A stretch of DNA of 64,000 nt, from NCBI RefSeq assembly GCF_003086775.1, contig NZ_CP026001.1, forward strand, positions 1,204,407 through 1,268,406, in the 5' to 3' direction. A model generated the notes under the pieces. The model did no database searches, had not been told where the DNA came from, and worked only from the letters and a program-made list of their open reading frames with translations. A program made the translations under genes and the position numbers. Source of the stretch: Stenotrophomonas sp. ZAC14D1_NAIMI4_1. Lineage in GTDB: Bacteria > Pseudomonadota > Gammaproteobacteria > Xanthomonadales > Xanthomonadaceae. Shown here piece by piece: positions 1 to 64,000 of this stretch (position 1 is its first letter; the number at the start of each line of letters is the position of its first letter).

Positions 1-111
1 CTGCATGGCCGCGTCGTCCAGGCCCTCGGCATCCAGCACCACGGCCAGCGGATTACCGGCGCCGGCGCGCGGCGAGAACACATCGAGCTGCAGGAAACGG
101 CGGGTGGTCAT
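1..111 (-). CDS. PhzF-family protein, N-terminal fragment (runs off window start)
   Basis: Only the first 37 codons are in the window; the rest lies to the left. The translation begins MTTRRFLQLDVF and continues into a GNPLAVVLDAEGL segment, which matches the N-terminus of the complete PhzF-like protein encoded just upstream (MAAFRYLQLDVF, GNPLGVVLDADGL). It is therefore a tandem paralogue. PhzF-family proteins are diaminopimelate-epimerase-fold isomerases; most members outside phenazine clusters have unknown substrates. No phenazine genes are visible, so a phenazine role is not implied. The start ATG at 109-111 is fixed by alignment with the paralogue. Confidence 0.85.
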   Translation of the reverse strand, partial: MTTRRFLQLDVFSPRAGAGNPLAVVLDAEGLDDAAMQ

Positions 112-141
112 AGGGGGTAGAACTCCAGGAAATGCGGAAAT

Positions 142-212
142 GGTAGCGCGGGGCCATGCCCCGCGAGCGCGCAGCGCGGCGGGGTGACGCCGCCGGGCGT
201 GGCCCGGCGCTA
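142..212. repeat. Pair of inverted SMAG/REP palindromes
   Basis: Two GC-rich imperfect palindromes in opposite orientation (about 144-166 and 189-212), each with a GTAG-type end. They fill the gap between the two tandem phzF-like genes. The TAG of the right-hand GTAG head is also the stop codon of the upstream phzF-like gene. Confidence 0.75.
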
Positions 213-1085
213 CCAGTGGATGCTGCCGTCGATCACCGGCTGTACCTGGCCGCCGATCCACACCGTGCCTTCGGCATCGACGCGGACATGGACGCGGCCG
301 TCGCGGCCGACTTCGCGGCCCTGGCTGGCCACGTACGCGCCACCGCCGCCGGACAGGGCACCTCGCGCACGCAGCCAGGCGCCGATCAGCGCGTTGGCGC
401 TGCCGGTCACCGGGTCCTCGGGCACGTTCACCGCATCACCGGGGCAGAACGCGCGCACCACGCGGCTGTGCCCAGCGCCGGCTTCATCGGCGAACACCGC
501 CACCCCGGTCGCGCCGGTGGCATTGGTCCAGTCGCGCAGGGCGGCCATGTCCGGGGCCAGGCTGCGCACGGCGGCGGCATCGCGCAGCGGCAGCAGCCAC
601 CAGCGCGGGCCGTTGTCCCACAGTTCGGGCGCGTGGCCGCTGGCGGCCAGGGCCTGCAGCGGTTCCGGCACCTGCCCGGGCGCGGTCGGCAGGTGGCGTG
701 CCGGCGGGCTGGCCAGTTCGATGCTGGGCGCGTCCGCCGGGCCACTCACCCGCACCGGCAGCAGGCCGGCAGCGCACTGCTGGACCAGGGCGCCGCCGTC
801 GCGCGGCGTGGCCAGGCCGCAGGTCACCGCCGCCCAGGCCGCGCCGACGCTGGGGTGGCCGGCAAACGGCAGCTCGCTGCCGGGGGTGAAGATGCGGATG
901 TGGTAGTCGGCGCCGGGGGCGCTGGGGCGCAGGAAGAACACCGTCTCGGACAGGTTCAGCCAGGCCGCCAGCGCCTGCATGCGCCCGGCGGACAGCCCGT
1001 CGGCGTCCAGCACCACGCCCAGCGGGTTGCCGCTGCCGGGCTGGTGGGCGAAGACATCAAGCTGCAGGTAGCGGAAGGCGGCCAT
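210..1085 (-). CDS. PhzF-family isomerase-like protein
   Basis: A 291-residue protein of the PhzF/diaminopimelate-epimerase fold, of normal length for the family. Visible hallmarks are the N-terminal LQLDVF strand, NLSETVFFL with the conserved catalytic-type Glu47, the GHPSVGAAWA phosphate-loop-like motif near 77-86, and a second-half EDPVTGSANA motif. The open frame extends 22 codons upstream, but the MAAF start aligns exactly with the paralogue at the window edge, so it was chosen. Substrate unknown: family members act as isomerases, but no phenazine or other pathway partner is adjacent. It is divergent from the lysine gene at 1161. The stop codon is formed by the GTAG head of a REP element. 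Confidence 0.88.
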   Translation of the reverse strand: MAAFRYLQLDVFAHQPGSGNPLGVVLDADGLSAGRMQALAAWLNLSETVFFLRPSAPGADYHIRIFTPGSELPFAGHPSVGAAWAAVTCGLATPRDGGALVQQCAAGLLPVRVSGPADAPSIELASPPARHLPTAPGQVPEPLQALAASGHAPELWDNGPRWWLLPLRDAAAVRSLAPDMAALRDWTNATGATGVAVFADEAGAGHSRVVRAFCPGDAVNVPEDPVTGSANALIGAWLRARGALSGGGGAYVASQGREVGRDGRVHVRVDAEGTVWIGGQVQPVIDGSIHW

Positions 1086-1160
1086 CGGCGGGTCCATTGG
1101 GCTTAGAATCGAAGGTTCCGCCCCCTCGGGCGGCTCCCCCACATTACACATAGCCTATCC

Positions 1161-3755
1161 ATGTCAGCTTCCCCCCTTGTCGATCGTTGGATCGTACTGA
1201 AGTTCGGCGGCACCTCGGTGTCGCGTCGCCACCGCTGGGACACGATCGGGAAGCTGGCGAAAAAACGTGCGGAAGAGACCGGCTCGCGCGTGCTGGTGGT
1301 GGTCTCGGCGCTGTCCGGGGTCACCAACGAACTGACCGCGATTGCCGATGGCGCGCCGGACAGCCGCGATCGCGTGGCCGCCCTGGTCGAACGCCATGAG
1401 GGCTTCCTGGCCGAGCTCGGCCTGGGCCGCGAGGTGCTGGGCGAACGCCTGGCCGCCCTGCAGGGGCTGCTGGATGACCCGCGCGCGGCCACCCGCCCGC
1501 TGGAATGGCAGGCTGAAGTGCTGGGCCAGGGCGAACTGCTGTCCTCGACCCTGGGCGCGGCCTACCTGCACGCCTCGGGCCTGGACATGGGTTGGATGGA
1601 CGCCCGCCAGTGGCTGGACGCGATGCCGCCGCAGCCGAACCAGAGCGACTGGTCGCAGCGCCTGTCGGTGAACTGCCAGTGGCGCGCCGACGCGGAGTGG
1701 ATGCAGCGCTTCCGCGCGCAGCCGACCCGTCTGCTGATCACCCAGGGCTTCATTTCCCGCCACGCCGACGGCGGCACCGCCATCCTCGGCCGCGGCGGTT
1801 CTGATACCTCGGCGGCGTACTTCGGTGCGCTGCTGGGCGCCAGCCGCGTGGAAATCTGGACCGACGTGCCGGGCATGTTCAGCGCCAACCCCAAGGATGT
1901 GCCGGACGCGCGCCTGCTGACCCGCCTGGACTATTACGAAGCGCAGGAAATCGCCACCACCGGCGCCAAGGTGCTGCACCCGCGCTCGATCAAGCCGTGC
2001 CGCGATGCCGGCGTGCCGATGGCCATCCTCGATACCGAGCGCCCGGAACTGCCGGGCACCAGCATCGATGGCAGCGCCGCACCGGTACCGGGCGTGAAGG
2101 CGATCAGCCGCCGCAACGGCATCGTGCTGGTGTCGATGGAAGGCATCGGCATGTGGCAGCAGGTCGGCTTCCTGGCCGATGTGTTCGGCCTGTTCAAGAA
2201 GCATGGCCTGTCGGTGGACCTGATCGGTTCGGCCGAGACCAACGTCACCGTATCGCTGGACCCGTCCGAGAATCTGGTCAACACCGATGTGCTGGCCGCG
2301 CTGTCGGCCGACCTGTCGCAGATCTGCAAGGTGAAGGTGATCGTGCCGTGCGCGGCCATCACCCTGGTCGGCCGTGGCATGCGTTCGCTGCTGCACAAGC
2401 TGTCGGACGTGTGGGCCACCTTCGGCCGCGAGCGCGTGCACATGATCTCGCAGTCGTCCAACGACCTGAACCTGACCTTCGTCATCGATGAAGCCGATGC
2501 CGATGGCCTGCTGCCGATCCTGCATGCCGAGCTGATCGACAGCGGCGCGATGCCGGTGGAAGAGACCGAAGTGTTCGGCCCGCGCTGGCGCGAGATCGCC
2601 GGCACCGTGCGCCCGCGCGGCACGCCGTGGTGGCGCGGCCAGCGTGCGCACCTGCTGCAGCTGGCCGACGCCGGTACGCCGCGCTACGTCTACCACCTGC
2701 CGACCGTGCGTGCCCGCGCCCGCGCGCTGGCCGCGATCAAGCCGATCGACCAGCGCTACTACGCGATCAAGGCCAACAGCCACCCGGCCATCCTTGAGCT
2801 GCTGGAAGCCGAAGGCTTCGGCCTGGAATGCGTCTCGCACGGCGAGCTGAAGCACGTGTTCCAGCACCTGCCCGAGCTGTCGCCCAAGCGCGTGCTGTTC
2901 ACCCCCAGCTTCTGCCCGCGCGAAGAGTACGAAGCCGGTTTCGCGCTCGGTGTCACCGTCACCGTGGACAACCTGGAAGCGCTGCAGCGCTGGCCGGACC
3001 TGTTCCGCAACCGCGAAATCTGGCTGCGCGTCGACCTGGGCCGTGGCGAAGGCCACCACGCCAAGGTCCGCACCGGCGGCAAGGATTCCAAGTTCGGCCT
3101 GCCGATGGCGCGCGTGGATGAGTTCGTGCGCACCGCCACCGACCTGGGCACCCGCGTGGTCGGCCTGCACGCGCACCTGGGCAGCGGCGTGGAAACCGCG
3201 CAGCACTGGCGCCTGATGTGCGATGAGCTGGCCGGTTTCGCCCGCCGCATCGGCAGCGTGCAGACCATCGACATCGGTGGCGGCCTGCCGATTCCGTACA
3301 GCGACGAAGACGAGCCGTTCGACCTGGATGCCTGGGCCGAGGGCCTGGCCGAAGTGAAGGCGCTGCACCCGGCGTTCCGCCTTGCGATCGAGCCGGGCCG
3401 CTACCTGGTGGCCGAATCGGGCGTGCTGCTGACCCATGCCACCCAGGTGGTGGAAAAGGACGGCGTGCGCCGCGTCGGGCTGGATGCCGGCATGAACACC
3501 CTGATGCGCCCGGCGCTGTATGACGCCTGGCATGACATCGAGAACCTCAGCCGCCAGGGCGGCTATGCCGAGGCGGCGTTCGACGTGGTCGGCCCGATCT
3601 GCGAATCCAGCGATGTGTTCGGCAAGCGCCGCAAGCTGCCGGTGTCCACTGCGCCGGACGATGTGATGCTGATCGCCGACGCCGGTGCCTACGGCTATGT
3701 GATGTCCAACACCTACAACCAGCGGGCGATGCCGCGCGAAGACGTGATCGAGTGA
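1161..3755 (+). CDS. lysA: Bifunctional aspartate kinase / diaminopimelate decarboxylase
   Basis: An 864-residue fusion that joins the first and last enzymes of lysine synthesis. The N-terminal half is an aspartokinase: KFGGTSV at residues 14-20, a GRGGSDTSA loop near 212-220, then ACT-type regulatory segments (about 315-450) that probably sense end product. The C-terminal half (from about 490) is a PLP-dependent diaminopimelate decarboxylase: YYAIKAN with the Schiff-base Lys537, HAHLGSG, the phosphate-binding GGGLP motif, EPGRYLV and the CESSD cysteine motif. Both halves look intact. Such fusions are characteristic of Xanthomonadaceae. It precedes murL by 76 bp in the same direction; DAP metabolism and murein building are thus neighbours, though co-transcription is only inferred. 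Confidence 0.95.
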   Translation: MSASPLVDRWIVLKFGGTSVSRRHRWDTIGKLAKKRAEETGSRVLVVVSALSGVTNELTAIADGAPDSRDRVAALVERHEGFLAELGLGREVLGERLAALQGLLDDPRAATRPLEWQAEVLGQGELLSSTLGAAYLHASGLDMGWMDARQWLDAMPPQPNQSDWSQRLSVNCQWRADAEWMQRFRAQPTRLLITQGFISRHADGGTAILGRGGSDTSAAYFGALLGASRVEIWTDVPGMFSANPKDVPDARLLTRLDYYEAQEIATTGAKVLHPRSIKPCRDAGVPMAILDTERPELPGTSIDGSAAPVPGVKAISRRNGIVLVSMEGIGMWQQVGFLADVFGLFKKHGLSVDLIGSAETNVTVSLDPSENLVNTDVLAALSADLSQICKVKVIVPCAAITLVGRGMRSLLHKLSDVWATFGRERVHMISQSSNDLNLTFVIDEADADGLLPILHAELIDSGAMPVEETEVFGPRWREIAGTVRPRGTPWWRGQRAHLLQLADAGTPRYVYHLPTVRARARALAAIKPIDQRYYAIKANSHPAILELLEAEGFGLECVSHGELKHVFQHLPELSPKRVLFTPSFCPREEYEAGFALGVTVTVDNLEALQRWPDLFRNREIWLRVDLGRGEGHHAKVRTGGKDSKFGLPMARVDEFVRTATDLGTRVVGLHAHLGSGVETAQHWRLMCDELAGFARRIGSVQTIDIGGGLPIPYSDEDEPFDLDAWAEGLAEVKALHPAFRLAIEPGRYLVAESGVLLTHATQVVEKDGVRRVGLDAGMNTLMRPALYDAWHDIENLSRQGGYAEAAFDVVGPICESSDVFGKRRKLPVSTAPDDVMLIADAGAYGYVMSNTYNQRAMPREDVIE

Positions 3756-3831
3756 TCACCACCCGCGCCCTGCACCCGCCCACCGACACGCCCCGCGCCC
3801 GCGCGCGGGTCCGTGCCTGACCGGAAACACC

Positions 3832-5184
3832 ATGACTGCTTTCGACAAACACCAGGTTTCCCGCTTCCGCTTCGTCCGCTGCGAATTCGCCGCGGATACC
3901 GGCGTGGCCAAGCTGGTCTACGCTTTCGATGACGGCCCGGAGATGGTGGAAACCATTACCGTGCCCGGCGCCCCGTTCGTACTGGACGACGCGCGTGCCG
4001 CCGCGGTGCAGCGCGCACTGCAGCTGCTGCACCTGATTGCCGGTGTCAGCTACTACAAGGCGGGCGTGCCGGAAACGGTCAGCATCGACAGCTATGCCAT
4101 CGATGCCGATACCGCAGCGCTGGTGGAGACGGTCTACCTCAACGGCCTGGGCGAGTTCGCCTACCGCAACGGCCTGAACCTGCGCGGGCGCTTCCGCCTG
4201 CCGGTACAGGGCGAAGCGGTGCAGGCGCCGGTGCTGGGCCTGCAGCCGCATGCGCTGGTGGCCATCGGCGGCGGCAAGGATTCGCTGGTGAGTATCGAAG
4301 CGCTGCGCCGTGCCGGCGTGGACGAGACGGTGACCTGGATCGGTGGTTCGCAGCTGATCCGCGCCTGCGCCGAGCGCACCGGCCTGCCGACCCTCAACCT
4401 GGGCCGCGCGCTGGCGCCGGAACTGTTCGAGCTCAACCGCCAGGGCGCCTGGAACGGCCATATCCCGGTCACCGCGGTGAACTCGGCGATCATGGTGCTG
4501 GCCGCGCTGCTGCAGGGCGTGGACCAGGTGGTGTTCTCCAACGAGCGTTCGGCCAGCTACGGCAGCCAGATTCCGGGCACCGGCGAAGTGAACCACCAGT
4601 GGTCCAAGGGCTGGGCATTCGAGCAGGCGTTCGGCAACCACGTGCAGAAGCAGGTGGCCGCCGATCTGCAGTACTACTCGCTGCTGCGCCCGATGTCCGA
4701 GCTGGCGGTGGCCCGCCAGTTCGCCAAGAGCGATTTCTACGACGCGCATTTCTCCAGCTGCAACCGCAATTTCCATATCCTGGGCGAGCGCCCGGTGAAC
4801 CGCTGGTGCGGTGTCTGCCCGAAGTGTCACTTCGTGTTCCTGGCGCTGGCCCCGTTCATGCCCAAGACCCGCCTGGTGCGCATCTTCGGCCGCAACCTGC
4901 TGGACGATGCCGCGCAGGCCGGTGGTTTCGACGCACTGCTGGAGTTCCAGGACCACAAGCCGTTCGAATGCGTGGGCGAAGGCCGCGAGTCGCGTGCAGC
5001 GATGGCGACCCTGGCGCAGCGCCCGGAATGGAAGGAAGACGCGCTGGTGAAGCGCTTCTGCAATGAGATCCAGCCGCAGCTGGATGCCGCCGAGCTGGAA
5101 CTGGCGCCGCTGCTGCAGCTGCAGGGCGAGCATCGCGTTCCGGCAGCGCTGTGGGAACGGGTACGTGAAGATTTCGAAGCTTGA
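3832..5184 (+). CDS. murL: UDP-MurNAc-L-Ala-L-Glu epimerase MurL
   Basis: A 450-residue cytosolic protein matching the Xanthomonas-type MurL, which epimerises the terminal L-Glu of UDP-MurNAc-L-Ala-L-Glu to D-Glu, replacing the usual MurI plus MurD route. Supporting features are an ATP-pyrophosphatase-like GGGKDSL stretch around residues 145-151, a cysteine-rich [12 protein letters not shown] motif near 324-335, and above all the overlap with a MurD-type ligase gene directly downstream, the arrangement known for murL-murD2 in Xanthomonas oryzae. There are no membrane segments or signal peptide. The ATG at 3832 follows a weak GGAA. Identification rests on recognition of the pair; epimerase activity is not proven by the sequence. 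Confidence 0.88.
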
Positions 5185-6574
5185 AGGAAAGCGCGTTGCG
5201 CTGTGGGGCTGGGGGCGTGAGGGCCGTGCGGCATTTGCCGTGCTGCACGCGCGCCTGCCTGCGCTGGCCCTGAGCCTGTTCTGCCCGGCCGCCGAGGTAG
5301 AGGCGGCACGCGCGGAAACGCGGGGCGCACTGGACGTGCGCGGTGAACCTTCCGCTGAAGCGCTGGCCGCGTTCGAGGTGGTGATCAAGTCGCCCGGCAT
5401 CAGCCCGTACCAGCCGATCGCGCTGGCGGCGGCAGGGCAGGGCACCACCTTCATCGGTGGCACTGCGCTGTGGTTTGCCGAACACGCGGCTGACGACGGC
5501 ATCGTGCACGACACCGTGTGCGTGACCGGCACCAAGGGCAAGAGCACCACCACCGCGCTGGTCGCGCACCTGCTGCGCGCCGCCGGCCACCGCACCGGCC
5601 TGGTCGGCAACATCGGCCTGCCGTTGCTGGAAGTGCTGGACCCGCAGCCTGCGCCCGAGTACTGGGCGGTGGAACTGTCCAGCTACCAGACCGGCGAAGT
5701 GGCGCGCAGTGGCGCCCACCCGCAGGTGGCGGTGGTGCTGAACCTGTTCCCGGAACACCTGGACTGGCACGGCAGCGAACAGCGCTACATCGAAGACAAG
5801 CTGCGGCTGGTGACCGACGCCGCGCCGCGGATCGCCGTGCTCAACGCGGCCGATCCACACCTGGCCGCGCTGTCGTTGCCTGACAGCGAGGTGGTCTGGT
5901 TCAACCAGCCGCAGGGCTGGCACATGCGCGGTGACATCGTGCATCGCGGCGAACAGGCCGTGTTCGATACCCGCAACACGCCGCTGCCGGGCCGCCACAA
6001 CCGTGGCAACCTGTGCGCGGTGCTGGCCGCGCTGGAAGCGCTGGGCCTGGACGCGGTGGCGCTGGCACCGGCGGTGCAGGATTTCCGGCCCCTGCCGAAT
6101 CGCCTGCAGCGCCTCGGCGTGGCCGATGGCCTGACCTACGTGAACGATTCGATCAGCACCACGCCACATGCCAGCCTGGCCGCGCTGGAGTGCTTCGCCG
6201 GCCAGCGCATCGCGCTGCTGGTGGGCGGGCACGACCGTGGCCTGGACTGGACCGATTTCATGCAGCACATGGCGCACGACGTGCCGCCGGTGGAGATCGT
6301 GACCATGGGCAGCAACGGCCCGCGCATCCACGCGATGCTGCAGCCGCTGGCGGATGCCGGCCGTTTCGGCCTGCACGCGGCAGGCGATCTGCCCGAGGCG
6401 ATGGCGCTGGCACGCGCGGCGCTGGGTGCGCAGGGCGGGGTGGTGCTGTTGTCGCCGGGCGCGCCGAGCTTTGGTGCCTACCGCGATTACGTGGCCCGCG
6501 GCCGCCACTTCGCAGAACTGGCCGGGTTCGATCCGGACAGCATCAGCGCGATTCCAGGCTTGGGCATCGCCTGA
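5165..6574 (+). CDS. murD2: UDP-MurNAc-L-alanine--L-glutamate ligase MurD2
   Basis: A 469-residue Mur ligase. It has an N-terminal Rossmann-like GWGREGRAA segment, the ATP-binding GTKGKSTTT loop at 122-130, an ELSSYQ motif, the HLDWHG motif, the NRLQR-type segment near 314 and a DSISTTP motif typical of MurD. In Xanthomonas the MurD2 variant adds L-Glu, whose stereochemistry is then inverted by MurL. The GTG at 5165 is preferred because it follows GGAACGG and gives the expected MurD N-terminus; the longer open frame inside murL has no family similarity. The resulting 20-bp overlap with murL implies translational coupling. L- versus D-Glu specificity is inferred from context. Confidence 0.88.
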
Positions 6575-6586
6575 TCCACCGGCCCG

Positions 6587-6626
6587 GGGTCGGATCCCTT
6601 TCCGCAGGAAAGGGCTCTGACCCCAG
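6587..6626. repeat. GGGGTC palindromic repeat (family distinct from SMAG)
   Basis: An imperfect palindrome beginning GGGGTCGGATCCCTTTCC and ending in the near-complement GGAAAGGGCTCTGACCCC. A diverged copy with the same outer arms occurs at 52955-52995. It sits 12 bp after murD2 and could form a strong hairpin, but has no trailing T-tract. Confidence 0.7.
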
Positions 6627-6684
6627 CGAGTTGCAGGGGGCGAGTTACCATCGGCGCATTCCCGGACGGATTCGAGAAGCCTGC

Positions 6685-7218
6685 ATGTGCACCTTCATCA
6701 CCCTGTTCCTGCCCACCTCGTTTGCGCACGTTGAAGCCGCCGCGATCATGAAGCGCAGCGGCCGGAGCTTGTTCGCCCAGGCATCGCCCAGCCTGCAGGC
6801 GGCGGTCGGGCCCGGCTGGCAGCCGTGGCTGAGCGCCGCGCACTGCGATTGCGGCACGGCCCTGGCGTCGGCACGCACGGAGCCGGAATGGAAGGGCGAT
6901 GCCGAGCGCTGGCGGAAGAAGGGCTGGAGCGAGGCGAAGATCGCCCGCGCCCTGGCCGAGCAGTTGGCGCATTTCGAGCAGGAGCGGCAGGCACGCCAGA
7001 GCAAAGGCCTGGGTGATGCCGGCCAGTGGCTGCAGCGCATCGACGCGCTGCTGCAGGCCGGTGCGGCGCGCATCGGCCTGCTGGTGCGTGACTACGACGG
7101 TGCGGTGAGTGCCCAGCAGCCGAACCCGCCGGAACATCATTGGTCGCGGGATCAGCTGGCCGCTGCGGATCTGCTGGCGCTCGCGCCGGGCACGTTGCAT
7201 TGGATCGAGCACGGCTGA
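6685..7218 (+). CDS. Conserved hypothetical protein
   Basis: A 177-residue soluble protein starting MCTFITLFLP. The open frame runs far upstream inside murD2, but the ATG at 6685 lies just beyond the palindromic repeat and is the first sensible start. The protein has a HCDCGTAL cysteine/histidine stretch near residues 53-60 and a long, charged, helix-rich centre (about 65-115) with predicted coiled-coil character (RRSP-poor, rich in Glu, Arg, Gln, Ala). No signal peptide or membrane segment is apparent. No family was recognised and no function is proposed; high codon bias like its neighbours supports it being real. Confidence 0.7.
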   Translation: MCTFITLFLPTSFAHVEAAAIMKRSGRSLFAQASPSLQAAVGPGWQPWLSAAHCDCGTALASARTEPEWKGDAERWRKKGWSEAKIARALAEQLAHFEQERQARQSKGLGDAGQWLQRIDALLQAGAARIGLLVRDYDGAVSAQQPNPPEHHWSRDQLAAADLLALAPGTLHWIEHG

Positions 7219-7221
7219 GAG

Positions 7222-7247
7222 CGCCATCCACGCATGGCGTGGATCTA
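7222..7247. repeat. SMAG/REP palindrome
   Basis: Imperfect palindrome ATCCACGCATGGCGTGGAT followed by a CTAC end (GTAG on the minus strand), lying between two convergent genes. The same unit appears in the other orientation at about 13848-13868. Confidence 0.7.
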
Positions 7248-7835
7248 CTCCTGATCGATGAACGCGTAATCGCGATCAATCAACTGCTGCAGGTAGGCAT
7301 CGAAGCTGGGCGCGATGACTGCATAGCTGTCCGGATCATGCAGGTAGCGCACCACCTGGCCGACGGTGCCGCCGGGCGCGGGGTCGAAATCCAGGTACAG
7401 CATCGAGGTGCCGCCGTTGTTCATGCAGTGCGAGAAACACAGGCGACGGTTCATCGGCAGGTCGCCATCGATGCCATCGCCCAGGATCTCCGGCTCGTCA
7501 TCCAGCCACTCCTCGTAGATGGAGCGGATGCTGTCGTCCCACTGCTGCTGGTCTTCGAAAATCTGCGCGACCGAGCGCAGGTAGTACGGGTAGCCGCCGT
7601 CCTCGACGTCCGAACCCAGCACGTAGACCACCACTTCGCCACCGGGATACTCGCGGAAGTGCGTGCCATCCACCCGCGACAGCAGGACCAGCAGGCTGTC
7701 GGGCACCTGCGGCCACTGCGTGCGCAGGCGCTGCAGGTCTTCGGCGCTGGCGCCCTGGACATGTGCCCACTGCGCAGCGTCCTCGGCAGGCAGGCGCGGG
7801 ACAAGGCCGGAGAGAAAGCGATCAACAAGGTTCAT
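7245..7835 (-). CDS. SMI1/KNR4-family protein
   Basis: A 196-residue soluble protein. The middle has the pattern expected of SMI1/KNR4 (SUKH) domains: LRTQWPQVPDSLLVLLSRVDGTHF, where an amphipathic helix precedes a LPxxxxxLLxxxDG motif, then a short beta-rich portion (VVVYVLGSDVEDGGYPYYL) and a C-terminal DSFxxYLQQLI-type helix. SUKH proteins are often immunity proteins to nuclease toxins in polymorphic toxin systems, but stand-alone copies with unknown roles are common, and no toxin gene is adjacent here. The start ATG at 7833-7835 is 13 bp from a long inverted-repeat element that forms its 5' leader. Confidence 0.75.
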   Translation of the reverse strand: MNLVDRFLSGLVPRLPAEDAAQWAHVQGASAEDLQRLRTQWPQVPDSLLVLLSRVDGTHFREYPGGEVVVYVLGSDVEDGGYPYYLRSVAQIFEDQQQWDDSIRSIYEEWLDDEPEILGDGIDGDLPMNRRLCFSHCMNNGGTSMLYLDFDPAPGGTVGQVVRYLHDPDSYAVIAPSFDAYLQQLIDRDYAFIDQE

Positions 7836-7848
7836 GTAAAAGAGGGGC

Positions 7849-7939
7849 GGAGGGGATCAGGTCGTATCCAACCACACCTGCGTCACGTCGCCAATGCAGA
7901 ATGCGACGCGGGAGGGTGTTCTGCGACGTGATCCCCTCC
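7849..7939. repeat. Long hairpin element between divergent genes
   Basis: Outer arms GGAGGGGATCAGGTCG (7849-7864) and CGACGTGATCCCCTCC (7924-7939) pair over 16 positions with a single mismatch. Inside them, further short inverted repeats (ACACC/GGTGT, GCGTC/GACGC, GTCGC/GCGAC, GCAGAA/TTCTGC) allow alternative stems. It fills nearly the whole 129-bp gap between the SMI1-like gene and the dienelactone hydrolase gene. It lacks the GTAG head of SMAG repeats and no second copy was seen here. A MITE-like element or a structured leader are both possible. Confidence 0.6.
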
Positions 7940-7964
7940 ATTCCCTTTTCAGTGGAACAGTCAC

Positions 7965-8750
7965 ATGAACCGATGGCGTTGTGGCGTGGCGATGGTGCTG
8001 GGGCTGGCGGCGATGCCGGCCTGGGCGGCGATGAAGATCCAGCCGGTGGAATGGAAGCACCAGGGCACGACCTTCAGTGGCGTGCTGGTCTATGACGACG
8101 GCGACAACGACAAGCGCCCGGGCCTGGTGATGGTGCCCAACTGGAAGGGCGTGAACGAATCGGCCATCGAGAAGGCCAAGCAGCTGGCCGGCGATGACTA
8201 CGTGGTGCTGGTGGCCGATGTGTACGGCAAGGGCGTGCGGCCGAAGACCGATGCCGAGGCCGGCCCGGTGGCGACCAAGCTGCGCAATGACCGGCCGTTG
8301 CTGCGGGCGCGCGCGCTGGAGGCGGTGAACGTGCTCAAGGCCCAGGCCGGCAAGGCACCGCTGGATGCCAGCCGGATCGGTGCGGTGGGCTTCTGCTTCG
8401 GCGGCACCACGGTGCTGGAACTGGCCCGTGCCGGTGCGCCGCTGGCGGGCGTGGTCAGCCTGCACGGCGGGCTGGGCTCGCCGCTGGCGGCACAGGCCGG
8501 TGGCAGCCATCCCTCGGTGCTGGTGCTCAACGGCGCCGATGACAAGAGCGTGACCGCCGAAGACATCGGCAGCTTCCAGAAGGAAATGGACGCGGCCAAG
8601 GTCGACTGGGAGTTCACCAACTACAGCGGCGCAGTGCACTGCTTCGCCGAGCGTGACGCCAACAATCCGCCCGGCTGCCAGTACAACGAACGGGCGGCCA
8701 AGCGCGCATGGAAGGCGCTGGATGAGTTCTTCGAGGAGCGGTTCCGGTAA
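7965..8750 (+). CDS. Exported dienelactone hydrolase-family protein
   Basis: A 261-residue alpha/beta hydrolase with a cleavable signal peptide (about 1-22, MNRWRCGVAMVLGLAAMPAWA). The dienelactone-hydrolase triad is visible: nucleophile Cys144 in GFCFGG, Asp192/193 in NGADDKSV and His225 in AVHCFAE. Classical enzymes of this family open dienelactones in chlorocatechol degradation; exported members like this one have broad or unknown esterase roles. No aromatic degradation genes are nearby, so the substrate is open. Length is normal. The start is supported by the signal peptide; its leader is the long hairpin element. Confidence 0.9.
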   Translation: MNRWRCGVAMVLGLAAMPAWAAMKIQPVEWKHQGTTFSGVLVYDDGDNDKRPGLVMVPNWKGVNESAIEKAKQLAGDDYVVLVADVYGKGVRPKTDAEAGPVATKLRNDRPLLRARALEAVNVLKAQAGKAPLDASRIGAVGFCFGGTTVLELARAGAPLAGVVSLHGGLGSPLAAQAGGSHPSVLVLNGADDKSVTAEDIGSFQKEMDAAKVDWEFTNYSGAVHCFAERDANNPPGCQYNERAAKRAWKALDEFFEERFR

Positions 8751-8758
8751 TCAAAGGC

Positions 8759-8925
8759 GTGCCGACCAACGGTCGGCACCCACCGATGCTTCTGTGCCGA
8801 CCAACGGTCGGCACCCACAGGACGAGGTAGGTGCCGACCGTTGGTCGGCACACACAGGAAGAGGTAGGTGCCGACCGTTGGTCGGCACCCACAGGACGAG
8901 GTAGGTGCCGACCGTTGGTCGGCAC
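8759..8925. repeat. Array of five SMAG/REP palindromes
   Basis: Five 21-bp palindromes: 8759-8779 and 8794-8814 (GTGCCGACCAACGGTCGGCAC) and, in opposite orientation with a preceding GTAG, 8831-8851, 8868-8888 and 8905-8925 (GTGCCGACCGTTGGTCGGCAC). Spacing is 35-43 bp. The array separates two convergent genes (dienelactone hydrolase and ispB), a place where such hairpins may serve as terminators. GTAG-headed repeats of this type define the SMAG family of S. maltophilia. Confidence 0.9.
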
Positions 8926-8936
8926 ACCTTCACCCA

Positions 8937-9935
8937 TCAATGCGAGCGCTGCACCGCGTAACGGGCCAGGCCGCGCAGGGCCGCCACGGCATCGTTGTCG
9001 CCCAGGCCGTCAAGCGCGCGCTCGGCGGCTTCGGCGTATTCCTCGGCACGGCGGCGGCTGTAGTCCAGGCCGCCGGTGGCGCGGATGGCGGCCAGCACTT
9101 CCGGCATGGCCGAGGCGTCGCCGTCCTGCACGATGCTGCGCAGGCGCTCGCGGGTGGCGTCGTCCGAATGGGCCATGGCGTGGATCAGCGGCAGGGTCGC
9201 CTTGCCTTCGGCCAGGTCGTCGCCCAGGTTCTTGCCCAGTTCCTCGGCGTTGGCCGAGTAATCCAGCACGTCGTCGGCAATCTGGAAGGCATAGCCCAGG
9301 CGCATGCCGTAGTCGTACAGGGCCTGCTGGGTGGCTTCGTCCACGCCGCTGGCCAGCGCGCCCAGGCGGGTGCCGGCGGCGAACAGCACCGCGGTCTTGC
9401 GCTCGATCACGCGCAGGTAGGCAGCTTCGTCGGTATCCGGGTTGTGCACGTGCAGCAGCTGCAGCACTTCGCCTTCGGCGATGCGGTTGGTGGTGTCGGC
9501 CAGGATCTGCATGACCGGCATGCGGTCCAGTTCCACCATCAGCTGGAAGCTGCGCGAATACAGGAAGTCACCCACCAGCACGCTCGGCGCGTTGCCCCAC
9601 AGGGCATTGGCGGTGCTGCGGCCGCGCCGCAGGCTCGATTCGTCCACCACGTCGTCATGCAGCAGGGTGGAGGTGTGGATGAACTCGATGATCGCCGCCA
9701 GCTGGTGGTGTTCCGGGCCGGCCGTGCCGACAGCATGCCCGGCCAGCATCACCAGCATCGGCCGCAGGCGCTTGCCGCCGGCGGAAATGATGTGGTCGGC
9801 GATCTGGTTGATCAGTACGACGTCCGAGGACAAGCGGTGCCGGATCAGGGCATCGACGGCGGCCATGTCGGCCGCAGCAAGCGACTGGATCTGGGGCAGG
9901 CCCAGGGCGGGACGGGTGTCTTCGGTGATGGTCAT
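8937..9935 (-). CDS. ispB: Octaprenyl diphosphate synthase
   Basis: A 332-residue trans-polyprenyl diphosphate synthase that builds the ubiquinone side chain from farnesyl and isopentenyl diphosphate. It has GGKRLRP (53-59) for substrate binding, the first aspartate-rich motif DDVVD (94-98), GRSTAN, and the second motif (QIADDVLDY, about 216-224). Family length is as expected and it is cytosolic. It is monocistronic, bounded by the SMAG array downstream and by the operator-bearing leader of the alpha-glucosidase gene upstream. Chain length (C40) cannot be read from sequence alone; IspB is inferred from the gammaproteobacterial context. Confidence 0.9.
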   Translation of the reverse strand: MTITEDTRPALGLPQIQSLAAADMAAVDALIRHRLSSDVVLINQIADHIISAGGKRLRPMLVMLAGHAVGTAGPEHHQLAAIIEFIHTSTLLHDDVVDESSLRRGRSTANALWGNAPSVLVGDFLYSRSFQLMVELDRMPVMQILADTTNRIAEGEVLQLLHVHNPDTDEAAYLRVIERKTAVLFAAGTRLGALASGVDEATQQALYDYGMRLGYAFQIADDVLDYSANAEELGKNLGDDLAEGKATLPLIHAMAHSDDATRERLRSIVQDGDASAMPEVLAAIRATGGLDYSRRRAEEYAEAAERALDGLGDNDAVAALRGLARYAVQRSH

Positions 9936-10041
9936 GCGATCAGGCTTTCAGGCTCACCGCCAATTATAGGGGCTGGCCGTGAAATCGGGCGGAAACCGGC
10001 CCATCCGGCCTTTTCGCAGGGCGTTGGCCGGCCCGGCGGCG

Positions 10042-10056
10042 TGAATACGTATGCAG
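10042..10056. promoter_or_regulatory. Operator-like site A (LacI type)
   Basis: TGAATACGTATGCAG, a near-palindrome with a central CG, lies 95 bp upstream of the alpha-glucosidase start. The identical 15-mer occurs (inverted) before the TonB receptor gene and with one base changed before the GH97/six-hairpin pair. CG-centred palindromes of this size are typical LacI-family operators. Confidence 0.75.
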
Positions 10057-10150
10057 GCAGCGCCATGCCCGGGAAGCCGCCGCTAAGCTTGCCGGAGTTG
10101 GTTTTCGGCCCGCTTCCGGTGGGTCCCGCATGCCCGGAGGGGGGCTGTCG

Positions 10151-11764
10151 ATGTCGCACAATCCATGGTGGCGCGGAGCCGTCATCTACCAGATCTACCC
10201 GCGCAGCTACCTCGACGCCAGCGGCGACGGGGTGGGCGACCTGCCGGGCATCATCGAGCGGCTGGACCACATCGCGGCGCTGGGCGCCGATGCGATCTGG
10301 ATCTCGCCGTTCTTCAAATCGCCGATGGCCGATTTCGGCTATGACATCGCCGACTACCGCGATGTCGACCCGCTGTTTGGCAGCCTGGAGGACTTCGACC
10401 GCCTGCTGGCCAAGGCGCATGGACTGGGCCTGAAGGTGATGATCGACCAGGTACTCAGCCACACCTCGCTCGAGCATGCCTGGTTCCGCGAGAGCCGCCA
10501 GGACCGGACCAACCCCAAGGCCGACTGGTACGTGTGGGCCGACCCGCGCGAGGACGGCACCCCGCCCAACAACTGGCTGTCGCTGTTCGGTGGCGGCGCC
10601 TGGCAGTGGGAGCCGCGCCGCGAGCAGTACTACCTGCACAACTTCCTGGTCGACCAGCCGGACCTGAACTTCCACAACCCGGACGTACAGCAGGCCACCC
10701 TGGACAACGTGCGGTTCTGGCTCGACCGCGGCGTGGACGGCTTCCGCCTGGACGCCATCAACTTCTGCTTCCACGATGCGCAGCTGCGCGACAACCCGCC
10801 CAAGCCGGCGGACAAGCGCGTGGGCCGCGGCTTCAGCCCGGACAATCCGTACGCGTACCAGTACCACTACTACAACAACACCCAGCCGGAGAACCTGCCG
10901 TTCCTGGAGCAGCTGCGCGCGCTGCTGGACGAGTACCCGGGGGCGGTGAGCCTGGGCGAGATCTCCTCGGAGGACTCGCTGGCCACCACCGCCGAGTACA
11001 CCCAGGACGGCCGCCTGCACATGGGCTACAGCTTCGAGCTGCTGGTGGACGACTACAGCGCGGCCTACATCCGCGACACGGTCTCCCGCCTGGAAGCGGT
11101 GATGACCGAAGGCTGGCCGTGCTGGGCGGTGTCCAACCATGACGTCGAACGGGCGGTGAGCCGCTGGGGCGGCCGTCCGTCCGACCCGCGCCTGGCCCGC
11201 ATGCTGGTGGCGCTGCTGTGCTCGCTGCGCGGTTCGGTCTGCCTGTACCAGGGGGAAGAGCTGGGCCTGGCCGAGGCGGAAGTCGCCTTCGAGGACCTGC
11301 AGGACCCCTACGGCATCACCTTCTGGCCGAACTTCAAGGGCCGTGATGGCTGCCGCACGCCGATGCCGTGGACCGACGCCCCGCTGGCCGGCTTCACCAC
11401 CGGCAAGCCCTGGCTGCCGATCCCGGCCGAGCACCGGGCGGCGGCGGTGGCGGTGCAGGAGGCCGACCCGGGTTCGGTCCTGGCGGCCTTCCGCGGCTTC
11501 CTCGCCTGGCGGCGGACCCAGCCGGCCCTGCAGCACGGCGACATCCGTTTCCTGGACAGTGCCGAGCCAGTGCTGCTGTTCGAGCGTATGCTTGCAGATG
11601 AAACCCTCCTGCTGGCCTTCAACCTGTCGGCCGAGGCGGTGAGCCATCCGCTGCCGCCGGGCAACTGGCAGCAGGTGGCGGTGCCGGGCCCGGATGCGGG
11701 CACGGTGCAGGGCAATGAACTCCAGCTGCCGCCGCGCGCGGTGTATTGCGCACGACGCAGCTGA
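10151..11764 (+). CDS. Alpha-glucosidase, GH13
   Basis: A 537-residue GH13 enzyme without a signal peptide, so probably cytosolic, splitting glucose from maltose or maltodextrins after uptake. It starts MSHNPWWRGAVIYQIYPRSY, the standard opening of proteobacterial alpha-glucosidases. Nucleophile Asp201 (FRLDAINF), acid/base Glu270 (LGEISS) and stabiliser Asp331 (NHDVERAVSRW) are all present. Residues 440-537 form the C-terminal beta domain. The ATG at 10151 follows GGAGGGG with good spacing; an ATG seven codons earlier lacks this. Operator-like site A upstream links it to the neighbouring TonB receptor and glycosidase genes. An intrinsic terminator follows directly. Confidence 0.93.
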   Translation: MSHNPWWRGAVIYQIYPRSYLDASGDGVGDLPGIIERLDHIAALGADAIWISPFFKSPMADFGYDIADYRDVDPLFGSLEDFDRLLAKAHGLGLKVMIDQVLSHTSLEHAWFRESRQDRTNPKADWYVWADPREDGTPPNNWLSLFGGGAWQWEPRREQYYLHNFLVDQPDLNFHNPDVQQATLDNVRFWLDRGVDGFRLDAINFCFHDAQLRDNPPKPADKRVGRGFSPDNPYAYQYHYYNNTQPENLPFLEQLRALLDEYPGAVSLGEISSEDSLATTAEYTQDGRLHMGYSFELLVDDYSAAYIRDTVSRLEAVMTEGWPCWAVSNHDVERAVSRWGGRPSDPRLARMLVALLCSLRGSVCLYQGEELGLAEAEVAFEDLQDPYGITFWPNFKGRDGCRTPMPWTDAPLAGFTTGKPWLPIPAEHRAAAVAVQEADPGSVLAAFRGFLAWRRTQPALQHGDIRFLDSAEPVLLFERMLADETLLLAFNLSAEAVSHPLPPGNWQQVAVPGPDAGTVQGNELQLPPRAVYCARRS

Positions 11765-11791
11765 CCGATTTCTCCGGTGGCGGTACTTGCG

Positions 11792-11823
11792 GGGACGGGG
11801 CCGAAGCGCCCCGTCCCTTTTTT
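11792..11823 (+). terminator. Intrinsic terminator of the alpha-glucosidase gene
   Basis: GGGACGGGGC (11792-11801) pairs with GCCCCGTCCC (11808-11817), followed by six T residues. This block plus about 30 bp of upstream sequence is repeated at 12355-12417. Confidence 0.9.
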
Positions 11824-11918
11824 GTGGGTCGCTGTTGGCCGTCACTTTCCAACTATTGGAATGGAAACGGCCGGGGTGGGCGTGGACACTGGTGGCCCCC
11901 CTCCATGGTGGCCCTCCG

Positions 11919-12434
11919 ATGCATGGCTTATCTTCGCTGTTGCGCCTGTTGGCACTGGCGGTGGCGCTGTCCATTGCCCACCCCGCCTGCGCCACACCCA
12001 TCGTGATCGTGGGCCCGGCGCTGGAAGAGGCCTTCGAGGGTTCTGACGTGGTGCCCGGCCTGAAGCAGTTGCTCGGGCCGGAGTACGCGGCGTTCCGGCG
12101 CAACTTCGATGAATCTGCGACGCCGGTGCCGCTGAAGAGTGGTGGCCTGCTGCTGGCCGGGTGGCGGCTGGGCTTTCCTGATTCCTACGGTGCGGTGGTG
12201 GTGCTGCATCCAGACGGAAGCCTGGACGCGGCCTACTACAACGCGGGTCAGCGCGCCCCGCGCCATTTCTCGAACGCAGACCAGCCCCACCACCTGGCGC
12301 TGCGGGCCTGGGCGAGGCAATACGTTGGCTGCATCGCACAGACCGCCGGGCTGCTGATCGATTTCTCCGGTGGCGGTACTTGCGGGGACGGGGCCGGAGC
12401 GCCCCGCCCCTTTTTTTCCGGGACTGTCGTCTGA
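11919..12434 (+). CDS. Exported hypothetical protein, copy 1, with altered C-terminus
   Basis: A 171-residue protein with a signal peptide (about 1-25, ending PACA) and a body nearly identical to the gene at 13212 (shared segments GPALEEAFEGSD, VVPGLKQLLG, EYAAFRRNFDES). No family was recognised. The copies diverge after the WAR motif near residue 131. From about residue 147 the reading frame enters a duplicate of the alpha-glucosidase 3' end, so the last 24 or so residues (SGGGTCGDG onward) are encoded by a terminator hairpin and T-tract. Transcripts would mostly stop before the stop codon. This copy may therefore be a decaying duplicate. The ATG at 11919 fits the signal peptide and the paralogue. 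Confidence 0.6.
   Translation: MHGLSSLLRLLALAVALSIAHPACATPIVIVGPALEEAFEGSDVVPGLKQLLGPEYAAFRRNFDESATPVPLKSGGLLLAGWRLGFPDSYGAVVVLHPDGSLDAAYYNAGQRAPRHFSNADQPHHLALRAWARQYVGCIAQTAGLLIDFSGGGTCGDGAGAPRPFFSGTVV
12355..12417 (+). repeat. Duplicate of the alpha-glucosidase 3' end and terminator
   Basis: About 62 bp, from CTGATCGATTTCTCCGGTGG to the T-tract, repeat 11760-11823 with only a few changes. The hairpin (12385-12394 with 12401-12410) carries one mismatch and is followed by seven T residues, so it should still terminate transcription. It lies inside the 3' end of the open frame at 11919. Confidence 0.85.
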
Positions 12435-12474
12435 ACGCGATGCTGGACGCTTCTGCTTCGGCACATGCCGCCTG

Positions 12475-13104
12475 TCACAGCGGCCGCGTAGCGGCAGGAG
12501 GATGCGCGGCAGCCAGGGTCTGCAGCATCGCGAACTTGGCAGGATGCGCCTGCGCGAAGTACTGCGTGGCGGCGGGGTCAAGCTTGCCTTCTTCGCAGGC
12601 CCAGCCAAGCAGGTACTCCCGGGCAAGCGGGCCAAGCCTGAGTTCTTCCGGCACCAGGACCTGCACCGATAGGGAGTTCGGCAGCGCATGCCTCAGCAGA
12701 TACTGGGCACTGAGCCGGGCAAGCCACTCTGTATCCTCTGCAGACAGGTGTTCAAGCGTCCATACGTCCTGCGATCGGGCCAATGCCGAGACTTCAGCCA
12801 ATGCGATGAGTTCGTTGGACAGCCATTGGTTTGCGAGGGTGGCGCGTAGATCGGCCCGGGGTAGTGACCTGAGCAGTGCACCAAGACCTTCTGCCGTGCC
12901 TGCAAAGAAAACCAGTACGTAATTGATCAGATACGCCGCGCTCTGGCCAAGCGCGGTGCGGCCCGGCTGCCCGGCCTGGATGGCCAGTGCGCATTCCAGC
13001 AGCGGTAGCAACCGGGCCTTGTCATGCCACAGCCGGTGTACTTCGCTGGCATCACGATGAAGTGCCATCAGGGTCTTCTGCAGAATCTGGTTCGGGGCAT
13101 TCAT
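12475..13104 (-). CDS. Hypothetical protein between two duplicated genes
   Basis: A 209-residue, mostly helical soluble protein beginning MNAPNQILQKTLMALHRDAS. The upstream 52 codons of open frame overlap the leader of the next gene and contain low-quality sequence, so the ATG at 13104 was chosen. It is rich in Leu and Ala with regular heptad-like spacing (ALLRSLPRADLRATLANQWL region) and has no signal peptide; one moderately hydrophobic stretch (YLINYVLVFFAGTAEG, about 66-81) might touch a membrane. No family was recognised. It is antisense-oriented and enclosed by the two exported-protein copies, so it probably moved or was duplicated with them. Confidence 0.65.
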   Translation of the reverse strand: MNAPNQILQKTLMALHRDASEVHRLWHDKARLLPLLECALAIQAGQPGRTALGQSAAYLINYVLVFFAGTAEGLGALLRSLPRADLRATLANQWLSNELIALAEVSALARSQDVWTLEHLSAEDTEWLARLSAQYLLRHALPNSLSVQVLVPEELRLGPLAREYLLGWACEEGKLDPAATQYFAQAHPAKFAMLQTLAAAHPPAATRPL

Positions 13105-13211
13105 CGGGTTTCTTGTTGTTCTGGGCGACACGCTTGAAGATGGTAATGCACGGTGGCCGGCGGTCTTCAAGCCACTGATCCTGATGGCCCTCCCTGCATG
13201 GCGGATTTCCG

Positions 13212-13673
13212 ATGCGTTCCTTTGATTCCTGGTTGCGTGTATTGGCACTGGCGGTGGCACTGTCCGTTGCCCATCCCGTCTGCGCCACGCCCATCATGAT
13301 CGTGGGCCCCGCGCTGGAGGATGCCTTCGAGGGCTCTGACGTGGTGCCTGGCCTGAAGCAGTTGCTCGGAGGGGAGTACGCGGCGTTCCGGCGCAACTTC
13401 GACGAGTCGGCGGTGCCGGTGCCGCTCAAGGATGGAGGGCTGCTGCTGGATGGGTGGCGCTTGGGTTTCCCTGCACACCATGCCGCGGCGGTCCTGGTCT
13501 ATCCCGATGGCGCCCTGCACGCGGCGTATTACAACGCGGAAGACCGAGCGGTGCGTTACTTCTCCACGACAGGTGAACTGCAGCACCGCGTCCTGCTGGT
13601 CTGGGCCAGGCGATTCGACCTGCCGCCTGTCCATTTGCGTTCCACCAGTGGTTCCCCGGAAGAGGGCGCCTGA
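13212..13673 (+). CDS. Exported hypothetical protein, copy 2
   Basis: A 153-residue protein with a signal peptide (about 1-25, ending PVCA) and a roughly 125-residue mature domain matching copy 1 at 11919. Unlike copy 1 its C-terminus is its own (LPPVHLRSTSGSPEEGA), so it is the better reference for the ancestral protein. The domain has short beta-prone stretches and conserved GGLLLDGWRLGFP and AAYYNAED segments. No family or function is recognised. The next gene is a 44-residue membrane peptide 25 bp downstream, suggesting a small two-gene unit. Confidence 0.7.
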   Translation: MRSFDSWLRVLALAVALSVAHPVCATPIMIVGPALEDAFEGSDVVPGLKQLLGGEYAAFRRNFDESAVPVPLKDGGLLLDGWRLGFPAHHAAAVLVYPDGALHAAYYNAEDRAVRYFSTTGELQHRVLLVWARRFDLPPVHLRSTSGSPEEGA

Positions 13674-13698
13674 GTCCTGACGAGAGAGAGGTTGTGCC

Positions 13699-13833
13699 AT
13701 GTGGGAACTGCTGGGGCAGATCATTACCGTGGCCCTGAACAATGTTGGCCATGCTCTTGGCCGATCCAGCGGGCGCATCCTGCTGGTGATGATGCTGGTC
13801 ATCGCCATCAGCTGCGCTGTGCTGATCTCATGA
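13699..13833 (+). CDS. 44-residue single-pass membrane peptide
   Basis: A very short frame beginning MWELLGQIITVALNN. A purine-rich GAGAGAGAGG lies 6-8 bp before the ATG, an excellent ribosome binding site. The first half is amphipathic, a basic turn (GRSSGR) follows, and residues 26-44 (ILLVMMLVIAISCAVLIS) form one hydrophobic helix. It follows the exported protein gene by 25 bp. Such peptides can be toxins, regulators of a membrane partner or assembly factors; nothing in the sequence decides between them. Confidence 0.6.
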   Translation: MWELLGQIITVALNNVGHALGRSSGRILLVMMLVIAISCAVLIS

Positions 13834-13845
13834 TGTTCTGCCGGG

Positions 13846-13988
13846 TGCATCCACGCCATGCGTGGATGCGGTGTCCATGCGCAAAAAGAAAACCCGCTGC
13901 CTGCGCAGCGGGTTTCCGGTCCTGCTCCCCTTGTGTGTCGCCGGGCATGGCCCGGCGCTACCGGTGCGTTGCCGGCCAGCGGCCGGCA
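13846..13988. repeat. Cluster of REP palindromes downstream of the TonB receptor gene
   Basis: Three palindromic units: ATCCACGCCATGCGTGGAT (about 13848-13868), GCCGGGCATGGCCCGGCGCTACC (about 13939-13963) and TTGCCGGCCAGCGGCCGGCACTACC (about 13968-13993). The intrinsic terminator at 13890-13915 lies between them. Confidence 0.75.
13890..13915 (-). terminator. Intrinsic terminator of the TonB-dependent receptor gene
   Basis: AAACCCGCTGC and GCAGCGGGTTT form a perfect 11-bp stem. On the minus strand it is followed by TTCTTTTTG, so it terminates the receptor transcript arriving from the right about 90 bp after its stop codon. On the plus strand it may also catch read-through from the small membrane peptide gene. 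Confidence 0.85.
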
Positions 13989-14001
13989 CTACCGATCGTG
14001 G

Positions 14002-16758
14002 TCAGAACTTGTAGTTCACGCCCAGCACGTAGGTGCGGCCCCACTCGATGTATTCCAGCGGGCGGTCCGTGGTGCCGGCGTAGGTGCGGTACGGCTCGTT
14101 GGTCAGGTTGCTTCCCTGCAGCAGCAGGGTCAGGCCACGCATGGCGCTGCTGTCGCTGAAGGTGTAGCTGATCTGCGCATCGGTCACGTTCTCGCCCACC
14201 ACGTAACGCAGCGTGCGGTTGCCGTTGAAGTTGCCGATCTCACCGATGAAGTCCGAACGACGGCGCTGGCTCACGCGCGCTTCGAAGCCGTTGCGCTCGA
14301 AGTAGGCGGTGAAGTTGTACACGCGCTCGGACAGGCCGGGCAGGCTGATCGGATCCGAACCCACGCTGGAAGCGCTTTCCGGGTCGAGGATCTTGATGTC
14401 GCTCTTGTTGAAGGTGGCACTGGCCTGCACGCCGAAGCCACGCAGGCTGTCGGTCAGCATGTCCAGCGGGAACGATGCAGTCAGTTCCAGGCCCTTCAGC
14501 GTGCCGCCCTTGCCGTTTTCCGGGGTGGAGAACGTGCCGGTGGTCAGCACCGGTGCGGTCATGCCCGGCGGCGGCACGTAGCTGCCCAGCAGGTCGGTGA
14601 AGTCGTAGTCGTCCACCGACTGGGTGTAGACGTAGCTCTTCAGGTCCTTGTAGAAGATCGCGGCGGCCACGTAGGCCTTTTCACCGAAGTACTTCTCGTA
14701 GGACAGGTCCAGCGCGGTGGCACGCCACGGATCCAGCAGCGGGTTGCCGCCGCTGCCGCCGGGCTTGCCGGTGGCGGTATCCACGCCGAACTCCAGGCCA
14801 GCACGCATCTGGTCCACGCGCGGGCGCGCGACCTGCTTGGCTGCGGCGAAGCGCAGCGTCTGCTGGTGCGGGAACATGAAGGCCAGGTTCAAGCTCGGCA
14901 GCCAGTCGTTGTAGGTCTTGCCGTTGGAGTACGGCTGGATGTTGCTGCCGGCCGGCTGTGAGCTGTCCCAGTAGCGCGAATCCGAGCTCTGGTCGGTGTG
15001 CTGCATCTGCACGCCGATGTTGCCGCGCACGCCCACCTCACCGATGTCGGTGTTGATGTTCAGGCGCGCCCAGGCGGTGGTGATCTTTTCCTGCACCACC
15101 CACGACTTCGGGATCAGGTAATCAAGGTTGTCGACCGGATTGAAGGTCATGTAGCGGCCCACGGCCGCCGGCACGTTCCAGGCCGGGATGTAGCCGATGC
15201 CGGCAAAGCCCAGGTTGACCGGCGAATACTGCAGGTCCGAGGCGATGTTGGCATCGCCCTGCGCACCCAGCAGGATGTTGCCTTCGGACTGGGTCTTGGT
15301 CTTGCGGCGGTCGGCGTAGTTCACGCCGATGTCCACGTCCGGTGCCCACGAGGCGATGGCCTCGGGCAGGGCGATGGTCGCGGCCAGCTTGGCGCCCTTC
15401 AGGCGGTCTTCCACCTGCGGCACCTTGCCGTAGCCGGAGCCATAGATGGTGTTGGTCAGGAACAGCGCATTGGGATCGGAGTAATCCAGGCCCGGGCTGA
15501 TCTGCGAGAAGCCGTTCGGGCGGATCTGCAGGCCGATGGTGTCCAGCTGTGGCATCGGGGTCAGCTGCAGATTGTTTTCCAGGTTCAGCTCATCGCGCGT
15601 GGCCTTGGAGTAGTTCACATCGGCGACCAGCTTGACGCTGCCGAAGGTGAACTCGTTGTTCCAGCCGAACGCATCGATCTTGTCCTTGCGCTTGTTGTAC
15701 ATGCCGCGCACCAGCGGGTACACGCCGCTGGCGGTGCCACCGGTGAAAGTGCCATCGGCATTGACCTGCGGGTTGCTGATCAGCAGGCCCGGGGTATAGC
15801 CACCATTGAAGTTGCTCAGGTTGAGCTCGAACTGGTTGGCGGTGTCGATCTGCTCGGCTTCGGTGTGGAACGCATCGAAGGTGCTGGTCCAGGCGTTGTT
15901 CGGCCGGAACTGGATGGTGGCCATCACGCCGTCGCGCTTGTTGTTGCCGGTACGGCGCAGCGCCTTGATGCCGTCGGAGAAGTACGTGCCTGCGGCCACG
16001 CCCGGGCGGTTGCCGTTGGTGGTCTGCTCGGTGGTCCACGGCTCGTACAGGCCGACCTGGTTTTCCTGGATCGGGTTGTCGCTGTGCGCGTAGCCGATCG
16101 AGATGCCCAGGGTCTTGTCGAAGAACTGGTCGATGTAGCTGGCGCTGAAGCGGTTGCCGAATTCATCGACATTGGCGGCTTCGCCGAGCGAACTCTTCTG
16201 CAGGCGGCCGCTGACGGCGATCACGCGGTCGGGGAAGCTGAGCGGACGCACGGTCTGCATGTCGATGGTGCCCGACAGGCCCTGGCCGACCAGGGCGGCG
16301 TCCGGGGTCTTGTAGACGGTCACGCCGTTCACCAGTTCCGAGGGGTACTGGTCGAACTCGACGCTGCGGTTGTCGCCGGTGCTGACCACTTCACGCCCGT
16401 TGAGCAGGGTGGTGGCGAAGTCGGGCGACAGGCCGCGCACGCTGATGACCTGGGCACGGCCGGCCACGCGCTGGGCGGCCAGGCCGGGCAGGCGACCCAG
16501 CGATTCGGCGATGCTGACGTCGGGCAGTTTGCCGATGTCTTCGGCCGAGATCGCTTCAACCACCGAGGTGGCGTCCTGCTTGATCGCAATGGCGTTTTCG
16601 ATGCCGCGGCGGATGCCGGTGACCTGCACGGTGTCCAGGTTGGTGGCGGACGTACCGGTGGTGGTTTCGGTGGACTGCGTGGATTGCGCCGATGCCAGCG
16701 ACGGCACCAGTGCAACGGCCAGCGCCAGACTCAGCGCGGTGCGCGTGTGGTTCAACAT
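14002..16758 (-). CDS. TonB-dependent receptor (alpha-glucan/maltodextrin locus)
   Basis: A 918-residue outer-membrane receptor. The signal peptide is residues 1-24 (LALAVALVPSLASA), then comes a TonB-box-like DTVQVTGIR segment, a plug domain (about 40-170; AISAEDIGKLPDVSIAESL, ISVRGLSPDF), and a long 22-strand barrel ending YVLGVNYKF with the terminal Phe expected of outer-membrane proteins. The ATG at 16758 follows GGGAGGGG; the 43-codon upstream extension is not protein-like. Site B, 124 bp upstream, matches the operator-like sites before the alpha-glucosidase and GH97 genes, so it likely imports maltodextrins or cyclodextrins. Ligand is inferred from context only. Confidence 0.93.
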   Translation of the reverse strand: MLNHTRTALSLALAVALVPSLASAQSTQSTETTTGTSATNLDTVQVTGIRRGIENAIAIKQDATSVVEAISAEDIGKLPDVSIAESLGRLPGLAAQRVAGRAQVISVRGLSPDFATTLLNGREVVSTGDNRSVEFDQYPSELVNGVTVYKTPDAALVGQGLSGTIDMQTVRPLSFPDRVIAVSGRLQKSSLGEAANVDEFGNRFSASYIDQFFDKTLGISIGYAHSDNPIQENQVGLYEPWTTEQTTNGNRPGVAAGTYFSDGIKALRRTGNNKRDGVMATIQFRPNNAWTSTFDAFHTEAEQIDTANQFELNLSNFNGGYTPGLLISNPQVNADGTFTGGTASGVYPLVRGMYNKRKDKIDAFGWNNEFTFGSVKLVADVNYSKATRDELNLENNLQLTPMPQLDTIGLQIRPNGFSQISPGLDYSDPNALFLTNTIYGSGYGKVPQVEDRLKGAKLAATIALPEAIASWAPDVDIGVNYADRRKTKTQSEGNILLGAQGDANIASDLQYSPVNLGFAGIGYIPAWNVPAAVGRYMTFNPVDNLDYLIPKSWVVQEKITTAWARLNINTDIGEVGVRGNIGVQMQHTDQSSDSRYWDSSQPAGSNIQPYSNGKTYNDWLPSLNLAFMFPHQQTLRFAAAKQVARPRVDQMRAGLEFGVDTATGKPGGSGGNPLLDPWRATALDLSYEKYFGEKAYVAAAIFYKDLKSYVYTQSVDDYDFTDLLGSYVPPPGMTAPVLTTGTFSTPENGKGGTLKGLELTASFPLDMLTDSLRGFGVQASATFNKSDIKILDPESASSVGSDPISLPGLSERVYNFTAYFERNGFEARVSQRRRSDFIGEIGNFNGNRTLRYVVGENVTDAQISYTFSDSSAMRGLTLLLQGSNLTNEPYRTYAGTTDRPLEYIEWGRTYVLGVNYKF

Positions 16759-16881
16759 TTTCCCCTCCCAGGCAATGTTGTAGAGCATCTTGTGGTCGTC
16801 CCGGCGGTGCCGTGGACGTGCGACGCGGTGGCCGCTGTCGTCGCCGCTATGGTAGGCAGCGGCTTCTCCGCGGGAATCACC

Positions 16882-16896
16882 CTGCATACGTATTCA
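16882..16896. promoter_or_regulatory. Operator-like site B (LacI type)
   Basis: CTGCATACGTATTCA, the exact reverse complement of site A. It lies 124 bp upstream of the receptor start, in the gap between that gene and GH97. Confidence 0.75.
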
Positions 16897-16934
16897 ATGG
16901 CTTTCGCAGCGTTGTAATCGATTCCAGTGTCTGT

Positions 16935-17010
16935 ATCCCGGTAGTGCCGACCGCCGGCCGGCAACCACGCGATGCGGATGGATGCCGGCCAGCGGCCGGC
17001 ACTACCGTTC
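16935..17010. repeat. Inverted pair of SMAG/REP palindromes
   Basis: GTAGTGCCGACCGCCGGCCGGCAACC and, about 50 bp on, GATGCCGGCCAGCGGCCGGCACTACC. Opposed GTAG heads form a dimeric REP in the gap between GH97 and the receptor gene. Confidence 0.8.
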
Positions 17011-17013
17011 CAT

Positions 17014-19065
17014 TCAGAGCGGGGTGAACCGGATCGCCTGGCCACCGCCCGGCGCCAGCACCAGGGTCAGGGCATCGGCGCTGGTCACCTCGCGGGTCTC
17101 GCGCTTGAACGCGAACGGATTGCTGCGGAAATCCGCACCATCGCCGTCGCGGTAGATCTCGGCGCGGTAGCGCACGCCCGGTTCCAGGAAGCCCAGCGAC
17201 ACCGGCAGCACGCGGCCGTGTTCATCGGTGATGCTGCCCAGGAACCAGTCACGGCTGGTGCGGTCGCGGCGCACGATCGTCACGTAGTCGCCCACTTCGC
17301 CATCCAGCACGCGGCTCTGCTCCCAGTCCACCGCCACGTCCTCGATGAAGCGGAACGCCTCGCGGTGCTGCAGGTAGTGCTCGGGCAGGTCGGCGGCCAT
17401 CTGGATCGGGCTGTACAGCACCACGTACAGCGCCAGTTGGCGGGCCAGCGTGCTGGGAATGGCCTGGCCGTGGCGGCCCTTCAGGCTGAGGATGCCGGGG
17501 GTGTAGTCGAACGGGCCGGCCAGCATGCGGGTGAACACCAGGTTGACCTCGTGCTCGGGCGGGTTCGGCGGCTGGCCCCAGGCGTTGTACTCCATGCCGC
17601 GCGCGCCTTCGCGCGAGATCCAGTTGGGGTAGGTGCGGCGCAGGCCGGTGTCCTTGATCGGCTCGTGCGGATTCACCGACAGATGCCGGCGCGCGGCTTC
17701 CTGCACCACCTTCAGGTGGTGGCGGGCCATGAACTGGCCGTCATGCCACTCGCGCCAGAGCGGGCCGCCGGCCGGATTGCGGCGGTCGACCTGGCCGTCA
17801 TCGCAGACGTAGCCGGTCTTGAACTGGTCCACGCCCAGCCGTGCATACAGGTCCAGCGCGGCGCCCAGCTGGTCTTCGTAGTGCTCGATGGCGCAGCCGG
17901 TTTCGTGGTGGCCGATCAGGTGCACGCCCTTCTTCAGGCCGTACGCGGACAGCGCCTCGATGTCGAAGTCCGGCGTGGCGCGGGTGAAATCGAAGTCGTA
18001 ACCGTTGCCGACCCACATGCCGTCCCAGCCGGGATTCCAGCCTTCCACCAGCACGCCGCGGAAGCCATGCGCGGCGGCGAAGTCGATCACCTTCTTTGTC
18101 TTCGCGGTGGTGGCGGCGTGCTTCGGGCCAGTCGCCCAGCTTTCGTTGTCCAGGTGCATCGACCACCAGACGCCCAGGTACTTGGCCGGCTTCACCCAGC
18201 TCACATCGCCCAGTGCATTGGGTTCGTTGAGGTTGAGGATCAGGTCCGATTCGACCAGGCCACCGGCGCGGTCGGCGATCTGCAGCGTGCGCCACGGCGT
18301 GGCGAACGGCAGGGCACGGCGCACCTTCCAGCCTTCGGCCGAGGGCGAAAGCTGCGCGCGCAGGCGCTGGCCCTCGGTGCGGCGCAGCCACATGCCGGCG
18401 TAGTCCACCAGCGCGGCCTCGTGGATGGCCACGTGCAGGCCATCGTGGCTGCGCAGGGTCATCGGCGTGTGCACCAGCGGCACTTCGCGCAGCGGCGTGC
18501 GCTGGTACAGGTACTCGTAGTGGATCGGCTCGCCGGCCGGAATCCACCAGGCGGTTGAATCGGGGGCGATGGCGAACTCGGTCAGCTCGTCATCGATGAT
18601 CGCCTCGCGCAGGTTGGGCTGCTCGGGGAACACATAACGGAAGCCAAGGCCGTCGTCGTACACGCGGAACACCACGTCCAGGCGGCGCTTGCTGCCGGTG
18701 GTTTCGGCCAGCTGCACGGTCAGTTCGTTGAAGTGGTTGCGGGTGACCCGGCGCTCGCCCCAGGGCTGTTCCCAGGTGTCATCGACGCTGCGCTGCTGCT
18801 GGCCGAGCAGGGCGAAATCGCGGTCCAGGCGGCCATCGCGCAGTTCAAAGCCCAGCTTCGAATCGGCCACCACGGGCTCGCCGAAGCGCTCGACGCGGTA
18901 GCGCGCGGTGCCACCGTCCAGCACCAGGCTGACCTTGAGTACCTTGCCCGGCGATTCCACGCTGGCCACCTGTGGCGCGGCCTGGGCCAGGGCAGCCAGG
19001 CCCAGCAGGGCCAGGCCGATCACGTGCGCGAACATCGCGCGGATTGCAGCAGATGAAGCCGGCAT
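17014..19065 (-). CDS. GH97 alpha-glucosidase
   Basis: A 683-residue exported glycosidase of family GH97 (SusB-like), expected to release glucose from alpha-glucans in the periplasm. A signal peptide ends near residue 31 (LALLGLAALAQAA). The N-terminal beta-sandwich is followed by a TIM barrel containing KYLGVWWSMH, LVEGWNPGWDG, the HHETG motif found in inverting members and GVDQFKTGYV, then a C-terminal beta domain. The ATG at 19065 has GGGAGGGG in front; the frame upstream of it is the control region. It is divergent from the six-hairpin glycosidase gene, with site C between them. It is followed by the receptor gene on the same strand, which has its own site B. Confidence 0.93.
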   Translation of the reverse strand: MPASSAAIRAMFAHVIGLALLGLAALAQAAPQVASVESPGKVLKVSLVLDGGTARYRVERFGEPVVADSKLGFELRDGRLDRDFALLGQQQRSVDDTWEQPWGERRVTRNHFNELTVQLAETTGSKRRLDVVFRVYDDGLGFRYVFPEQPNLREAIIDDELTEFAIAPDSTAWWIPAGEPIHYEYLYQRTPLREVPLVHTPMTLRSHDGLHVAIHEAALVDYAGMWLRRTEGQRLRAQLSPSAEGWKVRRALPFATPWRTLQIADRAGGLVESDLILNLNEPNALGDVSWVKPAKYLGVWWSMHLDNESWATGPKHAATTAKTKKVIDFAAAHGFRGVLVEGWNPGWDGMWVGNGYDFDFTRATPDFDIEALSAYGLKKGVHLIGHHETGCAIEHYEDQLGAALDLYARLGVDQFKTGYVCDDGQVDRRNPAGGPLWREWHDGQFMARHHLKVVQEAARRHLSVNPHEPIKDTGLRRTYPNWISREGARGMEYNAWGQPPNPPEHEVNLVFTRMLAGPFDYTPGILSLKGRHGQAIPSTLARQLALYVVLYSPIQMAADLPEHYLQHREAFRFIEDVAVDWEQSRVLDGEVGDYVTIVRRDRTSRDWFLGSITDEHGRVLPVSLGFLEPGVRYRAEIYRDGDGADFRSNPFAFKRETREVTSADALTLVLAPGGGQAIRFTPL

Positions 19066-19138
19066 TTCCCCTCCCAAGGCGCCGTTGGCAGACCCGGACC
19101 ATAAGCCAGCGTGGGCGCCGCTCTTCACGCAACTGCGA

Positions 19139-19153
19139 TGAATACGTATGCAA
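19139..19153. promoter_or_regulatory. Operator-like site C (LacI type)
   Basis: TGAATACGTATGCAA differs from site A only at the last base. It lies 74 bp before the GH97 start and 149 bp before the divergent six-hairpin glycosidase start, so it could control both. Confidence 0.75.
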
Positions 19154-19301
19154 CTGGCCGCAGGCTGCAGCGCCGCGTCTACCATGGGGCCAAGGCACCT
19201 TGAGGGAGGCGCCGCGCCCGCGCACCGTCCAAGGTGGCGCGGACCCACAACGGTGCAGAGAGGGAGGGAGGTCGACGGGCGCAAGCCGGTCTGCCGCTTC
19301 G

Positions 19302-21506
19302 ATGCTGAAGATCATTTGCCTGACGGCTGCCCTTGGGGCAGCGCTGGGAACGACCGCGCACGCGGCCGACCTGGAATTCAACGGCCGCCATGCGCGTGCC
19401 GAAGCCGCTGCCAAGGGCAGCTTTGTCCTGCATGCGCCCACGCTGGAAGGGCACGGCGCCGTGCAGATCGCCGCCGCGCCCATGCGCAGCCAGACCGGCA
19501 GCGTGATGTTCGACGCGCTGTTCGCGCTGGCGCAGCAGGAAATGGACCAGGACCGCGTGGACGCGATCCGCGATCCGTCCTTCGACGAAGGCCGACCGGT
19601 GCCGTGCGACTGCTTCCAGACCGGTGCGCGCTGGCCCTATGTGTGGACCCGCGATCTCAGCTTCGCCGCCGATCTGGCACTGGCCAAGCTGGACCCGCAG
19701 CGCACCCGGCAGTCGCTGCAGTTCAAGCTGTCGGCCGCGCGCGATGGCCACACTCCCGGCCTGTTCGTTGCCCAGGACACCGGTTCCGGTGGCAGCTGGC
19801 CGATCAGCAGCGACCGCGTGGTGTGGTTCCTCGCCGCGCGCCACCTGCTGGATGATCCGGCGTTCGCCGACCAGGTGTGGCAGGCGCTGCAGGGCACGCT
19901 GGCGCAGGACCGGGCGATGGTGTTCGACGCGCAGATGGGCCTGTACCGCGGCGAGACGTCTTTCCTGGACTGGCGTGAGCAGACCTACCCGGACTGGACG
20001 CGCGAGAACGTGCGCTTCATCGGTGATTCCTACGCGCTGTCCACCAACGTGCTGCACTACCAGGCGCTGCGCCTGGGCCAGCAGATGGCCGCGCAGCTGG
20101 GCGACGAGCGCAGCGAACAATACAAGGCCTGGGCCGACGCGCTGGCGCTGCAGATCGATGCACGCTTCTGGCGCGAGGACATGGGCCAGTACATGAGCTA
20201 CATCGGCGAGGCCGCGCACCCGGTGCCGTACGCCAAGGTCGATCTGCTGGGCCTGTCGCTGGGCATCCTCGCCGACGTGCTGCCCGCCGGGCGCGCGCAG
20301 CATGCGCTGGCCGCCTACCCGATGGGGCCGGCCGGCAGCCCGGTGGTGTGGCCGCAGGAAGCGCAGCAGCCGATCTACCACAACCGCGCCATCTGGCCGT
20401 TCGTCAGCGCCTACTCGCTGCGTGCCGCGCGCAAGCTCGATGATGCCCCGCGCATCGCCGCCGAAATCCGTTCGCTGATGCAGGGCGCGGCACTGGCCGG
20501 TTCCAACATGGAGAACTACGAGCTGGTCACCCAGGCCGTGCACGTGGACGAAGGCGCGCTCAGTGGCCCGGTGGTCAACTCCGAGCGCCAGCTGTGGTCG
20601 GTGGCCGGTTACCTGGCCATGGTCAGCGAAGGCGTGTTCGGCCTGCAGGACGATGGCAGTGTGCAGCCCAAGCTGCCGGCCAGCCTGGTGCCGGACCTGT
20701 TCGGAAAGCAGCGCCGCATCAGCCTGGAGGCGAACGGCAAGCGCTATGTGCTGGAGCGGCCGAAACAGCTGGGCGACGGCCTGCTGGTGGCCGGCAAGGT
20801 AAAGACGCGGGGTGCGACCACCACCGTACAGCTGGTGCCGGCCGCTGCCGCGCCGCGTGATGCGGTGGCCAGCGCCGACGCCAATGCGCGTGCATCGGCC
20901 ACGCCGGCCGCACCGCAGGCCAGGCGCAGTGGCAAGGGCTGGACCGTGGCCGTGGCCGCCGACCAGGTGCTGTGGCAGGACGGCAAGGCACTGCAGCCGG
21001 CCAAGGGCGTGGCCCGCGTGGGCGACGATGGGCTGCAGCATTGCCTCAGCCTGACCCGCCGCGACGGTGCGCTGGAATCGCTGCACAGCCCGATGCTGTG
21101 CGTGGGCCCGCAGCAGGTGCTGCGCGGTGATCGCCAGTGGCGCTTCAGCAATGCCAAGGCTGGCCATGTGCGCCTGCGCCTGCAGTACAACAACCCGAAC
21201 GGGCCGATCAACACCGGCGTGACCGCGGCGGTGAAGCAGTTGAACCTGCAGTGCGCAGGCCAGCCGGCGCAGCGGCAGACCGTCACCCTGCCGCACAGCG
21301 TTGCCGCGCAGGAATCGACCGCGGCCAGCTTCGCCGTGCCGAAGGGCCGCTGCACGGTCACTCTGGAAGAAGGCTTCAACATGAGCGCGCTGGAGCACTT
21401 CGCGCACTACACCGGCGGCAAGGGCGGGCGCGAAGGCGTGCTCAACCAGGCCCAGGTGCAGGCGCTGAAGGTGGCGCCGGTCGCTGCGGTCGAGGGTGCA
21501 CGATGA
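19302..21506 (+). CDS. Exported six-hairpin glycosidase (glucoamylase/GH15-like)
   Basis: A 734-residue protein with a signal peptide (1-22, ending AHA) and an (alpha/alpha)6 barrel typical of GH15/GH63-type enzymes. Recognisable segments are RWPYVWTRDLSFAADLAL (about 110-127), GGSWPISSDRVVWF and IYHNRAIWPFVSAYSLRAAR, where acidic and aromatic residues line the active site of this fold. It also has a C-terminal beta-rich extension. The start was set at the ATG before the signal peptide, since upstream frame is control region. It begins a three-gene operon with the MFS transporter (4-bp overlap) and secreted GH13. Release of glucose from maltodextrins is the likely activity, but the exact family assignment needs a profile search. 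Confidence 0.82.
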   Translation: MLKIICLTAALGAALGTTAHAADLEFNGRHARAEAAAKGSFVLHAPTLEGHGAVQIAAAPMRSQTGSVMFDALFALAQQEMDQDRVDAIRDPSFDEGRPVPCDCFQTGARWPYVWTRDLSFAADLALAKLDPQRTRQSLQFKLSAARDGHTPGLFVAQDTGSGGSWPISSDRVVWFLAARHLLDDPAFADQVWQALQGTLAQDRAMVFDAQMGLYRGETSFLDWREQTYPDWTRENVRFIGDSYALSTNVLHYQALRLGQQMAAQLGDERSEQYKAWADALALQIDARFWREDMGQYMSYIGEAAHPVPYAKVDLLGLSLGILADVLPAGRAQHALAAYPMGPAGSPVVWPQEAQQPIYHNRAIWPFVSAYSLRAARKLDDAPRIAAEIRSLMQGAALAGSNMENYELVTQAVHVDEGALSGPVVNSERQLWSVAGYLAMVSEGVFGLQDDGSVQPKLPASLVPDLFGKQRRISLEANGKRYVLERPKQLGDGLLVAGKVKTRGATTTVQLVPAAAAPRDAVASADANARASATPAAPQARRSGKGWTVAVAADQVLWQDGKALQPAKGVARVGDDGLQHCLSLTRRDGALESLHSPMLCVGPQQVLRGDRQWRFSNAKAGHVRLRLQYNNPNGPINTGVTAAVKQLNLQCAGQPAQRQTVTLPHSVAAQESTAASFAVPKGRCTVTLEEGFNMSALEHFAHYTGGKGGREGVLNQAQVQALKVAPVAAVEGAR

Positions 21507-22990
21507 GTCGTCCCGCCAAGCCGCAGCTGTCGTTCTGGCAGATCTGGAACATGTGTTTCGGCTTCCTCGGCATCCAGTTCGGGTTTGCACTGCAGAACGC
21601 CAACGCCAGCCGCATCTTCGAAACGCTGGGGGCATCGCAGGACGCGGTGCCGGGGCTGTGGATCGCCGCACCGCTGACCGGCCTGCTGGTGCAGCCGGTG
21701 GTGGGCTATCTGTCCGACCGTACCTGGACGCGCTGGGGGCGACGCCGCCCGTTCTTCATGATCGGCGCGGTGCTGACCACGCTGGCCCTGCTGGTGATGC
21801 CGAACTCGCCCACGCTGTGGATCGCGGCCGGCACGCTGTGGGTGCTGGATGCCTCCATCAACGTGTCGATGGAACCGTTCCGCGCGTTCGTCGGCGACCA
21901 GCTGGCGCCGCGGCAGCGGCCGACCGGCTATGCGATGCAGAGCTTCTTCATCGGCGTCGGCGCCATCGTCGCCAGCTTCCTGCCCTTCATCCTCACTCAC
22001 TTCGGCGTCAGCAACACGGCCGTGCCGGGTGAAGTGCCCGACTCGGTGCGCTACGCGTTCTACTTCGGCGCGGTGGTGCTGCTGGCGGCAATCAGCTGGA
22101 CGGTGTTCAGCACGCGCGAGTATTCGCCCACCGAGCTTGCGTCCTTCGACGATGCCGAGCCGCCCGCGCACCACGCCGGTGCCGCCGTCAGCGGTCCCGC
22201 ACCGTGGGGCCAGGTGGCGCTGTGGCTGGGCCTGGGCGTGCTGCTGGCAGCGCTGATCGCCTGGCGCCAGGGCGACAAGATGCTGTACGTGCTGGCCGGC
22301 CTGTGTGCGGGTTACGGCCTGCTGCTGGCGCTGGCCCGCCTGTTGCCCGGCCCGCACATGCTGGCGGCCATCGTCGGCGACCTGCGGGCAATGCCGGTGA
22401 CCATGCGGCGCCTGGCCTGGGTGCAGTTCTTCTCGTGGTTCGCACTGTTTGCGATGTGGATCTTCACCACCGCCGCCGTGGCCGGTACCCACTTCGGTTC
22501 CACCGATCCGCAGTCGGCGGCCTACAACGAAGGCGCCAACTGGGTGGGCGTGCTGTTTGGTGCCTACAACGGCTTCGCTGCACTGGCCGCACTGCTGATC
22601 CCGCCGATGGTGCGCGCGCTCGGCCTGCGCTGGAGCCACCTGGTCAACCTGTGGCTGGGCGGGGCAGGGCTGATCTCGATGATGTTCATCGATGATCCGC
22701 GCTGGCTGCTGCTGTCGATGGTCGGCGTGGGCTTTGCCTGGGCCTCGATCCTGTCCCTGCCGTATGCCCTGCTGTCGGACAGCGTTCCGGCGGCAAAGAT
22801 GGGCGTATACATGGGCATCTTCAATTTCTTCATCGTGATCCCGCAGCTGGTCGCGGCCAGTGCGCTCGGCTTTGCCCTGCGCGCGTGGCTGGGTGAGCAG
22901 CCGATCCACGTGCTGGTGCTGGGGGGCTGCAGCCTGCTCGTGGCCGGTGTGTGCGTACTGCGGGTTCCGTCCCGTCCGGAGGTGGTGTGA
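21503..22990 (+). CDS. MFS sugar transporter (GPH/SLC45-like)
   Basis: A 495-residue inner-membrane carrier with about twelve hydrophobic helices. The cytosolic loop after helix 2 has SDRTWTRWGRRRPFF, the signature shared by glycoside-pentoside-hexuronide and plant sucrose-type (SLC45) carriers. An N-terminal MCFGFLGIQFGFALQNAN segment is also typical of that group. The ATG overlaps the stop of the upstream glycosidase gene (ATGA), and its own stop overlaps the next start (TGATG), so all three genes are translationally coupled. Likely substrate: maltose or maltodextrin in symport with protons, inferred from the locus. Confidence 0.9.
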   Translation: MSRPAKPQLSFWQIWNMCFGFLGIQFGFALQNANASRIFETLGASQDAVPGLWIAAPLTGLLVQPVVGYLSDRTWTRWGRRRPFFMIGAVLTTLALLVMPNSPTLWIAAGTLWVLDASINVSMEPFRAFVGDQLAPRQRPTGYAMQSFFIGVGAIVASFLPFILTHFGVSNTAVPGEVPDSVRYAFYFGAVVLLAAISWTVFSTREYSPTELASFDDAEPPAHHAGAAVSGPAPWGQVALWLGLGVLLAALIAWRQGDKMLYVLAGLCAGYGLLLALARLLPGPHMLAAIVGDLRAMPVTMRRLAWVQFFSWFALFAMWIFTTAAVAGTHFGSTDPQSAAYNEGANWVGVLFGAYNGFAALAALLIPPMVRALGLRWSHLVNLWLGGAGLISMMFIDDPRWLLLSMVGVGFAWASILSLPYALLSDSVPAAKMGVYMGIFNFFIVIPQLVAASALGFALRAWLGEQPIHVLVLGGCSLLVAGVCVLRVPSRPEVV

Positions 22991-24705
22991 TGCGTGGTGT
23001 GCTGGCTGTTGCTGTTTCCCTTGCCCTGTTCGCCGGCCCGGCCGTGGCTGCGCCGCGCCCGGACTATGTGGGCACCACCGAGCCGTTCGCCAGCGATGCG
23101 GTGTACTTCGTGGTCACCGACCGTTTCGTCAACGGCGATCCGTCCAACGACCACCGCGAACAGGGTGGCAAGCACCGCACGTTCGACATCCCGGTGCCGT
23201 GCCCGGACAAGGTCGATGGCAACATCGGCTACCTCGGCGGTGATTTCCGCGGCGTGCTGGACAATGCGCAGTACATCCGCAGCCTCGGTTTCGGTGCGGT
23301 GTGGATCACGCCCATCGTAGACAACCCGGACGAGGCCTTCACCGGCAGCAAGCCGATCAGCTGCACCAGCACGCTGACCGACCGCGGCAAGACCGGTTAC
23401 CACGGCTACTGGGGCATCAACTTCTACAAGCTCGACGAACACCTGCCCAGCAGGGACCTGGATTTTGCCGGCCTCAACAAGGGCCTGCACGATGCCGGCC
23501 TGAAAGTGGTGCTGGACATCGTCGGCAACCACGGTTCGCCTGCCTGGACCATGCCCAAGCGGCAGCCGCAGTTCGGCCAGATCTTCGACAAGGACGGCAC
23601 GCTGATTGCCGACCACCAGAACCTGCCGCCGCAGAAGCTGGACCCGAAGCACAACCCGCTGCACGCGTTCTACAACAACATCGGTCCGGTCGACGGCAAG
23701 GACGGTTCCATCTTCGACGGCAACCTGGCCGAGCTGTCCGATTTCAACCAGGACAACCCGGCGGTGATGGATTACCTGGTGGGCGCTTACCTGCAGTGGA
23801 CCGCACAGGGCGTGGATGCACTGCGCATCGACACCATCGGCTGGCTGCCGCACCCGTGGTGGCATGAGTTCGTCAACCGCATCCGCGCCGAGCACCCGGG
23901 CATGTTCATGTTCGGCGAAGCCTTCGACTACAACGCGGCCAGCATCGCCGAGCACACCTGGCCGGCCAATGCGAACGTGAGCGTGCTCGATTTCCCGCTG
24001 CGCGGCGCGCTGGAGCAGACCTTCGGCACCACGGGCAAGGGGTTTGAAACGCTGGCCGAGCCGCTGCACCTGACCGGTGGCCCGTACGCCAACCCGTACG
24101 AGTTGATGAGCTTCTACGACAACCACGACATGCCACGCCTGCAGGCCAGCGACACCGGCTTCATCGACGCGCACAACTGGCTGTTCACCGCGCGCGGCAT
24201 CCCGGTGGTCTATTACGGATCGGAGACCGGCTTCATGCGCGGCCGCGCCGAACACGCCGGCAACCGCGCGTACTTCGGCCAGCAGCGCGTGGACGATGCA
24301 CCGCAGAGCCCGATCTTCGCGCCGCTGCAGCGCATCGCCAAGCTGCGCGAAGCCACCCCGGCCCTGCAGCGCGGCCTGCAGGTGAACGAGCGCCTGCAGG
24401 GCGACGAGGCAGTGTTCTTCCGCGTGCTGCAGCACGGTGACGTGGCGCAGACCGCGCTGGTGCTGCTGAACAAGGGTGATACAGTGCGCAGCATCGAGGT
24501 GGAGCGGTACCTGCAGGCGGGCACCTGGCGTGATGCGCTGGGCGGCAACGAACTGAAGGTGAAGCGCTCGCTGAAGGTGGAGGTGCCGGCGCACGGCGTG
24601 AAGGTGTACGTGCTGGATGCGCCGGTGCAGCAGCCGGCCCTGCAGGCCGAGCTGGACAAGGCGGTGGCTGACCAGCAGGCGCGGGACCAGCGTTTGAAGC
24701 GGTAG
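22990..24705 (+). CDS. Exported GH13 alpha-amylase/cyclomaltodextrinase-like enzyme
   Basis: A 571-residue GH13 enzyme with a signal peptide (1-20, ending AVA). The catalytic residues are nucleophile Asp281 (ALRIDTIGW), acid/base Glu310 (FGEAFD) and stabiliser Asp380 (YDNHDMPR). The N-terminal part (AVYFVVTDRFVNGDPSND, HGYWGINFYKLDEH) resembles cyclomaltodextrin glucanotransferases, but the protein is too short for CGTase domains D and E. Hydrolysis of starch or cyclodextrins in the periplasm or outside is therefore more likely. It closes the operon started at 19302. The stop codon TAG is part of the GTAG head of the following SMAG element. Confidence 0.9.
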   Translation: MRGVLAVAVSLALFAGPAVAAPRPDYVGTTEPFASDAVYFVVTDRFVNGDPSNDHREQGGKHRTFDIPVPCPDKVDGNIGYLGGDFRGVLDNAQYIRSLGFGAVWITPIVDNPDEAFTGSKPISCTSTLTDRGKTGYHGYWGINFYKLDEHLPSRDLDFAGLNKGLHDAGLKVVLDIVGNHGSPAWTMPKRQPQFGQIFDKDGTLIADHQNLPPQKLDPKHNPLHAFYNNIGPVDGKDGSIFDGNLAELSDFNQDNPAVMDYLVGAYLQWTAQGVDALRIDTIGWLPHPWWHEFVNRIRAEHPGMFMFGEAFDYNAASIAEHTWPANANVSVLDFPLRGALEQTFGTTGKGFETLAEPLHLTGGPYANPYELMSFYDNHDMPRLQASDTGFIDAHNWLFTARGIPVVYYGSETGFMRGRAEHAGNRAYFGQQRVDDAPQSPIFAPLQRIAKLREATPALQRGLQVNERLQGDEAVFFRVLQHGDVAQTALVLLNKGDTVRSIEVERYLQAGTWRDALGGNELKVKRSLKVEVPAHGVKVYVLDAPVQQPALQAELDKAVADQQARDQRLKR

Positions 24706-24776
24706 GGCCGGCCGCTGGCCGGCAGCTCCAGATCATTGGCAGATGCAACTGCCGGCCAGCGGCCGGTACTTCGGCA
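24702..24776. repeat. Inverted pair of SMAG/REP palindromes
   Basis: GTAGGGCCGGCCGCTGGCCGGCAG (24702-24725) and, opposed, ACTGCCGGCCAGCGGCCGGTAC (about 24749-24770). They follow the GH13 stop codon, which lies in the first GTAG. Confidence 0.8.
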
Positions 24777-24788
24777 AGGATGGGCTGA

Positions 24789-25193
24789 ATGATGCGACGT
24801 TTACTGATTCCACTCTGTGCTGGCGTGGCCACCGGTGGCCTGATCGCCGCCGTGACCTTTCCGTGGCTGGCGCGCACCGCCGCCATCGCGATGCCGCGCA
24901 GCTTCAATGTGTACCTGTGGGACGCGCTGGTGGTGTTCGGCCTCGGCGCCACCTTGGTGGCGTTCCCGCTGATGCTGCTGGCCCTGCGCCTGGCCAGCGC
25001 ACGTGGCACGGGCGTGGCAGTAATGCTGGTGGCGGCCCTGCTGGCGCTGGTTGCGGGACTGGCCGCGATGGATGCGCTGCAGGGCGGCGGCAGCGTGCTG
25101 ATGGCGTGGGCCGCGGGCATGCTGCTGGCTGCACTGGTTCACCGGTACTGGCGCCGTTCCGGCCAGGCCCCGCTGCAGGCACATGCCCGGTAG
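24789..25193 (+). CDS. Hypothetical four-helix membrane protein
   Basis: A 134-residue protein with four hydrophobic helices (about 5-25, 45-68, 75-95, 103-120), a positively charged N-terminus (MMRRLL) and a C-terminal tail RYWRRSGQ. No enzymatic motif or family is recognised. The stop codon is formed by the GTAG head of the following REP element, as at the end of the upstream GH13 gene. It is separated from neighbours by REP palindromes on both sides, so probably transcribed alone. Confidence 0.7.
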   Translation: MMRRLLIPLCAGVATGGLIAAVTFPWLARTAAIAMPRSFNVYLWDALVVFGLGATLVAFPLMLLALRLASARGTGVAVMLVAALLALVAGLAAMDALQGGGSVLMAWAAGMLLAALVHRYWRRSGQAPLQAHAR

Positions 25194-25257
25194 AGCCAGG
25201 CCATGCCTGGCTGCTTCGGCGGGCAGGGGCAGCCGAGCGTGGGCTCGGCTCTACAAT
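25190..25257. repeat. Inverted pair of SMAG/REP palindromes
   Basis: GTAGAGCCAGGCCATGCCTGGC and, opposed, CAGCCGAGCGTGGGCTCGGCTCTAC. The second unit is of the same subtype as the tandem repeats at 31416-31559. Confidence 0.8.
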
Positions 25258-25286
25258 AGGCGCCCCTACCTCCCCGCCGTACCGCC

Positions 25287-25673
25287 ATGACCGACCTCGC
25301 CCCGCAGACCCCGATCGAAACCCTGCTGAAGGCCGCCATGGACGGGGCCGTGCCGATCCGCGCCTTCATGGAAGCCTTCGTGGCGTCCGAGGTGGTGCTG
25401 TTGACCGGCAGCCTGGTCACCCCTGACGGCAGCGGTTTCGACCCGCTGCTGTTCGACAAGCAGGGCACCCTGCACGTGGCTGTGTTCACCGATCCGGCGC
25501 GGGTCGGCATCCATTCCCAGCAGGCCCCGCACCAGATCCGCTGGCTGATGCTGGACGTGCTGCGCCGCGTGCCGGGTGGCTACGGCGTGGTGGTCAACCC
25601 TGGTACGACGCTCGGCTTCGAGATTTCCGCCAGCGGCGTGGGCGAGATCCTGAAGGACTTCGCGCAGGGGTGA
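25287..25673 (+). CDS. SseB-like protein
   Basis: A 128-residue soluble protein matching the SseB N-terminal domain: IETLLKAAMDGAVPIRAFME, then the VVLLTGS strand, FDPLLFDKQGTLHVAVFTD and a C-terminal GYGVVVNPGTTLGFEIS segment. The domain is named after enhanced-serine-sensitivity protein SseB; its biochemical role is not established. The stop codon overlaps the GTG of the next gene (GTGA), suggesting co-translation with that small membrane protein. Confidence 0.75.
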   Translation: MTDLAPQTPIETLLKAAMDGAVPIRAFMEAFVASEVVLLTGSLVTPDGSGFDPLLFDKQGTLHVAVFTDPARVGIHSQQAPHQIRWLMLDVLRRVPGGYGVVVNPGTTLGFEISASGVGEILKDFAQG

Positions 25674-25972
25674 GCAGGGTCTCCGGCATGGACTCGATGG
25701 CACGCGCTGCCGCCCACCACGAACGGCGGGCTGCCATCTGGCTGGCAACCGGCGTGGCGCTGTCGATGGTGATCGGGTTGACGCTTGCATTCGGCTTCGA
25801 TATCGACGGCAGCCCCGCACCGCTGCTGGCATGGGTGGGCAGCTGGGGCGCAGCTTGGCATCTGTACCAGCGTGCGCGATTGCAGGGACGGCGGGCGTGG
25901 TTGCTGGGTGGCTTCGCCATGCTGGGGCCAGTGCCAGCATTCCTGGTCCATCTCTCGTTGCGCGGGTCGTAG
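25670..25972 (+). CDS. Small membrane protein, paralogue of 26064 gene
   Basis: A 100-residue protein with three hydrophobic stretches. It shares with the gene at 26064 the pattern GAAWHLYQRARLQGRRAWLLGG (there GAAWHLGQWARQQGRAAWAFGG), so the two are tandem paralogues. The GTG at 25670 overlaps the preceding stop; an ATG at 25688 is an alternative. No known family. Confidence 0.65.
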   Translation: MSRVSGMDSMARAAAHHERRAAIWLATGVALSMVIGLTLAFGFDIDGSPAPLLAWVGSWGAAWHLYQRARLQGRRAWLLGGFAMLGPVPAFLVHLSLRGS

Positions 25973-26063
25973 TGCTGCGCCTCGCCCCGCACCAGGGGGG
26001 CCTTTGCCGAGCATGGTGCGGCGTTCCACAATGGTGGCATCAGGCCCACAGGGAAGACTGTCC

Positions 26064-26375
26064 ATGGAACTGGAAACTGCTCCCACGCCCCGCCATTCCC
26101 GCTCCGCCCTGATCTTCCTGGTCGCGGCCATCGTTGCCGCACTGTTGGCCCTGCCGCTGCTGCGCGCCGTCGGCATGGCACAGTGGCCGGTGTTCGCCCT
26201 TGCGTGGCTGATCAACCTGGGGGCGGCCTGGCATCTTGGACAGTGGGCGCGGCAGCAGGGCCGGGCGGCCTGGGCCTTCGGTGGGCCTGCGCTGCTGGGT
26301 ACGGTCGCCTCGATCGTCGTGTACGTGCTGCTGGCGTTGCTGGGGCCGAAGCGCGGGACATCGCCGCGAGGGTGA
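26064..26375 (+). CDS. Small membrane protein, paralogue of 25670 gene
   Basis: A 103-residue protein with three hydrophobic helices (about 15-35, 40-58, 75-93), the shared WHLGQWARQQGR motif between helices 2 and 3, and a basic tail. The ATG at 26064 is preceded by GGGAAG. The open frame extends upstream through an out-of-register stretch that lacks membrane character, so the shorter form is preferred. Function unknown. Confidence 0.65.
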   Translation: MELETAPTPRHSRSALIFLVAAIVAALLALPLLRAVGMAQWPVFALAWLINLGAAWHLGQWARQQGRAAWAFGGPALLGTVASIVVYVLLALLGPKRGTSPRG

Positions 26376-26383
26376 TGCGGGGA

Positions 26384-26416
26384 AGCCCTGCCAGGCATGG
26401 CCTGGCACTACCGGAA
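26384..26416. repeat. REP palindrome
   Basis: CCTGCCAGGCATGGCCTGGCACTACC, an imperfect palindrome with a minus-strand GTAG head between two convergent genes. Confidence 0.65.
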
Positions 26417-26716
26417 TCAGTTCGGGTAGTAGAGCAGGGCGGAGCCCTTGGTCAGAGCCTCTTCGTAGAACCCGGCGAAGCCACGGTAGGCATCGGTGTC
26501 CAGCACATCCACCTGCAAGCGGCCGCAGCGCAGGTCGGTGATCTCATCAAAGCCGAATCGTGCGCATTCGGCCTGGGCCAGGTCGAACGCATCGCGCTCT
26601 TCGTCCTGCCGCAGGAACAGCATGGCTCTATGCAACGCACCTGCTTCCGGCGCATTCCATTCGAGTTCGGACGCGCCTGCATAGCGGCCCGTAAAGCCAT
26701 AGACCATCACGATCAC
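26417..26716 (-). CDS. Hypothetical small soluble protein
   Basis: A 99-residue acidic protein starting MIVMVYGFTGRYAGASELEW. It has mixed alpha/beta character with conserved-looking DITDLRCGRLQVDVLDTD-type beta strands and a C-terminal FYEEALTKGSALLYYPN. No signal peptide or membrane helix. No family recognised. It stands alone between REP elements and the large ABC permease gene, which runs in the same direction 61 bp upstream. Confidence 0.6.
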   Translation of the reverse strand: MIVMVYGFTGRYAGASELEWNAPEAGALHRAMLFLRQDEERDAFDLAQAECARFGFDEITDLRCGRLQVDVLDTDAYRGFAGFYEEALTKGSALLYYPN

Positions 26717-26739
26717 GTTTCATCTCCAGGCAGGACGGC

Positions 26740-26772
26740 GGTGGTACCGGGCATGCGGCCCGGCACCACCGC
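26740..26772. repeat. REP palindrome
   Basis: GGTACCGGGCATGCGGCCCGGCACCACC between the M1-permease stop codon and the hypothetical gene. Confidence 0.6.
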
Positions 26773-26777
26773 CAGCA

Positions 26778-29700
26778 TCACATCGAAACCTTCTTGCGGT
26801 TGTCGTCGCTGACGCGGTCGATCAGCTTGTTGTACGGATCAAACCCGGCCTCGTCCGGCTTGCTGTCCACCGTCACCGTGATGGTGGGCTCGGCCGTGGT
26901 CACATGGTGGCGTTGCAGGTACAGCACCTTCTGGTCGCGTTCCTTGCCCGACGGCCCGTTGGCGAACACGCCGATCTCGATCCAGTCATCCATGCTGCCA
27001 TCGCTCTCCTGGCCCTTGCCGTCGGCGTACTGCTTGGCCGCGTGCAGGACCAGTGTCACGTCGTAGCGACCGTCCTCGCGCTTGCGCGCGCTCGCGGACA
27101 TCACCCGGTTGTCGTAGAAGCTGATCTTCTCGAACAGGTCGGTGACCAGCGCCTGGCGATCTGCCGGCGTTTCGGCGCGGATGTAGTCGAGCAGTTCGCG
27201 CGAGGTGGTGTACGGCGGCTGCTGGTAACCCTTGTCCTGCAGGAAGCGCTTCAATGCACGGTTCAGTGCCTCTTCGCCGATCTCCTCGCGCAGCCGGTAG
27301 AACACCAGCGATCCCTTCTGGTAGTGGATGTACTGCTGGTTCTCCACGCGCTCCAGCGGCTGTTCCTCGATGGCCTCGCCGCCGCGCCCGGACAGGTAGC
27401 CATCCAGCTCGCGCTTGAGGAACTGGCGCATGTGCTGGCGGCCGTACTCCTGCTCCATCACCATCAATGCCGAGTACTGCGACAGCGACTCGGACAGCAC
27501 CGTGGCGCCCTGCACGTTGGCACCGATCACCTGGTGCGCCCACCACTGGTGGGCAACCTCATGGGCGGTCACGTAGAACACGTAGTCCACCTTGTCCGGA
27601 TCACGCAGGTCGGCGATGAAGCCGATGGCCTCGGAATAGGGAATGGTGTTGGCGAAGGACTGCGCGAAGCGGGCATAGCCGGGGAATTCGATGATGCGCA
27701 CCTGGCGATGCTGGTAAGGCGTGAAGTTCGCTTCGTAGTAGGCCAGCGACTTCTGCACGGCTTCAATCATCCGGTCCACGTTGTAGCCGTGCGCCGGGTC
27801 GAAGTAGACCTCGATCGGGATGTCCCTGTACTTCGCCCTGCGCACTTCCCAGCGTGCCGACAGGTAGGCATAGAAGTTCAGCATCGGCCGGTCCATGGCA
27901 TAGCTGAAGCAGCGGCGGCCATTGACCGTGGTTTCGTGCTGCAGGTAGCCCGGGGCCAGCGCCACCTGGTCCGGCGCGGTGCAGACCGTGGTGCGGAAGT
28001 CGAGCCAGTCGGCATCGTTGGACACATAGTTGTTGGCGCGCGCGGCCTCGTCTTCCAGCTTGGGCATGCGCCGTGGTTCACCCAGACCGCGCTTGCGCCG
28101 CTCATTGCGGTCGCTGATCTCGGCACCTTCGTTGTAGCCGAAGGAAGGCAGCACGCGGCTGTTGAAGAACGTGCCGTTGTCCACGATGTTGCTCGGCGCC
28201 TGGCCGGCGGTGATGCCGTCGGGCTTCTGCATCACCCGGAAGTGCACGTCGCGCGTTTCACCCGGTTGCAGCGGCGCCTGCAGGCGGTAGATGCGGTAGC
28301 CAAGATCGGCGTCGTGCATCGCCAGGGTCTGCCCACCCAGATCGACGGCGAGCAGTTGCTTGTCATCCCCCATCGAGACGTGCACGTCCTGGATCGGGAC
28401 GGCATGGGTGTTGCGCACCTTCCAGTGGGCGTCGATCACCATGGACTGCGATTCGGGGAACAGGTCCACGCGGTTGTCCACCGCCACGATGCGCGGCTGC
28501 GGCAGCGTGCGGTACCTGGACAGCTCGCGCTCGTAGCGGGCCTGCAGGTCCAGCTGCTGGTCGGGGGAAATGAACTCGTTGCGGATGTTGGTGCTCCAGT
28601 ACAACCAGCCACCCACGACGACGAACGCCAGCGCAGCGACCGCGGCGAAGGCACCGGTCGGACCGCGCAGGCGGCGGCCGGCCAGGGCCAGGCGCTGGCG
28701 CAGGCCCTGGCTGACACCGCGTACCCAGAAGGCCGAGGCCAGGCACATCAACGCAAGCAGGAACAGCGCCCAATAGCCCTGGAACGCCAGCTGCCCGGCC
28801 AGGAAGTGGCCATAGCCGTTCATGTCCGAATAGGGGGCATTGGGCCAGCTGCCAAAGTTGTAGATGTTCTGCGTGTAGTCCAGCATGCCCAGCACGCCCT
28901 GGCCGATCATCACGATGATCAGCAGTGCATAGCCGACGAACTTGTTGTTGGTGAGCACCTGCAGCACCAGCGCCAGGCCACCCATCAGGATGTAGACCAC
29001 CGAATCCAGTGCCAGGCTGCGCAGGTACAGCAGTGGCTCCAGGTGGGTGTAGCCCTTGGCCAGCTGCACGCCCATCGCCGCCAGCGCGCCAGCGGCCTGG
29101 AAACAGGCGATCACTGCCAGCAGCGCGGTGAACTTGGCCAGCAGCGGTACCCAGTTCGGCACGGGCATGGCGTCGGTCACTTCATTGATGCGTGCGCCGC
29201 GTTCCTTCCAGACCAGCTCGCCGGCGAAGAACAGCACGATGATCACCAGCAGCCAGCTGAAGGCGCCCTGCAGGGCCATGACCATCTGCGAGGTGACCGG
29301 CCAGATCGAAGTGCCGTACAGCGTCTGCCGGAACAATGCGCTAGGCAGGAAGTTGGCCAGGCCCAGCACCAGCAGCACGATGAACGGCACGCTGCGCAGC
29401 ACGCCGCGCGTGTCGAAGCGGACCTGGCGCAGGAACTGCTGCCACGCCGTGCCCGCGGTGAACACCGGTACCACCCGCGGCAGGGGCGCGCGGGTGGGGC
29501 GGATGGCACCCGCATCGGCGGCCGGCAGCACCTGCTTGCGGCCCCAGCGGCGGCGGCCGCTGCCACTGCGTTCGGTACGGAACAGGGCAAGCGTGGCGGC
29601 GAACAGTGCTGCGGCCACGCCCAGCCACAGGGCGCGGTTGGCCAGCAGGTAGCCGGCCAGTTCGGGGATGCCGCCGTTGCGTTCCGCAGTGGACCAGTAG

Positions 29701-30362
29701 CGGATGGTACGGCCCAGCGCACGCATGCCCAGCGGCTCGCTCAGCACCGCGATCCAGGTGTTGTCGATGTCACGCAGCAGGGCGGCGCTGGCACCGTACA
29801 GCACCAGGTAGGCCACCAGGCCGATGTACACCCAGAGGATCGAGCGAGTCAGCGCCGCCAGCAGCGACAGCAGCGCGGTGGTGAACAGCAGGTTCGGAAT
29901 GACGATGACCGCGAAGGCCCAGGCAAAGCCCTGCCAGCTGATCGGGCCCATGCGCTCGGGATCGACCCACGGCATGAACGGTGCCAGCCACACGCCGAAC
30001 GCAATGATGATGTAGACCAGCAGCCCGGCCGCGAGGGCCGCGGCGATGCGACCGGCCAGGTAGTCGCGACGCTTCACCGGGCTGGCGAAGATCAGTTCGG
30101 CAGTGCCCAGTTCGAAGTCACGCAGCAACGCGTTGCTGACGAACAGCGCGTTCACCAGCATCCCCAGCAAGGTGAAGATGCCGAGCATCTGCGCGATCAC
30201 CGTCGGCGCATTGCTGTGCACGTTGCCGCTGCCACCACCGATCTGCACCGCATCGCTGGAGGCGGCGGCGAAGGCGAGCAGGGCGAACAGCCCGGCCAGC
30301 AGCCACAGCAGGGGAGAACGCAGCTGCTCGCGCAGCTCGAAGCGGAAGAAATTGAGGATCAT
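26778..30362 (-). CDS. ABC-2 permease fused to an M1-family aminopeptidase
   Basis: A 1194-residue fusion. The N-terminal half (about 1-580) is an ABC-2-type permease with two sets of roughly six transmembrane helices. The C-terminal half is an exported-side M1 gluzincin: HEVAHQWWAHQ provides the zinc-binding HExxH and a downstream SESLSQYSAL gives the third ligand Glu. The upstream exopeptidase motif GAMEN is not obvious, so true aminopeptidase activity is uncertain. The ATPase gene begins the operon 13 bp upstream. Such fusions are seen in several Gammaproteobacteria; substrate and role are unknown. A coupled peptide processing and transport function is plausible but inferred. Confidence 0.9.
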   Translation of the reverse strand: MILNFFRFELREQLRSPLLWLLAGLFALLAFAAASSDAVQIGGGSGNVHSNAPTVIAQMLGIFTLLGMLVNALFVSNALLRDFELGTAELIFASPVKRRDYLAGRIAAALAAGLLVYIIIAFGVWLAPFMPWVDPERMGPISWQGFAWAFAVIVIPNLLFTTALLSLLAALTRSILWVYIGLVAYLVLYGASAALLRDIDNTWIAVLSEPLGMRALGRTIRYWSTAERNGGIPELAGYLLANRALWLGVAAALFAATLALFRTERSGSGRRRWGRKQVLPAADAGAIRPTRAPLPRVVPVFTAGTAWQQFLRQVRFDTRGVLRSVPFIVLLVLGLANFLPSALFRQTLYGTSIWPVTSQMVMALQGAFSWLLVIIVLFFAGELVWKERGARINEVTDAMPVPNWVPLLAKFTALLAVIACFQAAGALAAMGVQLAKGYTHLEPLLYLRSLALDSVVYILMGGLALVLQVLTNNKFVGYALLIIVMIGQGVLGMLDYTQNIYNFGSWPNAPYSDMNGYGHFLAGQLAFQGYWALFLLALMCLASAFWVRGVSQGLRQRLALAGRRLRGPTGAFAAVAALAFVVVGGWLYWSTNIRNEFISPDQQLDLQARYERELSRYRTLPQPRIVAVDNRVDLFPESQSMVIDAHWKVRNTHAVPIQDVHVSMGDDKQLLAVDLGGQTLAMHDADLGYRIYRLQAPLQPGETRDVHFRVMQKPDGITAGQAPSNIVDNGTFFNSRVLPSFGYNEGAEISDRNERRKRGLGEPRRMPKLEDEAARANNYVSNDADWLDFRTTVCTAPDQVALAPGYLQHETTVNGRRCFSYAMDRPMLNFYAYLSARWEVRRAKYRDIPIEVYFDPAHGYNVDRMIEAVQKSLAYYEANFTPYQHRQVRIIEFPGYARFAQSFANTIPYSEAIGFIADLRDPDKVDYVFYVTAHEVAHQWWAHQVIGANVQGATVLSESLSQYSALMVMEQEYGRQHMRQFLKRELDGYLSGRGGEAIEEQPLERVENQQYIHYQKGSLVFYRLREEIGEEALNRALKRFLQDKGYQQPPYTTSRELLDYIRAETPADRQALVTDLFEKISFYDNRVMSASARKREDGRYDVTLVLHAAKQYADGKGQESDGSMDDWIEIGVFANGPSGKERDQKVLYLQRHHVTTAEPTITVTVDSKPDEAGFDPYNKLIDRVSDDNRKKVSM

Positions 30363-30374
30363 GGCGTGCTCCGC

Positions 30375-31277
30375 TCAGGCTGCCGCGCGGGCACGCGCCT
30401 GCAGGCGCAGGCGCTGGAAGTAGACGTCCTCGAGATCGGGGGCCACGGCACGGAAGCCATCGCCGGGATCGCTGGCACTGTGGATATGGATGACCGGGCG
30501 GCCACCGACCAGGCGCGTGGACAGCACCACGTAGCGCGCCTCATGGTCGGCCAGTTCGGACGGGTCCACCTGCTTGCGCCAGACCTGCTGCTGCAGGGCC
30601 TCGATGGCATCGGTGGGGCGGCCGGTCAGCAGCACCTGGCCCTTGTTCATGATGGCCATGCTCGGGCACAGGTCGGTCACGTCCTCCACGATGTGGGTGG
30701 AGAGGATCACCGCGACGTTCTCGCCGATGGCTGCCAGCAGGTTGAGGAAGCGGTTGCGTTCCTCCGGGTCGAGGCCGGCGGTGGGTTCATCGACGATGAC
30801 CAGGCGCGGATCGCCAAGCAGGGCCTGGGCGATGCCGAAGCGCTGGCGCATGCCGCCGGAATAGGTGCCCAGCTTGCGCTTGCGCGCGTCCCACAGGTTC
30901 ACCTGCTGCAGCAGGCCGTCCACCACTTCGCGGCGCTGCGCGCGCTGGGTCAGGCCCTTGAGCACGGCGAAGTGCTCCAGCAGGTCGAGCGCGCTGACCT
31001 TGGGGTAGACCCCGAAGTCCTGCGGCAGGTAGCCCAGGCGGCGGCGCACGGCATCCTTGTCGCGCAGCACGTCGATCGGCGATTCGCCGGGAATGGTCAG
31101 CACGGCCGTGCCGCTGTCGGCTTCCTGCAGCGTGGCCAGGGTGCGCATCAGCGACGATTTGCCGGCGCCGTTGGGGCCGAGCAGGCCGAACATGCCGCGC
31201 GGGATGTCCAGGGTGACCCCGTTCAACGCGTGGACGCCGTTGGCGTAGGTCTTGGACAGCGAGTCGATCTGCAGCAT
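30375..31277 (-). CDS. ABC transporter ATP-binding protein
   Basis: A 300-residue nucleotide-binding subunit. Walker A is GPNGAGKSS (about 35-43), the signature is YSGGMRQRFG (about 140-149), Walker B is LVIVDEPTAGLDP and the H-loop is in LSTHIVEDV. The C-terminal 80 residues are the accessory domain common in ABC-2-type exporters. It is the first gene of a two-gene operon with the permease/M1 fusion. It lies downstream of the tandem REP array. Confidence 0.93.
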   Translation of the reverse strand: MLQIDSLSKTYANGVHALNGVTLDIPRGMFGLLGPNGAGKSSLMRTLATLQEADSGTAVLTIPGESPIDVLRDKDAVRRRLGYLPQDFGVYPKVSALDLLEHFAVLKGLTQRAQRREVVDGLLQQVNLWDARKRKLGTYSGGMRQRFGIAQALLGDPRLVIVDEPTAGLDPEERNRFLNLLAAIGENVAVILSTHIVEDVTDLCPSMAIMNKGQVLLTGRPTDAIEALQQQVWRKQVDPSELADHEARYVVLSTRLVGGRPVIHIHSASDPGDGFRAVAPDLEDVYFQRLRLQARARAAA

Positions 31278-31415
31278 GCGCGTACACCCCTTCCCTGTAT
31301 GAATGGCCGTTTATCGCGCTGAACAGGGGTGCCGGTCAATCGCCGTTGGTAATGATTACTGCCAGCCGGGGGGGAGCTGAGCCATGCTCGACTGCTTTGG
31401 CCGCTGGAAACAATT

Positions 31416-31559
31416 GCAGCCGAGCATGGGCTCGGCTCTACAGAAAGGCGAACGGCAGCCGAGCATGGGCTCGGCTCTACAGAAAGGCGAACGGCAGCCG
31501 AGCATGGGCTCGGCTCTACAGAAAGGCGAACGGCAGCCGAGCATGGGCTCGGCCCTACA
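31416..31559. repeat. Four tandem 39-bp units each carrying a SMAG palindrome
   Basis: The unit GCAGCCGAGCATGGGCTCGG... plus CTCTACAGAAAGGCGAACG begins at 31416, 31455, 31494 and 31533. The first three are identical; the fourth ends in the LacI gene stop codon with one change (GGCCCTAC). A further partial palindrome (ATGCTCGACTG) precedes them at 31383. Perfect 39-bp periodicity with identical spacers indicates recent tandem amplification of one REP. Confidence 0.9.
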
Positions 31560-32586
31560 TCCGCAGCGACGACTCGCGCACCACCAGCTTCACGGGAATG
31601 CTCAGGCTTTCCACCGGCTGCCGGCCGATCAGCGCCAGCAGCTTCTCCACCAGCAGCTGGCCGGCCTGCTTGGTGTCCTGCTGCACCGTGGTCAGCGCAG
31701 GCGACACCGAGGCCGCCAGCGGAATATCGTCGAAGCCGGTGACCGCCACGTCCTGCGGCACGCGCAGGCCGGCCTCGCGCAATGCGCGCATCGCACCGAT
31801 GGCGATCAGGTCGCTGGCCGCGCAGATCGCATCGATGCGCTCGCCGCGCGCGAGCAGCGCCATGCACGCTTCCTGCCCGGAGGCCTCGGTGGTGATCGCA
31901 TCGTGCTGCAGTGCCGGGTCGGCGGCCAGGCCGTGCGTGCGCAGCGCTTCGACATGGCCACGGTAGCGTTCCTCGAACTCCGGGTAATGGCTGGACGCAT
32001 GGCCGAGGAAGGCGATGCGGCGGCAGCCCTGCTGCAGCAGGTGGGCGGTGATGTCATGCCCGCCCTGGAAGTTGTCGCTGCCGATCGACACGCCCGGCTG
32101 GCCGGGCAGGGCCGCGCCCCAGCGCACGAAGTGCGTGCCCTGTTCGACCAGCCGCTGCAGGCGGTCGCGCGACTGGTGGTAGTCGCCGTAGCCCAGCAGG
32201 ATGATGCCGTCGGCCTTGTTGCTGTCCTCGTAATCGGCCTGCCAGTCGGTGGAGAGCTGCTGGAAGGACACCAGCAGGTCCTGCCCGTGCAGCGCGCAGG
32301 CGCGGGTGATCGAGCCCAGCATCGAGTGGAAGAACGGGTTGATCAGCGAATCATCGTTGGTCGGGTCTTCGAAGAACAGCAGCGCCAGCGTGCCGGCATT
32401 GCGCAGGCGCAGGCTGGAGGCGTTCTTGTCGACCTTGTAGTTCAGCTCGCGGGCGATGCGCAGGATGCGCTCGCGGGTTTCGGCATTGACCATGGGGCTG
32501 CCGCGCAGGGCACGCGACACCGTGGGCTGGGAGACCCCGGCCAGGTGGGCGATGTCCAGGGACGTGGCTTTGCCTTTGATGGTCAT
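31555..32586 (-). CDS. LacI-family transcriptional regulator (candidate for the alpha-glucan regulon)
   Basis: A 343-residue LacI/GalR repressor. The N-terminal helix-turn-helix is SLDIAHLAGVSQPTVSRAL (9-27) with the hinge helix NYKVDKNASSLR, followed by a periplasmic-binding-protein-like sensor domain (VAVTGFDDIPLA near the end). It is the only LacI regulator near the glycosidase locus apart from the one at 44217, which has its own operators. It is therefore a reasonable candidate for binding sites A-C (TGAATACGTATGCA), about 12-22 kb away. No such site was seen before its own gene. The stop codon TAG belongs to the last REP of the tandem array. Confidence 0.88.
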   Translation of the reverse strand: MTIKGKATSLDIAHLAGVSQPTVSRALRGSPMVNAETRERILRIARELNYKVDKNASSLRLRNAGTLALLFFEDPTNDDSLINPFFHSMLGSITRACALHGQDLLVSFQQLSTDWQADYEDSNKADGIILLGYGDYHQSRDRLQRLVEQGTHFVRWGAALPGQPGVSIGSDNFQGGHDITAHLLQQGCRRIAFLGHASSHYPEFEERYRGHVEALRTHGLAADPALQHDAITTEASGQEACMALLARGERIDAICAASDLIAIGAMRALREAGLRVPQDVAVTGFDDIPLAASVSPALTTVQQDTKQAGQLLVEKLLALIGRQPVESLSIPVKLVVRESSLRM

Positions 32587-32961
32587 GGGCGGTGCAGGCG
32601 GGGGGATTCACGGATGATGCCACGGGTGGCTGCTGCTGGCCCTGCCGATGTCCCGCCGGGGAGACGGAGCGGACAGCGCTTGGCTGTGACGCGACCGGAC
32701 CCGCACGGTGCGGACCAGGCCAGGTCATCCTCACTGCCGGCTGGATTGAAAGGCCTCCAGAGCCTGACGGGGCAAGGGCTCGGGGCGCATTCCGGCCGCC
32801 GCCGGGGGCTTCCCTGACCGGGCGCACGGCGGCGGCGATGATAAGATGGGACATTCTTGAATTCCCCCAAATGCATCGGGGGCGGCCCTGGGCCACTGCC
32901 TCCTGCCAGGAGGACGTGCTATCACTGGTGGTCTGCCCCTGTACAACGGACGAACACACCT
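32587..32961. other. Intergenic region upstream of ssb
   Basis: A 375-bp gap between the divergent LacI and ssb genes. It must contain both promoters, but no convincing -35/-10 pair, LexA-type box, or copy of the TGAATACGTATGCA site was found. A run TTGAATTCCCCCAAATGCATCGGGGG contains a short CCCCC/GGGGG stem. No additional gene is supported. Confidence 0.5.
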
Positions 32962-33573
32962 ATGGCGCGTGGCATCAACAAAGTCATCCTGGTCGGCAAC
33001 CTCGGCAACGACCCGGACGTGAAGTACACCCAGGGCGGCATGGCGATCACCCGTATCAGCCTGGCCACCACCAGCGTCCGCAAGGACAAGGACGGCAACC
33101 AGCAGGAGCGCACCGAATGGCACCGCGTGGTGTTCTTCGGCAAGCTCGGCGAAATCGCCGGCGAATACCTGCGCAAGGGCAGCTCGGTCTACGTCGAAGG
33201 CAGCCTGCGCTACGACAAGTACACCGGCCAGGATGGCGTGGAGAAGTACTCCACCGACATCATCGCCGACGAAATGCAGATGCTGGGCGGCCGCGGTGAA
33301 GGCGGCGGCGGTGGTGGCGGTGGTGGCAACTTCGGCGGCGACCGTCCGCAGCGCCAGCAGGCCCCGCGCCAGGAGTACGGCGGTGGCGGCGGCCAGCGTG
33401 GCGGCGGCCAGGGCGGTGGTTACGGCAACCAGGGCGGTGGCCAGGGCGGCTACGGCAACCAGGGCGGCGGCAACCAGGGTGGCGGTTATGGCAACCAGGG
33501 TGGCAACCAGCGCCCGCAGCCGCAGCAGGCCCCGCCGATGGACGACTTCGCTGACGACGATATTCCGTTCTGA
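32962..33573 (+). CDS. ssb: Single-stranded DNA-binding protein
   Basis: A 203-residue SSB. The OB-fold is residues 1-110 (starting [20 protein letters not shown], with [19 protein letters not shown] and [11 protein letters not shown] motifs). A long Gly/Gln/Asn-rich linker (about 115-185) of repeated GGYGNQGG units follows. The tail [11 protein letters not shown] is the acidic tip that recruits replication and repair partners. The upstream frame extension lacks similarity, so the ATG at 32962 is used. The low-complexity linker is longer than in E. coli SSB and made of near-repeats, a place where length polymorphism is likely. Confidence 0.97.
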
Positions 33574-33596
33574 CGCGCGCCTGGCATCAGCCAGCA

Positions 33597-33637
33597 GAAA
33601 ACCCCGGCAAGGCCCTGCGCCTGCCGGGGTTTTTTAT
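33597..33637 (+). terminator. Intrinsic terminator of ssb
   Basis: ACCCCGGCA and TGCCGGGGT pair around a GC-rich loop and are followed by six T residues. It lies 24 bp after the ssb stop and just before the convergent SDR gene. Confidence 0.9.
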
Positions 33638-33653
33638 GAGCATTGTGCTGGGA

Positions 33654-34403
33654 TCACCCCGCCGCGTTCATCCACTCCACCGCGTCATCGCCCCCGGGAA
33701 TACGCATCGGCGCGTTCTCGTCGGTCACCGCGCGCCACACTGCTTCGGCCACGGCTTCCGGCGTAGTCACCGGGCCGCTGCTGTCGCGGAAGCTGGCCAG
33801 CACGCCCTGCACCAGCGGCGCATAGGCCGGGTGCTCCACGCCGCCCAGGTGCGGGAATGCGTTCTCGCCGAACCGCGTGGTCGGCGAGCGGCCGGGCAGT
33901 ACCAGACGCACGCGCACACCCAGCGGCGCGACTTCGATGGCCAGCGATTCAGTGAAGGCATTCACCGCCGCCTTGCTGGCGGTATAGACGCCCACCAGCG
34001 GCAGCGCTTTCACCGTCACCGTGGAGGTCACGTTGATGATCACGCCGTCGCCGCGCTCGCGCATCTGCGGCAGCACGGCCTGGGTCATCGCCAGCGTGCC
34101 CAGTGTGTTGGTGTCGAACAGGGCGCGGGCGGTTTCCATCGGGGTCAGTTCCACCGGCACCGGTGCGCCGAACCCCGCATTGTTGACCAGCACATCGATC
34201 GGGCCGGCCTCGGCGATGGCCCGCGCGATGCTGGCCGGGTCGGTGATGTCCAGGGCGAGCACGCGCAGGTGCGCGGAGGCGGGCAGCAGATCGGTGCGCG
34301 GCGTGCGCATGGTGGCGATGACCTTCCAGCCACGGTCGAGGAACAGGCGGGCCGTTTCCAGCCCGAAACCGGAGGAACAGCCGGTGATCAGTACGGTTTG
34401 CAT
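33654..34403 (-). CDS. SDR-family oxidoreductase
   Basis: A 249-residue classical short-chain dehydrogenase. The cofactor loop is TGCSSGFG (7-14), NNAGF follows strand 4, and the catalytic YTASKAAV motif (Tyr-x3-Lys) is present in the second half with the preceding Ser in NVTSTV. Substrate unknown. It is divergent from an AraC-type regulator whose start lies about 95 bp away, the common arrangement for a regulator and its target. The ATG at 34403 begins MQTVLITG; the longer frame reaches into the regulator gene and is rejected. Confidence 0.92.
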   Translation of the reverse strand: MQTVLITGCSSGFGLETARLFLDRGWKVIATMRTPRTDLLPASAHLRVLALDITDPASIARAIAEAGPIDVLVNNAGFGAPVPVELTPMETARALFDTNTLGTLAMTQAVLPQMRERGDGVIINVTSTVTVKALPLVGVYTASKAAVNAFTESLAIEVAPLGVRVRLVLPGRSPTTRFGENAFPHLGGVEHPAYAPLVQGVLASFRDSSGPVTTPEAVAEAVWRAVTDENAPMRIPGGDDAVEWMNAAG

Positions 34404-34497
34404 CGTGTACGCCTTCAGCAGGAACGAGTGACCATGGTCGGTCCCGCTGGATGGACGCGCTACAATGAAACGTCCATATTTCCTCGTCGAGCGTCCA

Positions 34498-35397
34498 GTG
34501 TCGTCCGATCCGCTGTCCGACGTCGTGGCCCTGCTGCAGCCTACGGCACGCTTCTCCAAGCGCGTCGAGGCCGCTGGCGAGTGGTGTGTGCGCCGCGAAG
34601 GGGAAGGCGAGCCGTTCTACATGGCGGTGCTGCACGGGCAATGCCGGCTGTCGGTGGAGGGGGGCGCACCGATCACCCTGCAGGCCGGCGATTTCGTGCT
34701 GGTGCCGGCCCTGCGCGAGCTGGTCAATACCAGCATGCAGGCGCCGGCGGACATCACGCCGAGCCTGCCAGTGCGTATCGCCGAGGGCCACTTCCGGGTA
34801 GGCAGCCTCGATGGACCCGTGACGCTGTGCGCGCAGATCGGCCACTGCGGATTCGCTTCGCCCGATGCGGCCCTGCTGGTTTCGTTGCTGCCGCGGCTGC
34901 TGCATGTACGCGGTGAGCCGCGCCTGGCCACGTTGGTGCAGATGGTGGGCGAGGAAGCGCGTGCGCAGCGACCGGCGCGTGATGTCGTGTTGGAACGCCT
35001 GCTGGAAGTGCTGCTGATCGAGGCGCTGCGCAGTGGCATGGACAGCGTGGGGGGCAGTGGGCTGGTCCGCGGGCTGGGCGATGAGCGGCTCGCTGCCGCA
35101 TTGCGTGCCCTGCATGCGCGGCCACAGCACGCGTGGACGGTGGAGGCGCTGGCCGGGCAGGCGACGATGTCGCGCTCGGGTTTCGCCGCGCGTTTCATGC
35201 AGGTGGTAGGTGTGGCTCCCATGGAATACCTGCTGCACTGGCGCATGGCACTGGCCAAGCGCCTGCTCAACGATCGCTCGCTGAGCCTGGAACAGGTTGC
35301 CGAGCGGGTCGGCTATGCCAGCGCGGTCACCTTCGGTGCGGCGTTCGCGAGGTTGGTGGGCATGCCACCGGCGCGTTTCGCGCGCATGCGTGGTTGA
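34498..35397 (+). CDS. AraC-family regulator with cupin-like N-terminal domain
   Basis: A 299-residue regulator. The N-terminal half resembles the cupin-type sensor of AraC proteins (SDPLSDVVALLQP opening, FYMAVLHGQCRL, LQAGDFVLVP). The C-terminal half carries two helix-turn-helix motifs (WTVEALAGQATMSRSGFAARF and LEQVAERVGYASAVTFGAAF). The GTG at 34498 was chosen because family members begin M-SSDPLSD at exactly this place, and because a TACAAT -10-like hexamer overlaps the alternative ATG at 34465. It probably controls the divergent SDR gene. Effector unknown. Confidence 0.85.
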   Translation: MSSDPLSDVVALLQPTARFSKRVEAAGEWCVRREGEGEPFYMAVLHGQCRLSVEGGAPITLQAGDFVLVPALRELVNTSMQAPADITPSLPVRIAEGHFRVGSLDGPVTLCAQIGHCGFASPDAALLVSLLPRLLHVRGEPRLATLVQMVGEEARAQRPARDVVLERLLEVLLIEALRSGMDSVGGSGLVRGLGDERLAAALRALHARPQHAWTVEALAGQATMSRSGFAARFMQVVGVAPMEYLLHWRMALAKRLLNDRSLSLEQVAERVGYASAVTFGAAFARLVGMPPARFARMRG

Positions 35398-35483
35398 TCA
35401 CCTGCGGCCTCACTGCCGTTGTGCCCCGCAGCATCAATTTTCGTGCACCGCGTCTTGCAAAAAAAATAATTCCTCCCTTATGG

Positions 35484-35497
35484 TGCAATCGATTGCA
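35484..35497. promoter_or_regulatory. Perfect palindromic operator TGCAATCGATTGCA, site 1
   Basis: A 14-bp perfect palindrome 49 bp before the first gene of the plus-strand glycoside operon. The identical palindrome fronts the opposing operon at 44138. CG-centred perfect palindromes of this kind are typical LacI-family operators, and the LacI gene at 44217 is adjacent to the second copy. Confidence 0.85.
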
Positions 35498-35545
35498 TCG
35501 CGGTGAATCATCAATGTTTGCACCGGTTGGGAGGCCGGGAAGTGG

Positions 35546-36442
35546 ATGTCGATCCATTCCATCGAACCGGCACCGGTGCCGGGGCTCACGCGGCGCGAGG
35601 CGCTGCGCATGGCGCTCACCGGCAGCCTGGGCCTGGCGGCCGCAGGCATCCTGCCCGCCGTCGCCACTGCCGCGCCCCTGAAGGGCAGGCTGAAGCACTC
35701 CGTCGCCCGCTGGACCTTCCCGCAGTTGTCGGTCGCCCAGCTCTGCCAGACCGTGAAGGGCCTCGGCTTTGCCGCCATCGACCTGGTCGGCCCGGAGGAC
35801 TGGCCGACGCTGAAGGCCCATGGCGTAGCCAGCTCGATGTGCAACGGCGCGGAACTGAGCCTGACCAAGGGCTTCGCCGGCAGCGAGTTCCACGATGAGC
35901 TGGTCGCTCGCTACACCCGGCACATCGACCTGGTGGCCGATGCCGGCTATCGAAACCTCATCTGCTTCTCCGGCAACCGCAACGGCATGGACCCGCAGCA
36001 GGGCATGGCCAATGCCGAAGCCGGGCTCAAGCGCATCCTCGGCCATGCCGAGAAGCGCGGCGTGGTCCTGGTGATGGAGCTGCTGAACTCGCGCGTCGAT
36101 CATCCCGACTATCTGTGCGACCACTCCGCGTGGGGCGTGGAACTGTGCAAGCGGCTCGGCTCGGACAACTTCGGCCTGCTCTACGACATCTACCACATGC
36201 AGATCATGGAGGGCGACATCATCGCCACCATCGGTCGGCACCACGCGTGCTTCAAGCACTACCACACCGCAGGCGTGCCTGGCCGACACGAGATCGGGGA
36301 CCAGCAGGAACTGAACTATCCGGCCATCTGTCGCGCGATCCGCGACACCGGTTTTGATGGGTATCTGGCGCAGGAATTCATGCCTGCAGCGCCGGATCCC
36401 GTTGGCTCATTGCGCGAGGCGATCCGTCTCTGCGACGTCTGA
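35546..36442 (+). CDS. Tat-exported TIM-barrel isomerase/lyase-like protein
   Basis: A 298-residue protein of the AP-endonuclease-2/sugar phosphate isomerase fold, closest in pattern to hydroxypyruvate isomerase-like proteins. The N-terminus has TRREALRMALTG (15-26) followed by a hydrophobic stretch ending ATAA, a twin-arginine export signal. Metal-site residues of the fold are suggested by MELLN, YDIYHMQ, HYHTAG and AQEF. In the 3-keto-glycoside context it could act on 3-keto sugars in the periplasm as lyase, hydratase or isomerase. It opens the plus-strand operon, 49 bp behind the operator. Reaction not provable from sequence. Confidence 0.85.
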   Translation: MSIHSIEPAPVPGLTRREALRMALTGSLGLAAAGILPAVATAAPLKGRLKHSVARWTFPQLSVAQLCQTVKGLGFAAIDLVGPEDWPTLKAHGVASSMCNGAELSLTKGFAGSEFHDELVARYTRHIDLVADAGYRNLICFSGNRNGMDPQQGMANAEAGLKRILGHAEKRGVVLVMELLNSRVDHPDYLCDHSAWGVELCKRLGSDNFGLLYDIYHMQIMEGDIIATIGRHHACFKHYHTAGVPGRHEIGDQQELNYPAICRAIRDTGFDGYLAQEFMPAAPDPVGSLREAIRLCDV

Positions 36443-36469
36443 AACGATATCCACCCAGGTGATAGACCC

Positions 36470-38155
36470 ATGGCAGATAATCATTACGACGCCATCGTTG
36501 TTGGCTCGGGAATCAGTGGCGGTTGGGCGGCGAAGGAACTGACCGAAAAAGGTCTCAAGGTCCTGATGCTGGAACGCGGGCGCAACATCGAACACGTGAA
36601 GGACTACGTCAATGCGATGAAGGAACCGTGGGATTTCCCGCATCGCAACCGTCCGACCCAGGCGATGAAGGCGGCGTTCCCGGTGCTGATGCGCGACTAC
36701 GCGCTGGCCGAGAATCTCGAGGGCATGTGGGCTGACGAACAGGACTCGCCCTATATCGAGACCAAACGGTTCGACTGGTTCCGCGGCTACCACGTCGGTG
36801 GGCGTTCGCTGATGTGGGGCCGGCAGAGCTACCGCTTCTCCGATCTGGATTTCGAAGCCAACCTCAAGGACGGCATCGCCACTGATTGGCCGATCCGCTA
36901 TGCCGACATCGCGCCGTGGTACGACCACGTAGAGAAATTCGCCGGCATCGCCGGCACGCGCGAAGGGCTGGACGTGCTGCCTGATGGCGAGTTCCTGCCG
37001 CCGATCCCGCTGAACATCGTCGAGAAGGACGTCGCTGCGCGGATCCAGAAAGCCTTTGGTGGCACGCGCCACATGATCCACTCGCGCACCGCCAACATCA
37101 CCAAGCCGATGCCGGAGCAGGGCCGGGTGAACTGCCAGTACCGCAACAAGTGCATCCTCGGCTGCCCGTTCGGTGCGTATTTCTCGACCCAGGCGGCAAC
37201 CCTGCCGGCGGCGATGAAGACCGGCAACCTGACCCTGCGGCCGTTCTCGATCGTCAAGGAAGTGCTCTACGACAAGGACCGCAAGCGTGCGCGCGGGGTG
37301 GAGGTCCTCGACGCCGAGACCGGCCAGACCTACGAGTACACGGCCAAGGTCATCTTCCTCAACGCGTCGTCCTTCAATTCGACCTGGCTGCTGATGAACT
37401 CGGCCACCGATGTCTGGGACGGCGGACTGGGCTCGTCGTCCGGCGAGCTGGGGCACAACGTGATGGACCATCACTTCGGCGCGGGCGCGTCCGGCCGGGT
37501 GGAAGGCTACGACGACAAGTATTACTTCGGCCGTCGTCCCTGCGGTTTCTACATCCCGCGCTTCCGCAACGTGGCGGCGGACAAGCGCGGCTATCTGCGC
37601 GGGTTCGGCTACCAGGGCGGTGCCAGCCGCAACGGCTGGTCACGCGAGATCGCCGAACTGAACATCGGCGCCGATCTGAAGGACGCGCTGAGCCTGCCCG
37701 GTGACTGGCGCATCGGCATGACCGGTTTCGGCGAAATGCTGCCCCACCACGACAACACCATCCGCCTGGACCACGAGCGCAAGGACAAGTGGGGGCTGCC
37801 GGTGCTGGCCATGGACGTTGCCATGCGCGAGAACGAAAAGGCGATGCGAAAGGACATGGCGGCCGACGCGGCGGAAATGCTGGAAGCCGCCGGCGTCAAG
37901 GACGTGGAGATGCACGACAACGACTATGCGCCGGGCAAGGGCATCCACGAAATGGGCACCGCGCGCATGGGACGTGACCGCAGGACCTCGGTGCTGAACC
38001 AGCACAACCAGGTCTGGGACGCGCCCAACGTCTATGTCACCGACGGTGCGTGCATGACCTCCAGCGCCTGCGTGAATCCGTCGCTGACCTACATGGCGCT
38101 GACTGCGCGGGCCGCCGACCATGCCGTGCGCGAACTCAAAGCGGGGAATCTCTGA
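36470..38155 (+). CDS. GMC-family FAD oxidoreductase (candidate glucoside 3-dehydrogenase large subunit)
   Basis: A 561-residue GMC oxidoreductase. The FAD-binding motif VVGSGISGGWAA is at 10-21, the second signature region is YHVGGRSLMWGRQSYRF, and the C-terminus has the catalytic HEMGTARMG and a final NPSLTYMALTARAADHAV helix. A cysteine-rich NKCILGCPFG segment near 225 is common in cytochrome-linked members. It lacks its own export signal. Its stop overlaps the next gene, a gluconate-2-dehydrogenase-subunit-3 partner with a twin-arginine-like signal, implying co-export. Such pairs include glucoside 3-dehydrogenases, an activity reported from S. maltophilia. The exact substrate is inferred. 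Confidence 0.9.
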   Translation: MADNHYDAIVVGSGISGGWAAKELTEKGLKVLMLERGRNIEHVKDYVNAMKEPWDFPHRNRPTQAMKAAFPVLMRDYALAENLEGMWADEQDSPYIETKRFDWFRGYHVGGRSLMWGRQSYRFSDLDFEANLKDGIATDWPIRYADIAPWYDHVEKFAGIAGTREGLDVLPDGEFLPPIPLNIVEKDVAARIQKAFGGTRHMIHSRTANITKPMPEQGRVNCQYRNKCILGCPFGAYFSTQAATLPAAMKTGNLTLRPFSIVKEVLYDKDRKRARGVEVLDAETGQTYEYTAKVIFLNASSFNSTWLLMNSATDVWDGGLGSSSGELGHNVMDHHFGAGASGRVEGYDDKYYFGRRPCGFYIPRFRNVAADKRGYLRGFGYQGGASRNGWSREIAELNIGADLKDALSLPGDWRIGMTGFGEMLPHHDNTIRLDHERKDKWGLPVLAMDVAMRENEKAMRKDMAADAAEMLEAAGVKDVEMHDNDYAPGKGIHEMGTARMGRDRRTSVLNQHNQVWDAPNVYVTDGACMTSSACVNPSLTYMALTARAADHAVRELKAGNL

Positions 38156-38730
38156 TGGACCGCCGTGAACTGCTGAAGATGATCTTCGCCGCCACCGGCG
38201 CGGCCATGATCGGCCTGCCGACGCTGGCCAGCGCCAAGCTGCCGGCACCGGCGGCGAGCGCTGGCTTTTCCGAGGCCGAGATCGCCACGCTTGATGAGAT
38301 CGCCGAGACCATCCTGCCGCGCACCCGCACCCCCGGCGCGAAGGACGCGGCCACCGGCGCCTTCATGGCGCGGTTCGTGACCGACTGCTACACCGCCCGG
38401 CAGCAGGCGACGTTCCGTGCCGGCCTGGCCGACATCGACAAGCGCGCCGGCGGAAGCTTCGTGGCCCTTGCGCCCGAGGCGCGCACCACGCTGCTGCGCA
38501 CGCTGGATGCCGAGGCCCGCAAGCGTGCGGTGGAGGTGAGCGAGACCGGCACCGGGGAAACCGCGAAGGCGATGCCGCATCCGTTCACCATGATCAAGCA
38601 GTTGGCCATCTTCGGCTTCTTCACCTCGAAACAGGGCGCGACCGAAGTGCTGAAGTACGTCGCCGTGCCCGGACGCTACGATGGCGACATGGCCTATGCG
38701 CCAGGTACGCCGGCCTGGGCCACCAGCTGA
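38155..38730 (+). CDS. Gluconate 2-dehydrogenase subunit 3-family protein (GMC partner)
   Basis: A 191-residue small subunit. It begins MDRRELLKMIFAATGAAM, a short RR-type export signal ending near residue 27 (LASA), followed by LDEIAETILPRTRTPGAKDA, the segment diagnostic for this family. It is expected to carry the FAD subunit through the Tat system and to hold it at the membrane or periplasm. ATGA-type overlap with the upstream GMC gene and TGATG overlap with the next gene show tight coupling. Confidence 0.9.
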   Translation: MDRRELLKMIFAATGAAMIGLPTLASAKLPAPAASAGFSEAEIATLDEIAETILPRTRTPGAKDAATGAFMARFVTDCYTARQQATFRAGLADIDKRAGGSFVALAPEARTTLLRTLDAEARKRAVEVSETGTGETAKAMPHPFTMIKQLAIFGFFTSKQGATEVLKYVAVPGRYDGDMAYAPGTPAWATS

Positions 38731-39479
38731 TGGAGTACGACAGGATGATCAGACCTTTCTTGATGGCCGCGGGCGTGCTGGCGGCAGTGCCGGCGTTCGC
38801 GCAGGCCGGTGCGGAGCGTGATCCGGCAAAAACCGAGGTATGGGCGCCGGTGGCGGAAGTCGCCACGCCGGCCGGCGCGGCACCGTCGGATGCCATCGTG
38901 CTGTTCGATGGCAAGGACGTATCCGCGTGGGAGGCAGAGGAGGGCGGGCGCGTGCCGTGGACGGTGGCCGACGGGGCGATGACCGTGGTGCCGGGCAGCA
39001 AGGGCATCCGCACCCGGCAGCGTTTCTGCGACATGCAGCTGCATGTCGAGTGGCGCACGCCCACCGACACAAAGGGCTTCGACGGCCAGAACCGTGGCAA
39101 CAGTGGCATCTTCCTGCAGGAGCTCTACGAACTGCAGGTACTCGACAGCCACGGCAACCCGACCTACGCCAACGGCCAGGCCGGTTCGATCTACAAGCAG
39201 GCCATGCCGCTGGTGAATGCCTCGCGTGCGCCCGGCCAATGGCAGGCCTACGACATCATCTGGAAGGCACCGCGTTTCTCGGCCGGCGGCGGGCTCACCT
39301 CGCCGGCGCGCATCACCGTGCTGCACAACGGTGTGCTGGTGCAGGACGACACGGTACTGGCGGGCCGGACCGAGTACATCGGCGCACCGTCGTACTCGCC
39401 GCATGGCTGCGCGCCGCTGTATCTGCAGGAGCACGCATCCAAGGTCAGCTACCGCAACATCTGGGTGCGCGAGCTGTAA
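38730..39479 (+). CDS. DUF1080 family 3-keto-disaccharide hydrolase-like protein
   Basis: A 249-residue exported protein of the DUF1080 family, now called 3-keto-disaccharide hydrolases, with a concanavalin-like beta-sandwich. A signal peptide ends near residue 25 (AVPAFAQA). Family hallmarks are IVLFDGKDVSAWE, FCDMQLHVEWRTP, GNSGIFLQELYELQVLDS and the final ASKVSYRNIWVREL. ATG at 38730 overlaps the preceding stop; an ATG five codons on (MIRPFL) is an equally plausible start. In this operon it would cleave the glycosidic bond of a 3-oxidised disaccharide made by the GMC enzyme. It ends 9 bp from the convergent operon. Confidence 0.9.
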   Translation: MEYDRMIRPFLMAAGVLAAVPAFAQAGAERDPAKTEVWAPVAEVATPAGAAPSDAIVLFDGKDVSAWEAEEGGRVPWTVADGAMTVVPGSKGIRTRQRFCDMQLHVEWRTPTDTKGFDGQNRGNSGIFLQELYELQVLDSHGNPTYANGQAGSIYKQAMPLVNASRAPGQWQAYDIIWKAPRFSAGGGLTSPARITVLHNGVLVQDDTVLAGRTEYIGAPSYSPHGCAPLYLQEHASKVSYRNIWVREL

Positions 39480-39488
39480 GGCTCGCGT

Positions 39489-39785
39489 CTACTTCGCCAG
39501 GAAGCTGGCGAGGTCATCGATCTCCTGCTGGGACAGCTGGGAGAAGGGCGGCATCAGCCCGCCGCCCTTGCTGATCTTTTCCTTGATCTGCGCAGGCTGC
39601 AGACGCTTGCTGATGTCGGTGAGCGCAGGGAACGCGCCTGGCATGCCCGCACGATCCGCGCCGTGGCAGGCCAAGCAGTTCGTCGCGTACAGCTTGGCGC
39701 CGGCAGCAGGATCTTCCTTGCACCACGCCGGCAGCGCATGCGTCGCCGCGCAGAGGGTCAGGGCCAGGGTCAGGACGGTTTTCAA
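39489..39785 (-). CDS. Periplasmic c-type cytochrome
   Basis: A 98-residue class I cytochrome c. A signal peptide covers about residues 1-22. The heme motif is CLACH (Cys37, Cys40, His41) and Met78 in GGGLMPPF is the likely distal ligand. It is the last gene of the minus-strand operon and is well suited as electron acceptor for the periplasmic GMC dehydrogenase encoded by the convergent operon. Confidence 0.93.
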   Translation of the reverse strand: MKTVLTLALTLCAATHALPAWCKEDPAAGAKLYATNCLACHGADRAGMPGAFPALTDISKRLQPAQIKEKISKGGGLMPPFSQLSQQEIDDLASFLAK

Positions 39786-39803
39786 GCAAGGCTCCTTTGC
39801 GGG

Positions 39804-40667
39804 CTAGCGCGATGCGCGGGCGGGCAGGCTGACGGTGAGGTGTTCGCGCAGGTAGTCGGCGCCGGTCTGGATCACCTTGGCCGGATCGCGCGGCTGGTCG
39901 TGCTCGACGATGTACCACTTCACGCCTGCGCCGGCTGCAGCCGGCAGGATCGCGTTCCAGTCGAGCACGCCCTGGCCGACGGCGGCGAATCCGCCTTCGT
40001 CCTCGGCCTCGCCCTTGGGCGCGTTGTCCTTGGCATGCACCGCGAACAGGCGGCCGCGGAACTTGCCGAGCATCACCACCGGGTCATGCCCGGAACGCGC
40101 CACCCAGGCCAGGTCCAGCTCGGTCTGCAGGTCGGGGCCGGCGGCTTCGAACAGCAGCTCCAGTGCGGTGCGGCCATCGAAATCGACCAGCTCGAAGTCA
40201 TGGTTGTGGTAGGCCAGACGCATGCCCTTGGCGCGCACGCGTTCGGAGATGCGGCCCAGTTCCTTGCCCAGCGCGGCCCAGCCGGCGGCATCGGTCGGCC
40301 GGTCCTTGCTGTCCAGGTAGGGCACCACCAGCGTGGTGTTGCCGATGGCGCGGTTGAAGGCCACCACCTTGTCGAGGTCGTTGCGCAGGTCGGCCAATGC
40401 CGTGTGCGAGGAAATCGCCTTGATCCCGTACTTGTCGAGCAGCTGCTTGAGTTCGCCCGCACTGACGTTCTGCGTGCCGACCGTTTCCACCGCGTGCACA
40501 CCCGCGTCGTGGACGATCTTCAACTGCTGGTCGAGCGTGCCGGCGTTGCGCAGCGTGTACATCTGCACCGCGATGGGCTTTTCAGCGCTGCCGGTTTCCG
40601 CAGCGAAGGCGGGCAGGGCGGCGAGCAGCAGTGCGAGGGTGGCGATCCTGCGTGTTGGAGCCTTCAT
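39804..40667 (-). CDS. Exported sugar phosphate isomerase/epimerase-like protein
   Basis: A 287-residue TIM-barrel protein with an N-terminal signal peptide (about 1-23, LALLLAALPAFA). The mature part begins KPIAVQMYTLRN and contains AYHNHDFEL, QTELDLAWV and VHAKDN, placing it in the xylose-isomerase-like superfamily with metal-binding His/Glu/Asp residues. The open frame continues far upstream inside the Gfo/Idh gene and is rejected there. It is the second exported TIM barrel in the island, so at least two carbohydrate-modifying steps appear to take place outside the cytoplasm. Reaction unknown. Confidence 0.87.
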   Translation of the reverse strand: MKAPTRRIATLALLLAALPAFAAETGSAEKPIAVQMYTLRNAGTLDQQLKIVHDAGVHAVETVGTQNVSAGELKQLLDKYGIKAISSHTALADLRNDLDKVVAFNRAIGNTTLVVPYLDSKDRPTDAAGWAALGKELGRISERVRAKGMRLAYHNHDFELVDFDGRTALELLFEAAGPDLQTELDLAWVARSGHDPVVMLGKFRGRLFAVHAKDNAPKGEAEDEGGFAAVGQGVLDWNAILPAAAGAGVKWYIVEHDQPRDPAKVIQTGADYLREHLTVSLPARASR

Positions 40668-40686
40668 CCGTACATCCTCCGGGGAT

Positions 40687-41811
40687 TCATTCGATGGTGG
40701 TCCAGGCGCGCGACCTGGCCGATGCGATGACGCGGTCGACGATCCGCGCCGAACGCACGCCGTCCTCGAAGGTGGGCAGGCCCTGCGGCCGCTCGCCGTC
40801 GATGGCGTGATAGGTGTCGGCGACGAAGGCCTCGAAGCACTGCGCGTAACCCTGCGCATGCCCGGGGGGCAGGGCCGACAGCCGGCGCTGTTCGGCACTG
40901 CCGGCGCCCGGCCCGCGCACGAAGGTTTCCTCGCGCTGGTCGGGCCGGCCGATCCACAGCCGCTCGGGGTCTTCCTGGTTGAAGGCGACGCTGGCCTTGG
41001 CACCGTCGATCTCGAACCAGAGCCGGTTGTGGCGCCCTGCCGAGACCTGGCTGACCGTCAACGACGCCAGCGTCCCTGCGCCGGTGCGGAACATCGCCGT
41101 GGCCACGTCCTCACTGGAAACCGCCTGCGTTGCGCCGCCTGCCGCGGGCGTGCTGAAACTCTGCGCGCCTTCGGCGCTGCGCTCGGCGATCACCGTGGCG
41201 AAGGCGGCGCTGACCTCGGCGAAGCGCTCGCCGCTGACCCATTCCACCAGGTCGCACCAGTGCGAACCGATGTCGGCGAACACACGCGAGGTGCCGCCCA
41301 GCACCGGATCGACGCGCCAGTTGTTGCTGGCCGGGTCCAGCAACCAGTCCTGCAGGTAGCTGCCGTGGATGAGGTGCAGGGGGCCGATGTCGCCTGCAGC
41401 GATGCGCGCACGTGCTTCGCGCACCACCGGGTGGTAGCGGTAGACGAAGGGCACCGTGGCGACCAGACCGCTGGACGCGGCCAGCGTGGCCAGGTCCTGC
41501 GCGTCGCCCAGCGTGGTGGCCAGCGGCTTTTCGCAGATCACGTGCTTGCCGGCGGCCAGTGCGGCCTGCGCCATGTGCCGGTGCAGGTGGTTGGGCGTGC
41601 ACACATGCACGACCTGTACGTGCGGGTCGGCGACCACCTCTTCGATATCGCGGTAAGCGCGCGGAACATTCCATGCCTGCGCCACCTCCTGCGCGCGCTG
41701 CGGCGTGGACGCGGCCACGCCGCGCACCTCGGCACCGGCCAGCAGGGCGGCGCGGCGATGTACCGCACCGATCATGCCGCTACCGACGATGGCGATTCCA
41801 AGCTTGGGCAT
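40687..41811 (-). CDS. Gfo/Idh/MocA-family NAD(P)-dependent oxidoreductase
   Basis: A 374-residue cytosolic dehydrogenase. The Rossmann motif is GIAIVGSGMIGAVH (5-18), followed by the family signature CEKPLATT (about 94-101), and the substrate domain contains GGTSRVFADIGSHWCDLVEW with the conserved Asp and His. In the island it could reduce the 3-keto sugar back to the normal sugar, or oxidise C3 intracellularly. Its start lies 12 bp after the MFS gene stop and its stop 19 bp before the next start, so it is operonic. Confidence 0.92.
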   Translation of the reverse strand: MPKLGIAIVGSGMIGAVHRRAALLAGAEVRGVAASTPQRAQEVAQAWNVPRAYRDIEEVVADPHVQVVHVCTPNHLHRHMAQAALAAGKHVICEKPLATTLGDAQDLATLAASSGLVATVPFVYRYHPVVREARARIAAGDIGPLHLIHGSYLQDWLLDPASNNWRVDPVLGGTSRVFADIGSHWCDLVEWVSGERFAEVSAAFATVIAERSAEGAQSFSTPAAGGATQAVSSEDVATAMFRTGAGTLASLTVSQVSAGRHNRLWFEIDGAKASVAFNQEDPERLWIGRPDQREETFVRGPGAGSAEQRRLSALPPGHAQGYAQCFEAFVADTYHAIDGERPQGLPTFEDGVRSARIVDRVIASARSRAWTTIE

Positions 41812-41823
41812 CGATTGCGGTCC

Positions 41824-43041
41824 TCAGTGCGTGGTGGAAGCGGCCGCAACGGCGGGGCGGTCGCGGAACAGCAGCAGGAAGGCAATCAACACGACCAGCG
41901 CGACGCCGGCGGGGAACAGCCAGATCTGCTGCCAGTCGGGCCCTGCGGCCGTGGTGTAGTGCTCCACCACCGCGCCGGACAGGAAGGTGCCGATCAACAT
42001 GCCGACGCCGTAGGTGGCCAGGGTGATGAAGCCCTGTGCGCTGCTGCGCGCGTCCGGGCCAGCATGTGCATCGGTGTAGATCTGCCCGGTGACGAAGAAG
42101 AAGTCGTAGCAGATGCCGTGCAGCACGATGCCGATGACCAGCAGCGAGAAGCCGCCGCCGGCATCGCCGAAGGCGAACATGGCATAGCGCACCACCCACG
42201 CGGCCATGCCCACCGCCAGCATGGTCTTCACCCCCAGCCGCACGAACAGGAACGGCATGGCCAGCATCAGCAGCACTTCGGACACCTGCCCCAGCGACTG
42301 CAGGCCGGCGGCACCGCGCACGCCCAGGTCGTTGAGATACGGGTTGGTGAAGTTGTAGTAGAACGACAGCGGGATGCAGATGGCGATGGAGGCGATGAAG
42401 AACACCAGGTAGGCGCGCGACTTCAGCAGGCGCAGCGAATCCAGGCCGAGGATCTGGCCGAGCCCGGCGTCGCGCTGCTTGGCCAGCGGCGGCGTGTGCG
42501 GCAGGGTGAACGCGTACAGGCCCAGCAGCAGGGAGGCCACCGCGGCCATCCGGAAGGTCAGTTCCAGCCGGTGTGCCTGTTCCCAGCCCAGCCAGCCGAT
42601 CAGCACGCCGGCGATGATCCAGCCGATGCTGCCGGCAACGCGCACCAGCGGGAACTGCTTCTCGGGCGACTGCATGTGGCGCATCGCCACGCTGTTGGCC
42701 AGTGCCAGGGTCGGCATGAACAGCAGCATGTAGCCCATCACGCAGGCGGAGAACACGCTGAAGCTGGTCGCCGTGGAAGCCAGCCACATCAGTACCGCGC
42801 CGGCCAGGTGCAGCACGGCCAGGATGCGCTGCGCCGCGAAGTAGCGATCGGCGATCAGGCCGACCAGGAAGGGGGCGACGATCGCACCGATGGACTGGCT
42901 GAGGAAGGCCGTGGCCACCTGGCTTGCGCTGGCCTTCAGCGGGCCCTGCACCAGGTAGGTGCCAAGGGTCACGAACCACGCGCCCCAGATGAAGAACTGC
43001 AGAAACATCATCGCGCCCAAGCGCGACATGGCGTGCGTCAT
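41824..43041 (-). CDS. MFS transporter (nucleoside/sugar symporter type)
   Basis: A 405-residue carrier with twelve predicted helices. FFIWGAWFVTLGTYL near the N-terminus and LVRVAGSIGWIIAGVLIGWLG in the middle match the nucleoside-H+ symporter-like branch of MFS proteins, which in many bacteria sits next to TIM-barrel isomerases and Gfo/Idh proteins. It probably imports a monosaccharide or keto sugar made in the periplasm. It begins 27 bp after the TIM-barrel gene at the head of the operon. Confidence 0.9.
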   Translation of the reverse strand: MTHAMSRLGAMMFLQFFIWGAWFVTLGTYLVQGPLKASASQVATAFLSQSIGAIVAPFLVGLIADRYFAAQRILAVLHLAGAVLMWLASTATSFSVFSACVMGYMLLFMPTLALANSVAMRHMQSPEKQFPLVRVAGSIGWIIAGVLIGWLGWEQAHRLELTFRMAAVASLLLGLYAFTLPHTPPLAKQRDAGLGQILGLDSLRLLKSRAYLVFFIASIAICIPLSFYYNFTNPYLNDLGVRGAAGLQSLGQVSEVLLMLAMPFLFVRLGVKTMLAVGMAAWVVRYAMFAFGDAGGGFSLLVIGIVLHGICYDFFFVTGQIYTDAHAGPDARSSAQGFITLATYGVGMLIGTFLSGAVVEHYTTAAGPDWQQIWLFPAGVALVVLIAFLLLFRDRPAVAAASTTH

Positions 43042-43068
43042 GGCTTGCCCTCCCGGGGCGTTGTCAGC

Positions 43069-44121
43069 TCAGATTCCCAGCATGCGGTGCAGTGATGCGG
43101 CATCCGTTCCGCTGTCGGCAAAGTCGTCGAAGGCGCGCTCGGTCACGCGGATGATGTGGTCGCGGATGAAGGCGGCGCCCTCCCGTGCGCCGTCCTCGGG
43201 GTGCTTCAGGCAGCACTCCCATTCCAGTACCGCCCAGCCGGGGAAGTCGTACTGCGCGAACTTCGAGAAGATCGCCTTGAAGTCGACCTGGCCATCGCCG
43301 AGCGAGCGGAAGCGGCCCGGGCGATCGATCCAGTCCTGGTAGCCGCCATACACGCCGCTGCGGGCGCTGGCGTGGTATTCAGCATCCTTGACGTGGAAGA
43401 TGCCGATGCGCGGATGGTAGCGGTCGATGAAGCCGAGGTAGTCCATCTGCTGCAGCAGCAGGTGGCTGGGGTCGTAAAGGATCTTCGCGCGGGGATGCTG
43501 GTCGACCACGTCGAGGAAGCGCTCGAAGGTCGCGCCGTCGTGCAGGTCTTCACCGGGGTGGATCTCGAAGCACAGGTCCACGCCGCACGCGTCGAACGCA
43601 TCCAGGATCGGGCGCCAGCGGCGGCCCAGTTCGGCGAATGCTTCGTCCACCAGGCCGGGTGGACGCTGCGGCCAGGGATACATGTACGGCCACGCCAGCG
43701 CGCCGGAGAAGGTGGCATGCGCGGTCAGGCCCAGGCGCTGGCTGGCCTTTGCCGCCAGCATCAGCTGATCCACGGCCCAGGCCTGGCGGGCGGCAGGATC
43801 GCCGCGCTTGTCTGCCGGGGCGAAACCGTCAAACAGGCTGTCATAGGCGGGGTGCACCGCGACCAGCTGTCCCTGCAGGTGCGTCGACAGTTCGGTGATC
43901 TGCACGCCGTGCCCGGCCAGCATCCCGGCAACGTCGTCACAGTAGGTCTGGCTGCGCGCTGCCTCGGCCAGGTCGAACAGGTGAGGCGCAGTGGTGGGCA
44001 CTTGTACGCCAGAATAGCCCAGGCCCGCGGCCCATCCGGCCAGCGTGTCGAGCCGATCAAAAGGAGCTTTGTCGCCGATGAACTGCGCTAGGAAAAGCGC
44101 CGGACCCTTGAGCGTCTTCAA
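43069..44121 (-). CDS. Cytosolic sugar phosphate isomerase/epimerase-like protein
   Basis: A 350-residue TIM-barrel protein without export signal, first gene of the minus-strand operon. It starts with TTG at 44121 giving MKTLKGPALFLAQF, which fits family openings; a TTG seven codons upstream lies inside the operator and is unlikely. Metal-site segments are FEIHPGEDLHDG, LYDPSHLLLQQMDYLGF, HVKDAEYH and LEWECC. The neighbours suggest isomerisation or dehydration of an imported keto sugar. The start codon lies 17 bp from the operator edge, so a bound repressor would block initiation directly. Confidence 0.87.
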   Translation of the reverse strand: MKTLKGPALFLAQFIGDKAPFDRLDTLAGWAAGLGYSGVQVPTTAPHLFDLAEAARSQTYCDDVAGMLAGHGVQITELSTHLQGQLVAVHPAYDSLFDGFAPADKRGDPAARQAWAVDQLMLAAKASQRLGLTAHATFSGALAWPYMYPWPQRPPGLVDEAFAELGRRWRPILDAFDACGVDLCFEIHPGEDLHDGATFERFLDVVDQHPRAKILYDPSHLLLQQMDYLGFIDRYHPRIGIFHVKDAEYHASARSGVYGGYQDWIDRPGRFRSLGDGQVDFKAIFSKFAQYDFPGWAVLEWECCLKHPEDGAREGAAFIRDHIIRVTERAFDDFADSGTDAASLHRMLGI

Positions 44122-44137
44122 GGTGATTCGCCCTAGA

Positions 44138-44151
44138 TGCAATCGATTGCA
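44138..44151. promoter_or_regulatory. Perfect palindromic operator TGCAATCGATTGCA, site 2
   Basis: Identical to site 1; here the symmetry extends to ATGCAATCGATTGCAT (44137-44152). It lies 17 bp before the TTG start of the minus-strand operon and 66 bp before the divergent LacI gene, so it could control both. Confidence 0.85.
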
Positions 44152-44216
44152 TTACCCTAGCATGGGCCTCCCGCAGAACCGTTGTGCAGTGCACAGCGGC
44201 AACCAGAGCTGAAACC

Positions 44217-45224
44217 ATGGCAACCATCTACGACATCGCAAAGCACGTGGGCGTCTCCGCCGGCACGGTGTCGCGGGCCTTGTCGCGGCCGGAAAAAGTG
44301 CTGCCCGCCACGCGTGCGCGCATCGAACAAGCGGCCGCCGCGCTGGGCTACGTGCCCAACACGGTGGCCCGAACGCTCAAGACCCAGCGCAGCGGCAAGA
44401 TCCTGGTCACTGTGCCGGACATCGCCAATCCCTTCTTCGCGCAGATCCTGCAGGGTGCCGAAGATGCGGCGCAGGCCGCGGGCTACGCCGTGCTGCTGGG
44501 CGATACCCAGCACCAGCCTGATCGCGAGGAGCGCTACGCGCAGATGCTCCGGCGCAACGAGGCCGATGGCCTGATCGTGCTCGGCCATCGCCTGCCGCCG
44601 ACCGCGCGCGAGATCGTGCAGGCGCTGGGCGCCACCGCGCCGGTGGTCAATGGCTGCGAGTTCGATCCCGCGCTGGGCATTCCCAGCGTGCACATCGACA
44701 ATGCCGCCGCTGCCCGCGCGGTGATGGAACATCTGTATGCACTGGGGCACGAACGCATCGCTGTGGTTGGCGGGCCGCCCGACAATCCGCTGCACCAGCA
44801 GCGGCTGGAAGGCGTGCGCAGTGCCGGCAAGGCACGCGGCCGGCTGCGCAGCCTGAGCGTGGTACCCGGTGATTTCTCGCTGGAATCCGGCCATGCGGCC
44901 GCCACGGCGCTGCTCGCGCTTGCGCAGGCACCGACCGCGGTGTTCTGTTTCAGCGACCAGATGGCGCTGGGCGCGCTGGCGGCCTGCCGCGACCTGGGCA
45001 TCCGCGTGCCGGACAAGCTGTCCATCGTCGGCTTCGATGATCTCGCCTCGTCCAGCTTCCTGACGCCGCCGCTGACCACCGTCCGCCAGCCCATGCGGGA
45101 GATCGGTGCGCGTGCGGTCAACCTGCTGCTGGCGATCATCGAGCGCATCGATGTGCCGCTGCAGCAGACGCTGGACTTCAGCCTGATGCTGCGTGGCTCG
45201 ACGGCCGCGCCCGCAGCGGGGTGA
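44217..45224 (+). CDS. LacI-family regulator of the glycoside island
   Basis: A 335-residue LacI/GalR repressor. The N-terminal helix-turn-helix is TIYDIAKHVGVSAGTVSRAL (3-22) with hinge VPNTVARTLK, then the ligand-binding domain (GKILVTVPDIANPFFAQIL, IVGFDDL near the end). The ATG at 44217 starts MATIYDIA as in relatives; the earlier in-frame start adds 11 unrelated residues. It is divergent from the minus-strand operon with operator site 2 between them, and site 1 fronts the opposite operon, making it the local regulator with high likelihood. The inducer is presumably a sugar derivative. Confidence 0.93.
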   Translation: MATIYDIAKHVGVSAGTVSRALSRPEKVLPATRARIEQAAAALGYVPNTVARTLKTQRSGKILVTVPDIANPFFAQILQGAEDAAQAAGYAVLLGDTQHQPDREERYAQMLRRNEADGLIVLGHRLPPTAREIVQALGATAPVVNGCEFDPALGIPSVHIDNAAAARAVMEHLYALGHERIAVVGGPPDNPLHQQRLEGVRSAGKARGRLRSLSVVPGDFSLESGHAAATALLALAQAPTAVFCFSDQMALGALAACRDLGIRVPDKLSIVGFDDLASSSFLTPPLTTVRQPMREIGARAVNLLLAIIERIDVPLQQTLDFSLMLRGSTAAPAAG

Positions 45225-45251
45225 GCGGCGGGCGCCACCGCGCGCGTGGCG

Positions 45252-45665
45252 TCATTGCAGATGCGCCTTGGCGCAGGCCAGCACGTGGTTGTAGTCGCTG
45301 GACATGCACTGGTAGAAATCGCGCTTGGCGTCAGTCGCGCCTTCGCAGTCGGCATCGGTGATCTGCGGCAGCAGGCCGCGCATCGGCGTGGCCATGGCCT
45401 CGAACTTCGCGGCATCGAGGTAGCCGCCGGCCACGTTCTTCGCACCCACTTCCAGCATGGTTTCCAGCCCGTAGCGCGCGTTCTCGACGGCCTTGGGGCA
45501 GGACAGCTCGACATCGGTGCGCTGCACCTTCAGCAGCGAGGCGGCGATGGCCTCGGCATCGGCCTTGACCTGCGGCGGCAGCGGCGTGGTGTCGTCGCTG
45601 CTCATGGCCAGTGTCGGCAGCGGCAACAGCATCAGCGCCAGGGCGGCGGACAAGAAGCGGGGCAT
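45252..45665 (-). CDS. Exported hypothetical protein
   Basis: A 137-residue protein with a signal peptide (1-20, ending LA before MSSDD). The mature part is acidic and helical with four cysteines (ELSCPKAVEN, ADCEGA, FYQCMSSDYN, VLACAKAHL), enough for two disulfides. No family recognised. The long upstream frame overlaps the divergent AI-2E-type gene and is rejected. Confidence 0.7.
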   Translation of the reverse strand: MPRFLSAALALMLLPLPTLAMSSDDTTPLPPQVKADAEAIAASLLKVQRTDVELSCPKAVENARYGLETMLEVGAKNVAGGYLDAAKFEAMATPMRGLLPQITDADCEGATDAKRDFYQCMSSDYNHVLACAKAHLQ

Positions 45666-45804
45666 CGGGCATCCATGCGGCGGGTGGGGCGTCAGTGTGC
45701 GCTGGCGTGGGCGCGGCCGCCAGAGGGCTGAACGGAACACCGGCACTGCCCCGGAACCGCCATGGCAATCCACTACCATGGGCCACCCCAGTGGATGCCC
45801 TGCC

Positions 45805-46830
45805 ATGACCGACGTGACCCTCGCCCTGCCCAAGCCGCCTGCCGCGCGCATCGCCGCCTGGCTGCTGATGCTGCTGGGCATGTGGCTGGCCCTGAAGCTG
45901 GGCCTGGTGGTCACGCTGCTGTCGGGCCTGCTGGTGTTCCAGCTGACCCACGTGCTGGCCAACAGCGTGGAAGGCAAGCTGCCGCCGGGCCGCGCACGCG
46001 CGGTGGCGGTCATCGTGCTGTCGGCGGTCATCATCGGCGCGCTGGTGCTGGCCGGTATCGGCGTGGCCTCGTTCTTCCGCAACGAGACCGGTGGCCCCGA
46101 CGTGCTGCTGGCGCGCCTGATGGACATCCTCAACACCTCGCGGCACCAGGTGCCTGCGCTGCTGCAGCCGTACATTCCCGAAGACCTGACGCGGCTGCGC
46201 GAGGCGCTGAACGAATGGGCGGCCGAGCACCAGCGGCAACTGGGCGTGGCCGGTACTTCGGTGGTGCAGGTGGGCGTGCGCATCCTCATCGGCATGGTGC
46301 TCGGTGCGATGATCGCCCTCTACGACGAACTACCGCTGCCGAAAATGGGACCGCTGGCGCAGGAGCTGGTCGGCCGCACGACGCGCCTGGCCGTGGCCTT
46401 CCGTCAGGTAGTGTTCGCCCAGGTGAAGATCTCGCTGCTCAACACGGTGTTCACCGCGGTGTTCCTGCTGGGCGTGCTGCCGCTGTTCGGCGTGCACCTG
46501 CCGCTGTCGAAGACGCTGGTGCTGATCACCTTCCTGGCGGGCCTGCTGCCGGTGGTGGGCAACATCATCTCCAACACCATCATCACCATCGTCGCGCTGT
46601 CGGTGTCGTTCTACGTGGCGGTGGCAGCGCTGCTGTACCTGATCGTGATCCACAAGCTCGAGTACTTCCTCAACGCGCGCATCGTCGGCGGCGAGATCCA
46701 GGCGCGCGCGTGGGAGCTGCTGCTGGCCATGCTGGTGATGGAAGCGGCGTTCGGCCTGGCCGGGCTGGTGGCGGCCCCGGTGTTCTACGCGTACCTGAAG
46801 CGTGAGCTGGTCGACCAGGGCTGGATCTGA
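45805..46830 (+). CDS. AI-2E family transporter (PerM-like membrane protein)
   Basis: A 341-residue polytopic membrane protein. About eight helices, the central soluble segment (about 95-155) and the C-terminal block LNTVFTAVFLLGVLPLFG, TFLAGLLPVVGNIISNTIIT are diagnostic for the AI-2E/PerM family. Members were first linked to autoinducer export (TqsA) but others act as ion antiporters, so substrate is open. The ATG at 45805 gives MTDVTLALPKPP; a longer upstream frame is antisense to the neighbouring gene. Confidence 0.88.
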   Translation: MTDVTLALPKPPAARIAAWLLMLLGMWLALKLGLVVTLLSGLLVFQLTHVLANSVEGKLPPGRARAVAVIVLSAVIIGALVLAGIGVASFFRNETGGPDVLLARLMDILNTSRHQVPALLQPYIPEDLTRLREALNEWAAEHQRQLGVAGTSVVQVGVRILIGMVLGAMIALYDELPLPKMGPLAQELVGRTTRLAVAFRQVVFAQVKISLLNTVFTAVFLLGVLPLFGVHLPLSKTLVLITFLAGLLPVVGNIISNTIITIVALSVSFYVAVAALLYLIVIHKLEYFLNARIVGGEIQARAWELLLAMLVMEAAFGLAGLVAAPVFYAYLKRELVDQGWI

Positions 46831-46849
46831 TTCCGGCCAGGCGTCCCTG

Positions 46850-46878
46850 ATCCGGTAGCGCCGGGCCATGCCCGGCGA
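46850..46878. repeat. REP palindrome
   Basis: CCGGTAGCGCCGGGCCATGCCCGGCGAATG with a plus-strand GTAG head, between two same-strand genes. Confidence 0.65.
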
Positions 46879-46968
46879 ATGCGCGTGAAGGCTGCGCCAG
46901 CGCCACTGCACGCGCCGGTCACCGCGCGCGGGGGAGGCTGGGCTTCCCTTTCCGCCCGGACCCTGCGC

Positions 46969-47400
46969 ATGACCACGCTCACCCTGCCCGAACTGGCGAA
47001 AAAGATGGCCGGCATCGATTTTGCGATGCTGCAGACCCATGCGGGCGGCGAGATCGACGGCCGTCCGATGAGCAACAACGGCGACGTCGACTACGATGGT
47101 GACAGTTGGTTCTTCGCCCTGCAGGGCACCGACATGGTGCAGCAGATCGAAGCCGATCCGCGGGTCGCGCTGGGCTTCACCGGCAGCAAGTCGCTGCTGG
47201 GCAAGCCACCGTTGTTCGTCCATGTCAAAGGCCGGGCCACGATCATCCGCGAACGTGGCGTGTTGGCCCAGCACTGGGTCAAGGATCTGGAACGCTGGTT
47301 CGAGCAGGGCGTGGATACGCCGGGGCTGGTGCTGATCCATGTGCACGCGCAGCGCATCCATTACTGGGATGGCGAGGACCAGGGCGAGCTGATCGTCTGA
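46969..47400 (+). CDS. Pyridoxamine 5'-phosphate oxidase-like FMN-binding protein
   Basis: A 143-residue split-barrel flavoprotein-type protein similar to general stress protein 26. It shows IDFAMLQTHAGGEIDGRPMSN (entry strand), WFFALQG, PRVALGFTG and a final YWDGEDQGELIV. It lacks the extended C-terminus of true PdxH, so pyridoxal synthesis is unlikely. The ATG at 46969 was preferred to an earlier GTG-type frame because the family opening starts there. Confidence 0.82.
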   Translation: MTTLTLPELAKKMAGIDFAMLQTHAGGEIDGRPMSNNGDVDYDGDSWFFALQGTDMVQQIEADPRVALGFTGSKSLLGKPPLFVHVKGRATIIRERGVLAQHWVKDLERWFEQGVDTPGLVLIHVHAQRIHYWDGEDQGELIV

Positions 47401-47407
47401 TCATCCG

Positions 47408-47432
47408 CGGTCGCGCCGGGCCATGCCCGGCG
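47408..47432. repeat. REP palindrome
   Basis: CGGTCGCGCCGGGCCATGCCCGGCGG between the stop codons of two convergent genes. Confidence 0.55.
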
Positions 47433-47434
47433 GC

Positions 47435-48826
47435 TCAACCCGCTGTCGCCACGCCCTCATCCACCCAGTCGGCCAGCTCCGGCGCCAGCGCATGTTCCAC
47501 CGCACGCCGCAGCAGCGCCGGGGCGATGTAGTGGCGGTGCACGGCATCGATCAGCGCCATGTACAGGCGGCCGAACCGGTTGTGGGTCTGTACGCGCGAC
47601 CCCAGGCTGATCTGCACGCGGCCGTCGTCGTCGAACTGCACGCGCACGCTGCTGCGGAAGCGCAGGTGGCGGTCATCGGCGCCCAGCAGTACTTCGGCAC
47701 TGCGGTCGGCGCCATCCACGCGTGCGTCCAGCACCGGAAAGCGCCCGGCGAACAGGCGGCTGCGATCCGCCGACAGCAGCGACGACACCGGGCAGCCCAG
47801 CGGCGAGGTGCGCAGGCGCAACGGTGCCACCAGGCGGTTGCGCAGGGCCATCAGCCGGCCCACGCCGCCCGGCGGATTGCGCAGGAAGCCTTCCAGCACG
47901 TCCACCAGCAGGGCAGACGCCGAGCGCTGCGTGCAGTGCCCGCTGCGCAGGGTCAGCACGGTGAGGTCGTGGTAGTGGCTGTGTGGCAGCGCACCGGCCA
48001 GCAGGCCCTGTGCGTCGGGCCGCCCGCTGTGTACCGGGTAGCGCGGTGTGCTGCGTTCGACGAACCCGCGCAGCGGCCGCAGCTTGATCCGCCGCAGCGG
48101 GCCGAGCATCGAGCGGGTCTGCGCACACAGGCGCGCGCACAGGCTGGGCGGCGCGGCCTGCAGTGACAGTTGCAGCAGCGGCGCAGTGGCCAGCATGGCC
48201 GCGCTCGGCCAGTGCTGCTGCGCCAGCACCTCGGTCAGGCTGGGGATGTCGGCACTGTTGGCCTGCACCCGCGCGCGGGTGGCCTCGCTCATCGCCCCGG
48301 CCAGTTCATTGCTGTGGCACGACAACGCGAACAGGGCAGGGTGGGCGGGATGGTTCGATGCGAACTGGTGCCAGGTGCCGCCGCCAAAGCGCACGGTGAA
48401 CAGGCAGTCCGGCGGGATGCGGATACGGCGCAGGCTGCGCAGGAACGCGGACGGATCCCCCGCAAGCTGCGCATCGGCGGCGGTGGCGAAACGCAGCTCG
48501 GCGCCGGCACTGCCGGCGATGGCGGTGAACATGCGCGGCCCGGCATGGCGATGGAACGGGTGGCCGCCGCCTTCCACCACGAAGCTGTACAACGAGGAGG
48601 CATCGCCGTGCTGCAGGTGCATGCCGCCCAGGCGCGCGGAGGGTTCATCCAGCGCATCGATGAAGGCAGGATGGTGGCGCTGCCGCTCGCCCGCATCGTT
48701 CACCAGCGCATCGCCGGCACCGATGCCGAGCTGTGCGATGAGGGTGACTTCGATGGGGCCGGCGCCGTCCTGCGCGGGCAGCTGGACACCTGGAAACGAA
48801 CGGCTGTTGCGGGTCGAACCAGGCAT
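47435..48826 (-). CDS. DUF2867-containing protein
   Basis: A 463-residue soluble protein. The C-terminal third has DUF2867 features: SPLGCPVSSLL, then NRFGRLYMALIDAVHRHYI and PALLRRAVEHAL, all typical of that domain. The first 200 residues are beta-rich with HPFHRHAGPRMFTAIAG and FGGGTWHQF segments reminiscent of a cupin, which is an inference from His-rich short strands. The ATG at 48826 has AAGGAG in front. It is 15 bp downstream of the ArsR-type gene and almost certainly co-regulated. Function unknown. Confidence 0.75.
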   Translation of the reverse strand: MPGSTRNSRSFPGVQLPAQDGAGPIEVTLIAQLGIGAGDALVNDAGERQRHHPAFIDALDEPSARLGGMHLQHGDASSLYSFVVEGGGHPFHRHAGPRMFTAIAGSAGAELRFATAADAQLAGDPSAFLRSLRRIRIPPDCLFTVRFGGGTWHQFASNHPAHPALFALSCHSNELAGAMSEATRARVQANSADIPSLTEVLAQQHWPSAAMLATAPLLQLSLQAAPPSLCARLCAQTRSMLGPLRRIKLRPLRGFVERSTPRYPVHSGRPDAQGLLAGALPHSHYHDLTVLTLRSGHCTQRSASALLVDVLEGFLRNPPGGVGRLMALRNRLVAPLRLRTSPLGCPVSSLLSADRSRLFAGRFPVLDARVDGADRSAEVLLGADDRHLRFRSSVRVQFDDDGRVQISLGSRVQTHNRFGRLYMALIDAVHRHYIAPALLRRAVEHALAPELADWVDEGVATAG

Positions 48827-48840
48827 CGTCGTGCTCCTTG

Positions 48841-49152
48841 TCAGCGGGCAGGGGACTTGCGGCGGGCGCGGGCTTCGCGCTTGAGCGGGCCACCCACCGG
48901 ACATACTTCGGCGGCCCAGGAAAACAGCGTGTTGGCCAGGCGCTCGGGCACCTGGCGGAAATACACGAACTGGCCGCGCTTCTCGCGTTCGATCAGGCCG
49001 GCCTCTTCCAGGATGCGCAGGTGGCTGGACAGCGCCGGCTTGCTGAAGTCGAAGCGCTCGGCCAGCTCGCCCGCGCTCAGTTCACCGGCGCTGAGGTAGG
49101 CCAGGATCTGCCGGCGGGCGCCGGAGGCGAGGGCTTCGAAGATGCGGTCCAT
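48841..49152 (-). CDS. ArsR-family transcriptional regulator
   Basis: A 103-residue winged-helix repressor. The fold is complete: IFEALASGARRQILAYL (helices 1-2), LAERFDFSKPALSSHLRIL (helix-turn-helix) and EREKRGQFVYFRQ (wing). Metal-binding cysteine motifs of SmtB/ArsR sensors are absent apart from a lone Cys in EVCPVGG, so it may be a non-metal sensor. It heads a two-gene unit with the DUF2867 gene and has a perfect inverted repeat right upstream. Confidence 0.9.
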   Translation of the reverse strand: MDRIFEALASGARRQILAYLSAGELSAGELAERFDFSKPALSSHLRILEEAGLIEREKRGQFVYFRQVPERLANTLFSWAAEVCPVGGPLKREARARRKSPAR

Positions 49153-49160
49153 AGGTCGTT

Positions 49161-49180
49161 AATTAACTAATTCGTTAATT
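49161..49180. promoter_or_regulatory. Inverted repeat operator of the ArsR-type gene
   Basis: AATTAAC-TAATTC-GTTAATT, 7-bp perfect arms with a 6-bp spacer, 9 bp upstream of the ArsR start codon in an otherwise GC-rich genome. ArsR proteins usually bind such sites and repress themselves. Confidence 0.8.
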
Positions 49181-49265
49181 GATGATCCTGCGCGGCCGGG
49201 CGCGTGTCAAGCCGCTGCCACCCGGTGGGGGCGATTCATCCATTCGCTCTGGATGTGGTATATCG

Positions 49266-49277
49266 TTTATCGATAAA
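49266..49277. promoter_or_regulatory. Palindrome TTTATCGATAAA upstream of the DUF2975/XRE unit
   Basis: A perfect 12-bp palindrome preceded by a half-copy TATCG at 49261. It lies 41 bp before the DUF2975 start and is a candidate operator of the XRE protein encoded downstream. Confidence 0.65.
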
Positions 49278-49317
49278 TCCATCCCGGGCGGCGAGGCCGC
49301 CCCATGCCGGAGGCTGC

Positions 49318-49866
49318 TTGACCGCTCGTCCCGCCCGCGCCGAACCTGCGCGCGGCTTGTTCACCTTGGCCCAGACCGCCGTGCAGGCCGTGCGGGCGAT
49401 GTGCTGGCTGGGCATCCTGGCCGCGCTGCTGGCCATTCCCCTGGTTGCCTACGACCGGCGCTGGCTGCTGGCCAGCGTGCATGACGCGCACGCCGCCGCC
49501 GTGCACGGCAGCGACCTGTTCCTGCACTTCTGCATCGGCCTGGGCACCATCGTCGCCCTGCTGGTGCTGTGCCTGGTATTCCTGCGGCACCTGGCGCGCC
49601 TGCTGCGCTCGGCCGCCGGCGCGCGCCCGTTCACCCATGCCAACGCGCAGCGCCTGCAGCGCATGGCGTGGCTGATGCTGGCGATGGAAGTGCTGTCGAT
49701 CATCATCGGCGTGTACGCCTCCTGGATGGGGCCGGACTTCGCGTGGATGGAGGTGGGCGGTGGCATGTCCATCACCGGCCTGATCGCGGTGCTCATGCTG
49801 TTCGTGCTGGCGCGTGTGTTCGCCGTCGGTGCGGCCATGCGTGATGACCTCGATGGTGTCATCTGA
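49318..49866 (+). CDS. DUF2975 membrane protein
   Basis: A 182-residue protein with four transmembrane helices, matching DUF2975 (opening AVRAMCWLGILAALLAIPL, then FCIGLGTIVALLVLCLVF, LMLAMEVLSIIIGVY and ISGLIAV-type helix 4). TTG at 49318 is selected because GGAGG sits 5 bp upstream and homologues start in this zone. Its stop overlaps the ATG of the following XRE gene. DUF2975 and small XRE proteins form a recurrent pair of unknown function. Confidence 0.8.
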   Translation: MTARPARAEPARGLFTLAQTAVQAVRAMCWLGILAALLAIPLVAYDRRWLLASVHDAHAAAVHGSDLFLHFCIGLGTIVALLVLCLVFLRHLARLLRSAAGARPFTHANAQRLQRMAWLMLAMEVLSIIIGVYASWMGPDFAWMEVGGGMSITGLIAVLMLFVLARVFAVGAAMRDDLDGVI

Positions 49867-50090
49867 TGGCGATCGTCATCACGCTCGACCGCATGCTGCA
49901 GGCGCGGGGCATGACCCTGTCCGAGCTGGCCGGGCGCATCGACATCACCCTGGCCAACCTGTCCATCCTCAAGACCGGCAAGGCACGCGCCATCCGCTTT
50001 TCCACCCTGGATGCGATCTGCCGCGAGCTGCAGTGCACGCCGGGTGACCTGCTCGGGCACGACCCGCTGCAGGCGCAGGACGACGACTGA
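49866..50090 (+). CDS. XRE-family HTH regulator (YozG-like)
   Basis: A 74-residue Cro/C1-type regulator: MAIVITLDRMLQARGMTLSELAGRIDITLANLSILK covers helix-turn-helix, followed by FSTLDAICRELQCTPGDLL, the final helices. Such tiny XRE proteins regularly follow DUF2975 genes. It shares a TGATGG overlap with DUF2975, so both come from one message. Likely autoregulator at the TTTATCGATAAA palindrome. Confidence 0.9.
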   Translation: MAIVITLDRMLQARGMTLSELAGRIDITLANLSILKTGKARAIRFSTLDAICRELQCTPGDLLGHDPLQAQDDD

Positions 50091-50132
50091 ATACCCCCTC
50101 TTTCCCTTACCTCATGAAGAAACGGACCCGAA

Positions 50133-51671
50133 ATGGAATGGTTGGCTGACCCCTCGATCTGGATGGGCCTTGCGACCCTGATCGTGCTTGAGATCGTGCT
50201 TGGTATCGACAACCTGGTGTTCATCGCGATCCTGGCCGACAAGCTGCCGCCGCACCAGCGTGACCGCGCGCGGGTGATCGGCCTGAGCCTGGCCCTGCTG
50301 ATGCGCCTGGTGCTGCTGGCCGCGCTGGCCTGGATCATGAAACTGACCGAGCCGCTGCTGACGCTGTTCGATCACAGTTTCTCCGGGCGTGACCTGATCC
50401 TGCTGGGGGGCGGCCTGTTCCTGCTGTTCAAGGGCACCATGGAACTGCACGAACGGCTGGAAGGCCGCCAGCACCATGAAGACGGCAAGAAGGTCTATGC
50501 CAGCTTCGCGATGGTGGTGGCGCAGATCGTGGTGCTCGACGCGGTGTTCTCGCTGGACTCGGTGATCACCGCCGTGGGCATGGTCGACAACCTGGGCGTG
50601 ATGTACGCCGCGGTGACCATCGCCATGGTGCTGATGCTGCTGGCGAGCAAGCCGCTGACCCGCTTCGTCAACAAGCATCCCACCGTGGTGGTGCTGTGCC
50701 TGGGCTTCCTGCTGATGATCGGCTTCAGCCTGGTGGCCGAGGGCCTGGGCTACAAGATCCCGAAGGGCTACCTGTACGCGGCCATCGCGTTCTCGATCCT
50801 GGTGGAAGCGTTCAACCAGTGGGTGCGCTTCAACCGCGAGCGCAACGAACGCCGCCAGCCGTTCCGCCAGCGCACGGCCGATGCAGTGCTGCGCATGCTG
50901 GGTGCACGCCCGGCCAATGGCCACGATGATGCGGGCGAAGAGGACCATGGCGATGCGGAGGAGCGCCTGCAGCCGGCCGAGCACGAGATGATCCGCAGCG
51001 TGCTGGGCCTGGCCGACCGGCCGGTGTCGAGTGTGATGACGGTGCGTGCCGACGTGCAGTGGATCGATCTGGCGCGTGGCCAGGACGACGTGGTGGCACG
51101 CCTGGTGGCCTCGCCGCATACGCGCCTGCTGGTGGGCGAGGGCGACCTGGACAGCCTGCGTGGCGTGGTGCAGAGCCGCGACCTGCTGGCTGACCTGCTG
51201 CAGGGCCAGCCGCTGCAGCTGGAAGCCAACCTGCGCCAGCCGCAGTACGTGCTGTCCAGCGCCAGCGCGCTGCAGGCCCTGGAACTGATCCGCCTGCACC
51301 CGGTGCCGCTGGCGGTGGCCGTGGACGAGTACGGCAGCGTGGAAGGCCTGGTGACGGCCAACGACCTGCTGGCGGCCATTGCCGGCGATCTGGCCGACAC
51401 CCAGGACGACCGCTATGGCGTCGTGGCGCAGGGGGAGGACCACTGGGAAGCCGATGGCGCGCTGACCCTGGATGACCTGCAACGCCTGGCGGGCGTATCG
51501 CTGCCGCGCAGTAGCGATTACATGACCATTTCCGGGCTGGTGCTGGACCAGCTGGGGCGCCTGCCCGATGAGGGCGATGCGGTGGACGTGGCCGATGTGC
51601 GCATCACCGTGCTGGCGATGGAGAAGCGCCGCATCGCCCGCCTGCGCGTGCAGCGGCTGGTCGGCACCTGA
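50133..51671 (+). CDS. TerC-family membrane protein with CBS and CorC-type domains
   Basis: A 512-residue protein with three parts. Residues 1-235 are a TerC-type membrane domain with six or seven helices and conserved acidic segments ([32 protein letters not shown]). Residues about 290-410 hold paired CBS domains ([14 protein letters not shown]). The C-terminal portion (about 420-510) is a CorC/HlyC transporter-associated domain. TerC proteins have been tied to tellurite resistance and, more recently, manganese export; which applies cannot be told. Normal length. Confidence 0.92.
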
Positions 51672-51766
51672 CGTAGAGTCGAGCTTGCTCGACTGCTTCC
51701 ACAGCAGCCGAGCATGGGCTCGGCTCTACACGGGATGCAGCCGAGCCGACGCTCGGCGCTACCCTT
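51672..51766. repeat. Cluster of three SMAG/REP palindromes
   Basis: GTAGAGTCGAGCTTGCTCGACTG, CAGCCGAGCATGGGCTCGGCTCTAC and CAGCCGAGCCGACGCTCGGCGCTACC. They start directly after the TerC gene stop. Confidence 0.85.
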
Positions 51767-51817
51767 TGCAACCTTTGCCCGTCACCATGGCGGGCCCCCA
51801 CGTTCCGGAATGTCGCA

Positions 51818-52945
51818 GTGCTGAGTACGATTGGTTTGTTGATGGGCCTCTACGTGGCCTGGCGCCTGTTCTGGCCGCTGCGCCTGCCGGTGTGGGCCAA
51901 GGCGGTGGTGTCGCTGCTGCTGGTGGGGCTGGCCGTGCAGCTGCGCATCGTCGCCACGTTCTGGGGCACGATGGCCTCGCCGGAAATCCCGAAGATGGCC
52001 ATCGCCGTACTGGCCACCGGCTCCACCGCCGTGCTGTTGCTGGCGCTGGCCATGCTGCTGTTCGATGCCGGCCTGCTGGCGGCGCGCGTGCTGCGCCTGC
52101 CGCGCGCGGTGTCGGCGCTGCGGGCGCCGCTGTTGCGCCCGTCGGCGGCCGCCGTTGCCCTGCTGCTCAGTGGTTACGGTGTCAGCCAGGGCATGGCCGT
52201 GCCCCAGCCGCGCCAGGTCGAAGTGGCGATCAAGGACCTGCCGGCCGCGTTCGATGGCTACCGCATGCTGCAGCTCACCGACATCCACGCCAGCCGCCTG
52301 CTCACCGGCGACTGGGTGCGCCAGGTGGTGGCCGAGAGCAATGCGCTGAAGCCGGACCTGATCGTCATCACCGGTGACCTGATCGATGGCACGGTGGACG
52401 CGCGCCGCGATGACTTCCGCCCGCTGGGAGACCTGCGGGCGCCGGACGGGGTGATCGCCATCACCGGCAACCACGAGTACTACGCCCAGTACAGCGACTG
52501 GATGCAGGCCTTCCGCGCGCTGCGCATGCAGGTGCTGGAAAACAGCCACACCCAGGTGCGGCGTGGCGATGCGGCGCTGACCATTGCCGGTGTCACCGAC
52601 CCGGTGGCCGCGCGCTATGGCCTGCCGCTGCCCGACCTGCAGGCGGCCCTGGCCGGTGCCGACCCGGCCGCGCCGGTGATCCTGCTCGACCATCGCCCGC
52701 GCAATGCCGTTGATGCGGCCGCACGCGGGGTGAAGCTGCAGTTGTCCGGCCATACCCACGGCGGGCAGATCATCGGCATGGACCAGCTGGTGAAGCGGGC
52801 CAATGGCGGTTTCGTGTCGGGCCGCTACGAGGTGGATGGCATGACGCTCTACGTCAGCAACGGTGCCGGCCTCTGGGCGGGCTTTCCGGCGCGCATCGGC
52901 GTGCCTTCGGAAATCACCCTGTTCACCCTGCGCCGCGCGCCGTGA
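51818..52945 (+). CDS. Membrane-anchored metallophosphoesterase
   Basis: A 375-residue calcineurin-like phosphoesterase. Four N-terminal hydrophobic helices (about 1-125) anchor it in the inner membrane. The catalytic domain follows with TDIH (145 region), GDLIDG, GNHEYY and SGHTHGGQ, supplying the dinuclear metal site. The GTG at 51818 begins VLSTIGLLMG; an ATG 8 codons later is equally possible. Resembles the YaeI/YkuE type acting on membrane-bound phospholipid derivatives, though substrate is not fixed. Confidence 0.88.
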   Translation: MLSTIGLLMGLYVAWRLFWPLRLPVWAKAVVSLLLVGLAVQLRIVATFWGTMASPEIPKMAIAVLATGSTAVLLLALAMLLFDAGLLAARVLRLPRAVSALRAPLLRPSAAAVALLLSGYGVSQGMAVPQPRQVEVAIKDLPAAFDGYRMLQLTDIHASRLLTGDWVRQVVAESNALKPDLIVITGDLIDGTVDARRDDFRPLGDLRAPDGVIAITGNHEYYAQYSDWMQAFRALRMQVLENSHTQVRRGDAALTIAGVTDPVAARYGLPLPDLQAALAGADPAAPVILLDHRPRNAVDAAARGVKLQLSGHTHGGQIIGMDQLVKRANGGFVSGRYEVDGMTLYVSNGAGLWAGFPARIGVPSEITLFTLRRAP

Positions 52946-52954
52946 TGTCTGCCT

Positions 52955-52995
52955 TGGGGTCAGGTCCCTTTGCTTGGCAACGGGCTTTGACCCCG
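52955..52995. repeat. GGGGTC palindromic repeat, second copy
   Basis: Begins GGGGTCAGGTCCCTTTGC and ends GGGCTTTGACCCC; the outer arms match the copy at 6587-6626. It sits 10 bp after the metallophosphoesterase stop. Confidence 0.7.
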
Positions 52996-53016
52996 ACGCA
53001 CCCCATGCGAGGAACC

Positions 53017-53421
53017 ATGTCCCATACCCGCGCACCCATGGAACGGCTGATCCGCGCCAATGCGGATGAAATCAACCGGCTGCGCCAAGCCATCCGCGAA
53101 GCCGCTGGCGCGCGCTGGCGTGGCCCGGAAGAAATGCAGCGGCATGCGGCAGCCTGTGCGGAGTACAACCAGCGCTATGAGCAGCTTGCGTTCCCGGGTG
53201 GCTACGTCAACGCACTGAATCAACTGGCGGAGCACGATCCGGATACGGTGGATGTCGTGCTGACCTTCCTCGAGGTGCGGCCATACTTCTTCCGTTCCGG
53301 ATACATGTGGAAGACGCTGCTGAAGCGCGTGCAGAGGGTGCCGATGGGCGCGAAGCAGCAGGCCCGGATGCAGAAGATCCTCGATACCTACGCTGCTTAT
53401 CGTGCTGCCATTCCTCTGTAG
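53017..53421 (+). CDS. Hypothetical helical protein
   Basis: A 134-residue soluble protein beginning MSHTRAPMERLIRANADEIN. It is charged, helix-rich and lacks signal or membrane segments; AEHDPDTVDVVLTFLEVRPYFFRSGYM is a conspicuous conserved-looking middle. The ATG at 53017 follows GAGGAACC; the upstream in-frame extension would be encoded by the GGGGTC repeat and is rejected. The stop codon TAG is the GTAG head of a REP. Confidence 0.65.
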   Translation: MSHTRAPMERLIRANADEINRLRQAIREAAGARWRGPEEMQRHAAACAEYNQRYEQLAFPGGYVNALNQLAEHDPDTVDVVLTFLEVRPYFFRSGYMWKTLLKRVQRVPMGAKQQARMQKILDTYAAYRAAIPL

Positions 53422-53446
53422 AGCCGAGCCCATGCTCGGCTCCACA
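53418..53446. repeat. SMAG/REP palindrome
   Basis: GTAGAGCCGAGCCCATGCTCGGCTCCAC, between two convergent genes; its GTAG supplies the stop codon of the plus-strand gene. Confidence 0.75.
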
Positions 53447-53459
53447 AGAACCCGCCTCC

Positions 53460-54098
53460 TCAGGAACTCCGCAGCACCGGCCGCGCATGCAGGTGGCGCT
53501 TCAGCGACTGCGCGCGCTTGGCGATGGCGCGTACCACGAAGGCCGTGAACAGCAGCGCCGAAGGCACCGCGTACCAGAAGTTGCCGGGCACGCGCTTGAA
53601 GTACGAGTAGGTGAACACCGCAGCGATGATCCACATGCCGGTGACGTGCAGGCGCCGCCATGCGGTGGGCCCCATGCGCCGTGCAATGGCGCGGTGCGAC
53701 GTGATCGCCAGCGCCAGGATGGCCACGTAGCCCACCGTGCCGGGCAGGTTGGCCAGGGCCGAGCGTGCCGGCCAGAACGCCGGGTTGAGGATGCCGAACG
53801 CGGTGATGGCGATGGCATGCAGCAGGTGCGAGAACGCAAACGACAGGCCGATGGTCCGGCGTTCGCGCAGCAGGAAGCGGGTGGTCGGCCCGGGCAGCAG
53901 GCTGGCGAACGATGAAGCGGTGAAGGCCGCCAGGAACAGCAGGAACGAGGTGCGCGCGGTCACCCGGATCGCCGCGCGGCTGCCTTCGGCCACGTCGGCC
54001 TGCAGGGCGAATGCAGCCAGCGCGAAGGCGATCAGCACCACGGCAATGGCCACGAACAGGCGCCAGCCGGACAGGAGGGGAGTATTGGAAACAGCCAT
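53460..54098 (-). CDS. Ferric-reductase-like transmembrane protein
   Basis: A 212-residue membrane protein with about six helices. Conserved-looking histidines lie in FSHLLHAIAITAFG, TSHRAIARRMG and RRLHVTGMW, the pattern of heme-ligating helices in ferric-reductase-like (YedZ/MsrQ-type) domains. No flavin or NAD domain is attached. It is the last gene of the hvf-like operon, 2 bp after hvfC's stop, with GAGG upstream of its start. It may feed electrons to a metal or a modified peptide; that role is inferred from the operon. Confidence 0.78.
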   Translation of the reverse strand: MAVSNTPLLSGWRLFVAIAVVLIAFALAAFALQADVAEGSRAAIRVTARTSFLLFLAAFTASSFASLLPGPTTRFLLRERRTIGLSFAFSHLLHAIAITAFGILNPAFWPARSALANLPGTVGYVAILALAITSHRAIARRMGPTAWRRLHVTGMWIIAAVFTYSYFKRVPGNFWYAVPSALLFTAFVVRAIAKRAQSLKRHLHARPVLRSS

Positions 54099-54100
54099 GA

Positions 54101-54883
54101 TCAAACCTCGGAAGGGAAGTGGGTAGTGCCGGCCGCTGGCCGGCAACTCTGGAAACCGGCCAACACAACCAGCACGCCGGCGGCACACAGCTCGGCCAGC
54201 AGCGGCGCGCAGGCCACGCGCAGCTCTTCCGCAAGCACGCCATGCGCATCGGCCAACGCCTGCAGGGCGTCATCGACGCGCACACCGTCATGGCCGAAGA
54301 CCGAAAGCAGGGCATACGCGAGCGGTGCCAGCGTCTCGACCTGCAGGCGGTAATCGGCCTGGCGGCGCAGCAGCAGGAGCGTGGGCGTCGTGGCCGGTGC
54401 ATCGTCCAGCACCGCGTCCTCGTGCACCGGCCATTGGTAGCCCAGCACACGCACCAGCGGCGACACCGCCAGCAGGTCACTGCCCACCGCCACGTGGTGC
54501 AACGCCTGCCCGGCATCACGCGCTTCGATGTGCAGCGCCTGCTGCGTGCTTTCGAAGTGCGCCAGCTCGGCCGCCCACGCTGGCAGCGCCAGGCTGTCCT
54601 GCAGCGCCAGCCACGCGGCGAACTCGCTGGCGATCTGCGGGAACAACGGGGTATGGCAGGCATGGTGCGCGTAGTAGTGCTCGATCACACCGCGCCAGCG
54701 CGCCGCACCCAGCTGCTGCTGCAGCCGCGGCAGGCAGCCGGCCAGCAGGCTGTCCAGGCTGTCGATGCAGAGGCGGCGATACACCGCCAGCCGGCGCGCA
54801 TCGACGCCCTCGGGTGCGGGCCGGGACGGATCACGCACATGGTCGGCCCAGCGCTGCTGCAGGGTGGCGAGCGACTCAGCCAC
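54101..54883 (-). CDS. hvfC: DUF2063 protein, HvfC-like partner of the MNIO enzyme
   Basis: A 260-residue protein of the DUF2063 (putative DNA-binding) family. It starts with GTG at 54883 ([19 protein letters not shown]) and overlaps the DUF692 stop by 8 bp. The N-terminal helical domain with [17 protein letters not shown] and [12 protein letters not shown] is diagnostic. In related operons it forms a complex with HvfB to help it bind the precursor peptide. The last 14 or so residues ([14 protein letters not shown]) are encoded by a SMAG REP at 54123-54145, so the natural C-terminus was probably altered. Confidence 0.85.
54122..54147. repeat. SMAG/REP inside the 3' end of hvfC
   Basis: GTAGTGCCGGCCGCTGGCCGGCAA. 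It lies within the coding frame of hvfC rather than between genes, so it encodes the end of that protein. Confidence 0.8.
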
Positions 54884-55721
54884 GGGCCACCTCGGGCAGT
54901 CGTACGTCGGCCTGGGCCTGGCGGATCTGCGCGACCTCGGCCAGCAGCTCGGCCAGCGGCGGAAAATTGAAATCACGCTCCAGCAGGGTGGGGCGCACGC
55001 CGACGCGCGCATACGCTTCACGCAGCAGCGCCCAGACCACGCCCTTCACCGGCGCGCCGTGGGTGTCGATCTTGAAGCCATCGTCCTCGTCGAAATGGCC
55101 GGCGACGTGCAGGGACGCAACGCGATGGGCCGGGACGCGGGCGAGGAAATCGAAGGCGTCGTAGTGGTTGTTGCAGGCGTTGACGAAGACATTGTTGACG
55201 TCCAGCAGCAGGTCGCAGTCCGCTTCGGCCAGCACGGCGTTGATGAAATCGATCTCGCTCATGTCCGCGCCAGGCACTGCGTAGTAGGAGATGTTCTCCA
55301 CCGCGATGCGCCGGCCCAGCATGTCCTGCACCTGGGCGATGCGTCCGGCGACGTGGTGCACGGCTTCACTGGTGAACGGCAGCGGCAGCAGGTCGTAGAC
55401 GTGGCCTCCGGCAGCGCAGTAGCTCAGGTGCTCGCTGTACAGCTGCACCTGGTGCAGGTCGAGGAAGGCGCGGGTCTGTGCCAGCAGGGCGCGGTCCAGC
55501 GGGTCCGGGCCGCCCAGCGACAGCGACAGGCCATGGCAGGTCAGGCGATGGCGCTCGCTCAGCTGGCGCAGCGCGGCACCGTGGGCACCGCCGACGCCGA
55601 TCCAGTTGTCGGGCGAGACTTCGAGGAAGTCGATGGCATCGGCCGGCATCGCCAGCAGTTCGTCGATCAGGCCGCGGCGCAGGCCAAGACCAGCGCTGGC
55701 GGAAGGCAGGGGCAGGGACAT
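54876..55721 (-). CDS. hvfB: DUF692 multinuclear iron oxidase (MNIO), HvfB-like
   Basis: A 281-residue DUF692 TIM barrel. The first start ATG with good context (GGAG 8 bp upstream) gives [19 protein letters not shown]. Metal-ligand segments include [49 protein letters not shown] and IDTHGAPV, i.e. the His/Glu/Asp set of multinuclear non-heme iron oxidases. These enzymes oxidise cysteines of a peptide substrate into oxazolone/thioamide or thiooxazole groups. The gene sits directly downstream of a Cys-motif precursor and overlaps the DUF2063 partner, as in hvfABC operons. Confidence 0.92.
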
Positions 55722-55777
55722 GCGCGGTACTCCAGGGCAATGGCGCCGCCACGGGGGCGGCGCCGGAGGGTGGGCCA

Positions 55778-56254
55778 TCAGTCGTTGACGCGGGAGAACA
55801 AGCCCTTCGGCATCGGCTTGCCGTTGGCGGTGTAGACGCTGCGCAGGTAGTCGTGCGCTTCCTGTTCGCTGATGTAGCCGTCGTGGTCGGTGTCGATGCG
55901 GTCGAACTCGGCGGCACGCTTGGCGGCCACGGCGTTGAACTCGGCACGCGAGACCCGGCCGTCGTGGTCACGGTCGGTGCGGGCAAACGAGGCGTCGCCG
56001 CACTTGCCTTCGCCGCACTGGCCTTCGGCCACCTTGGCCTTGCCGGCGGGCTTGCTGCTGGCAGCCTTGTTGGCACCGCACTTGCCTTCGCCGCACTTGC
56101 CTTCAGCGGCGGCGCTCATGGCCACGGCACTGATCGCCAACGGCTGGATCGCGGCGGCCTGGCCGGCCAGCAGCAGGCCCCCGGCCAGGGCGATGCCGAT
56201 GGCACCGATGCGCGGCAGGCGGGAGGCGGTGGTGTTCTTGGTCGAGACGGACAT
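55778..56254 (-). CDS. EGKCG-motif precursor protein fused to EF-hands (HvfA-like)
   Basis: A 158-residue protein with a signal or anchor segment (about 16-50, ending SAVAMSAAA), then two Cys clusters: [10 protein letters not shown] (51-60) and [10 protein letters not shown] (77-86), giving Cys54, 59, 80 and 85. EGKCG is the substrate motif modified by HvfB-type enzymes. Next come two EF-hand loops, [12 protein letters not shown] (94-105) and [12 protein letters not shown] (121-132), each with Asp at positions 1, 3, 5 and Glu/Gln-Glu at 12. Usual HvfA-type precursors are low-complexity and lack EF-hands, so this is a composite. Likely a copper-binding modified peptide carried on a calcium-sensing domain; inferred. 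Confidence 0.85.
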
Positions 56255-56344
56255 GGGATGACTCCTTGGGATTGCACGCCAGGCGTGCGGGATGGACGCC
56301 GCTGCAAGGCGACGGAAAAGAGACGTGGACAGGGATGGAGCGGA

Positions 56345-56989
56345 TCAGGCGCTGCGGCGACGGCGCAGCACGTAGGCCAGCAGCAGAGCAGCGCCGAGCA
56401 GGGCACCACCGAAGCCGATGCCGGGCAGCAGCGCGGCAATGGGCAGCAGCAGCGCGACCAGGCTGACGCCCCAGCCGAGGCCGTCATCGCCGGCGATGGC
56501 GCGTTGCGGGCCGGCCAGCAGGCGGTCCAGGCTGAGTGCGCCGCCACCGTTGAGGATCAGCGGCAGCAGCATGGCCAGGAACAGCAGCGGCAGCTTGAAG
56601 TTGCCATAGCCCTGGTCGGTGATTGCATAGCCCTGCCAGAGTTCGCCCAGGCCGTTCCACTGGTCGGGCCAGTGCACGGCGGCGATGGCAACCACCGTCA
56701 GCACCCAGAAGATGTAGGCCACCGAGCGTGTGGCCAGGCCCAGCAGCAGCATCACCGCGCCCACCAGTTCCAGCCACGTGGCCAGCTGCCAGTTGAGCGA
56801 AGCGGGCAGGGTCGAGAAAGGAAACGGGAAGCGGCCTTCCAGATCGGCGAACCAGTTCTGTCCGCCCAGCTTCTCGCGGCCGGATTCAAAGAACTCCCAG
56901 GCCAGCAGCGTGCGCAGGGCCAGCGGCGAGAGCCAGCGGCCGACGGCATCCAGGCGCGGGGTGTAGAGGGAGGAGGCGGTGCTGATCAT
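56345..56989 (-). CDS. DoxX-family membrane protein (HvfD/BufD-like)
   Basis: A 214-residue protein of the DoxX family with about four to six helices. Typical segments are [16 protein letters not shown] near the N-terminus, [34 protein letters not shown] and a final basic tail RRRRSA. DoxX proteins are regular fourth members of hvf/bufferin operons and may take part in redox balance or metal handling at the membrane. It is the first gene here, 90 bp upstream of the precursor. The ATG at 56989 is taken; longer frame extends into the control region. Confidence 0.85.
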
Positions 56990-57371
56990 GGAGGTGTCCT
57001 GCGGGCCAGTGGTCGATGGAGGCCATTTCAGGCGGCGCAGGTATCGGCAACGTGTGCCGTTGCCCGGGGTTTTGTCAGCGACTGTCGCCGCGGCAGGGGT
57101 TTCGTACAGTCGGATACAAAGACGCCGCGGTGGGGCGTTCGCCGGGCATGGCCCGGCGCTACCGGGGAGGGCCACGCGCCAGGATCCCCTCGCGCCCGCG
57201 TGCGGGGAACGATATCCACCCCATGGCGCCTGGCCATGCCCGGCGGCCGAATGTATCCCACTGTAGGAACCCGCCGTCGCCCTACAGTCCGGTACAACTC
57301 GGCGCCACAGCGAAACAGCCGCGATACACCCACCGGCGGAAATGGCCACTCCCAACACCGGAGTGCCACCC
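56990..57371. promoter_or_regulatory. 382-bp control region between the hvf-like operon and an exported hydrolase gene
   Basis: Holds three copies of TACAGTSSGRTACA: TACAGTCGGATACAAA at 57105-57120, inverted TGTATCCCACTGTAG at 57252-57266, and CTACAGTCCGGTACA at 57282-57296. The last two are opposed and 15 bp apart. REP palindromes lie at about 57130-57160 (GCCGGGCATGGCCCGGCGCTACC) and 57222-57245. No open frame of credible length was seen here. Confidence 0.65.
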
Positions 57372-58166
57372 ATGATCCGTACCACCCTGCTTGCCGCCGC
57401 CCTGGCCCTGGCCGGCGCCGCCACCCCCGCCTTCGCTGCGCAGGCCGATGCCGGCGCGCCGCCCACGGTCGTCCTGGTGCACGGCGCCTTTGCCGATGGC
57501 TCCAGTTGGAACAAGGTCATCACCACCCTGCGCGACTGGAAGCTGCCGGCGGTGGCCGTGCAGAACCCGCTCACCTCGCTGGCCGACGATGTGGCCGCCA
57601 CCCGCCGCGCCATTGCGGCTGCACCGGGCAAGGTGGTGCTGGTCGGCCACAGCTGGGGCGGTACGGTCATCACCGAAGCGGGCAACGATCCCAAGGTGCA
57701 GGCGCTGGTCTACGTGGCCGCGTTCGCACCGGATGCGGGCCAGTCCTCGGCGCAGCAGGGCGAAGGTTTCCCGGTCGGCCCCGGGCTGACCCGACTGCAG
57801 GAGAAGGACGGTTACCTGACCCTGCCGGCCGATGCCATAGCGCAGGATTTCGCACCCGACGTGATGAAGAAGACCGCAGCCCTGCTGTACAGCACGCAGG
57901 TGCCGTTGAAAGCCAGCGCGCTGGGTGAGGCCGTGACCACGGCGGCGTGGCGCAGCAAGCCGAGCTGGTACGTGGTCAGCCGCGATGACCGCATGCTGTC
58001 GCCGCAGCTGCAGGTTGCCACTGCGCATCGCATCGGCGCGCAGCTGCAGTCCATCGGCAGCAGCCATGTGTCGCTGCTTTCGCACCCGGCGCAGGTGGCC
58101 GACAGCATCCTGGAAGCGGCCGGGGTGAAGCCGGCCGAGCTGCCGCTGGCCGAGCAGGGAGGCTGA
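57372..58166 (+). CDS. Exported alpha/beta hydrolase
   Basis: A 264-residue protein with a signal peptide (1-23, PAFAAQA). The hydrolase fold shows [13 protein letters not shown] (oxyanion loop), GHSWGGTVI with nucleophile Ser94, SRDDRMLSP (acid) and [10 protein letters not shown] with the catalytic His. The pattern resembles the small group of salicylate-esterase-like or signal-peptide-bearing hydrolases common in this genus. Substrate unknown. It is followed 3 bp later by a thioredoxin-like gene, and preceded by the triple TACAGT motif. Confidence 0.88.
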
Positions 58167-58169
58167 GCG

Positions 58170-58715
58170 ATGGCCACGCTTCGCGCCTATACCGTGCCGC
58201 TGTTGCTGGCCCTGCTCGGCGGTGCTGCGCTGCTGCTGGCCTGGCCCAGCCCCGAAGCCGGCGCACAGACCGCCGAGGCCGCACCGGCTGCGGGCTTCAA
58301 CGGCGGCGGGCCGTGGCACAACAGCCCGCCGCTGGCCCTGGAGCAGCTGCGGGGGCAGGTGGTGCTGGTCGAGTTCTGGACCTATGGCTGCAGCAACTGC
58401 CTCAATGTCGCGCCGTACGTGCACCGGTGGCATGCCCGTTATGCACCGAAGGGCCTGCGCGTGATCGGCGTGCACACCCCCGAATTCGCTTATGAGGGAC
58501 TGCAGGGCAACGTGCGCCACGCGATCCACCGCCTCGACATCACCTGGCCGGTGGTGCAGGACAACCAGTACCGCATCTGGAATGCCTGGGGTAACCGGTT
58601 CTGGCCGGCGCTGTACCTGGTCGACCGGCAGGGCAGGGTGGTCTACCGCCATTACGGCGAAGGCGACTATGCACGTACCGAAAGCGAGATCCAGCGCCTG
58701 CTGGCCAGCCCGTGA
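58170..58715 (+). CDS. Exported thioredoxin-like protein
   Basis: A 181-residue TlpA/DipZ-like thioredoxin-fold protein with an N-terminal signal/anchor (about 5-33). The active site FWTYGCSNC carries Cys74 and Cys77 and the cis-Pro loop is FWPALYLV. The unusual CSNC with Asn before the second Cys is seen in this subfamily. It is 3 bp after the hydrolase stop and probably supports disulfide or thioether reduction of exported proteins. It may serve the neighbouring Cys-rich precursor, which is speculation. Confidence 0.87.
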   Translation: MATLRAYTVPLLLALLGGAALLLAWPSPEAGAQTAEAAPAAGFNGGGPWHNSPPLALEQLRGQVVLVEFWTYGCSNCLNVAPYVHRWHARYAPKGLRVIGVHTPEFAYEGLQGNVRHAIHRLDITWPVVQDNQYRIWNAWGNRFWPALYLVDRQGRVVYRHYGEGDYARTESEIQRLLASP

Positions 58716-58775
58716 GCCGCGCTACCATGGCCGCGCCGCGCGGCCTTGTCCTCCGCCGCCATCATCGAGAACGCA

Positions 58776-59512
<737 letters not shown>

Positions 59513-59516
<4 letters not shown>

Positions 59517-60826
59517 ACGCTGCCGCGCGCCGCCTGCCGTGGCCGCGCACGCTGTCCGCGCGCCTGCTGCTGTTGTTGCTGGGCGGGCTGACCCTGGCCC
59601 ACGCACTGTCGTTCGGCCTTCTGTTCTTCGAGCGCTACCAGGCCACGCGCAGCATGATGCTGCGCAACCTGGACGAGGACGTGGCGGTGAGCGTGGCCCT
59701 GCTGGAACACCTGCCAGCGGACCAGCGCCAGGCCTGGGTGCCGCGGCTGGAACGCCGCACCTATCGCTACCTGCTGCGTCCGGCTGCGTCCGGGCCGGCA
59801 CTGGAAACCGGGCGCGCGCGCCAGGTCACCGCCATCATCGATGACAGCCTGGAGCATCGCTATCCGCTGCAGGCACGCCAGGTCGCGCGCCTGCCCGAAC
59901 GTTTCGAGGTGGAGCTGCGCCTGCGCGATGGCACACCGCTGACCATCGAAGTGACCCCGTCCGGCCTGCCGCTGGCGCGCTGGCTGCCGGCCGTGCTGCT
60001 GGTGCAGCTGGCGTTGCTGCTGCTGTGCGCGTGGCTGGCGGTGCGGCTGGCGCTGCGCCCGCTGCAGCAGTTGTCGCACGCGGTCGAGCACCTGCAGCCG
60101 GGCAAGGATGCAGCGGTGCTGCCCGAGGATGGCCCTGCCGAAGTAGGCGCGGCTGCGGCCGCACTCAACGCGCTGCAGGCACGCATCCGCGGCCATGTCA
60201 GCGAGCGCCTGCAGATCCTGGCAGCCATTTCGCACGACCTGCAGACACCGATCACGCGGATGAAGCTGCGCGTGGAAACCCTGCCCGAAGATGCCACCCA
60301 GCAGCGCCTGCTGGACGACCTGGACCACCTCGGCCTACTGGTGCGCGAAGGCGTGGCCTATGCGCGCAGCAGCCATGTGGCAAGCGGTGCACCGATGGCG
60401 ATGGACCTTGCCGCGTTCCTGGCCAGCGTGGTCGGAGATTACGAGGACATGGGCAAGCCGGTGTCCGGCGGTGCGCCGGCGGGGCTGACCGTGCAGACCT
60501 GGCCGCAGCCATTGCGCCGGGTGGTCGGCAACCTGGTGGACAACGCGCTGCGCTATGCCGGCAGCGCCGAGATCGATGCCGGTCGTGATGCTGCCGGCAA
60601 GCCGTGGATCAGCGTGTCTGATCGGGGCCCGGGCATTCCCGAAGACCAGCTGCAGGCGGTGCTGGCGCCCTTCCACCGGCTGGAGAGCTCGCGCAACCGC
60701 GATACCGGCGGTACCGGCCTGGGCCTGGCCATCGCCGTGCAGCTGGCACAGTCGCTGGGCGGTTCGCTGCAGCTGCGCAACCGGGACGGCGGTGGCCTGC
60801 AGGCCGTGCTGCAGTTGCCGGGCTGA
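59513..60826 (+). CDS. Sensor histidine kinase
   Basis: A 437-residue kinase. Two transmembrane helices (about 12-35 and 160-183) flank a small periplasmic sensor of about 125 residues. A HAMP segment (LRPLQQLSHAVEHL) leads to the DHp box AAISHDLQTPITRMK with phosphorylated His241 and the ATPase domain with NLVDNALRYAG, DRGPGIP and GTGLGLAIA. The pair resembles OmpR/EnvZ or KdpDE-like regulators, signal unknown. Confidence 0.95.
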
Positions 60827-60892
60827 TGGGCGCGGTGCGACCCGGCCTGCAGGTGCACCGCGCCGTCACCCTGCGCGTGACACCCTCCGCCC

Positions 60893-62161
60893 ATGACTGA
60901 AATGACCGCGGCGCGGCAGCGCTCGATGTGGGTGGCAGGCCTGTCCACCGTGGTGGAGTGGTACGACTTCACCCTCTACCTGTACTTCGCGACCGTGCTG
61001 TCGCGGGTGTTCTTCGGTGGTGGCGAGCAGGCCATGCTGGTCACCCTGGCCGGGTTCGCGGTGTCCTACCTGATGCGTCCGCTGGGCGCGCTGTGCTTCG
61101 GCCACCTCGGTGATCGCCTCGGCCGGCGCTGGATGCTGCTGGCCTCGATGGCGCTGATGGCGGCGGCGATGCTGGCCACGGCGCTGTTGCCGACCGCAGC
61201 GACGGCGGGCACCACGGCCGGCATCCTGCTGCTGGTCCTGCGCTGCGTGATGGCCTTTTCGGTAGGCGGTGAATACACCGGGGTGGTGGCCTACCTGCTG
61301 GAAAGCGCACCGGCGCGGCGACGCGGCCTGGTCACGTCGCTGGCCTCGGCCGCCAGCGAGGTGGGCGCGTTGCTGGCGGTGGCGATCTCCGCGGTGACGG
61401 TGGCGACGCTCACGCCCGCGCAGCTGGATGGCTGGGGCTGGCGCATCCCGTTCTTCGTCGGTGCCGCGCTGGCGCTGGTGATCCTCATCGCACGGTCGGG
61501 CATGCATGAATCGCCCGAGTTCGAGCGCCAGCGCCGCGAGGGCAGCATTCCGGCCACGCCGCTGCGCCACGTGCTGCGCAACCATCCCGGCGCGGTGGCG
61601 CGCACGTTCGCGATTTCCGCGCTGGGCTCGATCACCTACTACGTGGGCATCACCTACGTGCCAGCCTTCCTGCACGCACAGGGGCACGACGAAGGCGATG
61701 CGCTGTGGCTGTCCACGGTGGCCGCGGTGGCGGTCATCGCGATCACGCCGCTGTGCGGCATGTTGTCTGATCGCTTTGGGCGGCGTCCGCTGTTGCTGGG
61801 CCTGACCGTACTGGCGGCACTGCTGCCGTTGTCGATGTTCGGCTGGATGGCCGAGGCGGCGCCGCTGGGCATCGCGCTGGCGGCGGTGGTACTGGCCTGC
61901 GTGGCGGGTGGTGTAAGCGCGGTGGCCGCACCCGCCACGGCCGAGCAGTTCCCGGGCGAAGGCCGGGTGAGCGGGCTGGCACTGGGCGTGACCATGGCCA
62001 CGGCGGTGTTCGGCGGGGCGACACCGTGGCTGGCGCAGTGGTGGGTGGAACGCAGCGGCTGGGCAGCGGCACCGGGTGCGATGATCGCGCTGGTGGCGGT
62101 GCTGGTGCTGCCGGTGCTGTGGACCCTGCCCGAGACGACCCCGGGCAGGGCCAAGCGCTAG
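60893..62161 (+). CDS. MFS transporter of the metabolite:H+ symporter (MHS) type
   Basis: A 422-residue carrier with twelve helices. The N-terminal STVVEWYDFTLYLY and the loop GHLGDRLGRRWML are characteristic of the ShiA/ProP-like MHS group, as is a loop LSDRFGRRPLL after helix 8. Substrates in the group include organic acids, proline/betaine and alpha-ketoglutarate; it cannot be assigned. It lies just after the two-component system and may be its target. Confidence 0.9.
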   Translation: MTEMTAARQRSMWVAGLSTVVEWYDFTLYLYFATVLSRVFFGGGEQAMLVTLAGFAVSYLMRPLGALCFGHLGDRLGRRWMLLASMALMAAAMLATALLPTAATAGTTAGILLLVLRCVMAFSVGGEYTGVVAYLLESAPARRRGLVTSLASAASEVGALLAVAISAVTVATLTPAQLDGWGWRIPFFVGAALALVILIARSGMHESPEFERQRREGSIPATPLRHVLRNHPGAVARTFAISALGSITYYVGITYVPAFLHAQGHDEGDALWLSTVAAVAVIAITPLCGMLSDRFGRRPLLLGLTVLAALLPLSMFGWMAEAAPLGIALAAVVLACVAGGVSAVAAPATAEQFPGEGRVSGLALGVTMATAVFGGATPWLAQWWVERSGWAAAPGAMIALVAVLVLPVLWTLPETTPGRAKR

Positions 62162-62165
62162 GCGA

Positions 62166-63113
62166 TCAGACCGCCAGGGTCTGCTCGATGTCGGCCAGCA
62201 CGGCCGGGGCATCCACGCCGATGGCGATCGACTGCAGCACGTGGCCATCCCACACGCTGGGGCCGAAGGCCAGGCCTTCCGGCTTGGGAATGGTCATGCC
62301 GCGGGCCACGCCATCGGTGGCCACGCGCACGCTGGCGCGCTCGAACTGGAACAGCTCCGGGCGGGTCAGGGCGATGCAGGCGCAGCAGTCGTGCACCACC
62401 ATGCCCTTGTGCCCGGCCTGCAGGTAGAAGTCCACGTAGTCCTGCGAGAGCGCACGCACCAGCTCGGCGTCGGCTCCGCCGATGGCAGCCAGCTTGTCCA
62501 GGCCGTCACGGTCCATTTCCACGCGGGTGGTGACGTCCAGGCCGATGGCAGTGACCGGCCACTGCGCGGTGAACACGATGTCGGCCGCTTCGGCGTCGCC
62601 CCAGATGTTGGCCTCGGCGGCCGGGGTGATGTTGCCGTTGACGTGGAAGGCGCCGCCCATGAGGACCACGCCGCGCACCAGGCCGGCGATGTCCGGGGCG
62701 TGCTGCAGGGCCAGGGCCAGGTTGGTCATGCGGCCGACCGCCACCAGGGTCACTTCGCCCGGGTGGGCGCGGACCAGGTCGATGATCAGCTGGTGGGCCG
62801 GGCGCGCATCGGCGGCCACGTCCAGCGCGGTCGGCACCGGGTGGTTGCCCAGGCCGTTGTGGCCATGGATGTGCACCGGCCAGGCTTCCGGCGTGGCTTC
62901 GGGCTGCAGCGGGCCCGCAGCGCCGCGCGCGACCGGGGCGGCAAAGCCCCAGGCCTGCTTCAGGTACAGCGCGTTGTGGGTGGTTGATTCCACCGAGGCG
63001 TTGCCGAAGGTGGTGGTGACGCCGACAAGGTCGATCTGCGCGTGCTTGTGCAGGTACAGCAGGGCCAGGGCGTCGTCGACGCCCGGGTCGGTATCGAAAA
63101 TGACTTTCAGCAT
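62166..63113 (-). CDS. Nucleoside hydrolase
   Basis: A 315-residue nucleoside N-ribohydrolase. The metal/ribose motif DTDPGVDDA (7-15) is complete, TTTFGNASVESTTHNALYL follows, and VAVGRMTNLALAL and VLMGGAF are typical. C-terminal HDCCACIALTRPELF gives the base-side His. Specificity between pyrimidine and purine nucleosides is not readable; a role in nucleoside salvage is expected. It converges with the MFS gene, whose stop lies 4 bp away. Confidence 0.93.
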   Translation of the reverse strand: MLKVIFDTDPGVDDALALLYLHKHAQIDLVGVTTTFGNASVESTTHNALYLKQAWGFAAPVARGAAGPLQPEATPEAWPVHIHGHNGLGNHPVPTALDVAADARPAHQLIIDLVRAHPGEVTLVAVGRMTNLALALQHAPDIAGLVRGVVLMGGAFHVNGNITPAAEANIWGDAEAADIVFTAQWPVTAIGLDVTTRVEMDRDGLDKLAAIGGADAELVRALSQDYVDFYLQAGHKGMVVHDCCACIALTRPELFQFERASVRVATDGVARGMTIPKPEGLAFGPSVWDGHVLQSIAIGVDAPAVLADIEQTLAV

Positions 63114-63267
63114 GTTGTTGTTCTTCTTCTTCCGTGTGGTGCAAGGGGGCCGGCGGGCCCCAGGGGGCCGGGCCGGCGCGCCCTACATTGTCCCATCTTC
63201 ATGACAGGCAGGGCGAACCGCCGCGGTGGTGCTATCGTCAGGGGGTATCCAGGGAGGGAGCACCGCC

Positions 63268-63738
63268 ATGAAGACCCCCGCGATCCTGCTGGCCGGGCTG
63301 CTGTGCCTGGGCGCCGTCGCGCCTGCATTGGCCACCTCGGTGGCGCCGAAACCGCTGGCGGAAATGGTGGCGGAAATGGTGGCGGAAGCCGACCAGATCG
63401 TCCGCGCCAAGGTGGTCGACGTGGAGATGGTCGATGGCAAGGGACGGCCGCTGACCGATCCCGGATCGCGCACCGGGCCAGGCTTGGACAACGAGATCCG
63501 CCTGGTCCTGCAGGTGCAGGAAGTGCTGCGGCCGCGGGAGGGCAGGGTGCCGGCGACGATCCGGGTGCCGCTGTGGACGATGTGGCATTACACCTTGGGC
63601 CATATCCGCGAGGCCACGCTGGGCAGCGAAAGCCTGTTCCTGCTCAAGGGCGAGCGCCATGCACCGGTCTATCCGGTGGGTTTCCAGCGGCCGCTGGATG
63701 AGCGCGCGCAGATCCAGTCATTGATGGTGGCGCCATGA
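63268..63738 (+). CDS. Exported hypothetical protein
   Basis: A 156-residue protein with a signal peptide (1-22, PALATS). GGGAGGGAG precedes the ATG. The mature part carries a short tandem repeat AEMVAEMVAEADQI and a beta-rich stretch (EIRLVLQVQEVLRP, ATIRVPLWT). No family recognised; likely periplasmic. It is followed 31 bp later by a membrane protein gene. Confidence 0.7.
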   Translation: MKTPAILLAGLLCLGAVAPALATSVAPKPLAEMVAEMVAEADQIVRAKVVDVEMVDGKGRPLTDPGSRTGPGLDNEIRLVLQVQEVLRPREGRVPATIRVPLWTMWHYTLGHIREATLGSESLFLLKGERHAPVYPVGFQRPLDERAQIQSLMVAP

Positions 63739-63769
63739 CCGCGCCGGTTCGCTGCTGCGGAGGCACGCC

Positions 63770-64000
63770 ATGCTGGTGGTGACCCTGGTCCTGATCGCCC
63801 TGGTGCTGGGACTGAACCTCGTCGCCACGTACGTGGTGGTGCGGCGCGATGGCGTGTCGGTGGGAGGGCGGGCGGTGCAGCTGCTGCTGGTCTGGCTGCT
63901 GCCGCTGGTGGGCGCGATCCTGTGCATGGCGATCGCCACCGCCGATGGCTCGGTCAGCCGCAGCGAGGGCAGCTTCGCGGGCAGCTACGATTCCTCGGGC
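63770..64000 (+). CDS. Membrane protein, N-terminal part (runs off window end)
   Basis: 77 codons are visible, starting MLVVTLVLIALVLGLNLVATY with GGAGG upstream. The segment has two hydrophobic helices (1-22 and 37-58, LLLVWLLPLVGAILCMAIA), similar to the PLD-nuclease N-terminal domain (PLDc_N) of small membrane proteins. The rest lies outside the window, so function is not assigned. Confidence 0.7.
   Translation, partial: MLVVTLVLIALVLGLNLVATYVVVRRDGVSVGGRAVQLLLVWLLPLVGAILCMAIATADGSVSRSEGSFAGSYDSSG

Follow-up and report, generated by a model that had tools for sequence, protein, structure and literature searches.

A Stenotrophomonas member of the HvfABCX operon family whose precursor carries an EfhP-like EF-hand pair

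Organization of the operon

Five genes, all transcribed from the minus strand, occupy positions 53460..56989 of the 64-kb Stenotrophomonas stretch analysed here (the window). Their products are a DoxX-family membrane protein, a precursor carrying EF-hands, an MNIO enzyme of the HvfB type with its partner HvfC, and a membrane protein resembling ferric reductases (Table 1). The one-strand arrangement claimed in a first-pass annotation of this DNA was confirmed, each gene being found in its place. The same annotation described the genes as overlapping; this holds for hvfB and hvfC (8 nt), but a 2-nt gap separates hvfC from the ferric-reductase-like gene, and a 90-nt gap separates doxX from hvfA. 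hvfA and hvfB overlap, by 1 nt, only if hvfB starts at the first ATG; an alternative start at 55721 matches the domain start better. A scan for promoters and terminators revealed nothing resembling a promoter; of six terminator-like sites, none is directly 3' of the last gene.

Table 1 Features of the EF-hand hvf operon. Coordinates refer to the window.
Feature	Coordinates	Strand	Basis
doxX/hvfX, DoxX-family membrane protein, 214 aa	56345..56989	-	Pfam and NCBIfam
hvfA-type precursor joined to EF-hand pair, EfhP-like, 158 aa	55778..56254	-	NF050137 and four EF-hand Pfam models
Probable Sec signal peptide, residues 1-35, with an A-x-A site at its end (...GQAAA)	56150..56254	-	Sequence and alignment
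First Cys element, residues 51-60, Cys54 and Cys59	56075..56104	-	Sequence
Second Cys element, residues 77-86, Cys80 and Cys85, abutting the EF pair	55997..56026	-	Sequence and alignment
EF-hand loop 1, residues 94-105	55940..55975	-	Pfam and pattern
EF-hand loop 2, residues 121-132	55859..55894	-	Pfam and pattern
hvfB, MNIO (DUF692) enzyme	54876..55778	-	NF003818; alignment to structures
hvfC, DUF2063/PME-type-1 partner, probable GTG start at 54883	54101..54883	-	NF050145
Ferric-reductase-like membrane protein, 212 aa	53460..54098	-	Pfam Ferric_reduct

The doxX/hvfX product matches both Pfam DoxX (68.1 bits, E 1e-18) and the NCBIfam HvfX family (138 bits, cut-off 80). HvfB matches NF003818 (411.3 bits, cut-off 360) and MbnB_TglH_ChrH (341 bits), and was aligned to 3BWW, 8HCI (DUF692 family protein) and MbnB structures. 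HvfC matches NF050145 (196.1 bits, cut-off 142) as well as DUF2063, and is related to structure 3DEE. The ferric-reductase-like protein exceeds the Ferric_reduct cut-off (36.9 bits, cut-off 28) and is under that of MsrQ (34.7 vs 130); three His residues (in FAFSHxxH, and the His of W-x-x-L/V-H) are invariant among 15 aligned homologues.

The precursor, the export of which was judged by eye and by alignment, matches NF050137 KCGExKCG_twice (36.2 bits, cut-off 19.5). Four EGKCG-type motifs, one of which reads EGQCG, place cysteines at residues 54, 59, 80 and 85 in two elements, which are followed on the C-terminal side by two canonical EF-hand loops. Pfam models and the loop pattern agree on these EF-hands, as the first-pass annotation had proposed: EF-hand_1, _5, _6 and _7 score above their cut-offs and EF-hand_8 below its own, and the Pfam E value of about 1e-9 is not expected by chance. 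The pattern fixes position 1 as D and restricts positions 3, 5, 6, 8 and 12; although it permits other residues, position 6 is G and position 12 is E in 68/68 two-loop Xanthomonadaceae precursors. The EF region shows few changes relative to four relatives (pN/pS 0 to 0.27).

Conservation was assessed in two alignments, A1, a hand-chosen set of 36 proteins (the window precursor, 23 of 43 C-terminal-type loci and 12 of 120 listed proteins, with the start of L004 shortened), and A2, comprising 20 of 22 internal-type loci. In A1, residues E77, G78, C80, G81, E82, G83, C85 and G86 are invariant, while the x positions vary, and A35, in a small-x-Ala site just past the hydrophobic segment, is conserved in at least 90% of the proteins. 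Signal-peptidase cleavage follows an A-x-A rule, and the N terminus is probably a Sec signal peptide with a conserved signal-peptidase-like site. A "QGY" element between the signal peptide and the Cys region occurs in most aligned relatives, and is absent from the window precursor, L003, L004, P0003, P0014 and P0016. Two AlphaFold models were poor overall (mean pLDDT 58.7 and 56.3). In the window precursor, nearly all of residues 1-84 fall below pLDDT 50, while block means reach 82-91 across residues 91-140; the search of the models against the PDB gave no match reaching E 0.001. What the models support is limited to an EF-hand fold for the EF part, with disorder predicted elsewhere.

Class assignment and distribution in Xanthomonadaceae

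The HvfB, HvfC, HvfX and KCGExKCG models all pass their curated cut-offs, which places this Stenotrophomonas operon in the HvfABCX (oxazolin/captophorin) family, within the EF-hand subtype typified by EfhP, the Pseudomonas calcium sensor and the relative studied best. The hvf-type operon with an MNIO and an HvfC partner, as first annotated, is thereby upheld. The precursor is family-like rather than oxazolin itself, scoring 31.1 bits against the HvfA equivalog (NF050188, cut-off 95). Both features of the Buf_EGKCG|EF-hand_5 chimaera, or EfhP type, are present in the window, namely an EGKCG domain followed by two C-terminal EF-hands, and adjacent MNIO and DUF2063 genes. "Bufferin-like", the label initially given, is inapplicable in the strict sense, because the MNIO is of the HvfB type and falls under the bufferin-maturase cut-off (NF050167, 269.9 vs 310 bits); DUF2282, sought for a Buf1/Buf2 cluster, is absent from the Pfam matches of the precursor. 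A methanobactin cluster was likewise rejected, the MNIO scoring 37.0 bits against the MbnB-type model (TIGR04159, cut-off 325).

We surveyed 149 sampled Xanthomonadaceae genomes, in which all MNIO matches of at least 57% identity defined 117 HvfB-type clusters; 33 further matches, at 36-45% identity, lie outside this set. Precursors with EF-hand loops occur in 72/117 clusters, four of them showing a single loop by the strict pattern, while 43 clusters lack EF-hands and the precursor was not found in two. Among the EF-less precursors, two have unreliable starts (L204 and L228) and one has masked bases (L165); all three were kept as EF-less because an EF-pair profile run on the 43 found nothing better than E 0.7. 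The first-pass annotation had called the fusion unusual, and had itself named a common, already described fusion as what would undo that claim. The fusion is both common, as the 72/117 clusters indicate, and already described (PMC12452194).

In 58/72 EF-bearing precursors, cysteine motifs flank the EF-hand pair on both sides, so that the pair and the motifs occur in differing orders and the published C-terminal fusion is not the usual form in this family. The matches listed from the open-licence full-text literature hold no description of this internal arrangement, which deserves follow-up. On a quick MNIO tree with SH-aLRT support only, the EF domain was gained or lost in 11 changes, at least 6 of which are forced by well-supported branches. 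The EF protein can also occur apart from the enzyme genes, as 22 orphan EF/EGKCG loci were found in 21 genomes, each of which has an MNIO. Both EF loops are retained in several orphan precursors that have just two G-x-C-G motifs.

DoxX, HvfC, MNIO and ferric-reductase-like genes were scored as neighbours in the 117 clusters. The counts of DoxX and of the ferric-reductase-like gene cover about 5.5 kb on each side, a span that is shorter at contig ends, and some of the absences may therefore be false. In raw counts, the ferric-reductase-like gene is found in 7/72 EF and 0/43 EF-less clusters (p 0.044), and in 7/13 vs 0/21 of those with DoxX (Fisher p 0.0003). A link between this gene and EF precursors is unsupported once kinship is considered, as only two independent pairs lie on well-supported branches. 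In another collection of 80 loci, the gene occurs at six C-terminal-type loci, two internal-type loci and one EF-less locus (L078), the last not matched by a stricter ferric-reductase-like profile search. In two EF-less clusters (L198 and L208), DoxX is on the opposite strand, 1.5-2 kb away.

Working model and alternatives

The modification of HvfA-type peptides, given as oxazolone/thioamide in the first-pass annotation, has since been reassigned to 5-thiooxazole (PMC13097082, PMC13419390); a loss of about 4 Da per modified Cys is still the expected mass change. In these reports, HvfBC acts far better on full-length than on signal-less HvfA (-20.3 vs -2.5 Da), yielding 5-thiooxazole; FonBC modifies a substrate with two repeats but not one with a single repeat, and accepts every single Ala variant preceding the core; and the 5-thiooxazole peptides characterised so far generally bind copper. 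By analogy, the cysteines of the window precursor are probably converted into copper-binding rings.

EfhP is reported to bind Ca2+ with a Kd of 13.7 uM, to undergo a Ca2+-dependent conformational change and to mediate Ca2+ responses, which makes calcium coupling of the window protein plausible. As far as described, these binding data were obtained on signal-less protein produced in E. coli from efhP alone, and the modified form may therefore behave differently.

With moderate confidence in the model as a whole, we infer the cysteine chemistry, the sequence of events and what the partner proteins do as follows. In the cytosol, HvfB and HvfC would bind the full-length precursor, using the signal peptide as leader, and would convert the four cysteines in the two EGxCGEGKCG elements oxidatively into 5-thiooxazoles, as HvfBC biochemistry suggests. 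The EF-hand pair would be Ca2+-free and unfolded at this stage, since cytosolic Ca2+ is presumably far below a micromolar Kd. Sec would export the modified precursor, the signal peptide would be cut at the conserved A-x-A site, and periplasmic Ca2+ would fold the EF pair. The product would be a periplasmic, copper-binding and calcium-responsive protein, made up of a disordered arm whose thiooxazoles bind Cu(I) and a tail whose folding depends on Ca2+; it would buffer copper and could report or hold Ca2+. HvfX and the ferric-reductase-like protein are probably membrane redox partners, for example providing electrons for Cu(I).

The model is supported by the need of FonBC for two repeats, as the invariant element is the double one abutting the EF pair; the co-occurrence of orphan loci with an MNIO points the same way, as do the family-model scores, the kinship with EfhP, the uniform G and E of the EF loops, the low pN/pS of the EF region and the contrast in pLDDT between arm and tail. 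Counted against it are the score under the HvfA equivalog cut-off, the missing QGY element, the existence of orphan EF copies, and EfhP phenotypes that, as far as reported, concern calcium, iron, virulence and stress rather than copper. Moreover, a copper-protection role has been questioned for a Microbulbifer EGKCG cluster (PMC12538549), and fontiphorin formed aggregates when loaded with Cu, so that copper may bind stochastically and not at specific sites (PMC13097082, PMC13419390).

Possibly, though we doubt it, the EF-hand pair is merely structural, an export-compatible device that takes up its fold once secreted and serves to shield or anchor the modified arm without calcium signalling. 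The variable order of EF and Cys modules and the repeated gain and loss of the domain suit a modular accessory, and the 43 EF-less clusters manage without one; the conserved Ca2+-ligating loops and the Ca2+-dependent conformational change and phenotypes of EfhP argue against this reading. It is rather unlikely that the protein is primarily an EfhP-like periplasmic Ca2+ sensor, the modified Cys arm being a metal-sensing input instead of a copper sink and the joint status being passed to a signalling partner. Loss of EfhP is reported to abolish intracellular Ca2+ homeostasis, EfhP controls Ca2+-dependent transcription of iron-uptake genes, the authors of the EfhP work suggested that the EGKCG repeats sense both Ca2+ and Fe, and orphan precursors reduced to two motifs keep their EF loops; the copper binding general to characterised 5-thiooxazole peptides (PMC13097082, PMC13419390) speaks against this reading.

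The tethered, non-released product suggested in the first-pass annotation, with the N-terminal hydrophobic segment as an uncleaved membrane anchor, appears improbable. Antoine et al. (PMC12452194) refer to a predicted transmembrane helix in the EF-hand chimaera type, and EfhP was described in 2014 as membrane-spanning by TMHMM, with a low SignalP 4.0 probability; SignalP 5.0 later predicted a signal peptide for EfhP, and the conserved A-x-A-like site preceding the mature protein disfavours an anchor. A relict operon with unmodified Cys motifs, which the missing QGY element and the EGQCG replacement might suggest, is very improbable given intact MNIO, HvfC and HvfX scoring above their cut-offs, a second Cys element invariant apart from its x positions, and the tolerance of FonBC to Ala variants (PMC13097082, PMC13419390). 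What endures of the first-pass annotation is the operon type, the MNIO/HvfC pair, the EF-hand join and the mass change, and not the reading of the fusion as unusual, the oxazolone/thioamide product, the bufferin label or the tether.

Under the preferred model of a copper-binding, calcium-responsive protein, the operon would bring together calcium signalling, as known from EfhP, and MNIO-made copper peptides. In the internal-EF form, the Cys motifs on both sides of the pair could all bear thiooxazoles. We advance as speculation, unlikely as it stands, that Ca2+-triggered folding after export draws the two Cys arms close to each other, so that calcium sets the geometry or affinity of a copper site, producing a calcium-gated metallophore of which the C-terminal form in the window would be a one-armed version. 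If calcium does tune copper binding, the internal form especially would offer a testable RiPP metallophore under the control of a second metal.

Comparison with known systems

The Pseudomonas aeruginosa protein EfhP (PA4107) has, like the window precursor, a predicted signal peptide, EGKCG repeats (four) and two EF-hands, and is encoded next to MNIO/DUF692 (PA4106) and DUF2063 (PA4105) genes. The window precursor shares 57-61% identity with relatives named P. aeruginosa (P0030, P0032, P0033, P0034, P0036, P0038 and P0096). In contrast to EfhP, the window protein has no QGY/QGL-type element ahead of the Cys region, and its operon includes two further genes, doxX/hvfX upstream and a ferric-reductase-like gene downstream, that go unmentioned for EfhP in the available parts of its descriptions.

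The HvfB, HvfC and HvfX models and the EGKCG double motifs are shared with oxazolin hvfABCX of nontypeable Haemophilus influenzae and with fontiphorin and the captophorins, although EF-hands are unmentioned for HvfA and FonA in the portions of the sources consulted. A second hvf cluster in the same genome (G000:C1, near 1,590,000; L002/L169) shares an EGKCG precursor, an MNIO (63% identical), HvfC and DoxX. It differs in that EF-hands are absent, a ferric-reductase-like gene was not found and DoxX maps to the opposite cluster end.

The Buf_EGKCG|EF-hand_5 type (PMC12452194) features the same short EGKCG domain and two C-terminal EF-hand_5 domains, and ferric-reductase genes accompany small numbers of EGKCG clusters in that study, as in the window. 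No essential difference separates the two, and the window operon is one further member of an already known architecture, in which the pairing of EF-hands with EGKCG motifs is real, and neither unusual nor new.

The hvf operon and its EF-hand precursor

The operon lies in a 4.70-Mb single-contig genome, and its coordinates and the EF loop positions, as reported in the first-pass annotation, were found to be correct when checked against the sequence. Its products passed the curated model cut-offs for HvfX, HvfB (the DUF692, or MNIO, enzyme), HvfC (its DUF2063 partner), the KCGExKCG domain, four EF-hand families and Ferric_reduct. Among the matches listed, the closest named relatives of the precursor are from Stenotrophomonas (93% for S. 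maltophilia EA1), and NCBI names for some relatives are “HvfA family” metallophore or “EF-hand domain-containing protein”. Just past the operon's divergent neighbour, at 58170-58715 (+) and 58746-60826 (+), come a redoxin-like protein (Pfam) and then two proteins that by eye resemble a response regulator and histidine kinase; a redox or metal link to the operon is possible.

Genes of the hvf operon, in window coordinates
Product	Position	Strand	Transcription order
DoxX/HvfX membrane protein	56345-56989	-	first
Exported precursor, 158 residues	55778-56254	-	second
HvfB-type MNIO	54876-55778	-	third
HvfC	54101-54883	-	fourth
Ferric-reductase-like membrane protein	53460-54098	-	fifth, last

By visual inspection and alignment, residues 1-35 of the precursor resemble a Sec signal peptide with A-A-A at its end. 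Downstream are a short leader-like stretch, Cys54 and Cys59 in a 10-residue element, a linker, Cys80 and Cys85 in a second 10-residue element, two EF loops spaced by 27 residues and a tail that includes an 11-residue stretch. In the AlphaFold model, confidence is low through residue 84, and the EF pair follows. Across 36 aligned proteins with this domain order, only the x positions vary in the second Cys element (residues 77-86), and the first element is variable or missing. This invariance fits what is reported in the available part of PMC13097082 for FonBC, the HvfBC counterpart for fontiphorin, which modified a two-repeat substrate and not a one-repeat substrate. A QGY element between the signal peptide and the Cys region occurs in most of the aligned relatives, and is absent from the window protein (56105-56149, -), two loci (L003 and L004) and three listed relatives (P0003, P0014 and P0016).

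The EF region shows few protein-level changes against four relatives (pN/pS 0 to 0.27), and in all 68 two-loop precursors of the family sample loop position 6 is G and position 12 is E, under a search pattern that permitted other residues there. Both features argue for a working site, and the EF pair is taken as functional, a predicted Ca2+ site.

Distribution of EF-bearing precursors

HvfB-type MNIO enzymes at 57% identity or above define 117 clusters in 149 sampled genomes of the window's family; all were examined (116 fetched plus the window), and 33 weaker matches (36-45% identity) were left out. Precursors carry two EF loops in 68 clusters, one in 4 and none in 43, and were not found in 2. 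An EF-pair profile search of the 43 EF-less precursors gave a best E of 0.7. The fusion of EF-hands to EGKCG precursors beside MNIO genes, regarded as unusual in the first-pass annotation, thus recurs across genomes and is not rare, as it is found in 72 of 117 clusters and described in PMC12452194 and in work on EfhP, the calcium sensor of Pseudomonas aeruginosa. The observation stands, as an unexceptional example of its class.

Mapped onto a quick tree of the 117 enzymes, presence of the EF pair requires 11 changes (at least 6 are forced by well-supported branches) versus 34.9 in shuffles, indicating that the EF domain has been gained or lost repeatedly, yet is clustered on the MNIO tree. Both forms coexist in the window's own genome, where a second hvf cluster (L169 6348-6785 (-); L002 2333-2755 (-)) has a precursor free of EF-hands, and DoxX lies at the opposite end.

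Cys motifs flank the EF pair on both sides in 58 of the 72 EF-bearing precursors (internal type), only precede it in 13, including the window protein (C-terminal type), and only follow it in one. The C-terminal Cys pair is invariant in the aligned internal-type sequences (20 of the 22 from the other collection were aligned). Internal EF pairs are seen among the family clusters L115-L230 (L118, L120, L150 and L163, for instance), and in L046-L065 from named records.

DoxX accompanies 12/13 C-terminal types, 1/58 internal types and 21/43 EF-less clusters (on the other strand in 2 of the 21). A ferric-reductase-like gene is present in 7 of the 117 clusters, all C-terminal type; it also occurs with two internal-type loci and one EF-less locus of the other collection. 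Once kinship is counted, only 2 independent pairs remain for this gene and EF-bearing precursors, so that an association is not put forward. Three His are invariant in 15 sequences of the encoded protein, which would suit a b-haem membrane protein.

Among 80 loci from named records, 65 encode an EF-bearing precursor. No MNIO was found in the fetched flank for 27 of the 65, some of which lie near contig ends. For 22 of the 27 orphans, an MNIO was found elsewhere in all 21 genomes checked, a count made without a control for usual MNIO carriage; this tentatively allows modification in trans. The co-occurrence table in the available part of PMC12452194 agrees with orphans sharing genomes with MNIO. 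Many EF/EGKCG genes in L008-L041 (mostly Pseudomonas) have no MNIO in the fetched flank, and some have two Cys motifs only. L073 (4851-5792, +), from a Bacteroidales MAG, codes for a protein rich in EF-hands, in which the pattern finds four loops, and which has four G-x-C-G motifs; its fetched flank also contains no MNIO. L068, whose record bears the title Bacillus subtilis SK7B5, has an EGKCG/MNIO/HvfC/DoxX cluster; this assembly is possibly contaminated or mislabelled.

Maturation and comparison with known systems

The first-pass annotation had proposed oxazolone/thioamide groups. The available parts of PMC13097082 and PMC13419390 reassign the HvfA modification to 5-thiooxazole, and the loss of 4 Da per Cys stands. 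HvfBC is also reported to modify HvfA far better in its full-length form than without the signal peptide, a preference suggesting that modification precedes export. In the best-supported account, the Cys residues of the precursor would be modified first, with the EF pair unfolded or at least Ca2+-free; the modified precursor would then be exported, and the EF pair would fold in the periplasm in a Ca2+-dependent manner, yielding a periplasmic Cu(I)-binding protein. A simple role in copper protection is disfavoured, since such a role was questioned for a Microbulbifer EGKCG cluster (PMC12538549) and the EfhP literature concerns calcium and iron rather than copper (PMC4053335, PMC9132961, PMC11559002), as far as the available parts of these sources go.

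According to the same EfhP sources, EfhP combines four EGKCG repeats with two EF-hands and binds Ca2+ with a Kd of 13.7 uM; it is predicted to be periplasmic, and its gene neighbours DUF692 and DUF2063 genes. Among the matches listed, proteins named P. aeruginosa (P0030, P0032, P0033, P0034, P0036, P0038 and P0096) share 57-61% identity with the window protein. In literature searches on EF-hands in connection with MNIO, bufferins, HvfA or EGKCG, fusions of this kind appear, among the matches listed and outside supplementary files, only in PMC12452194 and the EfhP work. The internal form, not found described there, may stand in supplementary files. The EGKCG/EF-hand chimaera in the available part of PMC12452194 has EF domains “fused to the C-terminus”; in contrast, the internal type places the EF pair between Cys motifs, and this form is the noteworthy part of the finding.
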